A stretch of 64,000 bases of DNA from Synechococcus sp. NB0720_010 (GTDB taxonomy: Bacteria > Cyanobacteriota > Cyanobacteriia > PCC-6307 > Cyanobiaceae): NCBI RefSeq assembly GCF_023078835.1, contig NZ_CP090898.1, positions 1,490,045 through 1,554,044 of the forward strand, in the 5' to 3' direction. Positions 1 to 64,000 of this stretch are shown here, piece after piece. The translations under genes and the position numbers were made by a program. The notes under the pieces were generated by a model. That model searched no databases and was not told the DNA's origin. It was given only the letters and a program-made list of their open reading frames with translations. The stretch's first letter is position 1. Every line of letters begins with the position of its first letter.

Positions 1-1
1 T

Positions 2-727
2 GGCTATGTGGCCCAGGGCAAGCTGGCCCAAGCCCTGCTCTACGGCGCGGAAGTCCTGGCGGTGAAGGGCAACTTTGACCGGGCCCTGGCGATCGTTCGC
101 GAAGTGGCGGACCAATACCCCGTCACGCTGGTGAACTCCCTGAATCCCTACCGACTGCAAGGGCAAAAAACCGCAGCCTTCGAGGTGGTGGATGCCCTCG
201 GCGAGGCCCCGGATTGGCTCTGCATCCCCGTCGGCAACGCCGGCAACATCAGCGCCTACTGGATGGGCTTCAACGAGTACAAGGCAGCCGGCCACAGCCG
301 CAAGCTGCCCCGAATGATGGGCTTCCAGGCGGCCGGTTCAGCCCCCCTGGTCCTCGGCCACACCGTCGAGCAACCCGACACCATCGCCACTGCGATCCGA
401 ATCGGAAACCCGGTCAACAAGGAGAACGCGCTGAAGGCCCGGGCTGAAAGCAACGGCGACTTCATGGCCGTCACCGACGCCGAAATCATCGAGGCCTACA
501 AGTTGCTCGGCAGTGGCGAAGGCGTCTTCTGCGAGCCCGCCAGCGCAGCCTCCGTCGCCGGTCTGATCAAACGGCGCGACGAAGTCCCTGCAGGCGCCAC
601 GGTGGTCTGTGTCCTCACAGGCAACGGCCTGAAGGACCCGACAACCGCAATCGAGCACAACGACTCCAAGTTCCATACCGGACTCGATGCCGACACCGCC
701 AAGGTGGCGCAAGTGATGGGCTTCTGA
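2..727 (+). CDS. thrC: Threonine synthase, C-terminal part (5' end outside window)
   Basis: This is the last 241 or so residues of threonine synthase, the PLP enzyme that converts O-phosphohomoserine to threonine. The reading frame is open from base 2, so the start and the PLP-lysine region lie to the left of the window. The visible part carries the fold type II core, including the glycine-rich stretch PVGNAGNISAYW and the late motif LTGNGLKDP, both typical of the family. The gene ends with TGA and is followed 18 bases later by a strong hairpin and T-run. In the same pathway, lysC (aspartate kinase) lies about 6 kb away on the other strand. Identity is firm; only the N-terminus is missing. 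Confidence 0.95.
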   Translation, partial: GYVAQGKLAQALLYGAEVLAVKGNFDRALAIVREVADQYPVTLVNSLNPYRLQGQKTAAFEVVDALGEAPDWLCIPVGNAGNISAYWMGFNEYKAAGHSRKLPRMMGFQAAGSAPLVLGHTVEQPDTIATAIRIGNPVNKENALKARAESNGDFMAVTDAEIIEAYKLLGSGEGVFCEPASAASVAGLIKRRDEVPAGATVVCVLTGNGLKDPTTAIEHNDSKFHTGLDADTAKVAQVMGF

Positions 728-745
728 ACCTCTTGAGACCGCTTT

Positions 746-770
746 GCCCGGCCACAAGCCGGGCTTTTTT
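746..770 (+). terminator. Rho-independent terminator after thrC
   Basis: A perfect 7-bp stem, GCCCGGC (746-752) with GCCGGGC (758-764), closes a 5-base loop and is followed directly by six T (765-770). It separates thrC from the non-coding stretch before dnaN. Confidence 0.9.
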
Positions 771-1145
771 GTGTCCAAGAAAGCCAACCAATCCAAAAAG
801 CGACTGCCCACAACCTGTGGAAAGAAGGCTGGAAAAACCAAGAACCAGAAACCGCCGGAACTCGCTCGTTTTTCCACAATCCTGGGAAAAGGAGGAAAGG
901 GCTCCAATAGTCCGCAGTCCAGATCCTTGTTCCACAGGCCTGCGGGAAGCGAAACCCTTTGCAGTCAATAGGAGTTGGTGATTTCCCAGGGTTTCCCCAA
1001 GACCTACGACTACGGATTGGGATTTCTTTCTTCTTGATCCTTTAATCCTTAATCGGTCGTCTGGGGATTGCCGGGGAACCCGATCGCTCGACCCGTTGCG
1101 CTTCCGCTTGGGTTGTGGAAGCGTGGAGGCCCCTTCAGTCCTGCC
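771..1145. other. Candidate chromosomal origin (oriC) region upstream of dnaN
   Basis: This is the only gene-free stretch above 300 bases in the window (728-1145 including the thrC terminator). It holds a motif TTTTCCACA at 870-878, matching the cyanobacterial DnaA box as I know it. Near matches are TGTTCCACA at 928-936, CTTTCCACA on the minus strand at 816-824 and GCTTCCACA on the minus strand around 1114-1122. An AT-richer patch at about 1019-1053 could be the unwinding element. In picocyanobacteria the origin is commonly placed next to dnaN. No convincing ORF is present: the short frames here have no homology that I recognise. The role as origin is inferred. Confidence 0.5.
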
Positions 1146-2276
1146 ATGAAGCTGGTCTGCTCCCAGGCCGAACTGAGTTCCAGTCTTCAACTGGTGAGCA
1201 GGGCTGTTGCCGCACGTCCCACCCATCCGGTTCTTGCGAATGTGCTGCTGACCGCAGATGCCGGAACGGGTCGCCTGAGCTTGACGGGATTCGATCTGAG
1301 CCTGGGCATCCAAACCAGCCTGAGCGCCTCAGTTGCCACCAGCGGTGCCATCACCCTTCCCGCCCGGCTCTTTGGTGAGATCGTTTCGCGGATGCCGGCC
1401 GACAGCCCGATCACCCTCTGCTGCGAAGACGGCAGTGAGCAGGTCGAGTTGACCAGCCTCTCGGGCAGTTATCAGATGCGGGGGATGCCCGCCGATGATT
1501 TTCCTGAGCTCCCTCTGGCTCAAGCGGGAACTCCGATCAAGTTGGATCCAGAGGTCCTCGTCAAGGGTTTGCGCGCAACCCTCTTCGCCAGCAGTGGTGA
1601 TGAGGCCAAGCAGCTGCTGACCGGTGTTCACCTGGGCCTGGATCAGAACGGTCTGGAATGCGCCGCCACTGATGGCCACCGTCTGGCCGTCCTGCGTCTG
1701 CAGAACGCCTCCAGCAGTGAGGCAGAGCTGGATGTGACGGTGCCCGCCCGCTCCCTTCGGGAGTTGGAGCGTTTGCTCTCCAGCCGCGGCGGCAGCGATG
1801 CCGTGAGCCTCTTTTGTGATCGCGGTCAGGTGGTCTTCCAATGGGCTGACCAGGTCCTGACCAGCCGCAGCCTCGATGGCACTTACCCCAACTACCGGCA
1901 GCTGATCCCCGAAAGCTTCGGTCGCCAGCTTCAGGTCGATCGCAAGGGTCTCCTGAGCGCCCTGGAGCGTGTGGCGGTCTTGGCCGATCAACACAACAAC
2001 GTCGTCAAACTCACGAGCGACCCCGCAGTCGGTCAGCTGTCCATCAGTGCGGATGCGCAAGACGTGGGCAGTGGCTCAGAGGCCATCGGAGCCCAGGTCA
2101 GCGGCGATGCCATCCAGATCGCCTTCAACGTCCGCTACGTCCTGGAAGGCCTGAAGGCCATGGGCTGCGAGCAGGTCCAGCTCCAGTGCAATGCCCCGAC
2201 CACTCCGGTGGTGCTGGCTCCCCAAGACGACTCCAGCTTCACCTACTTGGTGATGCCGGTTCAGATCCGCCAGTGA
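1146..2276 (+). CDS. dnaN: DNA polymerase III beta subunit (sliding clamp)
   Basis: This is the 376-residue sliding clamp, which encircles DNA and tethers the replicative polymerase. I chose ATG 1146 because it gives the standard N-terminus MKLVCSQAEL; the frame is open for 26 more codons upstream, but these do not resemble the family. Three clamp domains follow in order, and the C-terminus YLVMPVQIRQ matches the conserved MP(V/M)(R/Q) ending. Length is normal. It is the first gene after the candidate origin, and its TGA overlaps the GTG start of the next gene, so the two are probably co-translated. Confidence 0.97.
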   Translation: MKLVCSQAELSSSLQLVSRAVAARPTHPVLANVLLTADAGTGRLSLTGFDLSLGIQTSLSASVATSGAITLPARLFGEIVSRMPADSPITLCCEDGSEQVELTSLSGSYQMRGMPADDFPELPLAQAGTPIKLDPEVLVKGLRATLFASSGDEAKQLLTGVHLGLDQNGLECAATDGHRLAVLRLQNASSSEAELDVTVPARSLRELERLLSSRGGSDAVSLFCDRGQVVFQWADQVLTSRSLDGTYPNYRQLIPESFGRQLQVDRKGLLSALERVAVLADQHNNVVKLTSDPAVGQLSISADAQDVGSGSEAIGAQVSGDAIQIAFNVRYVLEGLKAMGCEQVQLQCNAPTTPVVLAPQDDSSFTYLVMPVQIRQ

Positions 2277-3028
2277 GCCTCCCCGAACAGCTGCTGCTCA
2301 GCGAATTGCTGCGCCGCCGCGTTCGCTGCGATCAAGGCCTCGACCATGGGGTTGGTGTCGCCCCTTGGATGCACCCTCCGGTGCATCGGCTTCTGGGCTG
2401 GTTCTCCAAGCCATCCGCCTTGGGTGATCGCCGTGAAGTCTGGCGCCTGAATCAGTTGTGCGGTCTGGCGGAACTGGAGCTCTTTGTCCGTGGGGATGCG
2501 GCTGCGACCGAAATCGCCACCATGGATCGCTTGCCCACCTTGATCGAGGCGACCCTCCTCGGCCAAGACGGCGAACCCCTGGGGCAGATCGCAGATGCGG
2601 CAGTCGATCTCAGTAGTGGTCAGATCCTCCACTACCTGGTGTCCCGCAGCGATCCGAGGCTGCCCGGCACCAGTCGTTGGCGCTTGGCCCCAGCGCGCAT
2701 TAACGATCAACAACCTGGAACGGTTTTCACGTCCCTTGCGGGCCTGGATGACCTTCCCCTGGCCAAAGCCAGTGTTCGTCAGGAGTTCCTGCGTCGCTCC
2801 AGGCGTTGGCGCGAGCAAATGCAAGAGGAAACCTCCCGCTGGCGCGATCAAGTCCAGAACGCCGGCGATCGTTTTGAAGAGCGCCTCGAAGGTTGGCTGG
2901 AGGAACCCCCCTGGGATGAGCGGGAACCAGACCTGGACCGCCAAGCGCGATCCCAGGAGGCCTGGGATGACTGGACTGAAACCGATGAGCCACAGCCCCG
3001 CCGCCACCAGGACGATCCCTGGGTTTGA
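2273..3028 (+). CDS. PRC-barrel domain protein of unknown role
   Basis: A 251-residue protein using GTG 2273, which overlaps the dnaN stop (GTGA). The middle part (about residues 85-160, from LIEATLLGQDGEPLGQIADA) looks like a PRC-barrel, a small beta-barrel fold found in ribosome-maturation and photosynthetic reaction-centre proteins. The last 90 residues are highly charged, rich in Arg, Glu and Trp, and probably helical or disordered. No signal peptide or membrane segment is seen. A gene of this type sits between dnaN and purL in picocyanobacteria that I know of, so the position is conserved but the function is unknown. Confidence 0.75.
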   Translation: MSLPEQLLLSELLRRRVRCDQGLDHGVGVAPWMHPPVHRLLGWFSKPSALGDRREVWRLNQLCGLAELELFVRGDAAATEIATMDRLPTLIEATLLGQDGEPLGQIADAAVDLSSGQILHYLVSRSDPRLPGTSRWRLAPARINDQQPGTVFTSLAGLDDLPLAKASVRQEFLRRSRRWREQMQEETSRWRDQVQNAGDRFEERLEGWLEEPPWDEREPDLDRQARSQEAWDDWTETDEPQPRRHQDDPWV

Positions 3029-3077
3029 GAGGGGGTGAGTCGCTCAGCGAGACTGGAATGATCTCGCTCCCTGGTCC

Positions 3078-5417
3078 GTGGTCGCAGCCCCTGACTACTC
3101 CGTTGCTGACGCGCTGAAAAAGGAGAACCTCAGCCAAGCCGACTACGACGAGATTTGCCGCCGCCTCGGCCGAGCCCCCAACCGAGCTGAGCTCGGCATG
3201 TTCGGTGTGATGTGGTCTGAGCACTGTTGTTATCGCAATTCCAGACCCCTGCTGCAGGGCTTCCCCACGACCGGCCCGCGGATCCTGGTGGGACCCGGTG
3301 AGAACGCGGGCGTCGTTGACCTTGGAGAAGGCCAACGCCTGGCCTTCAAGATCGAGAGCCACAACCACCCCTCCGCGGTGGAGCCGTTTCAAGGCGCCGC
3401 AACGGGCGTGGGCGGCATCCTGCGGGACATCTTCACCATGGGTGCCCGCCCGATTGCCCTGCTGAATGCCCTCCGCTTTGGCCCGCTGGAGGACGAGCGC
3501 AACGTGGGCCTGATGGAGGGTGTGGTGGCGGGCATTGCCCACTACGGCAATTGCGTCGGTGTGCCCACGGTGGGCGGTGAGGTGGCCTTTGACGCCAGCT
3601 ATTCCGGCAACCCCCTGGTCAACGCCATGGCCCTGGGCTTGATGGAGACCGAGACGATCGTCTGCTCCGGGGCCGAGGGCGTCGGCTTCCCGGTGGTCTA
3701 CGTCGGCAGCACAACCGGCCGGGATGGCATGGGCGGCGCCAGCTTTGCGTCGGCGGAACTCACGGAAGCCTCCCTGGACGATCGTCCGGCCGTGCAGGTC
3801 GGCGATCCTTTTTTGGAGAAAGGCCTGATTGAGGCCTGCCTCGATGCCTTTCAGAGCGGTGATGTTGTCGCGGCGCAGGACATGGGAGCCGCAGGTTTGA
3901 CCTGCAGTTGCTCAGAGATGGCCGCCAAGGGCGGTCTGGGCATTGAGCTGGACCTCGATCGCGTGCCCGCCAGAGAGGCCGGGATGACCCCCTACGAGTT
4001 CCTGCTGAGCGAGTCCCAGGAGCGGATGCTGTTCGTGGTGAAGCCCGGGCGGGAAGCGGCGCTGATGGAGCGCTTCACCCGTTGGGGCCTGCAGGCTGCC
4101 GTGGTGGGCCGCGTCCTTGAGGACAACATCGTTCGGGTGCTGCAGAACGGTGAAGTCGCCGCTGAGGTCCCCGCCAGCGCCCTGGCGGATGACACCCCGA
4201 TCAACCGCCATGAACTGCTGAGTGAGCCTCCAGCGCCCATTCAGGAGCACTGGCGCTGGTCTGAGGACCAGCTCCCGTCTGCATCCCCCTCGGGGATCAA
4301 TGGAGTCAGCTGGAGCGAGACCCTGCTGACCCTGTTGGACGATCCCACGATCGCCTCCAAGCGCTGGGTCTATCGCCAGTACGACCATCAGGTGCAGGCC
4401 AACACGGTCGTTCCCCCGGGCGGCGCCGATGCGGCGGTGGTGCGGCTTCGGCCCCAGGCTGAAACTCAGGCCGCGACCCGTGGTGTGGCGGCGGTGGTGG
4501 ATTGCCCCAACCGTTGGGTGGCCCTGGATCCAGAACGGGGCGGCATGGCAGCCGTGGCCGAGGCGGCTCGCAACCTCAGCTGCGTGGGCGCTGAGCCCCT
4601 GGCGGTCACCGACAACCTCAATTTCCCCTCCCCGGAGACCTCAACGGGCTATTGGCAGTTGGCGATGGCCTGCCGGGGTCTCTCCACCGCCTGCTCGGCC
4701 CTGGATACCCCAGTGACCGGCGGCAACGTCTCCCTCTACAACGAGACGCGGATGCCAGATGGTTCGATGCTGCCGATCCATCCGACCCCTGTGGTGGGGA
4801 TGGTCGGCTTGGTCCATGACCTCAGCCAGGTCCGCGGCCAGGCCTGGCAGGACGCTGGCGATGTGATTTGGATGCTGGGTGTTCCTTTGGAAGCGGGGGA
4901 GACTCCAGCCGATGGCCGCTTGGGCCTGGCTGGCACGAGCTACCTCGAGCGAATCCATGGAGCCGTGACGGGGCGCCCGCCGGAGATCGACCTGGAGCTG
5001 GAGCGCTCGGTTCAGGCGTTCCTGCGCCAGGCCATCACCCAGGGTCTGGTGAAGTCGGCCCATGACCTCAGCGATGGCGGTCTGGCCGTGGCCGCTGCGG
5101 AGTGCTGCATGGCCTCTGGTTTGGGTGCCCACCTGGAACTTCCCTCCAGCGCTGCTCGCCTCGATCGCCTGCTGTTTGCCGAAGGCGGCGCCCGCATCTT
5201 GGTCAGCGTCTCCCCGGCGCAAACGGTCACTTGGCAGGAGGCTTTGGCTGCCAGCGGCATTCCGGCGCAGTGCCTCGGTGTGGTGGAGGACGACAGTGCG
5301 CTCTCGATCACCCAGGCGGGCTCGAACTTGCTCACCACGCCCATTGCCCAGATGCGTGAGCGCTTTGAGCAGGCGATTCCGCGGCGCATGGGCGTCGACC
5401 TGCCTCCGACGGCTTGA
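3078..5417 (+). CDS. purL: Phosphoribosylformylglycinamidine synthase subunit II
   Basis: PurL (779 residues) makes FGAM from FGAR, ATP and glutamine-derived ammonia in step 4 of purine synthesis. It is the small-type PurL that works with separate PurS and PurQ, as expected for this length. Visible family marks include [13 protein letters not shown] near the N-terminus, the ATP-site stretch [14 protein letters not shown], the tandem AIRS-like halves, and [13 protein letters not shown] in the second half. The start is GTG 3078. It precedes purF, another purine gene, with 11 bases between the purL stop and the purF ATG, so the two likely form one transcript. Confidence 0.96.
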
Positions 5418-5428
5418 GGAGAACCCTG

Positions 5429-6958
5429 ATGCACAATGTTGAAGGAAATCTGAAGCTGGGACTTGCTGTGACGGACGCCACACCCAGCCTCGAGCGTCCA
5501 GACAAGCCGGAAGAGGCCTGCGGCGTGTTTGCGGTGCTGGCCAGTGACCAGCCGGTGGCCAACCTCACCTACTTCGGCCTGTACGCCCTTCAGCATCGCG
5601 GTCAGGAATCGGCGGGCATCGCCGTCTTTGACGCGGAACCCGGCAGTGCCCCCAAGGTGCGGCTCCACAAGGACATGGGCCTGGTGAGCAAGGTGTTCAC
5701 CCCCGAAGTCCTCGAGCGCCTCCCCGGCCAGCTCGCCATCGGCCACAACCGCTATTCCACGACGGGTTCGAGCAAGGCTTGCAACGCCCAGCCGGTGTTG
5801 CTCAACACCCGGCTGGGCCCGATGGCCTTTGCCCACAACGGCAACCTGGTGAACGCCGGCGAACTCCGGACGGCCCTGGCCAGCGACCTGCCCGAAGCTG
5901 AATTCACCTCGACGACTGATTCAGAGCTGATCGCCTTTGCGATTCAGCAGGCCGTGAATGCCGGCAGCGATTGGGACAGTGCCATTCGCTCCGCAGCGGT
6001 CCGTTGCCGAGGCGCCTTCAGCTTGGTGATCGGTACCCCCGAAGGTCTGTTTGCCCTGCGCGACGGCCATGGCATCCGTCCCCTGGTGTTTGGTCACATG
6101 GGCGAGCTCAGCGAAGCCCGCTGGGTGGTGAGCAGCGAGACCTGCGGCCTGGACATCATTGGTTCCAGCTTCGATGGGGACATCGAGCCGGGTGAAATCG
6201 TCCACTTCCGTCTTGGTGAGTCCGAGCCCGTCCGCAGCCGCTGGGTGGAGGAGCCCTCCAAGCTCTGCGTCTTCGAGATGATCTATTTCGCAAGGCCCGA
6301 CAGCCGTTTCTTCGGCGAATCCCTCTACAGCTACCGGGTTCGCATCGGCGAGGTGCTGGCCCGCGAAACTCCGATCGAGGCGGACATCGTCATCGGTGTT
6401 CCTGACTCCGGGATTCCCGCCGCGATTGGCTATTCCCAGTACAGCGGCATCCCCTTCGGTGACGGCCTGATCAAGAACCGCTACGTCGGCCGCACCTTCA
6501 TTCAGCCCACCCAGGCCATGCGCGAAGCGGGGATTCGCGTGAAGCTCAATCCCCTCCCGGATGTGTTGGCCGGAAAGCGCGTGGTGGTGATCGATGACTC
6601 GATCGTCCGCGGCACCACGAGTCGCAAGTTGGTGGCGGCGATCCGCGATGCCGGTGCGACCGAGGTGCACATGCGTATCAGCTCACCGCCGGTGACCCAC
6701 CCCTGCTTCTACGGGATCGACACCGACACCCAGGACCAGCTGATCGCGGCCCGACTGACCCTCGAGGAGATCTCCGCCCACTTGGGCGTGGATTCCCTGG
6801 CCTACCTGAGCAAAGAGGGCATGGTTGAGGCGGCCCACGCCAACGCCGAGAACTTCTGCACCGCCTGCTTCGACGGCGCCTATCCGATTGAGATGGACTC
6901 CTCCGTTAGCGGCAGCAAGCTGATGCTTGAGCCTGCCGGCATCGCCGCAACGGTCTAA
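5429..6958 (+). CDS. purF: Amidophosphoribosyltransferase
   Basis: PurF (509 residues) makes 5-phosphoribosylamine from PRPP and glutamine, the first committed step of purine synthesis. I chose ATG 5429 because AGGAG lies at 5417-5421, seven bases upstream, overlapping the purL stop. The N-terminal nucleophile is Cys31 (EEACGVFAV), so a 30-residue propeptide must be removed, as in Bacillus-type PurF. The PRPP-binding motif VVVIDDSIVRGTT is intact. Cysteines near the C-terminus (ENFCTACFDG) fit the iron-sulfur type. The stop interlocks with the stop of convergent lysC over 4 bases. Confidence 0.96.
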   Translation: MHNVEGNLKLGLAVTDATPSLERPDKPEEACGVFAVLASDQPVANLTYFGLYALQHRGQESAGIAVFDAEPGSAPKVRLHKDMGLVSKVFTPEVLERLPGQLAIGHNRYSTTGSSKACNAQPVLLNTRLGPMAFAHNGNLVNAGELRTALASDLPEAEFTSTTDSELIAFAIQQAVNAGSDWDSAIRSAAVRCRGAFSLVIGTPEGLFALRDGHGIRPLVFGHMGELSEARWVVSSETCGLDIIGSSFDGDIEPGEIVHFRLGESEPVRSRWVEEPSKLCVFEMIYFARPDSRFFGESLYSYRVRIGEVLARETPIEADIVIGVPDSGIPAAIGYSQYSGIPFGDGLIKNRYVGRTFIQPTQAMREAGIRVKLNPLPDVLAGKRVVVIDDSIVRGTTSRKLVAAIRDAGATEVHMRISSPPVTHPCFYGIDTDTQDQLIAARLTLEEISAHLGVDSLAYLSKEGMVEAAHANAENFCTACFDGAYPIEMDSSVSGSKLMLEPAGIAATV

Positions 6959-8778
6959 ACCGGCGCCTCGGTTCCCTGGGCCTGGTGCTTCACCTCGCCC
7001 CCGAGGCCGAAGGCGTCGTGGATCACCTGAAGGGCTTTGATGCCCTCCCCTTCGGGAACCACACAGCTGGTGCGGATCTCGCTGGTGGCGATCATCTCGA
7101 TGTTGATCTGTGCATCCGCCAGAGCACGGAACATCCGGCCGGCCGTCCCAGCGGTACAGGGCATGCCCGCACCGACGGCACTGATCCGAGCGATCGCCAT
7201 TCCTTCCTCAAAGCTGGCGCCGGGCCACTGATTCAGCAGCGGTTGCAGGGCGGTTCGCGCCCGGCTCAGGTCCTCGCGCTTGAGGCAGAAGCCCATGTCG
7301 CGGCTGAGTTGTTCCCCTGAGCCATGGGTGCGCTCGGACTGCACGATGGCGTCCAGGCTCACCCCGGCGTCCGCAAGAGCACGGCAAACCGCCGCGGCCG
7401 TTCCCGGCTTATCGGGAATGCGCCGCACGGCGACTTGGGCTTGGTCCCGATCAAGGGCCACACCGCGCACCTCCGGTTGACCCGCTCCAGAGGGGGCCGG
7501 GTTGAGATGCAGTTGCCGCTCGTTCAGTTCAAAGCAGTGGGCTGCAGCCTGCAGGGCCTTGTTGCCCTGATGTCCCGCGACCAGGCAGCTCACCTTGACT
7601 TCGCTGGTGGCGATCAGGCGCAGGTTGATGCCCCCTTTGGCCAGGGTGTCGAACAGGCGTGCTGCCACCCCCGGACGGCCCATGATTCCGGCGCCAGCGA
7701 TGCTGAGCTTGGCCATCCCGGCCTGGGTGCTGAGGGTCGCCCCGGCCGCGGCGGCATCCATGGCGTCCAAGACGTTTTGGCAGACCGCCTTGGCCTCCTC
7801 CAGTTGCGCCTCAGCCACGGTGAAGGCGATGTCGTTGCTGCTGCCCTCGTGGGTGGACTGCACGATCAGATCCACGCTCAAGCCCTCATTGGAGAGCGCT
7901 TCAAACAGTTGAGCCGCGACCCCTGGGCGATCGGGGACATGGGAGAGGGCGAGCACGGCCTGATCCGTCTCCAGCTCCGCGCCGTCGACAGGCTTGCCCA
8001 GCTCCAGGCCCTCACCGCTACCGCGATGGCTGGTGCTGTCGCTGGTGAGCAACGTTCCCGGTGCATCGCTCCAACTGGAGCGCACCACCAAGGGCACGCC
8101 GTAGTTCCGGGCGATCTCGACGGCGCGGGGATGCAAGACAGCGGCCCCCAGGCTCGCCAGCTCCAGCATTTCATCGCAGGTCACCGTCTCCATTAACTGG
8201 GCATCGGCCACCTTGCGGGGATCGGTGGTCAGGACGCCGGGGACATCGGTGTAGATCTCGCAGGCATCGGCTCCAATCGCCGCGGCCAGGGCCACAGCCG
8301 AGGTATCTGAGCCGCCGCGGCCCAGTGTGGTGATCTCGGGAACCCCTGAGAGGCTGTTGCTGGTGCCCTGGAATCCCGCGACCACAACGACGTTTCCGTC
8401 ATCCAGCAGCCGGCGCACCCGCTCGGTTTTGATCTCCAGGATCCGGGCGCGGCCGTGGGCGGATTCGGTCAGGATCCCCACTTGGGGTCCGGTCATCGAG
8501 ACCGCCGGGATCCCCTCGGCATGGAGGGCCATCGAGAGCAGCGCGATCGAGACCTGCTCCCCGGTGGCCAGCAGCATGTCCATCTCCCGCTGGGGCGGGT
8601 TGCTGCTGATGGCCTGGGCGAGCCCGGTGAGTTCATCGGTGGTGTGCCCCATGGCCGAGACCACGATCACCAGATCGTTGCCGTCCTCTTTGCTGGCGGC
8701 AATGCGCTTGGCCACGGCCTGGATGCGCTCCACATCGGCCACGGAGGTGCCGCCGAATTTCTGGACCAGCAGGGCCAT
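6955..8778 (-). CDS. lysC: Aspartate kinase with duplicated ACT regulatory region
   Basis: This 607-residue enzyme phosphorylates aspartate, the first step toward lysine, threonine and methionine. ATG 8778 gives MALLVQKFGGTSVADVERI, the canonical KFGGTS start; a TTG four codons further upstream is less likely. The kinase domain fills about residues 1-250. The rest is an unusually long regulatory part with four ACT-like units (two pairs), the arrangement typical of cyanobacterial aspartate kinases, compared with about 410-450 residues in most bacteria. It ends against purF in a 4-base stop-stop overlap. Confidence 0.95.
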   Translation of the reverse strand: MALLVQKFGGTSVADVERIQAVAKRIAASKEDGNDLVIVVSAMGHTTDELTGLAQAISSNPPQREMDMLLATGEQVSIALLSMALHAEGIPAVSMTGPQVGILTESAHGRARILEIKTERVRRLLDDGNVVVVAGFQGTSNSLSGVPEITTLGRGGSDTSAVALAAAIGADACEIYTDVPGVLTTDPRKVADAQLMETVTCDEMLELASLGAAVLHPRAVEIARNYGVPLVVRSSWSDAPGTLLTSDSTSHRGSGEGLELGKPVDGAELETDQAVLALSHVPDRPGVAAQLFEALSNEGLSVDLIVQSTHEGSSNDIAFTVAEAQLEEAKAVCQNVLDAMDAAAAGATLSTQAGMAKLSIAGAGIMGRPGVAARLFDTLAKGGINLRLIATSEVKVSCLVAGHQGNKALQAAAHCFELNERQLHLNPAPSGAGQPEVRGVALDRDQAQVAVRRIPDKPGTAAAVCRALADAGVSLDAIVQSERTHGSGEQLSRDMGFCLKREDLSRARTALQPLLNQWPGASFEEGMAIARISAVGAGMPCTAGTAGRMFRALADAQINIEMIATSEIRTSCVVPEGEGIKALQVIHDAFGLGGEVKHQAQGTEAPV

Positions 8779-8810
8779 GGGTGGGCGCAAGTGCGTGATC
8801 GACGATTGTC

Positions 8811-9791
8811 CTATGGCGTCAGTAGGAACCCGTCGCGGAAGGCATCACCGGGGTCAGCGCCGCGCTTGAGGTTGGCCTCCACCTGCAGGAGCTGACTGAG
8901 TAGAGCGAGGAAGCGTTCGGGTTTGCGGCCGCGGATCTGTTTGCGCATCACGTAGATCCGCTTGGGATTGCCAATGCCGGCGGCTTTAGCGATGGCATTG
9001 ACATCGTTCTCGCCCTGCTGATCCAGCAGGCTCACCCAAAGCCAACCGCGGATTTGCCCGCAGAGCGTGGCCACGATCCGTAGGGCGGGCTCATTGGCGG
9101 CCAGCAGCACATCCACCAGCGCCACGGCTGCTGCAGGTTGTCCAGCCAGCAGGGCATCACCCACCTGGAGGGCATTGGTGGCCTGGCTGCCGATCAGGGC
9201 GTCCACGGCTTGGGCTGTGATGGCCTGGCCTGCTCCGGCGTAGAGGGAGAGTTTTTCCAGTTCGCTCGCCAGCCTGGCGCTGTCGCTACCGATGGCATCG
9301 CTCAGCGCTTGGGCGGCGTCTGGCTGCAGTTTCAGGCCCAGCTCCTGGGCTGTGCGTTGCACCAACTCCACTTGCCCTGATCCATCCCAGATCGCCGGCA
9401 GTTGGAAGCTGCGCTCCTGGGCTTCACCGCTTTTGACCAGTTTTTGCAGGGCCTTGGTGGTCTTGAGCCGCCCATCCGGTTTGGCGGCGTTGACCAACAC
9501 CAGATGGCACTGCTCCGCCACCAGATTGAGGCTGGTCTCCAGCTGTTCGGCCAGGTCAGCCGGGCACTGATTGCAGAAGGGGCTGCGCTGCAACACGATC
9601 ACCCGATCGCCGCCGCCGAAGGGGGCTGTTCGCGCTTCCTCCAGGGCTTGAGCGGCCTGATTGGCATCGTTGCCGTCCAGACGGCTGAGGTTGATGCTCT
9701 GCCAAGCGGGATCGACCTGGTTCTTGACCAGTGCTTCGACGGCCCTGCTGCGCGCGGCTTCGTCGTCGCCCCAGATCAGATGGATCGGCAT
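8811..9791 (-). CDS. holA: DNA polymerase III delta subunit
   Basis: HolA (326 residues) is the clamp-loader subunit that opens the DnaN clamp. ATG 9791 gives MPIHLIWGDDEAARSRAVEA, the usual N-terminus; the frame extends 60 codons upstream but that part is the antisense shadow of the preceding gene. The AAA-like N-terminal domain and the helical collar region (NALQVGDALLAGQPAAAVAL) are recognisable. It overlaps the 3' end of the upstream Phd-PIN gene by 16 bases, so translation is probably coupled. lysC follows 32 bases downstream of its stop. Confidence 0.9.
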   Translation of the reverse strand: MPIHLIWGDDEAARSRAVEALVKNQVDPAWQSINLSRLDGNDANQAAQALEEARTAPFGGGDRVIVLQRSPFCNQCPADLAEQLETSLNLVAEQCHLVLVNAAKPDGRLKTTKALQKLVKSGEAQERSFQLPAIWDGSGQVELVQRTAQELGLKLQPDAAQALSDAIGSDSARLASELEKLSLYAGAGQAITAQAVDALIGSQATNALQVGDALLAGQPAAAVALVDVLLAANEPALRIVATLCGQIRGWLWVSLLDQQGENDVNAIAKAAGIGNPKRIYVMRKQIRGRKPERFLALLSQLLQVEANLKRGADPGDAFRDGFLLTP

Positions 9792-10468
9792 GGCAGCACA
9801 GGGTGCAGTGCAGTTTGCGCCAGATCCCCATCGGCTGTGACCAAGACAGTCACCTCGTTCTGAATTGCTGTGGCCAGTTCGATCGCGTGCTGGAGCTCCA
9901 GTTCCGGTTCCTGTTGCTGGAGACGGCTGGCGGCCAGGGCGAGATCCCCATCGAGCGGCACCTGCCGCCACTGCCTGGGGTTTGCAAAGGCGGCGCCGTA
10001 GCGCAAGGCCAGGGCTTCATCCCCTTGGCAGAGGGCAGTTTCCATGACCTGCATCAGGCTGATGCTGCTGATCACCCCTTGCCAGCTGCCTTGGGCGATG
10101 CCCTGAAGGACGGGCTCCAGTACCCCGCTGGTGTCTGGGTCGTCCAGCAGAAAGGCCACAAGGGCACTGCCGTCTAGCCCGATGCGGCTGCCGGGGCCGA
10201 GTTGTCTGGCTTGAAAGCGAGCTTTTGCACCGGCTGCCCCAGGCGTCCGCTGCTGAGCGCAGCGCTCCTTGGCGCTGCCCTTGAGGCTCAGCAGGTTCTC
10301 CATCGCTTCTTGGCTGCTGGGACCACCCGCCGCGTCCTGCAAGGGGACGATGGCCGCCAGATCCTGGCGGTGGCGTTGGATCACCAGCCGCTCTCCCTTC
10401 GAGGCGCGCACCAGCAGTTCTGGGAAGCGCTGACGGGCTTCCTGTACGCCAAAACGCTCTGCCGACAT
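9776..10468 (-). CDS. Fused Phd/YefM-like antitoxin and PIN-domain protein
   Basis: This 230-residue protein joins two parts normally found as separate toxin-antitoxin proteins. Residues 1-45 read as a Phd/YefM-type domain (MSAERFGVQEARQRFPELLV, then GERLVIQRHRQDLAAIVPL). Residues 95-230 read as a PIN nuclease domain: IGLDGSALVAFL with Asp99, METAL with Glu143, DGD at 173-175, and LVTADGDL with Asp213. Where many PIN proteins have an Asp (DALxxATA), this one has His194-Ala-Ile-Glu197, so the active site may be altered. The middle (46-94) looks like a low-complexity linker. It overlaps holA by 16 bases and lies back to back with cobH. A solitary regulatory protein rather than a true toxin is possible. 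Confidence 0.72.
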   Translation of the reverse strand: MSAERFGVQEARQRFPELLVRASKGERLVIQRHRQDLAAIVPLQDAAGGPSSQEAMENLLSLKGSAKERCAQQRTPGAAGAKARFQARQLGPGSRIGLDGSALVAFLLDDPDTSGVLEPVLQGIAQGSWQGVISSISLMQVMETALCQGDEALALRYGAAFANPRQWRQVPLDGDLALAASRLQQQEPELELQHAIELATAIQNEVTVLVTADGDLAQTALHPVLPCRSI

Positions 10469-10505
10469 CGCACTGCACAGTCTGTACAGAGTCTGTCAGC
10501 CGGGC

Positions 10506-11153
10506 ATGCTGATCCCCATGGGATTCGACCATCCGATTTTCAGCGAGAGCCTGCGTCTGATCGAATCGGCCCTGCCTGAAGGGGCTCTGGAGGGTTTATC
10601 GGTTCCCGAACGGGATGTGGTGCTGCGCCTGATCCACAGCAGCGGCGACCTCAGCTTGGTTCGGGGGGTGACGTTTTCAGTGCAGGCCTGTGAACTCGGT
10701 CTCGCGGCACTCCGTGCCCAGGCTCCGGTCTTGACGGACACCGCGATGGCGGCGGCGGCGGTGGCTCCGATGGCACGGCGGACCTTTGGCAACGTCGTGC
10801 GCAGCGTGCTCGATTGGGCCCCCGAACGGGCTCCCGAGGGCGGAACGCGAGCGGCGGTGGGGATGCAAGAGGCCTTGTGCGCCCATCCAGGCGCGGTCGT
10901 CTTGATTGGCAGTGCACCAACGGCCTTGGAGCTGCTGTTGGAGCAGGTCCGCACCGCCCAGGTGGCAGCGCCTGCCTTAGTGATTGGCATGCCCGTCGGC
11001 TTCGTGGGCGTGGCGGAGAGCAAGCGCCATCTCGCCGCCAGCGACTTAGCTCAGATCCGTCTCGACGGCAGCCGCGGCGGTGCTGGCTTGGTGGGTGCGG
11101 CGCTGAACGCCCTGTTGCGCCGGGCTTGGTTGGATCAGGCGGCGTCCGCTTGA
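10506..11153 (+). CDS. cobH: Precorrin-8X methylmutase
   Basis: CobH/CbiC (215 residues) moves a methyl group from C-11 to C-12 of the corrin ring in cobalamin synthesis. The N-terminal DHPIFSESL, the probable catalytic histidine in [11 protein letters not shown], and the later [13 protein letters not shown] are all family hallmarks. ATG 10506 and ATG 10518 are both possible starts; neither has a clear Shine-Dalgarno site. The 3' end overlaps convergent mutS by 19 bases. It stands apart from other cobalamin genes in this window, so the pathway must be completed elsewhere. Confidence 0.92.
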
Positions 11154-13891
11154 ACGCTGACGTGGCTGTTGGCTTCAATCCGGCTCAAGACCTGGCGGGC
11201 CCGCAGCACCACGGGGGCCGGCACGCCGGCCAGCCGAGCGGCCTCGATGCCATAGCTGCGGTTGGCGCCGCCGCTGACGACCCTGTGCAGGAAGCGCAGG
11301 GTTGAACCGGTGTCCTCCACCAGCACCTGAGCGTTCTCGACGTTGCTGCGCTGCTCGGCCAGCTCGTTGAGCTCGTGATAGTGCGTGGCAAAGATGCTGC
11401 GTGCGCCGATATCGCCTGAGAGGTACTCGGCCACGGCCCAGGCGATCGAGAGCCCATCAAAGGTGGCGGTTCCTCGGCCGATCTCATCCAGCAGCACCAG
11501 CGATTGACTGCTGGCGTGGTGAAGGATGTTGGCGGTCTCGGCCATTTCGACCATGAAGGTGGATTGACCGGCCGCCAGGTCATCCCCTGCCCCCACACGG
11601 GTGAAGATCCGATCGGCGATGCCCAGTCGCGCCCCGTCAGCTGGGATCCAACTGCCGATCTGAGCCATCAGCTGCAGAAGTCCGGTCTGGCGCAAGTAAC
11701 AGCTCTTGCCGCTGGCGTTGGGCCCGGTCAGCACCACCAGGTCGCAGCCCTCCCCAAGGCTGACGTCGTTGGGCGTGAACGGTTCCTCCACCAGCAGTTG
11801 TTCCACCACGGGGTGGCGTCCCCCCTGGATCTCCAGGCAGCGGCTGTCGGGGACCAGTTGCGGTTTGCAGTACCTGGAGGTAGCGGCCACCTCCGCCAGC
11901 GACGCCAGGGCATCCAGTTCGGCCACCAGCCGGGCGGCGAAGCGAATTGGCCCGGCCTGCTCGCCTACGCGCTGACGCAGCTGGCAGAACAGCTCGTACT
12001 CCCGCTGGGCCGCCCGCGCTTTCAGCTGGAAGATCCGTCCCTCGCGGTTTTTCAGCTCGGGGGTGACAAAGCGTTCCTCGTTGGCCAGGGTCTGCCGGCG
12101 AATCCAGTGGTCCGGCACGTCCTTGGCTTTGGACTTACTGACGGAGAGGAAGTAGCCAAAGGTGCGGTGGTACTGGAGCTTGATGGTGCTGATCCCGCTG
12201 TTCAGCCGCTCCGACTGCTCCTGCTCGGCCAGCCAGGCGTCCTGGTCATCCAGTTGGTTGCGCAGGCCATCGAGTTGGCGGTCCACGCCGTCATGGATCA
12301 GTCCTCCCTCCGTAAGGGTCAACGGTGGGGTCTCCAGTAACTGGTGGCGCAGGTCAGCGGCGAGTGCGTCGAGCTCGTCCCACGGTCTCGCCAGGGCCAC
12401 CAGCGGTGCACTTGTGACCGCGCTCAGCAAGCCAGCCAGGGCCGGCAGTCGCTCTAGACCATCCGCCAAGGCCACGAGATCACGCGCCGAAGCCGTTCCA
12501 GCTCCTGCCCGTCCGGCGAGCCGCTCGAGATCCCCCATGGGTCTGAGCAGCCGGCGCACCCCCAAGCGCAAGCTGCGGGCCTGGCTGCCGCTCACCAGTT
12601 CCCCAATGGCCTCTTGGCGGGAGCGGATCAGTTCCAGATCCACCAGGGGAGCCTCGATCCAGCGCCGCAGGCAACGGCCTCCCATGGCCGTCATCGTCCG
12701 GTCCAGGGCCCAGAGCAGGGACCCCTGCAGTCCACCGCCCAATTGGGTCTTGGTCAGCTCGAGGTTGCGGCGGGTGGCTGCATCGAGCACCAGCTGGTCG
12801 CCGGCAGTCCATGTCGTGGGCAGCTCGAGGGGAATCTCGCAGCCCGGTTGGGTATCGCTGAGGTAGCGCAACAGACCACCGGCAGCGCGCAGGGCCAAGG
12901 GTTGTTCCCCTAAGCCCAAGCCATCGACGCTGGCCAGCGCGAAGCGCCCCAGCACGGTGGCTTTCGACTCGTTCAGGGCGAAGGGGGTGCGGCTGAGGGG
13001 CGTCAGCTGCAGGGATGCAGGACACCAAGCAGGGCGTTCACTTCCGTCTTCAGGTGCTGGCCAGAGCACTTCAGCGGCGTCCACCTGCAGGAGTTCCTGG
13101 TGCAGTTGGTCACTCCCTTCCCGTTCAGTCACCCGGAATTCGCCCGTGCTCACATCGGCGATGGCCAGGCCCCAGCGCTGTTGCTCAGAGACCACCGCGC
13201 AGAGCCAGTTGTTGCGGCGGGCCGTGAGCATCCCCTCCTCCAGCACCGTGCCTGGGGTCAGCACCCGTGTGATTTCCCGTTTGAGCAGCGCTGGCTTTCC
13301 ACCCGTTTTGCTGCGCTCTGCGGCCTCTTCCACCTGGTCGCAGAGGGCAACGCTGAAGCCGCGCCCGACGAGGTCGGCGCAGTAGCGCTCGGCGGCGTGA
13401 TGGGGAATGCCGGCCATCGGCACCCGTCCGATTGCTTTGCCGCCCTCTTTTCCGGTCAGGGTTAGCTCCAGCAGGCGGGAGAGGGCAATGGCGTCTTCGA
13501 AAAAGCACTCGAAGAAGTCCCCGAGCCGGTAGAGCAGCACCCGCTCGGGATGCTCTGCCTTGAGTTCGACGTAGTGGCGCAGCATCGGTGTGAGCTGCTC
13601 GAGGTCCACCAGGCTGTGGTGGTGCCAGGCCGGCAGGTCGTCGTTGCTGCTCTCCTTCTGCTCGCACTCCTCAGTGACGGTGTCTTGTTCCTGAGCGGCG
13701 CTTTGCCGAACCCGCGGTCTGGACTGGGCATCCCGCTCGAGGGCCTCGTGATCCAGCTCGGAGTCGGCTTCTTTGGTTTGAATCGTTGCTGGCTCTGGCT
13801 CAAGCCCGAACAGCGAGCCCTGCAGCGCCAACTCGGTTTGGTCGGCCACAGGCAGGCTGTCTTCAACGCGGCCAGATCGTAGGCGCGCCAC
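11135..13891 (-). CDS. mutS: DNA mismatch repair protein MutS
   Basis: MutS recognises mismatches and small loops as a dimer. Visible features are the mismatch-binding domain starting near [20 protein letters not shown] (with the conserved Phe-containing loop following), the Walker A motif GPNASGKS, the signature [12 protein letters not shown] and the Walker B region [14 protein letters not shown]. The start is uncertain: GTG 13891 gives 918 residues, and TTG 13921 gives 928. The first 70 residues or so precede the core and are acidic and poorly conserved. The end overlaps cobH by 19 bases. psbZ is divergent at the 5' side. Confidence 0.95.
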
Positions 13892-13968
13892 AACTTGTGA
13901 AGGAACCCTGGGGGCCTCCAACCTGCGTGGGAGGATTTGCCAACTGACAGGACGCCACCCCCAGTTCC

Positions 13969-14157
13969 ATGACGATCCTCAACACCCTTTCAGTGCTGGC
14001 CCTGGTGGTGATGTCCTTCGCTCTGATCGTGGCGGTTCCCGTGCTGTACGCGAGCGATGACACCAGCGGCCGCTCCAACCGCCTGATCCTGCTCGGCAGC
14101 ATCGCGTGGGTTGCTCTGGTTCTGGTCAACTGGGGCATGAGCTTCTTCGTCGCTTGA
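13969..14157 (+). CDS. psbZ: Photosystem II protein PsbZ (Ycf9)
   Basis: PsbZ is a 62-residue thylakoid membrane protein at the periphery of the photosystem II core that stabilises antenna association. The two expected membrane helices are at about residues 4-26 and 40-60, separated by the polar loop [13 protein letters not shown], which fits the family. Start ATG 13969. It is divergent from mutS and followed by ribH. A short inverted repeat, TCTGCT (14164-14169) with AGCAGA (14177-14182), lies just after the stop, without a T-run. Confidence 0.92.
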
Positions 14158-14199
14158 TATCCGTCTGCTTAGGCTGAGCAGATCGCGAGCTCAGCTGAC

Positions 14200-14682
14200 G
14201 TGACCGTTTTTGAAGGCCAGTTTTCCGGCGCGTCTGGATTGCGGGTTGCCGTTGTTGTTGCCCGCTTTAACGATTTAGTGACGGCCAAGCTGCTAAGCGG
14301 CTGCCTCGATTGCCTCTCCCGTCATGGGATTGATACCTCCGATAGCAGCGCCCAGTTGGATGTGGCCTGGGTTCCAGGCAGCTTTGAGATTCCTTTGGTG
14401 GCTCAGCGCCTGGCCCAATCCGGTCGCTACCAAGTGGTGATCACCCTGGGAGCTGTGATCCGCGGCGACACCCCCCACTTCGATGTGGTGGTCTCAGAGG
14501 TCAGCAAAGGTGTTGCGGCAGTTAGCCGCGACTCCGGCGTGCCGGTGATCTTTGGCGTCCTCACCACCGACACGATGCAGCAGGCCTTGGAGCGGGCGGG
14601 CATCAAGAGCAATTTGGGCTGGAGCTATGGCCTGCAAGCCATTGAGATGGGCAGCCTGATGGCCGCTTTGCCCAAGGCTTAG
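14200..14682 (+). CDS. ribH: 6,7-dimethyl-8-ribityllumazine synthase
   Basis: Lumazine synthase (160 residues) condenses 5-amino-6-ribitylaminouracil with 3,4-dihydroxybutanone phosphate in the penultimate step of riboflavin synthesis. Motifs [40 protein letters not shown] with the catalytic His, and [17 protein letters not shown] are all present. The start is GTG 14200, 42 bases after psbZ. Its TAG interlocks with the stop of the convergent GNAT gene over 4 bases. Confidence 0.97.
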
Positions 14683-15134
14683 TTGTCCCGCCGCATCAGC
14701 CGTTGTCCCGCGACCTCTTCAAAGCCCAGCTGCCTGTAGAAGCCGGCGCTGTTGGTGGTCATCAGATAGACCCGCTCCACTCCCTTGAGCTGCGGAGAAT
14801 TGGCCAGGGCCTCCACCAGTAGCCGGCCTAGACCCTTGCCTTGCAGGTCTTCAGGGATGACGACATCCCACAGAACGGCGCGATAGATCCCATCGCTTGT
14901 GGCGCGCCCAAAGCCCACAAGGCGTTTGCCTTGCCAGAGGCTGGCGACGGCTGCACTGCCCTGGAGCATGCGCTGCAGCTCATCAATGGAGCGGTTCTCT
15001 GCCCAGAAGGCGTGTTGGTTGAACAGCCGCTGCAGCTTGAACAGGCCGCGGGTCGGCCTCCAGCCCGGTCCCATGCCGAGCCAGCGCAGTCCTGGAGCAC
15101 CCGGGGCATGCAGGATCAGCCTGGTCCCTTCCAT
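14679..15134 (-). CDS. GNAT-family N-acetyltransferase
   Basis: A 151-residue GNAT acetyltransferase. The acetyl-CoA motif is [13 protein letters not shown] (Q/RxxGxG/A), preceded by the strand [11 protein letters not shown] and followed by [17 protein letters not shown], the usual last part of the fold. ATG 15134 is preferred over TTG 15161 because GGAGG lies eight bases upstream of it. The substrate is unknown. A gene of this kind near ribH is familiar in picocyanobacteria. Its start lies only 29 bases from that of rfbA, which is divergent. Confidence 0.85.
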
Positions 15135-15163
15135 GCCAACATCCTCCCAGCGGGCGGACAACC

Positions 15164-16054
15164 TTGGCTCAGGAGCGCAAGGGCATCATTCTCGCCGGTG
15201 GTTCGGGGACGCGGCTTCACCCGATTACCCAGGCGGTGAGCAAGCAGCTGCTGCCCGTCTACGACAAGCCGATGATCTATTACCCCCTCAGCACCTTGAT
15301 GCTGGCGGGGATTCGTGAGGTCTTGGTGATCACCACCCCCCACGATCAAGCCGCATTCCAGCGCTTGCTTGGGGATGGCTCCGCCTGGGGCATGGAGATC
15401 TGTTATGCGGTGCAGCCCAGGCCCGACGGCTTAGCCCAGGCGTTTTTGATTGGTGAGGCGTTCCTGGCTGGTGCTCCGGCGGCCCTTGTTCTTGGGGACA
15501 ACCTGTTCCACGGCCATGACCTGCTGTTTCAGCTGCGCAGCACCAACGCAACCGCCCAGGGAGCCACCGTCTTTGCCTATCCGGTCCGGGATCCAGAGCG
15601 CTACGGCGTCGTTGAGTTTTCCACCGGTGGCCAGGTCCTGAGCATTGAGGAGAAACCCGCCAAGCCCAAGTCCCGTTACGCGGTGACGGGCCTCTACTTC
15701 TATGACGACACCGTGGTGGAGCGCGCGAAGCAGGTGGTCCCCTCAGCGCGGGGTGAGCTTGAGATCACGGATCTCAACGGTCAGTACCTGCGGGATGGCC
15801 AGCTTCAGGTGGAACTCATGGGCCGTGGCATGGCATGGCTCGACACCGGCACCTGCGATTCACTCCACGAGGCCGGCAGCTACATCCGCACCCTGGAGCA
15901 TCGCCAGGGGTTGAAGGTGGGCTGCCCCGAGGAGGTGGCCTGGCGCATGGGCTGGATCAGCGGCGATCAGCTCGCGGCCTTGGCTCAGCCCCTGTGCAAG
16001 AGCGGCTACGGCGAGTATCTACTGCAGCTGCTGGAGTTTGCCAATGCAGGCTGA
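15164..16054 (+). CDS. rfbA: Glucose-1-phosphate thymidylyltransferase
   Basis: RfbA/RmlA (296 residues) makes dTDP-glucose from glucose-1-phosphate and dTTP, the first step to dTDP-L-rhamnose. The nucleotide-binding signature [14 protein letters not shown] and the following [17 protein letters not shown] are intact, and length is normal. The only sensible start is TTG 15164. First gene of a four-gene rhamnose operon; rfbC overlaps its end by 11 bases. The product feeds surface polysaccharide or lipopolysaccharide. Confidence 0.95.
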
Positions 16055-16634
16055 GCGCCTAGCGACGGCGGCCGGAGTGCAGCTGTCCGGCCCTCTGTTG
16101 ATCACCCCCCGGGTGTTCGGCGATGCCCGTGGCTTCTTCTACGAAAGCTGGAACCAGCTCAGCTTCAACGCTGTTCTGGAGGCGGATGGGCAGTCACCCG
16201 CTGACTTTGTTCAAGACAACCACTCCCGCTCCAGTCAGGGGGTTCTTCGCGGGCTGCACTTTCAAAAGGACCCCCATGGCCAAGGGAAGTTGGTGCGCTG
16301 CATCCAGGGCGAGATCTTCGATGTGGCCGTGGATTGCCGCCAGTCTTCCCCCACGTTTGGCCAGTGGGTTAGCGCTCGCCTGAGCAGCGAGAACCAACAG
16401 CAGCTCTGGGTGCCGGTGGGCTTTGCCCATGGCTTTTTGACCATGAGCTCCCAGGTGGAGGTGCTCTACAAGACAACCGATTTCTGGGATCGAGAGAGCG
16501 AGCGCTCCCTGCTCTGGAGTGACCCTGATCTCGCCATTGCCTGGCCCCAATCCACCGCGCCACTTTTGGCGGAGAAAGACGCGGCAGCACCCTCATGGCA
16601 GGTGCTGATCGCCGCAGGGGATGGCTTCCAGTGA
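16044..16634 (+). CDS. rfbC: dTDP-4-dehydrorhamnose 3,5-epimerase
   Basis: RfbC/RmlC (196 residues) epimerises dTDP-4-keto-6-deoxyglucose at C3 and C5. The cupin-fold motif [17 protein letters not shown] contains the catalytic His, and [13 protein letters not shown] follows at the usual place. ATG 16044 lies inside the end of rfbA; a TTG two codons upstream is less likely. Its TGA overlaps the GTG start of rfbD. Confidence 0.95.
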
Positions 16635-17515
16635 AGGTTCTGTTGACGGGCGCAGCGGGCCAGTTGGGTCAGGCCTTGATGGCTGCGTGCCCAGAGGGGA
16701 TTGAGCTGATCGCGTGTGGACGCCAGGAGCTGGATCTGGCGGACCAGGCCGCTTGCCGCCGCATCGCTCAAGCGCATCAACCCAACTGGGTGATCAACGC
16801 CGGTGCCTACACAGCCGTGGATCGGGCTGAGTCGGAACCAGAGCTTGCCCAGGCCGTCAATGCGCTGGCCCCAGCTGCCTTGGCTCAAGCCCAGGCGGAT
16901 CACGGAGGCCGGTTGCTTCAGTTGAGCACCGACTTTGTCTTTAACGGTCAGCAGGGTTCCCCTTATTGCCCTGAGCAACCTGCAGAGCCCCTTGGGGTTT
17001 ACGGCAGCACCAAGGCGGCGGGTGAGGCCGCTGTTCTGCAGCACTCCTGTGCCCGGGTGCTGCGCACCAGCTGGGTCTACGGCCCGGTGGGCAGCAACTT
17101 CTGCCGAACGATGCTGCGCCTGCTGGCCGAACGGGAGCAGTTGGGTGTGGTGGCCGATCAGGTGGGATGTCCGACGTCCACCCTGGGACTCGCCCAAGCC
17201 TGCTGGCGGGTTCTCGCCCTCGAAGACGGTGCTCCGCAGATCTTGCATTGGAGCGATGCCGGCGCGGCCAGTTGGTATGACTTCGCCGTTGCCATTGCTG
17301 AGCTCGGCGCGACACACGGCTTGCTCCCCCGGGTGGCCGAGGTGAAGCCGATACCGACCGCTGATTACTCCACCCCTGCCCGGCGCCCTGCCTATTCGTT
17401 GCTCGACTGCACGGCGACGCGCCAGGCCTTGTCCCTGCAGCCCCAGCACTGGCGAGCGGCCCTGGAGCAGGTGCTGCTGCGCATAGCCTCCAATCCAGCC
17501 CGCACATCAGCGTGA
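16631..17515 (+). CDS. rfbD: dTDP-4-dehydrorhamnose reductase
   Basis: RfbD/RmlD (294 residues) performs the last reduction to dTDP-L-rhamnose. The N-terminal Rossmann motif [15 protein letters not shown], the strand LQLSTDFVFNG, and the SDR catalytic Tyr-Lys pair in YGSTKAAGE are present. GTG 16631 overlaps the rfbC stop; the frame is open a further 12 codons upstream, but those overlap rfbC and lack similarity. The stop shares one base with the ATG of rfbB. Confidence 0.95.
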   Translation: MKVLLTGAAGQLGQALMAACPEGIELIACGRQELDLADQAACRRIAQAHQPNWVINAGAYTAVDRAESEPELAQAVNALAPAALAQAQADHGGRLLQLSTDFVFNGQQGSPYCPEQPAEPLGVYGSTKAAGEAAVLQHSCARVLRTSWVYGPVGSNFCRTMLRLLAEREQLGVVADQVGCPTSTLGLAQACWRVLALEDGAPQILHWSDAGAASWYDFAVAIAELGATHGLLPRVAEVKPIPTADYSTPARRPAYSLLDCTATRQALSLQPQHWRAALEQVLLRIASNPARTSA

Positions 17516-18621
17516 TGACGGTTTCGCTTCCCAGCTCGATCCAGCGCGTGCTGGTGACCGGTGGGGCTGGGTTCATCGGTGGGGCGGTGGTGCGGCGCCT
17601 GTTGGCCGAGACCACCGTTCAGGTCTTCAATCTCGATAAGTGCGGCTACGCCAGCGATCTCACGGGTATTGAGCAGTTTGGCGAGACAGCAGCGCAGCGC
17701 CATCAGCTTTTGCAGGTGGACCTCAGTGACCCTGAGGCCACCGCCGCTGCCGTGCGTCAGGCCGATCCCGATCTGGTGATGCACCTGGCTGCTGAGAGCC
17801 ACGTGGATCGCTCCATCGATGGCCCTGGCGTCTTTGTCAGCAGCAACGTGCTCGGCACCTTCAACCTGCTCCAGGCGGCCCGGGCCCACTTCGAGCAGTT
17901 GCCGGCGGATCGGGCGCAGGCTTTTCGCTTTCACCACATCAGCACCGATGAGGTGTTTGGTTCCCTGGGCGAACAGGGTCGTTTTTCAGAGACCACGCCC
18001 TATGACCCCCGTTCGCCCTACTCCGCCAGCAAGGCGGCCAGCGATCACCTGGTGAGCGCCTGGCACCACACCTATGGCTTGCCGGTGGTGCTGACCAACT
18101 GCTCCAACAACTTCGGCCCCTGGCAGTTCCCGGAGAAGTTGATCCCGGTGGTGATCCTCAAGGCCGTGGCCGGTGAGCCCATTCCCCTCTATGGCGACGG
18201 CGGGAATGTGCGCGATTGGTTGTACGTGGAGGACCACGTCGATGCGCTGTTGCTGGCGGCCACCCAGGGCCAGCCCGGCCGCAGCTACTGCGTGGGCGGT
18301 TATGGGGAGCGCACCAATAAGCAGGTGGTTGAGGCCATCTGCACCCTGCTGGATCAGCGCTTGCCCCAGGGGGCTCCCCACGCCCGTTTGATCACCCCTG
18401 TGACGGATCGCCCCGGCCATGACCGCCGTTATGCGATTGATCCCGGCCGCATTGAGCAGGAACTGGGCTGGACGCCTCGCCATCCCTTTGAACAGGGACT
18501 GGCTGCCACAGTGGATTGGTACCTCGATCACCTGGGCTGGTGCCAGGCGATGCGGCAGCGCTCCGGTTGGACGGGTGAGCGTCAGGGCCTCTCAGCGGGG
18601 CAGGGCCGTCACTCTCAGTAG
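17515..18621 (+). CDS. rfbB: dTDP-glucose 4,6-dehydratase
   Basis: RfbB/RmlB (368 residues) converts dTDP-glucose to dTDP-4-keto-6-deoxyglucose, the second step of the pathway. It has the NAD motif [17 protein letters not shown], the stretch [15 protein letters not shown], the substrate site [11 protein letters not shown] and catalytic [15 protein letters not shown] 17515 follows GTG 17512 and shares a base with the rfbD stop (TGATG). The gene order A-C-D-B completes the dTDP-rhamnose route; no glycosyltransferase is adjacent. secA follows 29 bases later. Confidence 0.95.
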
Positions 18622-18650
18622 GCTGCCCGGAGCTCAAATCGGCTCTCTCC

Positions 18651-21527
18651 ATGCTCAAGCTGCTGCTGGGTGACCCCAATGCCCGCAAGCTGAAGCGCTA
18701 CCAGCCGATTGTTTCCGACATCAATCTGCTCGAGGAGGAGGTCGCCCCCCTCTCCGACGACGAGCTGCGTGGCTTGACTTCTGAATTCCGGCAGAAGCTC
18801 AGCAGCCTCCAGGACGATTGCCTTCAGCGTGGCCTCAGCCGCGAAGCCACCCTCGAGCGTGAGCGAAAGCTGCTGGATGAGTTGTTGCCCCAGGCCTTCG
18901 CTGTGGTCCGCGAAGCCGGCAAACGCGTGCTCGGCATGCGCCACTTCGACGTGCAGCTCCTCGGCGGGATGATCCTGCACGACGGCCAGATCGCCGAGAT
19001 GAAAACCGGCGAGGGCAAAACCCTCGTCTCTACGCTGCCCAGCTACCTCAACGCCTTAACGGGCCGCGGCGTTCATGTGGTGACCGTGAACGACTACCTG
19101 GCACGCCGAGACGCGGAGTGGATGGGCCAAGTCCACCGCTTCCTGGGTCTGTCGGTGGGTCTGATCCAACAGGATATGGATCCCTCCAGCCGGCGCCTGA
19201 ACTACGGCTGTGACATCACCTACGCCACGAACTCTGAGCTGGGGTTCGACTACCTGCGCGACAACATGGCGAATGACATCGCCGAGGTGGTGCAGCGGGA
19301 CTTCCACTACTGCGTCATCGACGAGGTGGATTCGATCCTGATCGATGAGGCGCGGACACCCTTGATCATTTCCGGTCAGGTGGAGCGTCCCCAGGAGAAG
19401 TACCAGAAGGCGTCTGAGGTGGCGGCCCAGTTGGTGCGCGCTGCAGAGATGGGTAAGGACGGCATCGACCCTGAGGGTGACTACGAGGTCGATGAGAAGC
19501 AGCGCAGCTGCACCTTGACCGATGAGGGCTACGCCAAAGCGGAGCAACTCCTGGGCGTGGCTGATCTGTTCGATCCCCAGGATCCTTGGGCGCATTACAT
19601 CAACAACGCCCTCAAGGCCAAGGAGATGTTCATCAAGGACGTGAACTACATCGTTCGAGGTGATGACGCCGTGATTGTTGATGAGTTCACCGGCCGGGTG
19701 ATGCCTGGGCGTCGTTGGAGCGATGGTCAGCATCAAGCGATTGAAGCCAAGGAAGGTCTGCCGATTCAGCCGGAGACCCAGACCCTCGCCTCGATCACCT
19801 ACCAGAACTTCTTCCTGCTCTATCCCCGCTTGGCTGGCATGACCGGCACCGCCAAAACGGAAGAGGTGGAATTCGAGAAGACCTACAAACTCGAGGTCAC
19901 GATCGTTCCTACCAACCGCACTCGGGCGCGTCAGGACTGGACCGACCAGGTCTACAAAAACGAAACGGCGAAGTGGCGGGCCGTGGCGCTCGAGACCGCC
20001 GAAGTGCACAAGCAGGGTCGGCCGGTGCTGGTGGGCACCACCAGCGTTGAGAAGTCGGAGCTGCTCAGCACCCTGCTCGCGGAGCAACAGATTCCCCACA
20101 ACCTGCTGAACGCCAAGCCGGAGAACGTCGAGCGCGAGGCCGAAATCGTGGCCCAGGCCGGCCGCACTGGCGCTGTGACCATCGCCACGAACATGGCCGG
20201 CCGCGGCACCGACATCATCCTCGGCGGCAACGCCGACTACATGGCGCGCCTGAAGCTGCGCGAGGTCCTCCTGCCTCGATTGGTGCGCCCGGAAGACGGC
20301 CACAAGCCTCCGGTTCCCCTGCAGCGTGCAACGGAGGCCGCCCCTGGCTTTGGTGCTGCGTCAGCGACTGAATCAGCCAAGGCTCCCTCTGAAGCCAAGG
20401 CGATCGGCACCCTTTATCCCTGCACGCTCACGGATGGCACCGATCAGGCTCTCTCGGGTTTGGCCCACGATCTGGTCAAGGCCTGGGGAGATCGCCAGCT
20501 CAGCGTTCTGGAGCTTGAGGACCGCATCGCCCAAGCGGCAGAGAAGGCCCCGACGGAGGACGCCCAGATCCTGCAGCTGCGGGATTTGATCAAGCGTGTT
20601 CGCACTGAATTTGAGGTGGTGACTAAGTCGGAAGACTCGGTCGTGCGGGACGCCGGCGGTTTACATGTCATCGGCACCGAGCGCCATGAGTCCCGACGGG
20701 TTGATAACCAGCTGCGGGGCCGGGCCGGTCGTCAGGGCGACCCGGGGAGCACCCGCTTCTTCCTGTCCCTGGAGGACAACCTCCTGCGCATCTTTGGCGG
20801 CGACCGGGTCGCAGGGCTGATGAATGCCTTCCGCGTCGAGGAGGACATGCCAATCGAATCCGGCATGCTCACGCGTTCGCTTGAAGGGGCTCAGAAAAAG
20901 GTCGAGACCTACTACTACGACATCCGTAAGCAGGTCTTTGAGTACGACGAGGTGATGAACAACCAGCGCAAGGCCGTCTATGCCGAGCGCCGTCGTGTGC
21001 TCGAGGGACGGGAGCTCAAGGCGCAGGTGGTTGGTTACGGCGAGCGCACGATGCAGGACATCGTTGATGCTTACGTCAACCCTGATCTTCCGCCCGAGGA
21101 GTGGGATCTGGGCCGCTTGGTGGCCAAGGTCCAGGAGTTCGTCTATTTGCTGGAGGACCTCAAGCCTGAACAGCTCAGTGGACTCTCCGTTGATGAGCTC
21201 AAGGCCTTCCTGCAGGAGCAGCTACGCAACGCCTACGACATCAAAGAAGGTCAGGTGGAGCAGCAGCGTCCAGGATTGATGCGTGAGGCCGAGCGCTTCT
21301 TCATCCTTCAGCAGATTGATACCCTCTGGCGCGAACATCTCCAGGCGATGGATGCCCTGCGGGAGTCCGTTGGTCTGCGAGCCATCGGTCAAAAGGATCC
21401 GCTGATTGAGTACAAGAACGAGGGCTATGACATGTTCCTCGAGATGATGACTGGCATGCGCCGCAACGTCATCTATTCGATGTTCATGTTCCAGCCGGCG
21501 CCCTCGGGAGCAGAAGCCTCGGCTTAA
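18651..21527 (+). CDS. secA: Preprotein translocase ATPase SecA
   Basis: SecA (958 residues) drives proteins through SecYEG into the periplasm and thylakoid lumen. Walker A is in [15 protein letters not shown], the DEAD-like box in [17 protein letters not shown], and helicase motifs in [15 protein letters not shown] and [18 protein letters not shown]. An insertion around residues 545-590 (rich in Pro, Ala, Ser, Glu) matches the extra linker of cyanobacterial SecA. The C-terminus ends in [13 protein letters not shown] and lacks the cysteine-rich SecB-binding zinc motif, also normal for cyanobacteria. The stop directly abuts that of convergent cysE, with no gap. Confidence 0.97.
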
Positions 21528-22277
21528 TTAATTGGTGGTTTCTGGGTTATCCCCCAGGAACTCCAGAATTTCGCGGTCCATGAGGTTCTGCGCGGCGGCA
21601 GCCCTGCAGGGCTCATCCAGGGGTTTGCCCTCTGCCAGGTTGCGGAGGCAGTCCTGCGTGCGGGTCAGCTCCGTCTCGAGCGCGTCGATGCGCTCCATCA
21701 GGTTGCGAATCACCCGAGCCTCGGCGTCGGGAAGGGCGGAGTGGGCCAGGGGGTTCACGCGAACCCCGCTCTGGTGGACGACCCGTCCAGGAACGCCGAC
21801 CACGGTGCTGTCCGGGGCGACATCACGCAGCACCACTGAACCAGCGCCGATGCGCGTGTTGGCACCGACTTCAATGGCGCCGAGGACCTTGGCCCCCGCG
21901 CCGATGACGACGTTCTCCGCCAGGGTCGGGTGGCGTTTCCCATGGGCCTTACCGGTGCCTCCGAGGGTCACCCCCTGATAGAGCAGGCAGTTGTTGCCGA
22001 CGACTGCCGTTTCGCCGATCACAACCCCCATGCCGTGGTCGATGAAGACCCCACGGCCAATCCGGGCACCGGGGTGAATTTCGATCCCGGTGAGCCAGCG
22101 TCCGACCTGGCTCAGCAGCCGAGCAGGCAGGGGTGCGACCCGCCAGAGCCGGTGACTGATCCGGTGCAAGGTCAGGGCATGCAGCCCCGGATAGCAGAAC
22201 AGGATCTCGAACGTGCCACGCGCCGCTGGATCCCGTTCCTTGATGATCGCCAGGTCGGCTCGCAGCGCGTTCAGCAT
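21528..22277 (-). CDS. cysE: Serine O-acetyltransferase
   Basis: CysE (249 residues) makes O-acetylserine, the acceptor for sulfide in cysteine synthesis. ATG 22277 gives [20 protein letters not shown], the usual start; a further ATG at 22328 is less likely. The left-handed beta-helix of hexapeptide repeats is clear ([23 protein letters not shown], split here for length, then [18 protein letters not shown]). The C-terminal helical tail from about residue 175 is long. It works with the cysteine synthase at 47 kb. It converges exactly on secA. Confidence 0.94.
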
Positions 22278-22361
22278 CGTTCCATCTTGCTGAGCAAGAG
22301 TTTGACCGAGGGGCCCTCGGTCATGCATGATCTCTAAGCCGGCGGTTGAGCCGCGGCGATT

Positions 22362-22433
22362 GCGGATGTAGCTCAGTGGTAGAGCATCTCCTTGCCAAGG
22401 AGAGGGTCGAGAGTTCGAATCTCTTCATCCGCT
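22362..22433 (+). tRNA. tRNA-Gly (GCC anticodon)
   Basis: A full cloverleaf: acceptor GCGGATG with CATCCGC, D-arm GCTC/GAGC, anticodon stem TCTCC/GGAGA around TTGCCAA (anticodon GCC), and a T-arm GAGAG-TTCGAAT-CTCTT closed by one G-U pair. The discriminator is T. CCA is not encoded, so it must be added after transcription. Confidence 0.97.
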
Positions 22434-22440
22434 TGTGAAA

Positions 22441-22470
22441 CAACAAAGCTGATTGTTCAGCTCATTGTTG
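22441..22470. terminator. Hairpin between tRNA-Gly and the GntR gene, probable two-way terminator
   Basis: CAACAA (22441-22446) pairs with TTGTTG (22465-22470), and AGCTGA (22447-22452) with TCAGCT (22457-22462), around the loop TTGT with a 2-base bulge. It starts 7 bases after the tRNA and lies 33 bases past the GntR stop. On the minus strand the stem is followed by a T-rich run, so it could end GntR transcription; on the plus strand it has no T-run. Confidence 0.55.
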
Positions 22471-22502
22471 CGAAATCAATTTCATTGCCTCTCCAGCCGA
22501 GT

Positions 22503-23492
22503 TCAGCTTGAGAGCAGCCCGATCTCTTTGCGTAGCTGGTCAATCGTTGCCGTCCCGAGGTAGCTCTGGGCGCAGTGCACCTGTGGCATACGCATCAGCT
22601 GAGAGCGGTTCTGGCGCAGGCTCTGCTCGACCAGCGGGAGGCTTGGGCGGTCGCAGAGCACATGGCTGGAGGCCCGCAGCAGGGCCAGCAGGCGACTGCT
22701 GACATCGGGGGTCGCGGTCATCAACAACAGTTCGTTGCCGCGCATGCTGTGCAGGATCACTTCTGCGGCCCGCAGGATGCCAGGGCTGATGCTGACCAGT
22801 CCCACGCAGCTGCCGGCTCGGAGGTCCTTCAGCAGGTCCAGCTCGTGGCGGAAGTCATTGAGATCCACGGGTACGGCCCGCACACCATGTCGTTTGGCGA
22901 TCTCCTCCACGGGCTGGAGGAAGTAGCGGCTGGTGACCACCGTGCCGTTGCTGGAGTTCTCGAGCACCGCCTCCAGTTCCTCCATCGGAACGACCTCGAC
23001 CGGGGCATCGAGGTGGGGGGTGAGCTCCTCGGAGATCAGCATTGAGGCGCCGATGTCCTCCCGCGGGGTGCTCACCAGCACCCGGGCGCCGCAGCGCAGC
23101 CGCCAGTCGATCTCACGGGTCAAGAGCTCCCGGGCCTGTTGCAGGGTGCAACCGGCGTTCAGCAGGCCATCCACGCTCTGCCTGACCTCGCGGTCGATGT
23201 CTGGGAGATGCCGTCCACGGGGACCCGGCGGTGGCTTGATTTCCCGTGGGTTCTGTTGATCCCGGACGTAGATACCCGAGCCGGCCATGGCCTCCACCAC
23301 GCCGTCGTTTTCCAGCTGCCGGTAGACCTTGCTGATGGTGTTGCGATGCAGGCCGGTCTGCATCGCCAGTTGGCGCGTACTGGGTAGTCGATGGCCTGGC
23401 GGGAAGTGCCGCGCCGCAATCGCAAAGCAAATCTGGTTGTACAGCTGGCTCGAGGCCGGGATATCGCTGTCCTGCTGAATGTGGAACCGCAC
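22503..23492 (-). CDS. GntR-family transcriptional regulator
   Basis: A 329-residue regulator using GTG 23492 (N-terminus RFHIQQDSDIPASSQLYNQI); a TTG five codons upstream is possible. The winged helix of the GntR family is at about residues 10-80: LPSTRQLAMQTGLHRNTISK is the helix-turn-helix and YRQLENDGVVEAMAGSGIYV the wing. The long C-terminal part is not an aminotransferase-type (MocR) domain by eye, since I see no PLP lysine motif, and its ligand is unknown. It is divergent from the dienelactone hydrolase, with a palindrome between the two genes that may be its operator. Confidence 0.85.
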   Translation of the reverse strand: MRFHIQQDSDIPASSQLYNQICFAIAARHFPPGHRLPSTRQLAMQTGLHRNTISKVYRQLENDGVVEAMAGSGIYVRDQQNPREIKPPPGPRGRHLPDIDREVRQSVDGLLNAGCTLQQARELLTREIDWRLRCGARVLVSTPREDIGASMLISEELTPHLDAPVEVVPMEELEAVLENSSNGTVVTSRYFLQPVEEIAKRHGVRAVPVDLNDFRHELDLLKDLRAGSCVGLVSISPGILRAAEVILHSMRGNELLLMTATPDVSSRLLALLRASSHVLCDRPSLPLVEQSLRQNRSQLMRMPQVHCAQSYLGTATIDQLRKEIGLLSS

Positions 23493-23544
23493 GCCCGAGT
23501 GGCACAAGCTGTTCGGGCCACCTTACGGACCTTTGTTCCCGGTG

Positions 23545-23557
23545 ACAATTGCATTGT
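23545..23557. promoter_or_regulatory. Candidate GntR operator palindrome
   Basis: ACAAT (23545-23549) and ATTGT (23553-23557) form a perfect inverted repeat around TGC. It lies in the 106-base divergent gap between the GntR start (23492) and the hydrolase start (23599). Many GntR proteins bind short A/T-rich inverted repeats near their own promoter. Binding here is inferred from position only. Confidence 0.35.
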
Positions 23558-23598
23558 TGGCATAAAAGCCTGTGCCGGTTTCCAAGAGCGCGAATGCG

Positions 23599-24348
23599 AT
23601 GACCACTGAGGCCAGCTGGGTTCAGATCCCTGTTCCAGCAGCAGCGGGTGTGACAGCCACGGTCATGCCGTGCTGGTGGGTGCTGCCTGAGCAGCCTCGC
23701 GGGGCGGTCTTGGTGCTGCCAGAGGTGTTTGGAGTGAACAGCTGGGTGCGCAGCGTGGCGGAGCGCTTGGCCCAGGAGGGTTACGCAGCCCTCGCCCTGA
23801 GCACCTTCTCGCGTTCTGCTCCCGATTTGGATGTGGGCTACGACGAGGCAGGTTTGGCCGCTGGCCGTGAGCATCGTGACCGTGTGACGGCCGAGCAGCT
23901 CCTGGCGGACGTCCAAGCCGCTGTCGATTGGATCCAGCAATCCCATCCCTCTTTAAGCCTGGGCTGCGTGGGCTTTTGCTTTGGCGGTCACCTGGCGATG
24001 CTGGCTGCGACGAACCCGGCGATCGCAGCCACCTGTGATTTCTATGGAGCTCGGGTTTCGTCCTTCAAGCCTGGCGCGATTGAGGACTCAACCCTGTCGG
24101 TCGTGCCTGAGGTTGCAGGGCGACTCTGGTGCTTCTGCGGTGATCAAGATCCCTTGATGCCCGCTGAGGAGTTGCAGGCCATTGATCAAGCCCTGCGCTC
24201 AGCGGATACCGAAGGGAGTCGCCACCGACTGGTTGTGGCAGCTGGGGCCGGTCACGGATACATGTGCCAGGCCAGAGCCGATTTCCATCCTGAGGCGGCT
24301 GCCTCGGGATGGAGTCAGATGTTGGAGCTCTTCGCTGAGGCGATCTAG
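23599..24348 (+). CDS. Dienelactone hydrolase family protein
   Basis: A 249-residue alpha/beta hydrolase. The triad expected for dienelactone hydrolases is present: Cys127 in GFCFGG, an Asp at 182 or 184 in GDQDPL, and His219 in GAGHGY. Glu42 in LPEVFG matches the family glutamate. ATG 23599 gives [13 protein letters not shown]; an ATG nine codons upstream is open but less likely. No signal peptide is seen, so the enzyme is cytosolic. True substrate unknown; picocyanobacteria rarely degrade chlorocatechols, so another ester or lactone is likelier. The stop interlocks with the infC stop over 4 bases. Confidence 0.88.
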
Positions 24349-24986
24349 CCTTCGGCCTTGGCTGCCGCCTGACGAGGGGTCTCGATTGTGCGCACCGCTT
24401 TGCTGGCAGCAGCCTCGGCCTCTTTCTCTTTGGCCAGGGGTGTTTTGCGCGGGCTGAGGAACATGATCATGTTCCGGCCCTCACGCTTGGGCTCCTGCTG
24501 AATCTCGGCTTTTTCTTCGAGATCCTTGGCCATGCGGCGCAGGAGCTGTTCGGCCAGGGCGGTGTGCTGGATCTCCCGTCCGCGGAAGATCACGGTGCAC
24601 TTGACCTTGTCACCTGCTTTGAGGAAGCGAGAGGCCTGACCGAGCCGCACATCGTAGTCGTGCTGGTCAATCTTGTAGCGCATCTTGACCTCTTTAACTT
24701 CGGTCTGGTGCGACTTTTTCTTGGCTTCTTTGGCTTTCTTTTCTTGCTCGAATTTGAACTTGCCGTAGTCCATGATCCGGCAGACCGGTGGGTCAGCCTT
24801 CTCACTCACCAGGACCAGGTCCAGCTCACGGTCCTTCGCGACGTCGAGCGCTTCTTCCCTTGTGATCACTCCTAGCTGACTGCCGTCGGCATCGACCACC
24901 CGGAGCTGGGGGTAATTGATGCGGTCGTTGATGTTGGGGAGCTCCCGAACAGGAGCACGGCGGTCAAAACGAGGACGGGGTGGCAT
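24345..24986 (-). CDS. infC: Translation initiation factor IF-3
   Basis: IF-3 (213 residues) binds the 30S subunit, prevents early 50S joining and checks start codon and initiator tRNA. The N-domain begins [20 protein letters not shown], the lysine-rich linker is [16 protein letters not shown], and the C-domain has [18 protein letters not shown] and the end [13 protein letters not shown]-terminal tail of about 35 residues (Lys, Glu, Ala) extends beyond the usual length of around 180. It ends against the dienelactone hydrolase gene. Confidence 0.96.
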
Positions 24987-25028
24987 TCAGACGGGCGAGA
25001 GGACGGAAAAACAGTTGCTGTTCACCGT

Positions 25029-25943
25029 TCACCCTAGGACGTGCTCGATCGCCGACAAGGCCCGCTTCAAGGGATTGTCCTCTTGGCCTGGTGCATCCAG
25101 CCATAGGGGTTGATGCTGCCGGCGAAACCAGGTCTTTTGGCGCTTGGCGAACTGATGGGTGCGCTTGGTGGTCTGCTCAATGGCTTGCTCTTCAGTCAGC
25201 TCCCCCCGCAGTAGGGCTCCAGCTTCCGCATAGCCAATGGTGTCCAGTAGGGCGCAGCCCTGCCCATAACGCTCCAGAAGCCCTCGGGTCTCTGCCACCA
25301 AGCCATCGGTGTACAGCGCCCGACTGCGCTGGGCAATGCGTTGCCTGAGGTTGCTGGGGTTGAGACCCAGTTCCAGGACCCGCCAGGGGGGCGGATTGGA
25401 GCCCTGCTGTTGGCTCAGGGGGCGACCGGTGGCATAGAGCACCTCAAGGGCGCGCTGTGTGCGCACGGCGTCATTGGCCATGATCCGCCCAGCGGCGTCT
25501 GGATCGGCTTGGCGCAGAAGGGCGTAGCACTGGCTTTGGCCCAGTGCCTCTAGGTCCGCCCGCAATTGAGGTTGCGGAGGGACCGCTGGCGGAGTCATCC
25601 CTTGGGTGATGGCCTTGATGTACAGGCCGCTCCCGCCCACAAGGAAAGCAATTCCCCGCCGCTTGTGTTCCGCTTCGATCGCTTGATCGGCTTCCTGGCG
25701 GAACTCCTGAAGGTTGATCGGTTCGTCAGGCGCCCGCAGGTCCAGCAGCTCATGGCGAACGGTGGCCCGCTGCTCGGCAGTCGGTTTTGCGGTGCCGATC
25801 GTCATCTCTTTGTACAGCTGCCTGGAATCGACAGACAGGACTGCGAGATCCAGGGCCTGGGCGATCTCGATGGCCAGGGCGGTTTTGCCGCTGGCCGTTG
25901 GCCCCATCAAGGCGATGACGAGGGGCTGACTGGAGGGACTCAT
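25029..25943 (-). CDS. miaA: tRNA dimethylallyltransferase
   Basis: MiaA (304 residues) adds an isopentenyl group to A37 of tRNAs reading codons that start with U. ATG 25943 gives MSPSSQPLVIALMGPTASGK, placing the P-loop GPTASGKT at the right distance; the frame continues 25 codons upstream without similarity. VDSRQLYKEMTIGTAKP and LVGGSGLYIKAI are family motifs. It is upstream of infC on the same strand (42-base gap) and divergent from gyrB. Confidence 0.94.
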   Translation of the reverse strand: MSPSSQPLVIALMGPTASGKTALAIEIAQALDLAVLSVDSRQLYKEMTIGTAKPTAEQRATVRHELLDLRAPDEPINLQEFRQEADQAIEAEHKRRGIAFLVGGSGLYIKAITQGMTPPAVPPQPQLRADLEALGQSQCYALLRQADPDAAGRIMANDAVRTQRALEVLYATGRPLSQQQGSNPPPWRVLELGLNPSNLRQRIAQRSRALYTDGLVAETRGLLERYGQGCALLDTIGYAEAGALLRGELTEEQAIEQTTKRTHQFAKRQKTWFRRQHQPLWLDAPGQEDNPLKRALSAIEHVLG

Positions 25944-26042
25944 CAGCGCACTTTGCCGGTTGACAGCAAATGGAGGGGTGCCCCCCTTGCTGAAATCGCC
26001 CCTTAGCGAGCGCCACAAGCGTCTCTATTGCAACGGTGGTAG

Positions 26043-28087
<2,045 letters not shown>

Positions 28088-28088
<1 letters not shown>

Positions 28089-28399
28089 TGGCGGCTCAGC
28101 CTTACGCCAGTTTGCGTTGGGGCGCCATCTTGGCTTTTGCCCTGTTTGCACCGGTGGCTCTTCCGGCCGGTGGTGGTGAGCGCCGGCAGGCGGAGATTCG
28201 GCGCCGCTGCGCCAGTGATCCCTTCTGGAGCACGACCAAGGGATGCCTGCAGGCCTCCCCAGAGCACCAGGCTCCTGTCTTGGCCCAGGTCCCTGTTGAT
28301 TCTCCGATTGAGGTGTTGAGGACCTGGCGCAATCAGCGTGGGGAACGCTGGTTGCAGGTCAAGGTCGCGTCGCGGCGTGGCTGGATGGCGGCGGCCTAG
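28088..28399 (+). CDS. Small exported protein with SH3-like C-terminus
   Basis: A 103-residue protein coupled to gyrB by a one-base stop/start overlap. The first 28 residues, including GAILAFALFAPVALPAGG, look like a signal peptide with cleavage near Ala-Gly. The last 40 residues (SPIEVLRTWRNQRGERWLQV, then VASRRGWMAA) have the pattern of a bacterial SH3-like (SH3b) domain, including the terminal GW. Two cysteines (CASDPFWSTTKGC) could form a disulfide in the periplasm. The role is unknown; the link to gyrB is probably only positional. Confidence 0.65.
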
Positions 28400-28404
28400 G
28401 TCCG

Positions 28405-28767
28405 ATGCGCGACGCCCTGTTGGTTGCGATCGGAGCCGTACCCGGAGCCTGGCTGCGCTTTCGCGTGGTCAATCACCTTGAGCCGATGCTTCCCCGAAAG
28501 CACTGGGGGACATTCACGGTGAATGTCATCGCTTGCTTTGCCTTAGGCCTGGTGGCTGCGTTGGTGAGCCGTTGCGGGCCGGATCAACGTCTTGGCTTGC
28601 TGCTCGCGACCGGGTTTTTGGGCAGCCTCAGCACCTTCTCCACCTTCAGCGTTGAATTGCTCCAGGGCCTCAGGGCCGGTCTGCCCAAGGAGGTGGCGCT
28701 GTTGGCCCTGGGTTCTGTCGTGGCTGGAGTCCTGGCGGTCTTGGCGGGGGTGGCGATTGGTGGCTGA
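28405..28767 (+). CDS. crcB: Fluoride channel CrcB (Fluc), first copy
   Basis: A 120-residue Fluc/CrcB membrane protein that exports fluoride. Four hydrophobic helices are seen, with the signature motifs VPGAWLRFRVVN, FTVNVIACFALGL (the TxxVN asparagine) and GFLGSLSTFSTFSVE (the phenylalanine-rich Na+/F- pore region). ATG 28405 lies 5 bases after the preceding stop. The second copy overlaps its 3' end by 8 bases. Confidence 0.9.
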   Translation: MRDALLVAIGAVPGAWLRFRVVNHLEPMLPRKHWGTFTVNVIACFALGLVAALVSRCGPDQRLGLLLATGFLGSLSTFSTFSVELLQGLRAGLPKEVALLALGSVVAGVLAVLAGVAIGG

Positions 28768-29155
28768 TCGTCAACTCCGCTTTGCTTTAAAGGAGCTGGC
28801 CTTGGTGGGCTGCGGTGCTGTGCCGGGGGCTTGGCTGCGCTGGCAGAGCGGCGTCCACCTGGGCCCTGTCCTTGGCGGCAGCGCTGTTTCCGATCTGCTG
28901 GTGAACCTGATCGGTTCGTTGATCCTTGGCTTCTTAGCGGGTCCGATGCCCCGGCGCCCCAGCGTGTTGCTGCTCTTCGGGATTGGTTTCTGTGGCTGCC
29001 TGACCACCTTCAGCAGCTGGATGCTGGATGTGGTCAAGCTGCTGCAAGCCGGTCAGCCCGTGCTTGGCCTCCTGCTGATCCTTTTGAGCCTGGTTTTGGG
29101 GGTGGCGTGTGCGGCGGCTGGTTTTCAGCTCAGCCGCCGCGTCTTCAACGCCTAG
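28760..29155 (+). CDS. crcB: Fluoride channel CrcB (Fluc), second copy
   Basis: A 131-residue paralogue using GTG 28760, inside the end of the first crcB. It keeps VPGAWLRWQSGVHL, SDLLVNLIGSLILGFL and GFCGCLTTFSSWML. Paired crcB genes are known in bacteria whose two subunits sit in opposite orientation and form a heterodimer. The second copy differs clearly from the first in its loops, which fits that model. The stop interlocks with the glutathione peroxidase stop over 4 bases. Confidence 0.88.
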   Translation: MADRQLRFALKELALVGCGAVPGAWLRWQSGVHLGPVLGGSAVSDLLVNLIGSLILGFLAGPMPRRPSVLLLFGIGFCGCLTTFSSWMLDVVKLLQAGQPVLGLLLILLSLVLGVACAAAGFQLSRRVFNA

Positions 29156-29619
29156 GCGAGGGCGGCTTCGATGGCGCCCTTGAGCTCAGCGGAGTCGGGC
29201 TCGACATTGCTCTTGAAGCGCTTGAGCACCGTGCCGTCCTTGCCGATCAGGAACTTCTCAAAGTTCCAGGCCACGGCACCGGCGGGCTCAGCTTGCGTGA
29301 GGGTGCTGAAGGGGGCCTCGCCGATGGCCACCTTGGCGTAGACGGGGAAGGTCACGCCGTAGGTGGTCGAGCAGAACTGCTTGATCTCATCCAGGCTCCC
29401 AGGCTCTTGGGCCCCGAAGTCGTTGCAGGGGAAAGCGATCACGCTGAAACCCTGGCTGCCATAGCTCTCTTGCAGGGCCTGCAGACCGGCGTACTGGCGG
29501 GTGAAACCGCAACGGCTGGCGACGTTGACGGCCAGCAGGACCTGACCATTGAGGTCGCCGAGGCGTTGCTGCTCGCCACTGCCGTTGGTCACCACAACAT
29601 CGTTGACGCTGATGGCCAT
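29152..29619 (-). CDS. Glutathione peroxidase family protein
   Basis: A 155-residue peroxidase of the cysteine type. Catalytic Cys37 is in VASRCGFT, Gln71 in NDFGAQEPGS, and Trp118-Asn119 in AWNFEKFLI, completing the usual tetrad. ATG 29619 gives MAISVNDVVVTNGSGE; the frame is open 62 codons upstream but runs into the mgtE promoter side and lacks similarity. Non-selenium GPx of this type in cyanobacteria often uses thioredoxin or NADPH-linked donors against lipid peroxides. No signal peptide is seen. It is divergent from mgtE. Confidence 0.92.
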   Translation of the reverse strand: MAISVNDVVVTNGSGEQQRLGDLNGQVLLAVNVASRCGFTRQYAGLQALQESYGSQGFSVIAFPCNDFGAQEPGSLDEIKQFCSTTYGVTFPVYAKVAIGEAPFSTLTQAEPAGAVAWNFEKFLIGKDGTVLKRFKSNVEPDSAELKGAIEAALA

Positions 29620-29691
29620 GGAATTGATCTGGGGGAGGCCGGACCCTAGCGGCCCTGCCCCATAAAATCGGCGTGTCGCAGCTGTGGGGCC

Positions 29692-31077
29692 ATGGGTGAG
29701 GCGTCTACTGCAGCGATGAATCCAGAGGTGTTTATCCAGGAGCTGCGCGGGCTTCTTGAGGCAGGGAATTACGACGCGGTGAAGCTGCTGCTGCAGCCCG
29801 TGCAAGAGGTGGATATCGCCGAAGCGATTGGCGGGCTTCCCCGCACGCTTCAGGCTCTGGCCTTTCGGCTCCTGCCCAAGGACGAGGCGATCGCGGTTTA
29901 CGAGTACCTCGAGCCCACGGTTCAGCAGACCCTGCTGGAGCGGTTGCGCTCCAGTGAGGTCCTGGAGCTGGTGGAAGAGATGTCCCCTGATGACCGGGTG
30001 GATCTGTTCGACGAGTTGCCGGCGAAGGTGGTCCGTCGCCTATTGGCGGAGCTCAGTCCTGCGGAGCGTCGGGTGACGGCCCAGCTCCTGGGTTACGAAC
30101 CGGAGACGGCTGGTCGTCTGATGACGACTGAGTTCATCGACCTCAAGGAGTTCCACAGCGTTGCCCAGGCGCTCACGATCGTGCGCCGCCGGGCCCGGGA
30201 CACCGAGACGATCTATGCCCTCTACGTGACGGATGCTTCACGCCATCTGACGGGGATCCTCTCGCTTAGAGACCTGGTGGTGGCGGATCCAGAGCAGCGG
30301 GTGGGCGACGTGATGACCCGTGAGGTGGTGAGCGTCGGAACCGACACCGATCAAGAGGAGGTGGCGCGGGTGATTCAGCGCTACGACTTCCTCGCGGTCC
30401 CGGTTGTTGACCGCGAGGAGCGGCTGGTGGGAATCGTCACCGTCGATGACGTGATCGACGTGATCCAGCAGGAGGCCACCCGGGACCTCTACGCCGCCGG
30501 TGCAGTGCAGGCCGGCGATGAGGACGACTATTTCCAGAGCAACCTGTTCAGCGTGGCCCGGCGCCGGGTGGTCTGGCTGTTGGTTCTGCTGATCGCCAAC
30601 AGCGGCACCGCTGCAGTGATCGCTTCGATGGATGGAGTGCTCAAGCAGGTGGTGGTCCTGGCGGCCTTCATTCCCCTCTTGATTGGCACCGGGGGCAATG
30701 TCGGTGCGCAGAGCTCCACGGTGGTGATTCGCGGCCTGAGCACCCAGCGCATCCAAAGCCTGGGCCCTGCCTTGGCCATTGGCCGAGAAGCGATTGCTGG
30801 GGCCCTGCTGGGATTGTTGATGGTTCTGGTGGTGGTGCCCTGGACGGCCTATGTGAGCGGTGGCAACTGGCTCGTGGCCTCGGCGGCTGGGATCAGCCTG
30901 GTGGCGATCACCACCTTGGCCGCGACCGCTGGAGCGGCGTTGCCCCTGTTGTTCAACAGCCTCGGCTTGGATCCGGCTCTCATGTCGGCGCCGTTTATCG
31001 CCACAGCCACCGACGTGGCTGGGGTCTTCATCTACCTGCAGACCGCCAGTTGTTTGCTGACTCGGGCCTCTGGCTAA
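29692..31077 (+). CDS. mgtE: Magnesium transporter MgtE
   Basis: MgtE (461 residues) is a homodimeric Mg2+ channel. In order: N-terminal helical domain (residues 8-130), two CBS domains (about 135-255; LTGILSLRDLVVADP and LVGIVTVDDVIDVIQQEATR), the plug helix, then five membrane helices from about 290 to the end. The pore-lining part has PLLIGTGGNVGAQSSTVVIR, the conserved family stretch. No Mg2+ riboswitch is visible in the 72 bases upstream. The next gene, a sigma factor, starts 71 bases later. Confidence 0.94.
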   Translation: MGEASTAAMNPEVFIQELRGLLEAGNYDAVKLLLQPVQEVDIAEAIGGLPRTLQALAFRLLPKDEAIAVYEYLEPTVQQTLLERLRSSEVLELVEEMSPDDRVDLFDELPAKVVRRLLAELSPAERRVTAQLLGYEPETAGRLMTTEFIDLKEFHSVAQALTIVRRRARDTETIYALYVTDASRHLTGILSLRDLVVADPEQRVGDVMTREVVSVGTDTDQEEVARVIQRYDFLAVPVVDREERLVGIVTVDDVIDVIQQEATRDLYAAGAVQAGDEDDYFQSNLFSVARRRVVWLLVLLIANSGTAAVIASMDGVLKQVVVLAAFIPLLIGTGGNVGAQSSTVVIRGLSTQRIQSLGPALAIGREAIAGALLGLLMVLVVVPWTAYVSGGNWLVASAAGISLVAITTLAATAGAALPLLFNSLGLDPALMSAPFIATATDVAGVFIYLQTASCLLTRASG

Positions 31078-31099
31078 GGGATTTGGCTTCCTGAGAGTC

Positions 31100-31129
31100 G
31101 CTTTACACTTCTTCAGGGTAGGCTTTACA
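31100..31129 (+). promoter_or_regulatory. Direct repeat GCTTTACA x2 upstream of the sigma factor
   Basis: The octamer GCTTTACA occurs at 31100-31107 and again at 31122-31129, 22 bases apart, ending 19 bases before the GTG start. The half-site resembles the TTACA unit of the RpaB-bound HLR1 element, but HLR1 half-sites are about 10 bases apart, so this would be a two-turn variant. The first TTTACA may also act as a -35 box, with a weak TTACAT (31125-31130) 17 bases on as -10. Function inferred. Confidence 0.4.
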
Positions 31130-31148
31130 TCAGTTCACGTTTCGAGCC

Positions 31149-32171
31149 GTGGTCGTCGCAATCGCTTCGAGCCGACCCGCTGCAGCGGACCGAGAAACCG
31201 CCTTGGCCGGTGGAACGGATCTGGTGCGCTCGTATCTGCGGGATATCGGCCGGGTGCCGCTGCTGACCCACGAGCAGGAGATCACCCTGGGCCGCCAGGT
31301 GCAGGAGCTGGTGGCGCTTGAGGAGTTGGAGCAGGAATTAGCGAGTCGTGAGGGTGTGGAGAAGCCCTCGCCTGCGGTGCTGGCCAAGGAAGCGGGTTTG
31401 ACGCAGGTTCAGCTCAAGAAGCGACTGAGGAGCGGTCAGCGGGCCAAGGAGCGGATGGTGGCCGCCAACCTGCGGTTGGTGGTGAGCGTGGCCAAGAAGT
31501 ACACCAAGCGGAACATGGAGCTCCTGGATCTGATCCAGGAGGGAACAATCGGCTTGGTGCGGGGCGTGGAGAAGTTCGACCCGACCCGGGGCTACAAGTT
31601 CAGTACCTATGCGTATTGGTGGATCCGCCAGGGGATCACGCGGGCGATCGCCGAGAAGAGCCGCACCATTCGGCTGCCGATCCACATCACTGAGACGCTG
31701 AACAAGCTCAAGAAGGGCCAGCGTGAGCTGAGCCAGGAGCTGGGCCGCACGCCGACGGTGACCGAGCTAGCGGAGTTTGTGGACCTGCCGGAGGATGAGG
31801 TGAAGGACCTTCTCTGCCGCGCCCGCCAGCCCGTGAGCTTGGAGACGAAGGTGGGCGACGGCGATGACACGGAGCTGTTGGATCTGTTGGCAGCCGATGG
31901 CACCCAGCCGTCAGAGCTGGTGGATGGGGAGTGCCTGCGGATGGACATGCGGGGTCTTTTGGACCAACTGCCGGACCTGCAGGGCCGCGTGCTGAAGATG
32001 CGCTACGCGATTCCATGCCGCGACGTCCCCGATCCTGATGAGCCGATGAGCCTCACCGGCATCGGCCGGGTCCTCGGCATCAGCCGTGACCGTGTTCGCA
32101 ATCTTGAGCGTGATGGGTTGGCTGGTCTGCGTCGTTTGAGCCAGAACGTTCAGGCCTACGTTGCCGTTTGA
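31149..32171 (+). CDS. Group 2 (RpoD-like, non-essential type) sigma factor
   Basis: A 340-residue sigma-70 protein. Region 1.2 is at about residues 24-55 (DLVRSYLRDIGRVPLLTHEQ), region 2 at 100-170 (the core-binding MVAANLRLVVSVAKKY and the -10 recognition YAYWWIRQGITRAIAE), region 3 around 175-235, and region 4 at about 265-335. It lacks the long region 1.1 and the non-conserved insert of the principal sigma. In region 4.2 the helix reads ISRDRVRNLERDGL, where most relatives have RERIRQIE or RVRQLE, and the 4.1/4.2 loop has an extra CRDVPDPDEPMS. The start is GTG 31149. A direct repeat lies just upstream. Confidence 0.9.
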   Translation: MVVAIASSRPAAADRETALAGGTDLVRSYLRDIGRVPLLTHEQEITLGRQVQELVALEELEQELASREGVEKPSPAVLAKEAGLTQVQLKKRLRSGQRAKERMVAANLRLVVSVAKKYTKRNMELLDLIQEGTIGLVRGVEKFDPTRGYKFSTYAYWWIRQGITRAIAEKSRTIRLPIHITETLNKLKKGQRELSQELGRTPTVTELAEFVDLPEDEVKDLLCRARQPVSLETKVGDGDDTELLDLLAADGTQPSELVDGECLRMDMRGLLDQLPDLQGRVLKMRYAIPCRDVPDPDEPMSLTGIGRVLGISRDRVRNLERDGLAGLRRLSQNVQAYVAV

Positions 32172-33315
32172 TCAAGAGCTCAGTACTTCGCTTCTGGATT
32201 GGTGGCTGGCCCATGGCCGTCACGCGATTCCTTGGAAGCTGACTGCTCAAGGACGGGTGCCAGCATTTACGGAGGTGCTGAACCCATACCCGATCTGGGT
32301 TGCGGAGGTGATGCTCCAGCAGACCCAGCTGCAGGTTGTTCTGCCCTATTGGACTCGCTGGATGGGGCGCTTCTCGACGGTTCAGGCCCTCGCGCAAGCC
32401 GATGAGCAGGAGGTCCTGTTGCTCTGGCAAGGCCTTGGCTACTACTCCCGTGCTCGCCGGCTGCATCAAGGGGCTCAGCAGTTCCTGAGGATCTACGGGC
32501 AAGGCCTTTCGGACGATGCGTTCGACCGATGGCCCCGTGACCTCGAGAGCTGGTTGACCTTGCCGGGAATTGGTCCGAGCACCGCTGGAAGCATCCTGTC
32601 GTCGGCCTTTGATCGGCCCTTTCCGATCCTTGATGGCAACGTCAAACGGGTGTTCTCGCGTTTAATCGCTAGCCCCATGCCGCCGGCCCGCAACAGCAAA
32701 GAGCTCTGGGCCCTAAGCGAGCAGCTGCTTTCAACAGAGCAGCCACGCAACTTCAACCAGGCCCTGATGGATCTAGGGGCCACGGTCTGCACCCCCAAGA
32801 ACCCCAGCTGCCAGCAATGCCCCTGGAGCGAGCAGTGCGCTGCCTACGCTTCCGGCGATCCAGTGGCCTATCCCGTGAAAGAAGCCCCCCGCGAACTGCC
32901 CTTTCAGGTCATTGGCGTTGGCGTGGTCCTCAACGACGCGGGCGAGGTTCTGATTGATCAGCGCCTGAATGAAGGGTTGTTGGGTGGTCTCTGGGAATTC
33001 CCCGGCGGGAAGCAGGAACCGGGGGAGGCCATCGAGGTCACCATATGCCGCGAGCTGCAGGAAGAGCTGGCGATTGAGGTTCAGGTGGGAGAGGAGTTGA
33101 TCAGCCTGGATCACGCCTACAGCCATAAGCGCCTGCGGTTTGTCGTTCACCTTTGCCATTGGCGCTCCGGTGAGCCCCAGCCCTTGGCCTCGCAGCAGGT
33201 GCGTTGGGTGAAGCCCCAGCAGCTCAATGAGTTCCCGTTCCCCGCTGCCAACGCGCGGATCATTGCCGCCTTGCTGGCGCGTCTGCACCCTGAGGAGGGA
33301 ACCGCCGCGGCCTGA
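32161..33315 (+). CDS. mutY: A/G-specific adenine glycosylase MutY with C-terminal Nudix domain
   Basis: MutY (384 residues) removes adenine opposite 8-oxoguanine. Catalytic Glu49 lies in AEVMLQQTQ, the helix-hairpin-helix in LPGIGPSTAGSI (134-145), catalytic Asp158 in LDGNVKRV, and the iron-sulfur cysteines are 210, 217, 220 and 226 (C-X6-C-X2-C-X5-C). From residue 247 a MutT-like domain follows with a nearly complete Nudix box (G283, E289, R297-E298, E301-E302); only the late Gly is Ala304. The start is TTG 32161, overlapping the sigma gene by 11 bases. A short insertion precedes NPYPIWVAE. Confidence 0.94.
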   Translation: MPFDQELSTSLLDWWLAHGRHAIPWKLTAQGRVPAFTEVLNPYPIWVAEVMLQQTQLQVVLPYWTRWMGRFSTVQALAQADEQEVLLLWQGLGYYSRARRLHQGAQQFLRIYGQGLSDDAFDRWPRDLESWLTLPGIGPSTAGSILSSAFDRPFPILDGNVKRVFSRLIASPMPPARNSKELWALSEQLLSTEQPRNFNQALMDLGATVCTPKNPSCQQCPWSEQCAAYASGDPVAYPVKEAPRELPFQVIGVGVVLNDAGEVLIDQRLNEGLLGGLWEFPGGKQEPGEAIEVTICRELQEELAIEVQVGEELISLDHAYSHKRLRFVVHLCHWRSGEPQPLASQQVRWVKPQQLNEFPFPAANARIIAALLARLHPEEGTAAA

Positions 33316-33318
33316 TCG

Positions 33319-34308
33319 ATGCAACCAGCCTCCAAGGTGATTTGTCTGGGCGAGGCCCTGGTCGATCGCCTGGGGCCCTTGGGGGGAGATCCAGCGACGG
33401 CAACAGCTGATCAATGTGACGACCGCTTGGGCGGGGCCCCGGCCAATGTCGCCTGCGCCCTGGCCCGTCTTGGCACCCCCTCGGCCTTTGTTGGACGGCT
33501 GGGGCGCGATTCGATCGGAGAGTCCTTTCAACAGTTAATGGCCAACCGTGGCGTGGAGCTGGCGGGTCTGCAGCGGGATGTCACGCGCCCCAGTCGTGTT
33601 GTCTTGGTGCGCCGCCACGCCGATGGCGAGCGGGTCTTCCAGGGATTTGCCGGCGACCAGGGCCAGGGGTTTTCGGATCAGGCCCTCGATCAAGCCGAGT
33701 TGGAGCAGGCCTGGCCGGCCTTGGCTGCCCAAGCCCAGTGGCTGCTGGTGGGCACCATTCCGATGGCCACAGCAGCGTCGGCGGCCAGTTTGCGTTGGGC
33801 CGTAAGTCAGGCCAAGGCAGCGGGGGTGCGGATTGCCTTGGACGTCAATTGGCGCCCCACGTTTTGGGATGTCAGCTCCGATCCAGCCTCCGGTCCGGAT
33901 GCGGCAGCCCTCAACGTGATGCAACCCCTCATCGCTGCGGCGTCGCTGTTGAAGTTGGCCAAGGAAGAGGCGCTCTGGCTTTTTGGAAGCGCTGATCCGA
34001 GCGCCATCTCCGCGGGCTTGCCCCAAGCCCCTGATGTGGTGGTGACCGATGGCGGCAACCCTGTCCAGTGGTCTTTGGGCGGTGCGTCCGGGGTGCTCGA
34101 GGCCTTGGCGCCACCCCAGGTGGTGGACACCACCGGTGCCGGTGATGCCTTCAGTTCTGGTCTCTTGCATCAACTGGTGCAGGGGGCGATGCCCCCTGAG
34201 CAGATGCTTCGTTTTGCTGCGGCCTGTGGTGCTTTGGTCTGCGGCGGGGCGGGGGCGATTGACCCTCAACCCGATGCGGCTGCGGTGCAGCGGTTTCTGC
34301 AGCGTTAG
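33319..34308 (+). CDS. PfkB-family sugar kinase, probably fructokinase
   Basis: A 329-residue ribokinase-like kinase. The N-terminal PfkB signature is RLGGAPANVACALARLG and the C-terminal one is VVDTTGAGDAFSSGLLHQL with the catalytic Asp. The start VICLGEALVDRLG is close to bacterial fructokinases, so fructose is the likeliest substrate. It begins three bases after mutY. The stop interlocks with convergent tsaE over 4 bases. Confidence 0.88.
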   Translation: MQPASKVICLGEALVDRLGPLGGDPATATADQCDDRLGGAPANVACALARLGTPSAFVGRLGRDSIGESFQQLMANRGVELAGLQRDVTRPSRVVLVRRHADGERVFQGFAGDQGQGFSDQALDQAELEQAWPALAAQAQWLLVGTIPMATAASAASLRWAVSQAKAAGVRIALDVNWRPTFWDVSSDPASGPDAAALNVMQPLIAAASLLKLAKEEALWLFGSADPSAISAGLPQAPDVVVTDGGNPVQWSLGGASGVLEALAPPQVVDTTGAGDAFSSGLLHQLVQGAMPPEQMLRFAAACGALVCGGAGAIDPQPDAAAVQRFLQR

Positions 34309-34757
34309 CGCTGCAGCCTGGCCACCCGTCCGGCCTCGGGGTCGTTTGCGTCGAGCAGGTCTAGCTGTAGGGCCCAGGCGCCTTCTGGTTTGAAGCTCAG
34401 TCGCCCGGGCCACTCCACCGCCATCAAAGCGCCCAGTGCCTGGGCTTCCTCTTCTTCTTGGCAGAAGAGCTCATCGGCGGAGGCACTCTGCTCAAGGCGA
34501 TAGAGGTCGAGATGGACCAAGGCGGCGGCCTGTCCTTGGTAGTGCTGCGCTAAGGCAAAGGTGGGGCTGGTGATGGGTTCATCGATCTCCAGAGCCAGGG
34601 CAATCCCTTGCACTAGCGAGGTTTTGCCAGCTCCTAAATCCCCCTCCAGCAACAGGATGGGCCTGGACTGCGGCAACGCGAGCCAGTCCAGGGCTAATTG
34701 ACGGCCCAGGTTCTGGGTGGCTGCCGCATCCGCTAACTGCACGCTCAGTTGTTGCAT
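34305..34757 (-). CDS. tsaE: tRNA threonylcarbamoyladenosine biosynthesis ATPase TsaE
   Basis: TsaE (150 residues) is the small ATPase that, with TsaB and TsaD, places t6A at position 37 of ANN-decoding tRNAs. Its P-loop is LLEGDLGAGKTSLVQGIA, followed by ITSPTFALAQHY and HLDLYRLEQ, all family motifs. Length is normal. It is divergent from ahcY with a 115-base gap. Confidence 0.93.
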   Translation of the reverse strand: MQQLSVQLADAAATQNLGRQLALDWLALPQSRPILLLEGDLGAGKTSLVQGIALALEIDEPITSPTFALAQHYQGQAAALVHLDLYRLEQSASADELFCQEEEEAQALGALMAVEWPGRLSFKPEGAWALQLDLLDANDPEAGRVARLQR

Positions 34758-34776
34758 TCCGATAGATTGCCTTTAA

Positions 34777-34844
34777 GCGAGCCCGAAGCCTCGGCGTCTC
34801 TGCAGATATTCCACACCTCTTGCCAAGCCACGGTCTGGGCTGGC
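34777..34844 (+). promoter_or_regulatory. Possible structured leader of ahcY
   Basis: In the 115-base gap before ahcY, GCGAGCCC (34777-34784) can pair with GGGCTGGC (34837-34844) at 7 of 8 positions. An alternative small hairpin, CCGA (34783-34786) with TCGG (34791-34794), uses part of the same arm. Two competing folds ahead of a SAH hydrolase suggest regulation, but I cannot match the SAH riboswitch core by eye. Confidence 0.25.
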
Positions 34845-34872
34845 GAGTGCATTCACCTCAAGAACATCAACC

Positions 34873-36300
<1,428 letters not shown>

Positions 36301-36314
36301 GCCCAGAGACAACA

Positions 36315-36338
36315 AAGCCCCTCAGTGTTGAGGGGCTT
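36315..36338. terminator. Hairpin after ahcY
   Basis: A perfect 10-bp stem, AAGCCCCTCA (36315-36324) with TGAGGGGCTT (36329-36338), around a 4-base loop, 14 bases after the ahcY stop. On the minus strand it is followed by TTTGTTG, so it may also serve ssb. Confidence 0.7.
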
Positions 36339-36347
36339 CTCTTCCTG

Positions 36348-36378
36348 AAGCCCGGTCGATGCAAGACCGGGCTTTTTT
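36348..36378 (+). terminator. Second terminator after ahcY
   Basis: AAGCCCGGTC (36348-36357) pairs perfectly with GACCGGGCTT (36365-36374) and runs into six T (36373-36378). A tandem arrangement with the previous hairpin ends ahcY transcription ahead of convergent ssb. Confidence 0.88.
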
Positions 36379-36392
36379 GTGCTCGTGAACGC

Positions 36393-36782
36393 TCAGAACG
36401 GCACTTCTTCTTCGCTGGGCGCACCGCCACCGAAACCACCGCCGCCAAAGCCGTTGGCTTCAGCGTCACGTTTGGAGCCCAGCAGTTCCAGGCGGTCCAC
36501 CCGAACCACGGGCTTGCTGCGCTCTTCGCCGCTGTTGCGGTCCGTCCAGCGGTCCAGCTTGAAGCTGCCGATGATTCCCAGCAGTGAGCCCTTACGGACG
36601 TAATCGGCGGCGACCTGAGCTTGCTTGCCCCAGATCTCCAGGTTGAACCAGTCGGGCTCGTCGTTAGTGCTGCGGCGGTTCACCGCGATGGTCAGGTTGG
36701 CCACCATGCTGCCGGACTCGAAGTAGCGCACTTCGGGATCGCGGCCAGCGCGGCCGACCAGGGTGACGGAATTGACGCCCAT
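36393..36782 (-). CDS. ssb: Single-stranded DNA-binding protein
   Basis: A 129-residue SSB. The OB fold begins MGVNSVTLVGRAGRDPEVRY and includes NRRSTNDEPDWFNLEIWGK. The tail is a short Gly-rich linker (GFGGGGFGGGAP) followed by the acidic tip SEEEVPF, the site that recruits partner proteins. ATG 36782 is chosen; the 32 upstream codons lack similarity. The acidic tip is close to the DDIPF consensus. It is divergent from mreB. Confidence 0.94.
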   Translation of the reverse strand: MGVNSVTLVGRAGRDPEVRYFESGSMVANLTIAVNRRSTNDEPDWFNLEIWGKQAQVAADYVRKGSLLGIIGSFKLDRWTDRNSGEERSKPVVRVDRLELLGSKRDAEANGFGGGGFGGGAPSEEEVPF

Positions 36783-36914
36783 GGCGTTCTCCTGCGTTTG
36801 CGTTGGATCAATGATGCAGTCCCCGGGCGGGGAGCTTCGAGGTGAGAGTTCCACCCTTTGCCCCGGATGTGTCACCACCGCTGCAAAACCCGAGTGGCAG
36901 CTAGGTCTTTGAGG

Positions 36915-36942
36915 GTGTCAGATCGCAGGATCTACCTATGCT
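36915..36942 (+). promoter_or_regulatory. mreB: Candidate sigma-70 promoter of mreBCD
   Basis: GTGTCA (36915-36920) and TATGCT (36937-36942) stand 16 bases apart and each match four of six consensus positions. They lie 22 bases upstream of the mreB GTG, in the 182-base gap shared with divergent ssb. No better pair is evident. Confidence 0.3.
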
Positions 36943-36964
36943 TTGAGGGAATGGGGAGACGTCT

Positions 36965-38011
36965 GTGTTCTTCAAGCGTTTCCAGCTGTCCCGCGACATC
37001 GGCATCGATCTAGGGACGGCGAACACCCTGATGTATGTCTCCGGTAAGGGCATCGTCCTACAGGAGCCCTCCGTGGTGGCGATCGACCTTGAGCGTGGTG
37101 TGCCCCTGGCGGTGGGGGATGAGGCGAAGCTGATGTTGGGCCGCACCCCTGGAAATATCCGTGCTGTGCGTCCCCTTCGCGACGGCGTCATTGCTGACTT
37201 CGACGCCGCTGAGCAGATGATCAAGACCTTTATTCAGAAAGGGAATGAGGGCCGCGGCATCGTCGCGCCCCGCTTGGTCATCGGCATCCCCAGCGGGGTG
37301 ACCGGCGTGGAGCGCCGCGCGGTGCGAGAAGCGGGCTTGGCGGGCGCCCGCAATGTGCATTTGATTGAGGAGCCCGTGGCCGCGGCCATCGGCGCGGGCC
37401 TGCCGGTGACCGAACCCGTCGGCACGATGATTGTTGACATTGGCGGCGGCACTACGGAGGTGGCGGTGCTGTCCCTGGGGGGCACGGTGCTCAGCGAGTC
37501 GGTTCGGGTCGCCGGTGATGAGCTGAGCGATTCGATCAGCAACTACCTCAAAAAGGTCCACAACCTGGTGGTGGGGGAGCGCACCGCCGAGGAGATCAAG
37601 ATCCGGATCGGTTCCGCCTTCCCCGACGACGCCTTCGACGAATCGACGATGGACGTTCGCGGGTTGCATTTGCTCTCGGGTCTGCCCCGCACGATTCCCG
37701 TGCGTGCCGGCGATATCCGCGAGGCGATGGCGGAGCCCCTGAACGTGATCGTGGAGGCGGTCAAGCGAACCCTGGAGCGCACGCCGCCGGAGTTGGCGGC
37801 CGACATCGTCGACCGGGGGATTGTGCTTGCGGGGGGTGGGGCCTTGGTCAGCGGCATCACCGATCTGATCAGCCACGAGACCGGAATCCTGGTGCACATC
37901 GCCGAGGATCCCTTGCTCTGCGTGGTCAACGGCTGCGGCCGCGTGATTGAGGACTACCAGCGCCTCGAGCGGGTGCTCGACACCCCTGACTTCAGCAAGT
38001 TGAACGCGTAA
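36965..38011 (+). CDS. mreB: Rod-shape protein MreB
   Basis: MreB (348 residues) is the bacterial actin that guides lateral wall synthesis. Phosphate-binding loops are GIDLGTANTLMYV and MIVDIGGGTTEVAVLSLGG, and GIVLAGGGALVSGITDLI matches the adenosine site. The N-terminus FFKRFQLSRDIG may form the usual membrane-binding amphipathic helix. Start GTG 36965. Its TAA shares a base with the mreC ATG. First gene of mreB-mreC-mreD. Confidence 0.96.
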   Translation: MFFKRFQLSRDIGIDLGTANTLMYVSGKGIVLQEPSVVAIDLERGVPLAVGDEAKLMLGRTPGNIRAVRPLRDGVIADFDAAEQMIKTFIQKGNEGRGIVAPRLVIGIPSGVTGVERRAVREAGLAGARNVHLIEEPVAAAIGAGLPVTEPVGTMIVDIGGGTTEVAVLSLGGTVLSESVRVAGDELSDSISNYLKKVHNLVVGERTAEEIKIRIGSAFPDDAFDESTMDVRGLHLLSGLPRTIPVRAGDIREAMAEPLNVIVEAVKRTLERTPPELAADIVDRGIVLAGGGALVSGITDLISHETGILVHIAEDPLLCVVNGCGRVIEDYQRLERVLDTPDFSKLNA

Positions 38012-38748
38012 TGGCCAGTCGACTCCTCCGGGTTCCTTTACTCCAGAAGCTGCTTCAGGCCTGGCCTTGGTGGTTGCTGCTGGCTGTCTTGGCTGGAGTG
38101 CGGCTCAGCAAGGGTGCGGGCGTCCTCGATGCCTACGCCCTGTTGAGTCGTCCGTTCTGGCCGGGCCAGGCCCAGTCCGAATGGCTCCGCTCCGCGCACC
38201 AGTTGGATCAGCAGACGCGGCTGCAGCAGCTGGAGAGCGACAACGCCCGCTTGCGGGGTCTTGTTGCCCTGGATCAAGCCAAAGGTGCACGGATCTCGGC
38301 TCCGGTGATCTCCCGCCAGGCCTCCGGTTGGTGGCAACAGCTGGAGTTGGGCAAGGGCAGCCTGCAGGGGGTGCGTGCCGGCTCTGCTGTTCTCGCCCCG
38401 GGTGGCCTGATTGGCCGGGTCGCCAGCGTCACCCCCACCACCGCCCGCGTCGCGCTGCTGACCAACAGCACGAGCCGCCTGGGGGTCTGGGTCCCGCGGG
38501 TCAAGCGCCATGGCCTGTTGATTGGGGGCGATACGCCGCGGCCGCGGCTCCAGTTCTTGGATAAGGACACGGGAGTTCGCCCCGGGGATGTGGTGACCAC
38601 CTCCCCCGCCAGCACCTTGCTTCCCCCCAATCTCACGGTGGGTGTTGTCCAGAGCGTTGATGAGGAATTGGTCCCGGCCCCCGATGCCGTGGTTCAGCTG
38701 AGTGCACCGATCGACGCGGTCGATTGGGTGCAGTTGGTGTCCCGTTAG
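38011..38748 (+). CDS. mreC: Rod-shape protein MreC
   Basis: MreC (245 residues) is a bitopic membrane protein of the elongasome. One membrane helix is near residues 15-30 (WPWWLLLAVLAGVRLS), then a coiled-coil stretch (QTRLQQLESDNARLRGL), then the beta-rich periplasmic domain (GRVASVTPTTARVALLTN, later GDVVTTSPASTLLPPNLTVG). Length is slightly short of E. coli MreC. mreD starts two bases after its stop. Confidence 0.92.
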   Translation: MASRLLRVPLLQKLLQAWPWWLLLAVLAGVRLSKGAGVLDAYALLSRPFWPGQAQSEWLRSAHQLDQQTRLQQLESDNARLRGLVALDQAKGARISAPVISRQASGWWQQLELGKGSLQGVRAGSAVLAPGGLIGRVASVTPTTARVALLTNSTSRLGVWVPRVKRHGLLIGGDTPRPRLQFLDKDTGVRPGDVVTTSPASTLLPPNLTVGVVQSVDEELVPAPDAVVQLSAPIDAVDWVQLVSR

Positions 38749-38750
38749 CG

Positions 38751-39248
38751 ATGGCCGGTTTGCACCGCCATGGCCTCTGCGTGGCCTCTGCCCTCTCGGT
38801 CCCGGCGTTGACCTTGCTTTCCCCGGGCTGGTTAAGCCTCGATGGCATCTCCCCCAGTTGGGCGGTGCTCTGGCTGCTGCCCTGGGCCTTGGTGGATGGG
38901 CCCTGGTCCGGGGCGTATGCAGGCTTGGCCTTGGGCTTGCTGCTCGACGGCTTGCATGTCGGTCACGTCACCCAGCTCCCTGCTTTGGTGCTGTTGGGTT
39001 GGTGGTGGGGACGCCTGGGCCGGAGGGGTAGTCCGATTGAGCGCAGTTTCAACCTGGGGCTGCTGGCGGCCCTGGGCAGCCTGGTCCTAGGGGGCAGCTT
39101 CTTGCTGCAGTGGCAGTTCCAGGGTGTGTTGCCCGAGGGTGGCTTGCAGCTGCTGGCGGCTCAGGCTTTGATCACGGCCTTGCTGGCCCCCCTGGTTTGT
39201 TCGGTTTTGCTGCTGCGTTGGCGACAACTGCTCTCCGCACGGGGATGA
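38751..39248 (+). CDS. mreD: Rod-shape protein MreD
   Basis: A 165-residue, very hydrophobic protein with about five membrane segments, placed directly after mreC. Similarity to MreD is mostly in hydropathy and position, as usual for this weakly conserved family; GLALGLLLDGLHVG resembles the conserved MreD helix. ATG 38751 is chosen over an upstream in-frame start inside mreC. Its stop overlaps the start of the lipoprotein gene (ATGA). Confidence 0.82.
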   Translation: MAGLHRHGLCVASALSVPALTLLSPGWLSLDGISPSWAVLWLLPWALVDGPWSGAYAGLALGLLLDGLHVGHVTQLPALVLLGWWWGRLGRRGSPIERSFNLGLLAALGSLVLGGSFLLQWQFQGVLPEGGLQLLAAQALITALLAPLVCSVLLLRWRQLLSARG

Positions 39249-40567
39249 AGACGCCCAAACGGTTGGCCTCGGGGCTGCTGGCGGCTGCGGCGCTCACGGG
39301 GGTGCTGGCGGCTTGCGCCCCCGCTCGGCGGCAGACCTCCGATCGCATTCCAATCCAGTTTTGGACTCTGGATCTGGCCCCCAAGTTCAACGACTACCTC
39401 AACGGAGTCATTGCCCGCTGGGAGCAGCAAAACCCGCGCTATGACGTGGTTTGGACTGATGTCCCCTGGGGATCTGTCGAGCGCAAGTTGCTGGCGGCAG
39501 TTTTTGCGCGCACGGCTCCCGATGTGGTGAATCTGAACCCGCTCTTCGCGGCCAACTTGGCCAGCAAAGGCGGCTTGCAGCCCCTCGAGCCCCTGTTGCC
39601 CCAGGGCGCTGCCGAGACCTATCTGCCGCGGATCTGGCAAGCGGGCCAAAGCGCCGCTCCCGATGGCCAGCCGCAGCAGTTCGCCATTCCTTGGTATCTG
39701 ACGGCCCGGATCACCCTGGCCAACAGCCAGCTGCTGAGTCAGGCCGGCTATGACGCTCCGCCGCGCACCTGGGCCGAGGTGCCCGCCTACGCCGAAGCCG
39801 TGAAGCGCCGCACGGGTCGCTATGCCCTGTTTGTCACGGTTGTTCCGGAGGACTCCGCGGAGTTACTCGAGTCCCTGGTACAGATGGGGGTGACGCTGCT
39901 GGATCAGCGCCAGCGGGCGGCCTTCAACACGCCAGCGGGCCGCCGGGCCTTTGCCTTCTGGAGTGATCTCTATCGCCGCGGCTTGCTGCCCCGTGAGGTG
40001 GTCAGCCAGGGCTACCGGCGCGCGATTGAGCTCTACCAAAGCGGTGAGTTGGCCCAGGTGGGCAGCGGGGCGGAGTTCCTGCGCAGCATCCAGACGAATG
40101 CGCCCCAGGTGGCTGCGGCCACCCGTCCCTACCCCCCCCTGACCGGTGCCAATGGTGCTGCCAATGTGGCGGTCATGACCCTGGCGATTCCCCGCCAGAG
40201 CAAGGTGGCCGGGCCGGGGACCCGCTTCGCCCTGTTTCTGACCGATGCCACTAACCAGGCGCGTTTTGCCGAGCAGGCACGGGTGCTGCCCTCCTCCACC
40301 GGTGCCTTGCGGCAGGTGGAACAAGTCCTGGCGGATGAGCAACCGTCGACTCAGGCGGAGCAGCTGGTGCGGCAGGCCCGTTTGCTCTCAGCCCAAACCT
40401 TGAGTTCAGCCCGGGTGCTGGTGCCGGCGAGCCCAGGGGTTAAGCGGCTCCAGGCCATCGTCTACACCCAGCTGCAGCGGGCGATGTTGGGTCAGATCAG
40501 CAGTGATGCGGCCTTGGCTGAGGCGGAGCGTCAGTGGAACGCCTATGCCGCAGGACGCTGGCCCTAG
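39245..40567 (+). CDS. Lipoprotein, family 1 extracellular solute-binding protein
   Basis: A 440-residue sugar-type ABC solute-binding protein. The signal is MKTPKRLASGLLAAAALTGV and the lipobox ends LAAC with Cys24 as the lipidated residue. The fold then reads IQFWTLDLAPKFNDYLNGVI, VVNLNPLFAANLASKGGLQP and FAIPWYLTARITLANSQLL, typical of the maltose/glycerol-phosphate binding class. No permease or ATPase genes are adjacent. The start overlaps the mreD stop by four bases, so it is translationally coupled to the mre operon. The ligand is unknown. Confidence 0.85.
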   Translation: MKTPKRLASGLLAAAALTGVLAACAPARRQTSDRIPIQFWTLDLAPKFNDYLNGVIARWEQQNPRYDVVWTDVPWGSVERKLLAAVFARTAPDVVNLNPLFAANLASKGGLQPLEPLLPQGAAETYLPRIWQAGQSAAPDGQPQQFAIPWYLTARITLANSQLLSQAGYDAPPRTWAEVPAYAEAVKRRTGRYALFVTVVPEDSAELLESLVQMGVTLLDQRQRAAFNTPAGRRAFAFWSDLYRRGLLPREVVSQGYRRAIELYQSGELAQVGSGAEFLRSIQTNAPQVAAATRPYPPLTGANGAANVAVMTLAIPRQSKVAGPGTRFALFLTDATNQARFAEQARVLPSSTGALRQVEQVLADEQPSTQAEQLVRQARLLSAQTLSSARVLVPASPGVKRLQAIVYTQLQRAMLGQISSDAALAEAERQWNAYAAGRWP

Positions 40568-40681
40568 GTCGACCTGGAGAAAACCTTAAGACTGGGGCTG
40601 CATAGCTCAGCTGGCCCGCAAAAGGCTATCGCCGAGAGAGGTCTGAGAGTTAACGTTGCGCTTCTTCACGCTGTGTAGTGC

Positions 40682-41488
40682 ATGCCGCTCGACGAGCAGC
40701 AACGACAGAGTGATGCCTCTTCTGTCGAGGCTTCGTCAGAGCAGCGCGCCACCGTGATGGTGGTGGATGACGAGCCTGCCGTGCGTCGGGTGCTCGTCAT
40801 GCGTCTCCAGCTGGCCGGCTATCAGGTGGTCTGCGCTGAAGACGGTGAGGAAGCGCTGGCCCTTTTCCACAAAGAGCAGCCCGACCTGGTGGTGCTCGAC
40901 GTGATGCTCCCGAAGCTCGATGGCTTCGCGGTCTGCCGGCGCCTGCGGGCGGAGTCCTGCGTGCCGATCATTTTTCTCTCGGCCTTGGATGCCATCGCCG
41001 AGCGGGTCGCCGGCTTGGATCTGGGGGCGGACGACTATCTGCCGAAACCCTTCAGTCCTAAAGAGCTGGAGGCTCGGATCGCCACGATCCTGCGCCGCGT
41101 TGGCCGCGGTTCAGCCACCAACGAGCCCCGGGATGTACCCGCGGGTCAGGGTGTTCTGCGTGTCGGCGACCTGGTGGTGGACACCAACCGCCGTCAGGTC
41201 ACCCGGGATGGTGAGCGCATCGGTTTGACCTACACCGAATTCAGCCTGCTGGAACTGCTGTTCCGTGAGCCTGGCCGGGTCGTTCCCCGCGCTGAGATCC
41301 TCGAGCAGCTTTGGGGCTATCCGCCCCGCCGTGCCGCCGATCTGCGGGTCGTGGATGTCTACGTGGCCCGTCTGCGCGGCAAGCTCGAGCCCGACCCGCG
41401 CAACCCCGAATTGATCCTGACCGTGCGCGGCACCGGTTACGCCTCCCAGCGCATGGGCGAGAACGCCCCGATGGCGGCCGCCAGCTGA
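40682..41488 (+). CDS. rpaB: OmpR-family response regulator, RpaB/Ycf27 type
   Basis: A 268-residue two-component regulator. Receiver domain about 24-140: acidic pair Asp29-Asp30, phospho-acceptor Asp73 (LVVLDVMLPKLDG), Lys122 (DDYLPKPFSPKELEARI). The winged helix follows, with LTYTEFSLLELLFREPGRVV and RVVDVYVARLRGKLEPDP. The phrase PFSPKELEARI and the end LILTVRGTGYASQR are characteristic of RpaB, which controls high-light and photosystem genes. The first 20 residues are a variable tail. A paralogue of RpaB remains possible. No histidine kinase is next to it. lysS follows 37 bases downstream. Confidence 0.8.
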   Translation: MPLDEQQRQSDASSVEASSEQRATVMVVDDEPAVRRVLVMRLQLAGYQVVCAEDGEEALALFHKEQPDLVVLDVMLPKLDGFAVCRRLRAESCVPIIFLSALDAIAERVAGLDLGADDYLPKPFSPKELEARIATILRRVGRGSATNEPRDVPAGQGVLRVGDLVVDTNRRQVTRDGERIGLTYTEFSLLELLFREPGRVVPRAEILEQLWGYPPRRAADLRVVDVYVARLRGKLEPDPRNPELILTVRGTGYASQRMGENAPMAAAS

Positions 41489-41525
41489 TCCTGCAGGATG
41501 GCCGAACGCTGATTGATTCGGTCCT

Positions 41526-43025
41526 TTGTCTGAGCTGCGCGAGACCCGCCTCGAGAAAGGCAAGGCCCTAGCGGAGTTGGGCCAGGGTCCTTATGCCCTG
41601 CGCTTTGAGCCCAGTCACCGCACCGCAGAGCTCCAGCAGGCCCATGCGGACTTGCCGAATGGCGAGGAGCGAGAGGTCTCCGTCTCCGTCGCGGGTCGGG
41701 TGATGACGCGCCGGGTGATGGGCAAGCTCGCCTTCTTCACCCTGGCGGATGAAACGGGCCCGATTCAGCTGTTCATTGAGAAGGCCACCCTCGGAGACGA
41801 CTTCGGTCACCTCACTTCCTTGGTCGATGCCGGTGATCTGATTGGTGTCATGGGCAGCTTGCGCCGCACCGATCGCGGGGAGCTGTCGGTGAAGGTGAAG
41901 AGCTGGCAGATGCTCAGCAAGAGCCTGCAGCCCCTGCCGGACAAGTGGCATGGTCTGGCTGACGTGGAGAAGCGCTATCGCCAGCGCTATCTCGATCTGA
42001 TCGTTTCCCCGGACACCCGGGAAACCTTCCGCCGCCGTGCGATTGCGGTCAGCTCGATCCGCCGTTGGCTCGATGAGCGGGGCTTCCTTGAGATCGAAAC
42101 CCCCGTGCTCCAAAGCGTGCCCGGTGGTGCCGACGCCCGCCCCTTCGAAACCCATCACAACGCTCTGGATCTGCCGCTGACCCTGCGGATTGCCACCGAG
42201 CTGCACCTAAAGCGCTTGGTGGTGGGCGGCTTCGAGCGGGTCTATGAGCTGGGCCGGATTTTCCGCAACGAAGGCATCAGCACCCGGCACAACCCTGAGT
42301 TCACCTCGATTGAGGTGTATCAGGCCTACGCCGATTACAACGACATGATGGATCTCACGGAGCAGTTGATTGCTCACGTGTGCCAACAGGTCTGCGGCAC
42401 GACCCGCATCAGCTATCAGGGCACGGAGATCGACCTCACGCCCCCCTGGCGCCGGGCGACGATGCACGAGCTGGTGCTCGATGCGACGGGGCTCGACTTC
42501 AGCAGCTTTGGCAGCCGGGCTGAGGCGGCGGCGGCGATGCAGGCCCAGGGTTTGGCGGTGCCGGAACTGGCGGACTCGGTGGGACGTCTTTTGGTGGAAG
42601 CCTTCGATCAGAAGGTCGAGAGCACCCTGATCCCGCCCACCTTTGTGATCGATTACCCGGTGGAGAACTCCCCGTTGGCACGGTCCCACCGCAGCAAGCC
42701 GGGTCTGGTGGAGCGCTTTGAGCTGTTCATCGTTGGCCGTGAAACCGCCAATGCGTTCAGTGAGTTGATCGATCCGGTCGATCAGCGCCAACGGCTGGAA
42801 GCGCAGATGGCCCGCAAGGCCGCCGGCGACGACGAAGCTCAGGAGGTGGACGAAGACTTCATCAATGCCCTGGAGGTGGGCATGCCCCCCACGGGCGGCC
42901 TCGGCATTGGCATCGACCGGCTGGTGATGCTGCTCACCGACAGCCCCTCGATCCGGGATGTCATCGCCTTCCCACTGCTGCGTCCTGAGGCGCGATCCGG
43001 CGCTGCGTCGCCTGCAATGGGATAA
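41526..43025 (+). CDS. lysS: Lysyl-tRNA synthetase (class II)
   Basis: LysS (499 residues) charges tRNA-Lys. The N-terminal OB-fold anticodon-binding domain ([20 protein letters not shown]) is followed by the class II core with motif 1 in [11 protein letters not shown], motif 2 in [20 protein letters not shown] and motif 3 in [20 protein letters not shown]. The start is TTG 41526; no ATG or GTG lies between it and the conserved region that would fit better. A small gene follows 45 bases later. Confidence 0.95.
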
Positions 43026-43070
43026 TCGAACCTAGTAGGCAATCTCCCCCAGTCGGGGGCCCGAGATTCG

Positions 43071-43334
43071 ATGAGTGGCGAACGCGTCGGCTTCCGCTTT
43101 AAGCATGCAGATGCTGTGGTGAAGCGCAATCCCCAGGGCCGCTCCCGCCGGGGCTGGGTGATGGAGCCGGTCGAGCAAACCACCAGCCGCGGCACCAAGA
43201 TGCCCGCCTATCGGATCCGTTGGCGCGATAGCGAGCGCCCTGAGATCGTGCTGCAGCACATGCTGATTGCCGATCCTGACCCCACTCCGCCGCCCGAAGG
43301 CGTGAGCCTGGTTCCCCCCGAACCGAAGAAGTGA
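43071..43334 (+). CDS. Small basic protein of unknown function
   Basis: An 87-residue protein, basic in its first half (VKRNPQGRSRRGW), with a probable small beta-barrel pattern: GFRFKHADAVVKRNP, RGWVMEPVEQTTSRG and YRIRWRDSERPEIVLQHML. The last 20 residues are Pro-rich. This alternation resembles SH3/KOW-like folds, but I do not recognise a named family. It lies between lysS and a strong terminator, so it ends that transcript. Confidence 0.7.
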   Translation: MSGERVGFRFKHADAVVKRNPQGRSRRGWVMEPVEQTTSRGTKMPAYRIRWRDSERPEIVLQHMLIADPDPTPPPEGVSLVPPEPKK

Positions 43335-43340
43335 TTTTGA

Positions 43341-43366
43341 AAGGCCCCGATTTAGGGGCCTTTTTT
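43341..43366 (+). terminator. Rho-independent terminator after the lysS small gene
   Basis: AAGGCCCC (43341-43348) pairs with GGGGCCTT (43355-43362) around a 6-base loop, running into six T (43361-43366). It lies directly after the small gene's stop and abuts the 3' end of the convergent ydcF-type gene at 43365. Confidence 0.9.
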
Positions 43367-44165
43367 ATGCCCAGCCCTTGAGGCGATAGAGCGCCAGGCC
43401 CAGGTGCTCCTTGAGGGCCACGCTGCTCAGATAGAGCGCCTCAGCACTGGGTAGCAGGTCCTGAACCAGTGATCCTGGGGTCGGGCTTCCCAAGCGTTGC
43501 CGTTCCGGCAGCAAGAAATCACAGGCCACTGGAATCACCTGTAGGCCGCTGCGCCGCTCAAAGGTCGCCAGAGAACGGGGCATGTGAAAGGCGCTGGTCA
43601 CCAGGAGGACCTGGCTCCAGCCCCGTTGCTTGGCCAACTGGCCGATGTCGCGGGCTTCCTCGGCGGTGGTTTTGGAAAGGGGATTGGGCACGATGCGCTG
43701 GCTGGGGACCCCCAGTTCTTCAGCGAGGGCCTTGGCGGAGAAGGCTTCAGCGGGCGCGGGATCTGCTGCGGTGAAACTGATCTGAGCGCCGCTGGTCACC
43801 AGGGTGCCCGCCTTCTTTTGGCGCATCAGCCGCACTCCCGTCAGCAGACGATCGCCTCCTTCACTGACTTCCACGCCGCGCCTGGGCGGCAGGGCCGGCT
43901 TGAGGCCACCCCCCAACACGACGATGGCATCGGCGTTCGGGAGCGTCTTCGGTGTCAGCGCCACGGCACGCTCCTCTAAACCCCAGATCAATTGCCGACT
44001 GGTGATCGGCATGGCAAACAGCCAGACCATCGCGATGCCGCTGGCCCCAAGCGCACGGCTGAGTCTTGGCCGGCGTCTGCTGCCCAGGCCGGCGAGCTGG
44101 AGCAGCAGGCCCAGGCCCAAGGGATAGACCAGCAGCGGCAGCAGCTTGGAGAGCAGAAACCCCAT
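43365..44165 (-). CDS. YdcF/ElyC-family (DUF218) membrane protein
   Basis: A 266-residue protein. Two hydrophobic segments occur near the N-terminus (LLPLLVYPLGLGLLLQLAGL and ALGASGIAMVWLFAMP). A DUF218 domain follows from about residue 75: ADAIVVLGGGLKPALPP, GTLVTSGAQ, SKTTAEEARDI, and VTSAFHMPRSLATFERR. The family includes ElyC and SanA, linked to envelope integrity and polysaccharide lipid carriers. It is last in a minus-strand run from egtB; its ATG shares a base with the stop of the preceding gene. Confidence 0.85.
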   Translation of the reverse strand: MGFLLSKLLPLLVYPLGLGLLLQLAGLGSRRRPRLSRALGASGIAMVWLFAMPITSRQLIWGLEERAVALTPKTLPNADAIVVLGGGLKPALPPRRGVEVSEGGDRLLTGVRLMRQKKAGTLVTSGAQISFTAADPAPAEAFSAKALAEELGVPSQRIVPNPLSKTTAEEARDIGQLAKQRGWSQVLLVTSAFHMPRSLATFERRSGLQVIPVACDFLLPERQRLGSPTPGSLVQDLLPSAEALYLSSVALKEHLGLALYRLKGWA

Positions 44166-44593
44166 CAGAGCCCCTGCCGCCGGCGTAGCTCTTCGAGGGC
44201 CTGCTCGGTTTCAAAGCGGGCCCAGGCCGCATCAAGGTTTTCGCTGGGACTGGCGGCGGGTCTTGGTTGGGCTTGGGCCGGGCGCTGCTGCAGTTCCTGA
44301 CCAATGGCTTCGAGGCGCTGCCAGTGGCCCCGTCCCTGCTGCATCAGCCCATCGAGGTGATCCTGCGCCCGCTTCGCCAGGTCATGGGCACCAGCGGCTT
44401 GTGCCCGTTGCGTGCGTCCTTGCCATTGCTTGATCTCGGCTGCGAGTTCCAGCAGGGTCCGCCGCAGTTGGGCGGCCTCGCTCAGCAGCTCCTCCCGTAG
44501 CCGTGCGCTTTGCTCGGGGTGAGACCTCAGAAAGGCCTCGAGCTGCTGCTCGAGCTTGTCTTCGAGCTCATCCCACCAGGACCAGGAACTCAC
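44165..44593 (-). CDS. TIGR04376-type coiled-coil protein
   Basis: A 142-residue, mostly helical protein starting MSSWSWWDELEDKLEQQLE. Long coiled-coil segments run through the middle (LREELLSEAAQLRRTLLELA, later RAQAAGAHDLAKRAQDHLDG). The pattern of a short N-terminal helix, long coil and Gln/Pro-rich tail fits the cyanobacterial family TIGR04376 as I know it, whose role is unknown. It overlaps both neighbours (4 bases upstream, 1 base downstream). Confidence 0.72.
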   Translation of the reverse strand: MSSWSWWDELEDKLEQQLEAFLRSHPEQSARLREELLSEAAQLRRTLLELAAEIKQWQGRTQRAQAAGAHDLAKRAQDHLDGLMQQGRGHWQRLEAIGQELQQRPAQAQPRPAASPSENLDAAWARFETEQALEELRRRQGL

Positions 44594-44817
44594 GCCGAGG
44601 GAGGACGGGTGATCAGCGGGGCTTCGATCTCCTCCTGCAGAGGGGTGATTGCCGCTTCCCGCGAGCGCAGCAGCAGTTGGGTGAGGCGGGCAATGGCGCC
44701 CTCTCCGAGGTTCTGGGTGGTCAGTTGCTCAAAGGCCTCGCCGTAGAGCTCCTCGAGTTGGGCAATCAGGTTTTCCCGCAGTTCCCGGGACGCTCGCCGC
44801 TGATCTTCCCTCGCCAT
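44590..44817 (-). CDS. Small helical protein of unknown function
   Basis: A 75-residue, charged, all-helical protein (ASRELRENLIAQLEELYGEA, then TPLQEEIEAPLITRPPSA). No family recognised. It lies 19 bases after egtD and overlaps the next gene by four bases, so it is probably translated as part of the egt transcript. The overlap on both sides and the coding-like composition argue that it is real. Confidence 0.6.
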   Translation of the reverse strand: MAREDQRRASRELRENLIAQLEELYGEAFEQLTTQNLGEGAIARLTQLLLRSREAAITPLQEEIEAPLITRPPSA

Positions 44818-44836
44818 CGCAGTTCCTTGAGGGCGT

Positions 44837-45817
44837 TCAGTCTGCCTGCTTCAGCAGGTGCAGCGACAGGTCGCCGCGGGGATCGCTCCAGCGGGCTTCG
44901 CTGCTCCAGCCGGCCCGGGCGGCGAGGGCCAGGAAGGCCTCGGGGCTGTACTTGTGGCTGGTTTCGGTGACGAGGGCTTCGCCCGCCGCAAAGTGCCAGC
45001 TGCGGCCGCAGGCCTGCACCGTTTGCTCCCGCTGGCTGATCAGGGCCATCTCGATGTGGCTGGCTTCAGGCACCCAGCGGGCCTGGTAGCGGAACTGCTT
45101 CAGGTCGAAATCGCAGTCCAGATCGCGGTTGAGCCGTTGCAGCAGGTTGAGCGCGAAGCGGGCAGAGATCCCTGCGGCGTCGTCGTAGGCCGCCTCTAGC
45201 CGTTCGGTGGCTTTCGGTTGATCGATGCCGATCAGCAGGGTTCCACGGGGACCGAGTAGCCGCCGAAATTGCCGCAAGAGCGCTTCGGCGGCAGCGGTGG
45301 TGAAGTTGCCGAGGGAGCTGCCTGGGAAGAACCCCAGGCGCCGTTGCGTCTTCAACAGGGGATGGCTCGGCAGCTGCTCCAGTTGGCTGTAGTCGCAGCA
45401 GATGCCCAACATCGGCACGCCGGGATGGTCCCCTTGCAGGCGCCGGCAGGCCGTGGCCAGATGCTCTGCACTGATGTCCAGGGCGACGTAAGCCGGCTGG
45501 TCCAACGCCTGCAGCAGTGGCCCCACCTTGCGGGCGCTGCCAGCTCCGAACTCCACCAGGGTGCCCTCGCCGAGGGCCGCGGCCATCGCCTGAGCCTGGT
45601 TTTCGAGCAGGGCTGTCTCGGTCTTGGTCAGGCTGTACTCGGGCTGCTGGCAAATCAGGTCGAACAGCCGCGATCCTTCGGCGTCGTAGAGAAACCAGGC
45701 CGGCAATTGCTTGGGGGTTTGGCTTAGGCCTTCGATCACCAGCTGGCGCATGTCCGCCGCCGCGGGATGGAGATCCAGCAGTTCCGGGACTCCGCTGCGT
45801 TGCAGGGTGCTGGTCAT
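44837..45817 (-). CDS. egtD: L-histidine N-alpha-methyltransferase EgtD
   Basis: EgtD (326 residues) trimethylates histidine to hercynine using SAM, the first step of ergothioneine synthesis. Features: substrate-side stretch WFLYDAEGSRLFDLICQQPE, SAM motif LVEFGAGSARKVGPLL, FFPGSSLGNFTTAAAEALL, and LIGIDQPKATERLEAAYDD. Length and all motifs fit the family. Its start overlaps the egtB stop by four bases. Confidence 0.94.
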   Translation of the reverse strand: MTSTLQRSGVPELLDLHPAAADMRQLVIEGLSQTPKQLPAWFLYDAEGSRLFDLICQQPEYSLTKTETALLENQAQAMAAALGEGTLVEFGAGSARKVGPLLQALDQPAYVALDISAEHLATACRRLQGDHPGVPMLGICCDYSQLEQLPSHPLLKTQRRLGFFPGSSLGNFTTAAAEALLRQFRRLLGPRGTLLIGIDQPKATERLEAAYDDAAGISARFALNLLQRLNRDLDCDFDLKQFRYQARWVPEASHIEMALISQREQTVQACGRSWHFAAGEALVTETSHKYSPEAFLALAARAGWSSEARWSDPRGDLSLHLLKQAD

Positions 45818-46995
45818 GGCTGCACTCCCCTCGCCAGTCGGATTCCGCTGGCCATCCAGCGGCTGTGGGGTGGATAGAAGTTGCGGTAGCTCAGACGCTC
45901 GTGTCCGGCCGGTGTCAAAAAGCAGCTGCCCCGCAGCACGAACTGTGAGCTCATGAATTTGCCGTTGTACTCACCAATGGCCCCAGCGGCAGGCGCAAAG
46001 CCGGGATAGGGCCGGTAGGGGCTCCCCGTCCACTGCCAGAGGCAGCCGAAGACCTGTGCCAGCTGGCCGCTGGTGGCCGCCAGCTCCCATTCGGCTTCCT
46101 CGGGCAAGCGGGCCCCGGCCCAGCGGGCGTAGGCATCGGCTTCAAACCAGCTGATGTGCCGCACTGGGGCATCGGGATGGCGCGGCCTGCGGCCCGCGAG
46201 GCTGAACTCCCATTCGCCCCGCCAGTAGCGCGGCGCCTGCCAGCCCCGGTCCTGCACCAGGGCCCAGCCTTCGCTCATCCAGAGGTCGGCGCGCTTGTAG
46301 CCCCCGTCGGCGATGAAGGCGGCGTACTCGGCATTGCTTACCAGCCGTTGGCTGATGGCAAAGGGCTCCAGCCAGACCCGGTGGCGGGGGGCTTCGTTGT
46401 CGAAGTGAAAGTGCCCCGAGGCCGGATCGAGGCCGATCTCCACCAGGCCTCCCTCGACGTTCCGCCAGCCCCCTGGCCCCGGGTTGGCCCAGCTGGCCTC
46501 GTAGTCCGCTTCGGGTTCGGCGGTCGCTTCAGGTTCCAGGGGATTGCGGCTGAAGCCATCCAGCAGATCCATCAGCAGCAGCTCCTGGTGCTGCTGCTCG
46601 TGCTGCAGCCCCAGTTCCACGAGTGCAGCCGGCAGGTGATCCAGCTCGGCCATCAGCGCAGCGGTGACACGTTGGCGCCAGGCCAGCACCTCAGCGATGG
46701 AAGGTCTGGTCAGGAGGCCACGCTCCGGTCTGGCGTGCCGTTCGCCCACCGACTCGTAGTAGCTGTTGAACAGGTAGCGCCAGCGGCTATCGGCGCAGTC
46801 GTAGCCCTCCAGCTGGCTCAGCAGGAACTCTTCAAAGAACCAGGTGGTGTGGGCGAGGTGCCACTTCGCTGGGCTCGCGTCGGGCATCCCCTGCAGGCAG
46901 AGGTCCTCCGGTTGCAAGCCCGCGATCAGTTGCTCGGTCGCCCGGCGGATTTCCTGCAGACGCGGCAAGACTGCGGCAGCTGAGGTCGTCACCAT
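45814..46995 (-). CDS. egtB: Ergothioneine biosynthesis iron sulfoxide synthase EgtB
   Basis: EgtB (393 residues) joins hercynine and a thiol (gamma-glutamylcysteine or cysteine) with oxygen. The DinB-like N-terminal half supplies the iron site: a His in WHLAHTTWFFEEF and His132, His136 of HEQQHQE. The FGE-sulfatase-like half follows (GLVEIGLDPASGHFHFDNE, RHISWFEADAYARWAGARLP, WQWTGSPYRPYPGF). Relatives of this length occur in cyanobacteria, where the pathway is often egtB-egtD only. It is divergent from cysK, which makes the sulfur donor. Confidence 0.94.
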   Translation of the reverse strand: MVTTSAAAVLPRLQEIRRATEQLIAGLQPEDLCLQGMPDASPAKWHLAHTTWFFEEFLLSQLEGYDCADSRWRYLFNSYYESVGERHARPERGLLTRPSIAEVLAWRQRVTAALMAELDHLPAALVELGLQHEQQHQELLLMDLLDGFSRNPLEPEATAEPEADYEASWANPGPGGWRNVEGGLVEIGLDPASGHFHFDNEAPRHRVWLEPFAISQRLVSNAEYAAFIADGGYKRADLWMSEGWALVQDRGWQAPRYWRGEWEFSLAGRRPRHPDAPVRHISWFEADAYARWAGARLPEEAEWELAATSGQLAQVFGCLWQWTGSPYRPYPGFAPAAGAIGEYNGKFMSSQFVLRGSCFLTPAGHERLSYRNFYPPHSRWMASGIRLARGVQP

Positions 46996-47073
46996 TCCGT
47001 CGGCTTCCGCTGAGCGGACCCTAGAAGCTCAACCTTGCTGCATCAACGCTTCTACGATCGCCGTAACGCAGAA

Positions 47074-48081
47074 ATGGGCATGGGCGCCAGCACTCCGGGG
47101 ATTGCATCCGGCTTCGTCGGTGCGGTGGGCCAGACCCCGCTCATTCGTCTGAATGCCCTCAGTGCTCTGACCGGTTGCGAGATCCTCGGCAAGGCCGAGT
47201 TCATGAACCCCGGTGGCTCCGTCAAGGACCGAGCAGCCCTTGGGATTTTGTTGGAGGCGGAAGAACAGGGTCTGCTCAAGCCCGGCGGCACCGTGGTGGA
47301 AGGGACGGCGGGCAACACCGGCATTGGCCTGACGCACCTCTGCAATGCCCGCGGATATCGGGCGGTGATCGTGATTCCCGAGACCCAATCGGCCGAAAAG
47401 ATTGGCCTGTTGCGCAGCCTGGGGGCTGAGGTGCGCACGGTTCCGGCTGTGCCCTACAAGGACCCGAACAACTACGTCCGCCTCTCAGGCCGCATTGCCG
47501 AAGAGATTCCCGGCGCGGTTTGGGCGAATCAGTTCGACAACCTCGCCAACCGCCGCGCCCACTACAAGACCACTGGACCAGAGATCTGGGAGCAAACCGG
47601 CGGCCAGGTGGATGCATGGGTGGCGGCAACCGGCACCGGTGGCACCTATGCCGGCGTGGCGCTTTATCTCAAGGAGAAAAAGCCGCAGCTGCGCTGTGTT
47701 TTGGCTGATCCCCACGGCAGCGCCCTCTACAGCTGGGCCACCAGTGGCGAGCTCAGCAGCGAGGGCAACTCGATCACCGAGGGCATTGGCAACAGTCGCG
47801 TGACCGCGAACCTGGAGGGGGCTCCGGTGGATGACGCGGTCCGGATCCACGATCAGGACGCCCTTCAAACGATCTACGACCTGCTCTGGCAGGAGGGTCT
47901 GTTCCTCGGCGGCTCCGTCGGCATCAATGTGGCGGCGGCCGTCGAGACAGCACGTCGCATTGGGCCAGGACACACCATCGTCACGGTCCTCTGCGACAGC
48001 GGCGATCGCTATCGGTCACGGCTTTATGACGGTGAGTGGCTGAAGGGCAAAGGTCTGGAGCAACCTGAGCGCGCGGCCTGA
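47074..48081 (+). CDS. cysK: Cysteine synthase (O-acetylserine sulfhydrylase)
   Basis: A 335-residue PLP enzyme that makes cysteine from O-acetylserine and sulfide. PLP lysine is in NPGGSVKDRAAL; the substrate loop is EGTAGNTGIGLTHL; the phosphate cradle is ATGTGGTYAGV. I chose ATG 47074; ATG 47080 and TTG 47035 also occur in frame. The loop EGTAGNT differs from E. coli CysK (EPTSGNT), as in the group of sequences seen in cyanobacteria, so donor choice may differ. It starts 78 bases from divergent egtB, which needs cysteine-derived sulfur. Confidence 0.9.
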   Translation: MGMGASTPGIASGFVGAVGQTPLIRLNALSALTGCEILGKAEFMNPGGSVKDRAALGILLEAEEQGLLKPGGTVVEGTAGNTGIGLTHLCNARGYRAVIVIPETQSAEKIGLLRSLGAEVRTVPAVPYKDPNNYVRLSGRIAEEIPGAVWANQFDNLANRRAHYKTTGPEIWEQTGGQVDAWVAATGTGGTYAGVALYLKEKKPQLRCVLADPHGSALYSWATSGELSSEGNSITEGIGNSRVTANLEGAPVDDAVRIHDQDALQTIYDLLWQEGLFLGGSVGINVAAAVETARRIGPGHTIVTVLCDSGDRYRSRLYDGEWLKGKGLEQPERAA

Positions 48082-48090
48082 TCCACATTG

Positions 48091-49692
48091 GTGGAAGACG
48101 ATCCGAGGTTGGAGCCAGGGGCGCTGATCGGCGGTCGCTATCGACTCGAGCGCTCCCTTGCGGAGAACCGCTGGCTGGCCAGTGATCAAGCGGCAGCCGA
48201 TGCGTCGGTGCACCTTCTCCACCTGAGCGGGCTGAGCGATGAGCAGCGGGAGGAGTGGAGCAAGCGCTGGCTTCAGCTGCAGGGGGTCCTCCATCCCCAG
48301 CTGCCTCGCTGTGCCGATCTGATCAGCAGCGATGGGGAGCTCTGGCTGCCGCGCCCGTGGCAGGAGGGGGAGTCGTTTCAGGCCTTGCTGGAGGGTGGAC
48401 AGACTTTCGACGTCCCAGAGGTCCTCGAGCTGTTGCGGCAGCTCTTGCCCCTGATGGCTTTGCTGCACAGCCATCGTCTCTCCTGCGGGGACTGGTCGCC
48501 ATCCCAACTTCTGAGGCGATCGGCGGATGGGCTGCCCGTCCCCCTAGCCCTGGAGCAGCCAGCCCCATGGGATCCCCAGCGGGATTTGCTGGCTCTCGGC
48601 GAGTGCGCCCAAGCCTTGCTGGGTGCTCAGGCCGCGGCGGCCTTGACATCGATTGGGCCCCTGCAGGCCTTGAGTAGCGATCGGCCTGAGCTGCGTTTCC
48701 CTTCAGCGGCGGCTGCTCTGGCGGCTTTTCAACACTTCACTCCCGCCTTACCTGCTCCAATCCCGCTGGTTAAGCACTCCACCCCATCGCGGAGGCGCAA
48801 GCGGCAGCAGGAGCAGGACGCGGAAGGACGGCTTTGGCCGGTGGTGGTTGCGCTGGTGCTCGCTGCCTTGGTGGGGACCGCCTTGGGTTGGTTGGTCTTG
48901 AGCCGGGGCAAGGTCAGTAGCCCAATGGCGCTTCCCAGCTTTCGGCTCCGCTCGAGCTTGCCGGCGGCGGAGATCAATCAGCGGGAGCAGTTGCTCAATC
49001 GCCTGCGGGCCCTGCAGGTGGATCGCCGCTGGTTCCTGAAGTTGGTGGACGCCAGCTTTCTGGAGCGTGGTGGCCGGCTGCCATCGGATAGCCAGGCGGA
49101 TGCACCCCTGCGCATGGTGTGGAGTGAACTGGCTGAGGATTGGCTGAGCCGCGTGGAGCAGTTACCGCTGCCCTTGCGGCCGCGCTTGGGCAATCTCACC
49201 GCCACCGATTGGAATCGCCGCCAGCAGAGCTTAGTGGCTCAGGGACTCAGCCCGGAGGTGGTCCAGAAGCTGGTCTCGGGGAGCGCGCTCAACCTGCTGA
49301 ACGGGTCCCAGGCTGCCGAGATCCCCGCGGAGCCCTTTCGGCAGCTTTGGTATGCCGCTGCGGAACAAGCCCTGGGCAACCTGCAGATCGAGTTGATCGA
49401 GGGGAAGCGCAACAGCACCAAGACCGTCTCTGCTTGGGTGCCGGCTGGGGGCGCCCGGGTGTTCCCGATTCAGGTTCCGCCTGGCAGTCGCTTGGTCCTT
49501 GGCGTGAGGGGATCGGCGCTGATGCAGATGAGCGTTTTTGCCGCCGATGGACAGCTCCTGGAGGCGCGGGGACCTCTGCGGGTGGTGAGCCTGGGGGAGG
49601 TCAAGCGCTCCCCGGTTCAGGTCCTGATCAGCAACGACGGCTTGTCCTCGGCGAACTTGACGCTCTCCTTGCGGGTTGACCCGAATCAGTAA
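48091..49692 (+). CDS. Membrane-anchored serine/threonine pseudokinase-like protein
   Basis: A 533-residue protein with a kinase-like N-terminal domain (about 10-215), one membrane helix (250-270, [20 protein letters not shown]) and a 260-residue outer part. The start [20 protein letters not shown] copies the Ser/Thr kinase opening, but the glycine loop is degraded, the beta3 Lys is absent, and the catalytic HRDLKPxN loop reads CGDWSPSQ (residues 132-139). No DFG is seen. So catalysis is unlikely. The outer part contains a beta-rich end ([20 protein letters not shown]). It starts nine bases after cysK with GTG (TTG one codon upstream). It overlaps convergent smpB by seven bases. Confidence 0.75.
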
Positions 49693-50183
49693 CGGGCGAT
49701 CGCTTTCTTGGCGTCCTTGATGTCCTGCTTGCGCCGCTCCTCCTGACGCTTGTCATGGAGCTTGCGGCCCTTGCCGAGGCCGATGGTGGCTTTGATCCAG
49801 GAGCCCTTGAGGTGGATGTTGAGGGGGATCAGGGTGAGGCCCTTCTGATCGACGGCGATGCGCAGTTTGTCGATCTCTCTGCGGTGGGCCAGCAGCCGGC
49901 GGGTCCGGAGGGGCTCGTGGTTGAAGTAGGCGCCGGCGTGGGTGTGGGGGGAGATGTGGACGTTGTGCAGTTGCAGCTGTCCCTTGCGGATCAGGCAGAA
50001 GCCATCCCGCAGGTTGACCTGCCCAGCTCGGATGGACTTGACCTCGGTGCCCATCAGCTCGACCCCGCATTCGAGGGTTTCGAGGATTTCGTACTGGTGC
50101 CGCGCAAAGCGGTTGTCCGCCAGCAATTTGTTGGCGGCGTCCCGAAGGGCCTTGGCGTTCTTTTTGCCCCCGCCCTTAGCCAT
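49686..50183 (-). CDS. smpB: SsrA-binding protein SmpB
   Basis: SmpB (165 residues) brings tmRNA to stalled ribosomes. Motifs: [39 protein letters not shown], and the basic tail [19 protein letters not shown] that enters the mRNA channel. The tmRNA gene is not in this window. Divergent from ruvB. Confidence 0.95.
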
Positions 50184-50261
50184 GGCGCCGCGATCTCAAT
50201 CCAGTGACCCTAGGGATGGATCCGCTGGCCGGTGGTCGTCCGCTGCCGATACCCTCGGGCG

Positions 50262-51302
50262 ATGGCCATCGTTTCTTCGGGATCAACAGCGCCGCGTCAG
50301 CCGGCCCCGAGGTTGGTGGATCCTGCCGTCAGTGAGCAAGAGAAGCCGCTCCAGCGCGAGGATTCCCTCAGGCCCAAGCAGTTAGCCGATTACATCGGCC
50401 AAAGTGAGCTCAAGCAGGTTCTCGGAATCGCGATTGAGGCCACCCGCGCCCGCGACGAAGCCCTGGATCACGTGCTGCTCTACGGCCCTCCGGGTCTGGG
50501 CAAGACCACCATGGCGATGGTCCTGGCCGAGGAGTTGGGGGTGCGGTGCCGCATCACCAGTGCGCCTGCCCTCGAGCGTCCCCGCGACATCGTTGGCTTG
50601 CTGGTGAATCTCCAGCCGCGGGAGCTGCTGTTCATCGATGAGATTCACCGCCTGACGCGGGTCGCCGAAGAACTGCTTTACCCGGCGATGGAGGACTTTC
50701 GCCTGGACCTCACGGTCGGCAAGGGAACGACGGCCCGGACCCGCACGATTCCCTTGGCCCCTTTCACCTTGGTGGGTGCGACGACGCGGGCGGGTTCCTT
50801 GAGTTCACCCCTGCGGGATCGCTTCGGTTTGATCCAGCGGCTGGAGTTCTACGGACTGGAGGATCTGCAGGCGATCGTGCAGCGGGCGGCCGGTTTGCTG
50901 CAACTTGACTTGGCGGAAGAAGCGGCCCTCGAGGTGGCGCGCCGTTGCCGGGGCACCCCGCGCATTGCCAACCGCCTGCTTCGGCGGGTGCGCGATGTGG
51001 CCTCCGTCGGCGGCCATGCGCGGGTGAGCGCTGAGCTGGTGCAGCAGGCCTTGAGCCTGCACCGGGTGGATGGCCGCGGCTTGGATGCCAGCGACCGGCG
51101 GCTGCTGGATCTGCTCCACAGCGGTTTTGGCGGTGGCCCGGTGGGCCTCGACACCCTCGCGGCCGGACTGGGCGAAGACCCCGTCACCCTCGAATCAGTT
51201 GTGGAACCGTTTCTGCTGCAGCAGGGGCTGCTGCAACGCACCCCCCGCGGTCGGGTGATCACCCAGGCGGGCATTGATCACCTGCAGGATCAGGCGGCAT
51301 GA
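50262..51302 (+). CDS. ruvB: Holliday junction helicase RuvB
   Basis: RuvB (346 residues) is the hexameric motor for branch migration. Walker A is [16 protein letters not shown], Walker [11 protein letters not shown], sensor [21 protein letters not shown], and the C-terminal winged helix ends in [16 protein letters not shown] 50262 is chosen; an earlier in-frame GTG adds ten residues. The stop overlaps the start of the TPR gene (ATGA). Confidence 0.96.
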
Positions 51303-52036
51303 CAGCGCTTTTCGCCGTTTTGCTGGCGGTGCAGCTGAGCCTGCCCCAACTGTTTGACCAGGCCCTGACGGCGAGTCGTGAGGGGGCGTTCCCCCAGGCC
51401 TTGGATCTTTGGAACCAGGTCCTGGAGCTGGCTCCGGAGGACGCTGCGGCTTGGAGTAATCGAGGCAATGTCCAGCTGGCCCTGGGTGACCCCGAAGCGG
51501 CGATTGCCGACCAGTCCAAGGCGATGGAGCTGGATCCGAGCAACGCCGATCCCCATCTCAACCGAGGCACCGCTGAAGAAGCCCTGAAGCAGTGGGATGC
51601 CGCAGAGGCCGATTACCGCTGGATCCTCGAGCGTGGCGCCGATGCTTCTGCGCTCTACAACCTCGGCAATGTGCAGGGCTCCAAGGGGGACTGGCGGCAA
51701 GCCCGCGGCAGCTTTGATCAGGCGGCCGAGACCCGTCCAGGTTTTGCGATGGCCCGCTCCAGTACGGCCCTAGCGGATTTTCAGCTGGGGGATCTGGACC
51801 TGGCCGAAAAGGAGTTGCGCAGCATCATTCGCCGCTACCCCCTTTTCGCCGACGCCAGGGCTGCTTTGACGGCGGTGCTTTGGCGGAAGGGTGAGTCCGG
51901 CGAAGCCGAGAGCCATTGGGCTTCGGCTGCGGGCTTGGATCCGCGTTACCGCCAGCCAGAATGGCTCCTAGAGATTCGGCGCTGGCCGCCGGTTCCGGTC
52001 CAAGCCCTGTCGGACTTTTTGGCCTTGAGCAGCTGA
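51299..52036 (+). CDS. Exported tetratricopeptide-repeat protein
   Basis: A 245-residue protein. The first 15 or so residues ([15 protein letters not shown]) form a short signal or anchor. At least four TPR units follow, for example [40 protein letters not shown], and [19 protein letters not shown]. Such proteins act as scaffolds; the partner is unknown. It is translationally linked to ruvB upstream and the M20 gene downstream (TGATG). Confidence 0.85.
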
Positions 52037-53226
52037 TGCCCGATCTGCTCTCCCGCGACCAGCTCAAGGCGGAGGTCAAGGCCGCCCAGCAGGAGCTTCT
52101 GGCGATTCGCAGGCATCTGCATGCCCATCCGGAACTCAGCGGCAATGAGCATCAGACCGCTGCTTTGGTGGCCGGCGAGCTGCGCAAGCTGGGATGGCGT
52201 GTCCAAGAAGGGGTGGGCCGCACGGGGGTGCTGGCGGAACTGGGTCCGAGCGGTGGCCCCGTGGTGGCCCTGCGGGTGGATATGGATGCGTTGCCGGTGG
52301 AGGAGCGAACGGGCCTGCCCTATGCCTCGTTGAACCAGGGCCTGATGCATGCCTGCGGCCATGACATCCACACCACCGTGGGATTGGGCGTGGCTCGAAT
52401 CCTGGCGCCCTTGGCCGAGGAGCTGGGCGGCACGGTTCGCTTGCTGTTTCAACCGGCGGAGGAGACTGCCCAAGGGGCGGCCTGGATGGTGGCCGATGGG
52501 GCGATGCAGGGTGTGGATGCCCTGTTTGGCGTGCATGTCTTCCCCAGTCTTTCGGTCGGAACGATCGGGGTGCGCAGCGGCAGCCTGACCGCCGCCGCCG
52601 GTGAACTGGAGGTGGAGGTCTTGGGTGAGGGTGGCCACGGGGCGCGGCCCCACCAGAGCACCGATGCCATCTGGATCGCGGCTCGGGTGGTGAGTGGTTT
52701 GCAGGAGGCGATCAGCCGACGCTTGGACGCGTTGCACCCCGTGGTGGTCAGCTTCGGCCGGATTGAAGGGGGTAAAGCCTTCAACGTGATTGCCGATCAC
52801 GTCCGGTTGCTTGGAACCGTCCGTTGCCTGGATTTGGAGTTGCATTCCCAGCTGCCGGGCTGGATTGAGGAGACCGTGCAGGCCATCTGCAAGGGCTATG
52901 GCGGGGAGGCCCGGGTGAGCTACCGCTGCATCTCCCCGCCGGTCCATAACGACCCCGAACTCACGCAGCTTTTGGCCGATGAGGCGGTGGAACTGCTGGG
53001 CCGGCCGCAAGTGGAGTGGCTCGAGCAGCCGTCCCTGGGCGCTGAGGACTTTGCGGAGCTGCAGCGCGACACCCCCAGCACGATGTTCCGTTTGGGTGTG
53101 GCTGGGCCGAAGGGCTGCACACCCCTGCACAGCAATACCTTTGCGGCCGATGAGGCCGCGGTCGGGGTGGGCGTTGAGGTGCTCAGCGCCAGCTTGCTGC
53201 GTTGGCTGGAGCGAGCCGGCTCATGA
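52036..53226 (+). CDS. M20-family amidohydrolase (HipO/IAA-amino acid hydrolase type)
   Basis: A 396-residue dizinc amidohydrolase of subfamily M20D. Metal and catalytic residues are seen in ALRVDMDALPVEE, LMHACGHDIHTTVGLG, LLFQPAEETAQGAAWM and LHSNTFAADEAAVG. Relatives remove acyl groups from N-acylated amino acids. ATG 52036 shares one base with the TPR stop; the frame runs 40 codons further upstream over the TPR gene but without similarity. Its stop overlaps the next start by four bases. Confidence 0.92.
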   Translation: MPDLLSRDQLKAEVKAAQQELLAIRRHLHAHPELSGNEHQTAALVAGELRKLGWRVQEGVGRTGVLAELGPSGGPVVALRVDMDALPVEERTGLPYASLNQGLMHACGHDIHTTVGLGVARILAPLAEELGGTVRLLFQPAEETAQGAAWMVADGAMQGVDALFGVHVFPSLSVGTIGVRSGSLTAAAGELEVEVLGEGGHGARPHQSTDAIWIAARVVSGLQEAISRRLDALHPVVVSFGRIEGGKAFNVIADHVRLLGTVRCLDLELHSQLPGWIEETVQAICKGYGGEARVSYRCISPPVHNDPELTQLLADEAVELLGRPQVEWLEQPSLGAEDFAELQRDTPSTMFRLGVAGPKGCTPLHSNTFAADEAAVGVGVEVLSASLLRWLERAGS

Positions 53227-53420
53227 TCCGCAATTTGCTGGCCTGCTCCACACTGTTGCTGGTGCTGATTGGCCTGGCGGGGGTGCTGCTGCGCCAGGGG
53301 CCGGATCGCCTGCAGGCCCTACCGGCCCTTTTGATTGGTTTGGCCCTCTTGGTCCAGAGCACCTGGAGCTGGCGCCGCCGCCGTCGGGCGATCCTGCAGA
53401 CCCTGCGGGACCAGCAGTAG
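53223..53420 (+). CDS. Small two-helix membrane protein
   Basis: A 65-residue protein with two hydrophobic segments (LLACSTLLLVLIGLAGVLL and LQALPALLIGLALLVQSTW) and a strongly basic tail (RRRRRAILQTLRDQQ), so the ends are likely cytoplasmic. No family recognised. ATG 53223 overlaps the M20 stop (ATGA). The HEAT gene starts 15 bases later. Confidence 0.7.
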   Translation: MIRNLLACSTLLLVLIGLAGVLLRQGPDRLQALPALLIGLALLVQSTWSWRRRRRAILQTLRDQQ

Positions 53421-53435
53421 AGGCAGAGTGTGCCG

Positions 53436-54017
53436 ATGAACTTCGACGACCTGCGCGAGGCCATCGCCTCCGATAACCCCGGCAAGGCCCGTCCTGCCCT
53501 GGCCAGCCTGGTCAATGCCAGTGCCCAGGAGGCCGAGCCGCTGCTGCTGCTGGGTCTCGAGCAGAGCGACATGATCATGCGGCAACTGAGCTGCTCGGGC
53601 CTGGGGCACAAGCCCACGGCGGCGGGTTGGGAGCCTCTCGTTCGCACGCTGAAGCACGACCCTGAGATGGCCGTGCGCGCCGAAGCGGCCAATGCGCTGG
53701 TGAGCCATGGGATTGATCGGGCCTGGCCGCTGCTGTTGGAGTCCTTCCAGTCCGAGAGCGAGTGGCTCATCCACTGCAGCATCCTCTCGGCAGTCGCTGA
53801 GCACCCAGAGATTGCCCCTGAGCAGTTGCTCGAGTTGGCGCGCCTGGCGGTGGCCGAGGCCGATGGCACGGTCCGGGTGGGCGGCACCGAAATTTTGGGT
53901 CGTCTCGTACGTGAAGGCAGCAGCGAGGCCCGAGAGGTTCTGCAGGGCCTGCAGCAGGACAGTGATCACCGCGTGGTTGCGGCAGCCTTGAACGGGCTGC
54001 AGTCTCAGACTTGCTAG
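53436..54017 (+). CDS. HEAT-repeat protein (phycobilin lyase-like repeats)
   Basis: A 193-residue all-helical protein with HEAT-like repeats, for example MIMRQLSCSGLGHKPTAAGW, EMAVRAEAANALVSHGIDRA and SEWLIHCSILSAVAEHPEIA. The repeats resemble those of PBS lyase (CpcE/F, NblB) proteins, but it is shorter than CpcE and I cannot assign bilin binding. ATG 53436 is chosen; GTG 53430 is possible. A TPP riboswitch and thiC follow, after its stop. Confidence 0.78.
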   Translation: MNFDDLREAIASDNPGKARPALASLVNASAQEAEPLLLLGLEQSDMIMRQLSCSGLGHKPTAAGWEPLVRTLKHDPEMAVRAEAANALVSHGIDRAWPLLLESFQSESEWLIHCSILSAVAEHPEIAPEQLLELARLAVAEADGTVRVGGTEILGRLVREGSSEAREVLQGLQQDSDHRVVAAALNGLQSQTC

Positions 54018-54027
54018 GTTTTGGCAG

Positions 54028-55538
<1,511 letters not shown>

Positions 55539-55564
55539 TTCCACGCTTCTTGTTTGAGTTCAGG

Positions 55565-55589
55565 ACCCGTGCGAAAGCCCGGGTTTTTT
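55565..55589 (+). terminator. Terminator after thiC
   Basis: ACCCG (55565-55569) pairs with CGGGT (55580-55584) across a 10-base loop and runs into six T (55584-55589). The stem is short but the T-run is clear. Confidence 0.6.
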
Positions 55590-55618
55590 ATTGCTGATTC
55601 ATCAGGTTGTGTGGGCAC

Positions 55619-55646
55619 AAAAAAGCCCCGCCATCGGCGGGGCTTT
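55619..55646 (-). terminator. Terminator of the acpP-fabF-tkt transcript
   Basis: AAAGCCCCGCC (55622-55632) pairs perfectly with GGCGGGGCTTT (55636-55646) around a 3-base loop. On the minus strand it ends in six T (complement of A at 55619-55624), 27 bases past the tkt stop. Confidence 0.93.
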
Positions 55647-55672
55647 GAGTGGAATCAATGATTCTTGCCTAA

Positions 55673-57676
55673 TCAGCCCAGGGCCTTGGCTTGGGCAACC
55701 ACGTTGTCGACGGTGAAGCCGAACTTCTCCATCAGCAGCGGGCCGGGAGCGGAAGCACCGAAGCGGTCGATGGAGACGGTGTCGCCTTCGAAGCCGGTGT
55801 ACTTGTGCCAGCCGAAGCTGCTGGACGCCTCGACCACCAGGCGCTTGCGGCAGGCTGCGGGAAGCACGCTCTCGCGGTAGGCGGCGTCCTGCTCTTCGAA
55901 CAGGTCCACGCAGGGCATGGACACCACGCGGACGTTCTTGCCTTCGGCGCGCAGCTGGGCAGCGGCCTGGACGCAGAGGTCGAGCTCGGTGCCGGTGCCG
56001 ATCAGGATCAGATCGGGGGTGCCGTTGCTGTCCTCAAGGATGTAGCCACCCTTGGCCACGTGGTCGGCGTTGGAGTTGGCCTGGTTGGCCATTGCCTGAC
56101 GGCTGAGGAACAGCACGGTGGGGCGGTGACGGTTGGCCACGGCGACCTTGTAAGCACCGCTGGTTTCGTTGCCGTCGCCGGGGCGGATCACCAGCATGTT
56201 CGGGATCGAACGCAGGCTGGCCAGGGTCTCGATCGGCTGGTGGGTGGGGCCGTCTTCACCCAGACCGATGGAGTCGTGGGTCAGGACATAGATCACGCCC
56301 AGTTCGCTCAGGGCGGACAGGCGCATGGCGCCCACCATGTAGCCCGCGAAGACGCAGAAGGTGCCGCCGTAGGGAACCAGGCCACTGCCGTGATAGGCGA
56401 GGCCGTTGAGGATGGCGCCCATGGCGTGCTCGCGCACACCGAAGTGCAGGTAGCGGTTGCCCTCGGCACCCTTCTGGAAACCGGCCTCACCCTTGATGTC
56501 GGTGAGGTTGGAGTGGGTCAGGTCAGCCGAACCACCGATCAGCTCGGGCAGGTTGGGGCCGATGGCATTCAGACAGTTGTAGGAATGCATCCGGGTGGCC
56601 ACACCCTTGTCGTCAGGGGTGTAGCTGGGGAGGTTTGCATCCCAGCCCTCGGGCAGTTCACCACGCAGCTGACGCTCGAACTGAGCGGCTTCGGTGGGGT
56701 ACTTGCTGCGGTAGTCAGCCAGGGTTGCGTTCCAGGCGGCCTCAGCGGCGGCGCCACGCTCGATGGCCTTGCGCCACTGGTCGTAGGACTCCTGAGGAAC
56801 TTCGAATTCGCCGTAGTTCCAACCCAGGTTCTGGCGGGTTGCGGCGGCTTCATCAGCACCCAGAGCGGCGCCGTGAACACCGGCGGTGTTGGCCTTGTTG
56901 GGGGAGCCGTAGCCGATGGTGGTGGTCACCTTGATCATCGAAGGACGATCGGTGACGGCCTTGGCCTCTTCAATTGCCTTGGCGATGGCGCCCAGGTCGG
57001 TGTTGCCGTCCTGAACGTGGATGGTGTGCCAGCCGTAGGCCTCGTAGCGCTTCAGCACATCCTCGGTGAAGGAAACGTTTGTGTTTCCGTCGATGGTGAT
57101 GTGGTTGTCGTCGTACAGGGCGATCAGTTTGCCCAGACCCAGGTGACCGGCCAGGGACGCAGCTTCACCGCTGACACCTTCTTGGTGGCAGCCGTCGCCC
57201 ATGATCACGTAGGTGGTGTGATCAACGAGCGTGCAGTCGGGCTTGTTGAACTTGGCCGCCAGGTGTGCTTCGGCCATGGCCAGGCCGACAGCGTTGGCGA
57301 TGCCCTGACCCAGGGGACCGGTGGTGACTTCGACGCCGGCGGTCTCGAAGGTCTCGGGGTGACCAGGGGTCTTGGAGCCCCACTGGCGGAATTGCTTGAT
57401 GTCCTCGATCGTGACCGAGTCGTAGCCGCTCAGGTGCAGCAGCGCGTACAGCAGCATGCAGCCGTGGCCGGCCGAGAGCACAAAGCGGTCACGGTTGAAC
57501 CACTTGGGGTTCTTGGGGTTGTGCTTAAGGAACTTGTCCCACAGGGTGTAGGCCATGGGAGCGCAACCCATGGGCAGTCCGGGGTGGCCGGAGTTGCTCT
57601 TGTTGATCGCGTCGACGGCCAGGAAGCGGATGCTGTTGACGCAGAGCGTGTCGACAGAAGCGGGAGCGACGACCAT
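55673..57676 (-). CDS. tkt: Transketolase
   Basis: Transketolase (667 residues) moves two-carbon units in the Calvin and oxidative pentose phosphate cycles with ThDP. ThDP motif begins [20 protein letters not shown] and ends [14 protein letters not shown]. The N-terminal [20 protein letters not shown] holds the substrate His, and [18 protein letters not shown] is the middle signature. ATG 57676. It follows fabF by 46 bases on the same strand; acpP-fabF-tkt order is common in cyanobacteria. It needs the cofactor made via thiC nearby. Confidence 0.96.
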
Positions 57677-57722
57677 GGGTTACGGGTAAGGGTAAGGGTG
57701 TACGGGCGGGGGAGACCGCGGG

Positions 57723-58970
57723 CTAGGTGAACCGGCGGAACGCCAGGCAAACGTTGTGGCCGCCGAACCCAAAGGAATTCGAAAGCACCACGTTCAGTTT
57801 GTGTTCCCGGGCCTGATTGGGAACGACATCCAGATCACAGGCCGGATCCGGATTTTGGTAATTGATCGTAGGCGGCACCACGTTGTGGCCAATCGCCAGG
57901 ACCCCGGCAACGGCTTCAATGCCGCCGCTGCCGCCCAGCAGGTGACCGGTCATCGACTTGGTCGAGCTCACGGGAATCTGCTTGGCCCGATCCCCGAGCG
58001 CAGACTTGATCGCCGAGGACTCGTTGGAGTCATTGGCCGGGGTGCTGGTGCCGTGGGCGTTGACGTAGTCGACCGCATCGGCCTCGATGCGTGCGTCTTG
58101 AAGAGCCAGGCGCATGGCCTCAGCCCCGCCCACGCCACCGGGGGTTGGTGAGGTGATGTGGTGTGCATCACAGGTCATGCCGTAGCCAACCACCTCAGCG
58201 AGGATCTCGGCTCCGCGGGCCTGGGCGTGCTCGAGGCTCTCAAGAACCAGCACGCCTGCGCCCTCGCCGATCACAAAGCCATCACGCTCGGCATCGAAGG
58301 GCCGGCTGGCGGTTGCCGGATCGTCGTTGCGGAATGACAAAGCCTTGGCGCTGGCGAAGCCAGCCACTCCCAATGGGGTAATGGCGGATTCGGCGCCACC
58401 GCAGACCATCGCGTCGGCTTGCCCCAGCTGGATCAACCGGAAGGCATCACCGATGGCATTGGAGCCGGCGGCGCAGGCCGTAGCCACAGCACTGCTGGGG
58501 CCCTTGGCACCAATGGCGATTGCCGTCAGGCCAGTGGCCATGTTCGGGATCATCATCGGAACGGTGAAAGGGCTCACCCGAGATGGACCCTTGTCTGCCA
58601 GCACGTGGGCCTGGGTCTCCATCATCAGAAGACCGCCCACGCCAGAACCGATCGCGGTTCCGATCCGATGGGCGTTGCTGTCGTCGATGGTCAGACCTGC
58701 ATGGGACACAGCCTGCTTGGCGGCAACCACCCCGAACTGGCAAAACCGATCCCAGCGCTTGCTTTCTTTGGGCTCGATGTAGGCGGAGGGATCGAAATCC
58801 TTCACCTCAGCCGCAAAGCGGCAGGCATGGGCAGACGCGTCAAACAAGGTGATCGGCGCAACCCCGTTACGACCGCTACTCAGTCCTTCCCAGTAGGAAA
58901 TGACGTCATTACCAATTGGTGTGACCGCGCCAAGGCCGGTGACGACGACGCGGCGGAGACCCTCCACCAT
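57723..58970 (-). CDS. fabF: 3-oxoacyl-ACP synthase II
   Basis: FabF (415 residues) condenses malonyl-ACP with acyl-ACP. The nucleophile is Cys166 in VATACAAGSNAIGDA, and the two histidines are in VNAHGTSTPANDSNE and MTGHLLGGSGGIEA. The N-terminus RRVVVTGLGAVTPIGNDV is canonical. ATG 58970; a TTG one codon upstream also fits the frame. It starts 11 bases after acpP ends. Confidence 0.96.
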   Translation of the reverse strand: MVEGLRRVVVTGLGAVTPIGNDVISYWEGLSSGRNGVAPITLFDASAHACRFAAEVKDFDPSAYIEPKESKRWDRFCQFGVVAAKQAVSHAGLTIDDSNAHRIGTAIGSGVGGLLMMETQAHVLADKGPSRVSPFTVPMMIPNMATGLTAIAIGAKGPSSAVATACAAGSNAIGDAFRLIQLGQADAMVCGGAESAITPLGVAGFASAKALSFRNDDPATASRPFDAERDGFVIGEGAGVLVLESLEHAQARGAEILAEVVGYGMTCDAHHITSPTPGGVGGAEAMRLALQDARIEADAVDYVNAHGTSTPANDSNESSAIKSALGDRAKQIPVSSTKSMTGHLLGGSGGIEAVAGVLAIGHNVVPPTINYQNPDPACDLDVVPNQAREHKLNVVLSNSFGFGGHNVCLAFRRFT

Positions 58971-58981
58971 CAATTCCTTCC

Positions 58982-59224
58982 TCAGGCCTGCTTGTCCAGG
59001 ATGTATTTGACGGCGTCGCCAACGGTGGCGATGCCTTCAGCGGCTTCGTCGGGAATCTCGATATCGAAGGCCTCTTCCAGGGCCATCACGAGTTCAACGG
59101 TGTCGAGCGAGTCAGCGCCCAGATCGTTCTGGAAGTTGGATTCGGGCTTGACCTCGCCGGCATCAACGCTCAGCTGCTCAACAACGATCGAGCGGACTTT
59201 CTCGAAGATCGCTTCCTGGGACAT
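58982..59224 (-). CDS. acpP: Acyl carrier protein
   Basis: ACP (80 residues) carries growing fatty acids. Ser39 in [16 protein letters not shown] receives phosphopantetheine; the protein is acidic, with four helices expected. Its gene heads acpP-fabF-tkt. An inverted repeat at 59250-59279 lies 26 bases upstream, between it and divergent psaC. Confidence 0.97.
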
Positions 59225-59249
59225 GGCCGGAGTGTCGGACGCCGCATCC

Positions 59250-59279
59250 TACGGGTATGTGTGCCAGGCACCCCCCGTA
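59250..59279. promoter_or_regulatory. Nested inverted repeat between acpP and psaC
   Basis: TACGGG (59250-59255) faces CCCGTA (59274-59279), and within it GTGCC (59261-59265) faces GGCAC (59267-59271). It is close to the acpP start and 83 bases from psaC. It could be a 5' UTR hairpin for acpP or an operator in the divergent region. No matching regulator is known to me. Confidence 0.35.
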
Positions 59280-59292
59280 TGAACAAGGATGA

Positions 59293-59607
<315 letters not shown>

Positions 59608-59627
59608 GCCCAGCTCCCATAAGCTCA

Positions 59628-59651
59628 AGCCCGGCCCAGCCGGGCTTTTTT
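59628..59651 (+). terminator. Rho-independent terminator after psaC
   Basis: AGCCCGGC (59628-59635) pairs with GCCGGGCT (59639-59646) around CCA and ends in six T (59646-59651), 16 bases before the glmS ATG. Confidence 0.92.
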
Positions 59652-59667
59652 ATTGGTTCCAGGCGCT

Positions 59668-61560
59668 ATGTGCGGCATCGTTGCGGTGATTGGTTCGCGC
59701 GAGGCGGCACCGCTCCTCTTGGAGGGTCTGCGTCAGCTCGAATACCGGGGCTATGACTCCGCGGGAATCGCCACGGTGGCGGACGAGTCCGGCTTGGCCT
59801 GTCTGCGCGCTGAAGGCAAGCTCGCCAACCTCACGGCTCGTTTTGAGGCGCAGGGGGCCCAGGGGCAGTGCGGCATTGGCCACACCCGTTGGGCGACCCA
59901 CGGCAAGCCGGAAGAACGCAATGCCCACCCCCACCTCGATGGTCCTCGTCGTCTGGCCGTGGTGCAGAACGGGATCATCGAGAACTACAGAAGCCTGCGT
60001 GAGGAGCTCCAGGCCAAGGGTGTGGTCTTCCGCTCGGACACGGACACCGAGGTCATTCCCCATCTGCTGAGCCAAGAGCTCGATCGGTTGGAGGCCCTGG
60101 GCCACGCCGCCTCTCCCCAGCTCCTGCTTGAGGCCGTGCAAGCGGTTTTGCCGCGGCTGCATGGGGCCTACGCCTTGGCCGTGGTTTGGGCTGCGCTCCC
60201 GGGTGCCCTGGTGGTGGCCCGCAAAGCAGCGCCTTTGCTGATTGGCCTGGGGGAAGGGGAATTCCTCTGCGCCAGTGATACCCCGGCTCTGGCTGGTTTT
60301 ACGCGAACGATCCTGCCGATGGAAGACGGGGAGGTGGCGCTGCTCACCCCCCTCGGAATCGAGCTCTATGACGAGGCCGGAGCGCGGGTGCAGCGGGCTC
60401 CCACCCTCCTGAGCGGCACGGATCACGTGGCGGACAAGCGCAGCTTCCGTCACTTCATGCTCAAGGAAATCCATGAGCAGCCCGAGACCGCCGCCCTTTG
60501 GGTTGCTCGACATCTCCCCGATGCATCCGCGCGGGTGGCCTTGCCGCTCGATGAGAGCGTGTTTGAAGGGATTGAGCGCATCCAGGTTCTCGCCTGCGGC
60601 ACCAGCCGCCATGCCGCCTTGGTGGGGGCCTATCTCCTGGAGCAGCTGGCCGGGATTCCGACCAGCGTGTTCTATGCCAGCGAATTCCGCTACGCCCCGC
60701 CACCGCTGGCGCCGAACACCCTCACCATCGGTGTGACCCAATCGGGTGAAACGGCAGACACCTTGGCTGCTCTCGCGATGGAGCAGGAGCGGCGCCGAGC
60801 CGTTGCCGATCCGGCCTTCGCCCCCCGTCTGCTGGGGATCACGAACCGCCCTGAAAGCTCCCTGGGCCGGATGGTTGATCAGATCCTCGACATCGGTGCC
60901 GGCATCGAGGTGGGTGTTGCAGCTACCAAGACCTTCCTGGGTCAGTTGTTGGCGTTCTACGGCTTGGCCATTGCCTTTGCCGAAAGGCGCTCTGGCCGAC
61001 CTGGAGTTCTCGGCGCCGAAGCCCTGCAGCAGCTGATGGCTGGTCTGCGGGATCTTCCCCAGCAATTGCGCAGCTTGGTGGATGACCACGACGGTCGCTG
61101 CGAGCAGATGGCTCACCTGTTCGCGGATACCCAGGACGTGATCTTCCTGGGCCGGGGCATCAACTACCCGATTGCCCTTGAGGGGGCGCTGAAGCTCAAG
61201 GAGATCAGCTACATCCATGCCGAGGGCTACCCCGCCGGCGAGATGAAGCACGGCCCGATCGCCCTGCTGGATGCCCGGGTGCCCGTGGTCTCGATCGCCG
61301 TGCCAGGCACGGTGTTCGACAAGGTGCTTAGCAATGCCCAAGAGGCCAAGGCCCGCGATGCCCAATTGGTGGGCGTTGCCCCCAATTGCCCGGATGCCGA
61401 GCTGTTCGACACCCTGTTGCCGGTGCCGGAGGTGGATGAGTTGCTCAGCCCGCTGCTGACGGTCGTGCCGATGCAGCTGCTGAGCTATCACATCGCAGCC
61501 CACCGGGGGCTGGATGTCGATCAGCCCCGCAATCTCGCCAAGAGCGTGACGGTCGAGTAG
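59668..61560 (+). CDS. glmS: Glutamine-fructose-6-phosphate aminotransferase
   Basis: GlmS (630 residues) makes glucosamine-6-phosphate for peptidoglycan and lipopolysaccharide. ATG 59668 is required because Cys2 (MCGIVAVIG) becomes the N-terminal nucleophile. GATase part to about residue 240; two SIS domains follow (ACGTSRHAALVGAYLLEQL, GVTQSGETADTLAAL; later GRGINYPIALEGALKLKEIS). C-terminal PRNLAKSVTVE is canonical. Its stop lies four bases from the convergent manC stop. No glmS ribozyme is visible upstream. Confidence 0.97.
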   Translation: MCGIVAVIGSREAAPLLLEGLRQLEYRGYDSAGIATVADESGLACLRAEGKLANLTARFEAQGAQGQCGIGHTRWATHGKPEERNAHPHLDGPRRLAVVQNGIIENYRSLREELQAKGVVFRSDTDTEVIPHLLSQELDRLEALGHAASPQLLLEAVQAVLPRLHGAYALAVVWAALPGALVVARKAAPLLIGLGEGEFLCASDTPALAGFTRTILPMEDGEVALLTPLGIELYDEAGARVQRAPTLLSGTDHVADKRSFRHFMLKEIHEQPETAALWVARHLPDASARVALPLDESVFEGIERIQVLACGTSRHAALVGAYLLEQLAGIPTSVFYASEFRYAPPPLAPNTLTIGVTQSGETADTLAALAMEQERRRAVADPAFAPRLLGITNRPESSLGRMVDQILDIGAGIEVGVAATKTFLGQLLAFYGLAIAFAERRSGRPGVLGAEALQQLMAGLRDLPQQLRSLVDDHDGRCEQMAHLFADTQDVIFLGRGINYPIALEGALKLKEISYIHAEGYPAGEMKHGPIALLDARVPVVSIAVPGTVFDKVLSNAQEAKARDAQLVGVAPNCPDAELFDTLLPVPEVDELLSPLLTVVPMQLLSYHIAAHRGLDVDQPRNLAKSVTVE

Positions 61561-61564
61561 CCCC

Positions 61565-62995
61565 TCAGGCGCTGCGCCCGTAGAGGTCCTCGAAGCGGAC
61601 GATGTCGTCTTCGCTCAGATAGGGGCCGCTCTGGACTTCGATCATCTCGACCGGGATCTTGCCTGGGTTCGAGAGTCGGTGCTTGCAGCCCAGGGGGATG
61701 TAGGTGCTTTGGTTTTCGCCCACCAGCTCTTCAACGCCATCTTTCTCGACGACGGCAGTGCCTTGCACCACGATCCAGTGCTCAGCCCGGTGGTGGTGCA
61801 TCTGCAGTGAGAGCGAAGCCCCAGGGTTCACGCTGATGCGCTTGACCTGCCAGCGATCGCCCTCGGTGATGCCGTCGTAGGCACCCCAGGGCCGGTAGAT
61901 CTTGCGGTGGGCCTTGCTCTCCGGCGCTCCGCTTTGCTCCAGCAGGCCGACGATGCTTTTGACGTTCTGGGCCTGATCCCGTTTGGCGACCAGCACCACG
62001 TCATTGGTTTCCACCACCACAAGGTCTTCCACGCCCAGACCCACCACCAGGCGGTGCTCGCTGCGCAGGTAGCAGTTGCGGCTGTTTTCGCTGATGACCC
62101 GGCCCCGCAGCACGTTGCCCTGCTCGTCTTGATCAGCGGTTTCCCAGAGGGCACTCCAGCTGCCGACATCGCTCCAGCCCGCCTGCAGCGGCAGCACCGC
62201 GCCTCGGTCGGTTCGCTCCATTACGGCCACGTCGATGGCGACGTTGGGGCACTGGGCAAAGGCGTCCTTCTCGAGGCGTTGGAAGTTCAGGTCTGAGCCG
62301 CCTTGGGCGAGGGCACTCCGGCAGGCCTGGACCACCTCGGGAGCGAGTCGTTCCAGTTCCGCCAGGATCACGCTGGCCTTGAACAGGAACATGCCGCTGT
62401 TCCAGGTGAAGCGGCCGGTCGCCAGGAATCCTTCGGCGGTGGCGCGGTCGGGTTTCTCCACAAACCGGGCGATCGGCACGGGGCTGCCCGCATCCCCCAG
62501 CGGTTGAGCGGCTTCGATGTAGCCGTAGCCGGTCTCGGGGGCGGTGGGCACGATCCCAAAGGTCACCAGTTGGCCCGCCTCAGCGGCCTCAACACCGGCT
62601 TGCACCGTCTGGCGGAAGGCGGCTCCTTCTCGAATCACGTGGTCGGCTGCGAGCACCAGCAGCAGTGGGTCATCGCCTGCGGCCATGGCCTGCAGGGCGG
62701 CGATCGCCACGGCTGGGGCGGTGTTTCGGCCCACGGGCTCCAGCAGGATCGCTGAGGGATCCACGCCGATCTGGCGCATCTGCTCGGCGACGATGAAGCG
62801 GTGGTCTTCGTTGCAGATCAGCAGCGGAGGCTGGAGGTTGGCGATGCCCTCAAGTCGCTGCTGGGTTTGCTGCAGCAGGGTTTCTTCCCCTTGGCCCGCC
62901 AGGGCCCAGTACTGCTTGGGGTAACTGGCCCTCGATAGGGGCCACAGGCGGGTTCCAGTACCGCCACACAAAATCACTGGAACCAGGGCCGCCAT
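61565..62995 (-). CDS. manC: Mannose-1-phosphate guanylyltransferase / mannose-6-phosphate isomerase
   Basis: A 476-residue ManC-type enzyme: nucleotidyltransferase with VILCGGTGTRLWPLSR at the start and FVEKPDRATAEGFL in the sugar site, then a C-terminal cupin domain (RPWGAYDGITEGDRWQVKRI, SLQMHHHRAEHWIVVQGTA). It supplies GDP-mannose for polysaccharides. ATG 62995 has AGGAG nine bases upstream, but this lies in a perfect 12-base palindrome GGAGTGCACTCC (62996-63007) that could hide it. Confidence 0.95.
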   Translation of the reverse strand: MAALVPVILCGGTGTRLWPLSRASYPKQYWALAGQGEETLLQQTQQRLEGIANLQPPLLICNEDHRFIVAEQMRQIGVDPSAILLEPVGRNTAPAVAIAALQAMAAGDDPLLLVLAADHVIREGAAFRQTVQAGVEAAEAGQLVTFGIVPTAPETGYGYIEAAQPLGDAGSPVPIARFVEKPDRATAEGFLATGRFTWNSGMFLFKASVILAELERLAPEVVQACRSALAQGGSDLNFQRLEKDAFAQCPNVAIDVAVMERTDRGAVLPLQAGWSDVGSWSALWETADQDEQGNVLRGRVISENSRNCYLRSEHRLVVGLGVEDLVVVETNDVVLVAKRDQAQNVKSIVGLLEQSGAPESKAHRKIYRPWGAYDGITEGDRWQVKRISVNPGASLSLQMHHHRAEHWIVVQGTAVVEKDGVEELVGENQSTYIPLGCKHRLSNPGKIPVEMIEVQSGPYLSEDDIVRFEDLYGRSA

Positions 62996-63025
62996 GGAGT
63001 GCACTCCTCTTGCACACCATTTCAA

Positions 63026-63058
63026 ACCAAGCCCGCCCGCTTTGCCCGCTGGCTTGGT
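63026..63058 (-). terminator. Hairpin between rimM and manC
   Basis: ACCAAGCC and GGCTTGGT form an 8-bp stem (63051-63058 with 63026-63033) around a GC-rich loop, starting 7 bases past the rimM stop. On the minus strand TTTGAAAT follows the stem, a weak T-run, so termination may be partial. Confidence 0.5.
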
Positions 63059-63064
63059 GCTGGT

Positions 63065-63646
63065 TCAGCTTTGTCCGTCCCCTGGGCTGGGGTCGGCCAA
63101 CTCCAGTAATCCAGGCGGGGGGGTGATGCCAATCCACCCCTCTTCGAGTTCCACCCGGGGAACAATCGAGTCGACAAAGGGGATCCAGAGGGGCTGTTTT
63201 TTGCCGCTGAGTTGGACCTCGAGCAGGTCGTTGCCGGCATGGAGCAGGTCTTGGACTTGGCCGATGGGTGTGCCCGACTCCAGCAGCCGCACCTCCAGTC
63301 CCACCAGATCCAGCAGGTGAAATTCGCCTTTGGACAGTGTTGGGCGCTGATCGCTCGGCACCAAGAGCTCCTGGCCCACGCAGGCCTCGGCGCTGCTTCG
63401 GTCGTCAATGCCCTCGATGCGGATCACAAAGAGCTCTTTGCCTGGGAGCCGGCGCCCTGAGAGCAGCTTGATTTCCTGGGGTTCTGGCGTGGGTCCCCGC
63501 TTCTGGGCCGGTGCGCGCAGCCAGCGGGGGCCGGCTTGGGTGAAGCGTTCGGGGAAATCGCTGAGGGGATTGACCCGCAGTTCACCGCGCAGTCCCTGGG
63601 CGGCAACGATCTTGCCGACCACCAGCAGCTCGGGTTGTTGCTCCAT
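63065..63646 (-). CDS. rimM: 16S rRNA processing protein RimM
   Basis: RimM (193 residues) helps mature the 30S head. N-terminal RimM domain ([19 protein letters not shown], then LSDFPERF) and C-terminal PRC-barrel ([20 protein letters not shown], then [20 protein letters not shown]). ATG 63646 gives [11 protein letters not shown]; a further start five codons upstream is open. Divergent from ndhS. Confidence 0.94.
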
Positions 63647-63700
63647 CAGCCCAAGGGCCACACCTCAGCCTCGATAATGGTCGGGCGACTGGGCCCTCCT

Positions 63701-63883
63701 ATGGCTGATTCCCTGCCGATCCTGCCTGGCTCCACTGTGGTGGTGCGCGATGGGCGCTCCATCTACAACGGTTACCAAGGTTTCGTTCAGCGCATCAGCG
63801 GCAGCAACGCAGCCGTGCTGTTTGAAGGCGGCAACTGGGACAAGCTCGTCACCATGCCCCTCAAGATTCTTGAGCAGGCATGA
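63701..63883 (+). CDS. ndhS: NAD(P)H dehydrogenase-like complex subunit NdhS
   Basis: A 60-residue SH3-like protein. ILPGSTVVVRDGRSIYNGYQ and AAVLFEGGNWDKLVTMPL match NdhS, the ferredoxin-docking subunit of the cyanobacterial NDH-1 complex. ATG 63701; longer in-frame extension overlaps rimM antisense. The 3' end overlaps rnc by 23 bases on the other strand. Confidence 0.87.
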   Translation: MADSLPILPGSTVVVRDGRSIYNGYQGFVQRISGSNAAVLFEGGNWDKLVTMPLKILEQA

Positions 63884-64000
63884 GCTTCTCTAGGGACACC
63901 CGAGCTGCCTCCTGTTCGGCCTGCCGGCGCGAGCGTCCCCAGCCCTCACCGAGGGTCGTCTTCCCCAGGCTCACCTGACAGTGAAATCGCCGGGGATCGG
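63861..64000 (-). CDS. rnc: Ribonuclease III, C-terminal part (5' end outside window)
   Basis: The minus strand is open from base 64000 to TGA at 63863-63861. It encodes the end of a double-stranded RNA-binding domain: FHCQVSLGKTTLGEGWGRSR followed by RQAEQEAARVSLEKL, the usual GxGxSRRxAEQxAAxxALEKL pattern. The catalytic domain lies to the right of the window. RNase III processes rRNA and antisense duplexes. Overlaps ndhS by 23 bases. Confidence 0.85.
   Translation of the reverse strand, partial: DPRRFHCQVSLGKTTLGEGWGRSRRQAEQEAARVSLEKLMPAQES

Follow-up and report, generated by a model that had tools for sequence, protein, structure and literature searches.

The closest described counterparts of the gene reported here are the type II toxin-antitoxin modules of the Phd/YefM-VapC kind, whose antitoxin and toxin are two separable proteins and which occupy mobile, varying genomic places. 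In excerpts of Makarova et al., Phd and PIN are recorded as neighbouring genes. Among antitoxins of this fold, Escherichia coli YefM, the partner of YoeB, binds palindromes that share a TGTACA core and lie 12 bp apart from centre to centre, and its residues R10 and R31 are required for DNA binding (excerpts of PMC4803016 and PMC7730913).

Fusions of a toxin with an antitoxin are already known. EzeT, a zeta toxin-antitoxin fusion of E. coli, holds both in one chain, and cells carrying EzeT without its first 83 residues behave unlike cells carrying the full protein, which is why the toxin domain of EzeT is regarded as active (excerpts of PMC4826407 and PMC4803016). The EzeT toxin is a kinase, and the protein has no Phd half. 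In Ralstonia eutropha, a truncated fusion joins Phd to RelE rather than to a PIN domain; its activities are thought to be lost, and whether it is a dead end or a functional system is left open (excerpts of PMC4826407, citing Loris and Garcia-Pino, 2014). A cyanobacterial case is Slr1999 of Synechocystis PCC 6803, which fuses HicA and HicB, members of other families, and for which the excerpted text of PMC4963859 reports no fused homolog in any other organism. Among the open-licence PubMed Central matches listed, none describes a Phd-PIN fusion, a conserved fused lineage with an operator or such a gene beside holA, and the shift of PIN acids set out below may have been described elsewhere.

The taming of chromosomal toxin-antitoxin modules for use by the cell is often discussed and rarely seen stepwise. 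At one place in related genomes we observe an empty site, a two-gene pair, a fused gene under selection and decayed remnants. The locus offers a setting in which it can be tested whether the repressor function of an antitoxin can survive the loss of its toxin and pass to a neighbouring replication gene.

Results and discussion

A Phd-PIN fusion between cbiC and holA

The window, a 64,000-nucleotide stretch of the genome of Synechococcus sp. NB0720_010, contains the following genes around the fusion:

6955..8790, minus strand: lysC-like aspartokinase reading frame after holA (AA_kinase and ACT domains)
8811..9791, minus strand: holA, DNA polymerase III delta subunit (NCBIfam TIGR01128, 186 bits; Pfam)
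9776..10468, minus strand: fused Phd-PIN gene, 230 amino acids (open reading frame, Pfam, AlphaFold2)
9776..9791, minus strand: 16-base overlap of the fused gene with holA (holA ATG at 9791, stop of the fused gene ending at 9776)
10506..11153, plus strand: cbiC, divergent neighbour (Pfam PF02570, 173.8 bits)

The lysC-like frame is drawn from its first start codon, and the true start may lie slightly downstream. In the window, the start codons of the fused gene and cbiC are 37 bases apart. A sequence-only reading of this DNA had proposed a single 230-residue chain with a Phd-like N-terminus, a linker and a PIN domain that overlaps holA by 16 bases; the overlap is exactly as proposed, and Pfam profiles for both halves, together with AlphaFold2 and Foldseek, agree with that architecture and its order of Phd/YefM half, linker and PIN half. 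The AlphaFold2 model of the whole protein is confident (pLDDT 86.7, pTM 0.72). A PDB sequence search gave no useful match, PADLOC assigned no family, and a scan of genome contigs returned one weak partial locus.

The gene is resident at one chromosomal place

Among 400 genomes of the window's family, 58 gave matches and 342 gave none. The gene adjoins holA in 51 of the 58, which amounts to 52 loci; the remaining seven, with Phd-alone or weak PIN matches elsewhere, are excluded from the 51. One draft genome, G011, contributes two loci, which are differing copies of the whole locus on two contigs (L063 and L064) and perhaps derive from two strains binned together. Divergent cbiC lies upstream at 51 of the 52 loci, the contig ending at the other. 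At 44 of the 52, lysC lies no more than 160 bases beyond holA in the same orientation; it is farther than 160 bases from holA at four and was not seen at four, two of which are cases where the sequence ends.

With holA starts set by alignment across loci, all 46 loci that hold the fusion in a single frame either overlap holA or stop no more than 52 bases from it. The 16-base overlap is found at three of them (the window and two close relatives), and of the others 23 overlap by one base, one abuts and 19 leave gaps of 2-52 bases. The search for the same fusion and the same holA neighbour in relatives, suggested when the gene was first noted, thus succeeded widely.

From the genomes without a match, we sampled 30 of the 342 by hand; 26 gave holA and four did not. 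In all 26, which lack an intact gene, cbiC, holA and lysC stand in unchanged order. Twenty-four show no trace of the fused gene, and two hold remnants: a short Phd piece with two PIN pieces in G007, and the PIN end in G006. Intervals between cbiC and holA measure 144-507 bases without the gene versus 588-1481 bases with it.

The fused protein had no match in phage records, plasmids or IMG/VR. Among the matches listed for 388 genomes of the class, where at most seven candidates per genome were scored, no single-frame Phd-PIN fusion was found outside the window's family. Because its place beside holA is fixed, no listed fusion lies outside the family and no phage, plasmid or IMG/VR match was found, the fused gene is a resident chromosomal gene of one group, whose members, to judge by their genome sizes and gene content and by the sequence-only reading, appear to be picocyanobacteria. 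The 52 of 52 loci beside holA, with the lack of matches in those three collections, lead us to reject a mobile module; the changing genomic places of type II modules are not a property of this gene. The gene is also dispensable, and holA can do without it, since many relatives lack it and it has decayed in several lineages.

A Phd-VapC operon beside holA fused once

Of the 52 loci, 46 carry the gene in a single frame and three carry it as two genes; the other three are broken, through a frameshift in G188 and deletions in G044 and G177, the last of which has no Phd half. Thus, at most loci the two separable proteins of type II modules are replaced by one. The loci with two genes (G212, G162 and G222) occupy the same place between cbiC and holA and look like Phd-VapC operons of the ordinary kind, with the four PIN acids intact in all three. 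Their antitoxins are 78-86 amino acids long and end in an LxGSGxGCW element followed by a further tail, and their toxins are 147-149 amino acids long. The antitoxin stop overlaps the toxin start by one base in G222 and G162.

We built a PIN tree with 14 of 26 other cyanobacterial VapC proteins as the outgroup; in it, 45 fused proteins group in one clade (100/98) that excludes the two-gene forms. The tree and the acid counts below use 45 of the 46 single-frame loci, leaving out the three broken loci and G182, which lacks a usual start codon before the Phd half. This topology indicates that one Phd-VapC operon beside holA fused once, and it rules out that the two-gene forms are fused genes that split again. 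Descent from a toxin-antitoxin pair, suspected from the sequence alone, is borne out by this tree and by the intact two-gene forms at the same locus. An assembly frameshift that joins two genes, which would have made the fusion an artefact, is ruled out by the 46 single-frame loci and by purifying selection.

The fused protein shares with Phd/YefM-VapC modules both domains, their order, a TGTACA-type dyad and the LxGSGxxxW element, and two-gene forms exist at its own locus. It differs from them in being one chain that has lost the canonical PIN acids, in lacking the antitoxin tail after the element and in its fixed place beside holA.

Two loci deserve separate mention. In G182 (L046) the frame is open through both halves with no ATG, GTG or TTG before the Phd half, which may reflect a rare start codon or a lost start. 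The two-gene copy of G222 (L055:393-1093) is nested among fused relatives in a tree built from holA, cbiC and lysC; this tree is quick and has long branches, such that the placement of single rows is unsure. From the position of G222 it seems that recombination at the cbiC-holA site exchanged a fused allele for an intact one in this genome.

The Phd half and the linker retain antitoxin features

10331..10450, minus strand: Phd/YefM antitoxin half, residues 7-46 (Pfam PF02604; Foldseek of residues 1-94)
10259..10294, minus strand: LxxLxGSGxxxW linker element, antitoxin-derived, residues 59-70 (conserved in fused proteins, ends two-gene antitoxins)

An N-terminal domain of the Phd/YefM type was recognized both by profile and by fold. 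The window copy matches Pfam PhdYeFM_antitox with E 9.9e-6 and 25.7 bits, under the cut-off of 29.8; the two fused relatives tested both score above it, at 36.7 and 36.3 bits. Modelled alone by AlphaFold2, residues 1-94 give a weak model (pLDDT 66.5), whose top Foldseek matches are the Phd/YefM-type antitoxins VapB46, YefM and P1 Phd at E 0.009 and up, with no match in the PDB at E 0.001 or better. These matches support a Phd fold and do not prove it. Structural matching, which the sequence-only reading had called for, was convincing for the PIN half, with VapC/PIN matches of the full model (see below), and weak for the Phd half modelled alone.

Arg12 and Arg32 are invariant in the 45 fused proteins and align with YefM R10 and R31, as judged by eye against the YefM of the window's genome. 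In the linker element, Leu62 and Gly64 are present in 45 of 45 fused proteins, Ser65 in 44 and Trp70 in 41, Trp70 having been lost in the window copy and three relatives. A similar ending is found, by a weak profile, in antitoxin-like reading frames beside the VapC gene at six of 26 other loci. Residues 51-70 of the linker reach a pLDDT of 83-85 when modelled with the PIN half versus 55-64 without it, although the underlying alignments differ; the difference is as expected if these residues pack on the PIN half.

An operator-like dyad accompanies the DNA-binding half

10474..10488, unstranded: operator-like dyad, TGTACAGACTGTGCA on the minus strand (pattern TGTACA-N3-TGTACA, upstream of the fused gene)

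Like Phd/YefM antitoxin genes, the fused gene has a TGTACA dyad in its own upstream region. The dyad matches at 10 or more of 12 positions at 49 of the 52 gene-bearing loci versus 0 of the 26 loci without an intact gene. The shortfalls are G008 (9 of 12), G124 (8, both half-sites carrying an identical change) and G177 (7, the Phd half being lost), and neither of the remnant genomes G006 and G007 has the dyad. At 45 of the 52 gene-bearing loci, none of 200 base shuffles of the interval scored as well. The predicted operator is thus associated with the DNA-binding half across genomes, an association that is partly due to shared ancestry and that must be read with the shorter length of the gene-less intervals in mind.

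Changes in the two half-sites tend to be paired. At the core positions we counted 257 matches versus a mean of 243.5 and a maximum of 253 in 2000 shuffles, which ignore kinship among the loci, and at the five flanking positions there is no pairing excess (259 of 2000 shuffles as high). This comparison used 42 of the 52 sites; G008, G177 and eight identical or nearly identical sites were dropped by eye, and G124 was kept. The second half-site of the window dyad is imperfect.

With E. coli YefM-YoeB the fused gene shares palindromes with a TGTACA core and the two arginines of the Phd fold (excerpts of PMC4803016 and PMC7730913). The systems differ in spacing, since the palindrome centres of the fused-gene dyad are 9 bp apart rather than 12, and in the toxin, which is a PIN domain rather than YoeB and is fused. 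At 12 of the 26 distant loci with two-gene relatives, the same dyad was sought upstream and found at none (0 of 12), and consensus matching revealed no sigma-70-like promoter near the dyad.

In the cyanobacterial LexA box, four bases separate GTAC from GTWC. The dyads have five bases between GTAC and GTAC, one more than this box, and do not fit it. A genome-wide regulon was rejected. Using a pattern built from the window site and its relatives, a scan of the window's genome found one match with zero mismatches and five other places with one mismatch; at up to two mismatches there were 97 matches on both strands versus 55 for a reversed control, and weak further sites are possible.

The PIN half has lost canonical acids and gained others

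9809..10177, minus strand: PIN half, residues 98-220 (Pfam PF01850; Foldseek VapC)
10172..10174, minus strand: Asp99, canonical PIN acid 1 (alignment with intact relatives)
10049..10051, minus strand: Gln140, PIN acid 2 lost (alignment with intact relatives)
10040..10042, minus strand: Glu143, acid displaced by +3 from position 2 (acidic in 38 of 45 fused proteins, in 0 of 26 relatives)
9887..9889, minus strand: His194, PIN acid 3 lost (alignment with intact relatives)
9878..9880, minus strand: Glu197, acid displaced by +3 from position 3 (acidic in all 45 fused proteins, in 0 of 26 relatives)
9830..9832, minus strand: Asp213, canonical PIN acid 4 (alignment with intact relatives)

The PIN fold of VapC proteins is evident from both the profile and the model. 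Against Pfam PIN the window copy scores 20.2 bits (E 9.3e-4), under the cut-off of 23.6, and the two fused relatives tested are above it at 25.1 and 24.1 bits. The best PDB matches of the full model are VapC/PIN proteins, including 5x3t_B (E 7.4e-5) and 7by2_B (TMt 0.83).

All four canonical acids are present in three of three two-gene forms and in 26 of 26 other cyanobacterial VapC proteins, and in none of the 45 fused proteins, whose PIN halves align to these intact relatives without indels. The window copy has D99 and D213, but Q140 and H194. Across the fused set, acid 1 is present in 45 of 45 (42 Asp, 3 Glu), acid 2 is kept in four and acid 3 in none, with 11 different residues at that place. 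Acid 4 is kept in 22 of 45, or in 43 of 45 if the preceding residue is allowed. The sequence-only reading had listed Asp99, Glu143 and Asp213 as kept; the two aspartates are indeed canonical, but Glu143 lies three residues past the canonical second position, which is occupied by Gln140. It had correctly placed His194 where an Asp is usual, which is the site of the canonical third acid, and had missed Glu197.

Both +3 places lack an acid in the 26 VapC relatives and the three two-gene forms. The Glu197 place holds 43 Glu and 2 Asp. At position 2, an acid occurs at the canonical or the +3 place in 40 of 45 fused proteins. The pair G015 and G004 has Glu at the canonical place and Gln at +3, G012 and G023 have an acid at each, and five proteins have none at either. 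Canonical acids 2 and 3 were lost after the fusion. The canonical PIN centre is gone, but not through free drift, because the new acidic position (+3 of position 3) is strictly kept. The shifted acids may make up a new centre, anchor the linker or have some other role. The five proteins without a position 2 acid speak against catalysis in those five, and we regard the PIN half as probably non-catalytic.

Both halves are under purifying selection

In 16 close pairs chosen by hand, dN/dS of the Phd half ranges from 0 to 0.19 (median about 0.09; undefined in one pair) and that of the PIN half from 0.09 to 0.64 (median 0.20). Values for the linker, 0.05-1.14, are the highest of the three parts. 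Both the Phd and the PIN half stay below 1 in every pair with a defined value. Purifying selection is strongest on the Phd half, and the PIN half is also constrained.

A candidate autorepressor of the holA operon

These features make it fairly probable that the fused gene is a domesticated toxin-antitoxin module whose product autorepresses the holA operon to which it belongs and whose PIN half is neutralised in cis and probably non-catalytic. In an ancestor of these picocyanobacteria, a type II Phd-VapC operon would have inserted between cbiC and holA and come to head a unit that runs into holA and usually lysC, after which its antitoxin and toxin genes fused once into a single reading frame. 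The fused chain would have retained the DNA-binding Phd half and autorepression through the upstream TGTACA-N3-TGTACA dyad. As a dimer, the Phd half is predicted to bind this operator and repress the unit formed by its own gene and holA, which would share a transcript. In the window divergent cbiC may also be controlled, its start codon being only 37 bases away. The LxGSGxxxW element of the linker would pack on the PIN half and neutralise it in cis, and the PIN half, its canonical site lost, would probably have a structural or dimerisation role and so help to shape operator binding. With the former toxin in one chain with the antitoxin, at a constant ratio and neutralised in cis, such a switch would sense the level or breakdown of a single protein, not a toxin-antitoxin ratio.

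Several observations sit poorly with the autorepressor. The constraint on the PIN half and the kept shifted acids seem to exceed the needs of a mere scaffold. The predicted operator differs in spacing from that of YefM, is missing from distant relatives and has no sigma-70-like promoter nearby. The gene is absent from 342 of 400 genomes and is decaying in several lineages, lysC is not always close, the dyads of G008 and G124 are poor and one half-site of the window dyad is imperfect.

A first alternative is a single-chain, self-neutralised nuclease, in which acids 2 and 3 have moved to E143 and E197, still bind metal and are freed by a cut in the linker or by undocking. This possibility, raised when the gene was first noted, now needs a non-canonical active site, given that 0 of 45 proteins keep all four acids. 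It agrees with +3 acids in 38 and 45 of 45 fused proteins versus 0 of 26 relatives, gained without indels, with an acid at one or other position 2 place in 40 of 45 (the G015/G004 swap included), with Asp or Glu at acid 1 throughout and with the conserved antitoxin-derived linker element. However, both position 2 places lack an acid in five of 45, acid 4 is missing in two of 45 even when the preceding residue is allowed, and the acids of G012 and G023 at both position 2 places indicate that the exchange is not strict. We consider such a nuclease unlikely. Less likely again is the fuller proposal that the active site was rebuilt after fusion through E143 and E197, one helical turn away, giving a new metal-site geometry checked by the antitoxin in cis within the holA unit. 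If catalytic, this conserved displacement of two acids along one helical turn would be an unusual route to a changed PIN active site.

We give still less credence to an anti-addiction or decoy role, in which the protein would bind the operator or the toxin of intact Phd-VapC operons that arrive at the same place, and so block them. The intact allele of G222, nested among fused relatives, hints that such operons do arrive, and both the operator-binding and toxin-docking elements are retained, but the docking element should already be filled in cis, and in the window's genome the operator pattern was not found beyond the fused locus at zero mismatches. A non-catalytic PIN domain might instead bind RNA or complete another PIN enzyme, as SMG5 does for SMG6, and an inactive PIN that completes another has this precedent (excerpts of PMC12923823). 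Two other PIN proteins score above the Pfam cut-off in the window's genome, but there is no sign of a partner, both adjoin an antitoxin-like small reading frame of their own (judged by eye) and the strongest constraint falls on the DNA-binding half, which together make this role highly improbable. The earlier idea of a domesticated RNA-binding regulator holds in part: a domesticated regulator fits best, but one that binds DNA rather than RNA, given that constraint is strongest on the DNA-binding half, which is accompanied by a dyad operator. Lowest of all we place a functionless, decaying remnant. Decay is real in five other genomes (remnants in G006 and G007, a frameshift in G188, deletions in G177 and G044), but the frame is kept at 46 of 52 loci, dN/dS is well under 1 in both halves of intact copies and the operator is kept; the suggested decayed pair does not fit these intact copies.

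Other toxin-antitoxin-like genes in these genomes

A YefM-YoeB-like pair lies elsewhere in the window's genome (L131:1477-2020, about C1:728473). Its antitoxin scores 79.5 bits to PF02604, and its YoeB-like toxin was named by eye; the pair provides a natural control for the fused protein. The two other PIN genes over the Pfam cut-off (L133:1471-2092 and L134:1220-1917) each adjoin a small antitoxin-like reading frame, one of which resembles AbrB by eye. In one relative, G083 (L058:1627-2374), an AbrB-like and a VapC-like reading frame, also named by eye, stand just before mutS and near the locus of the fused gene.
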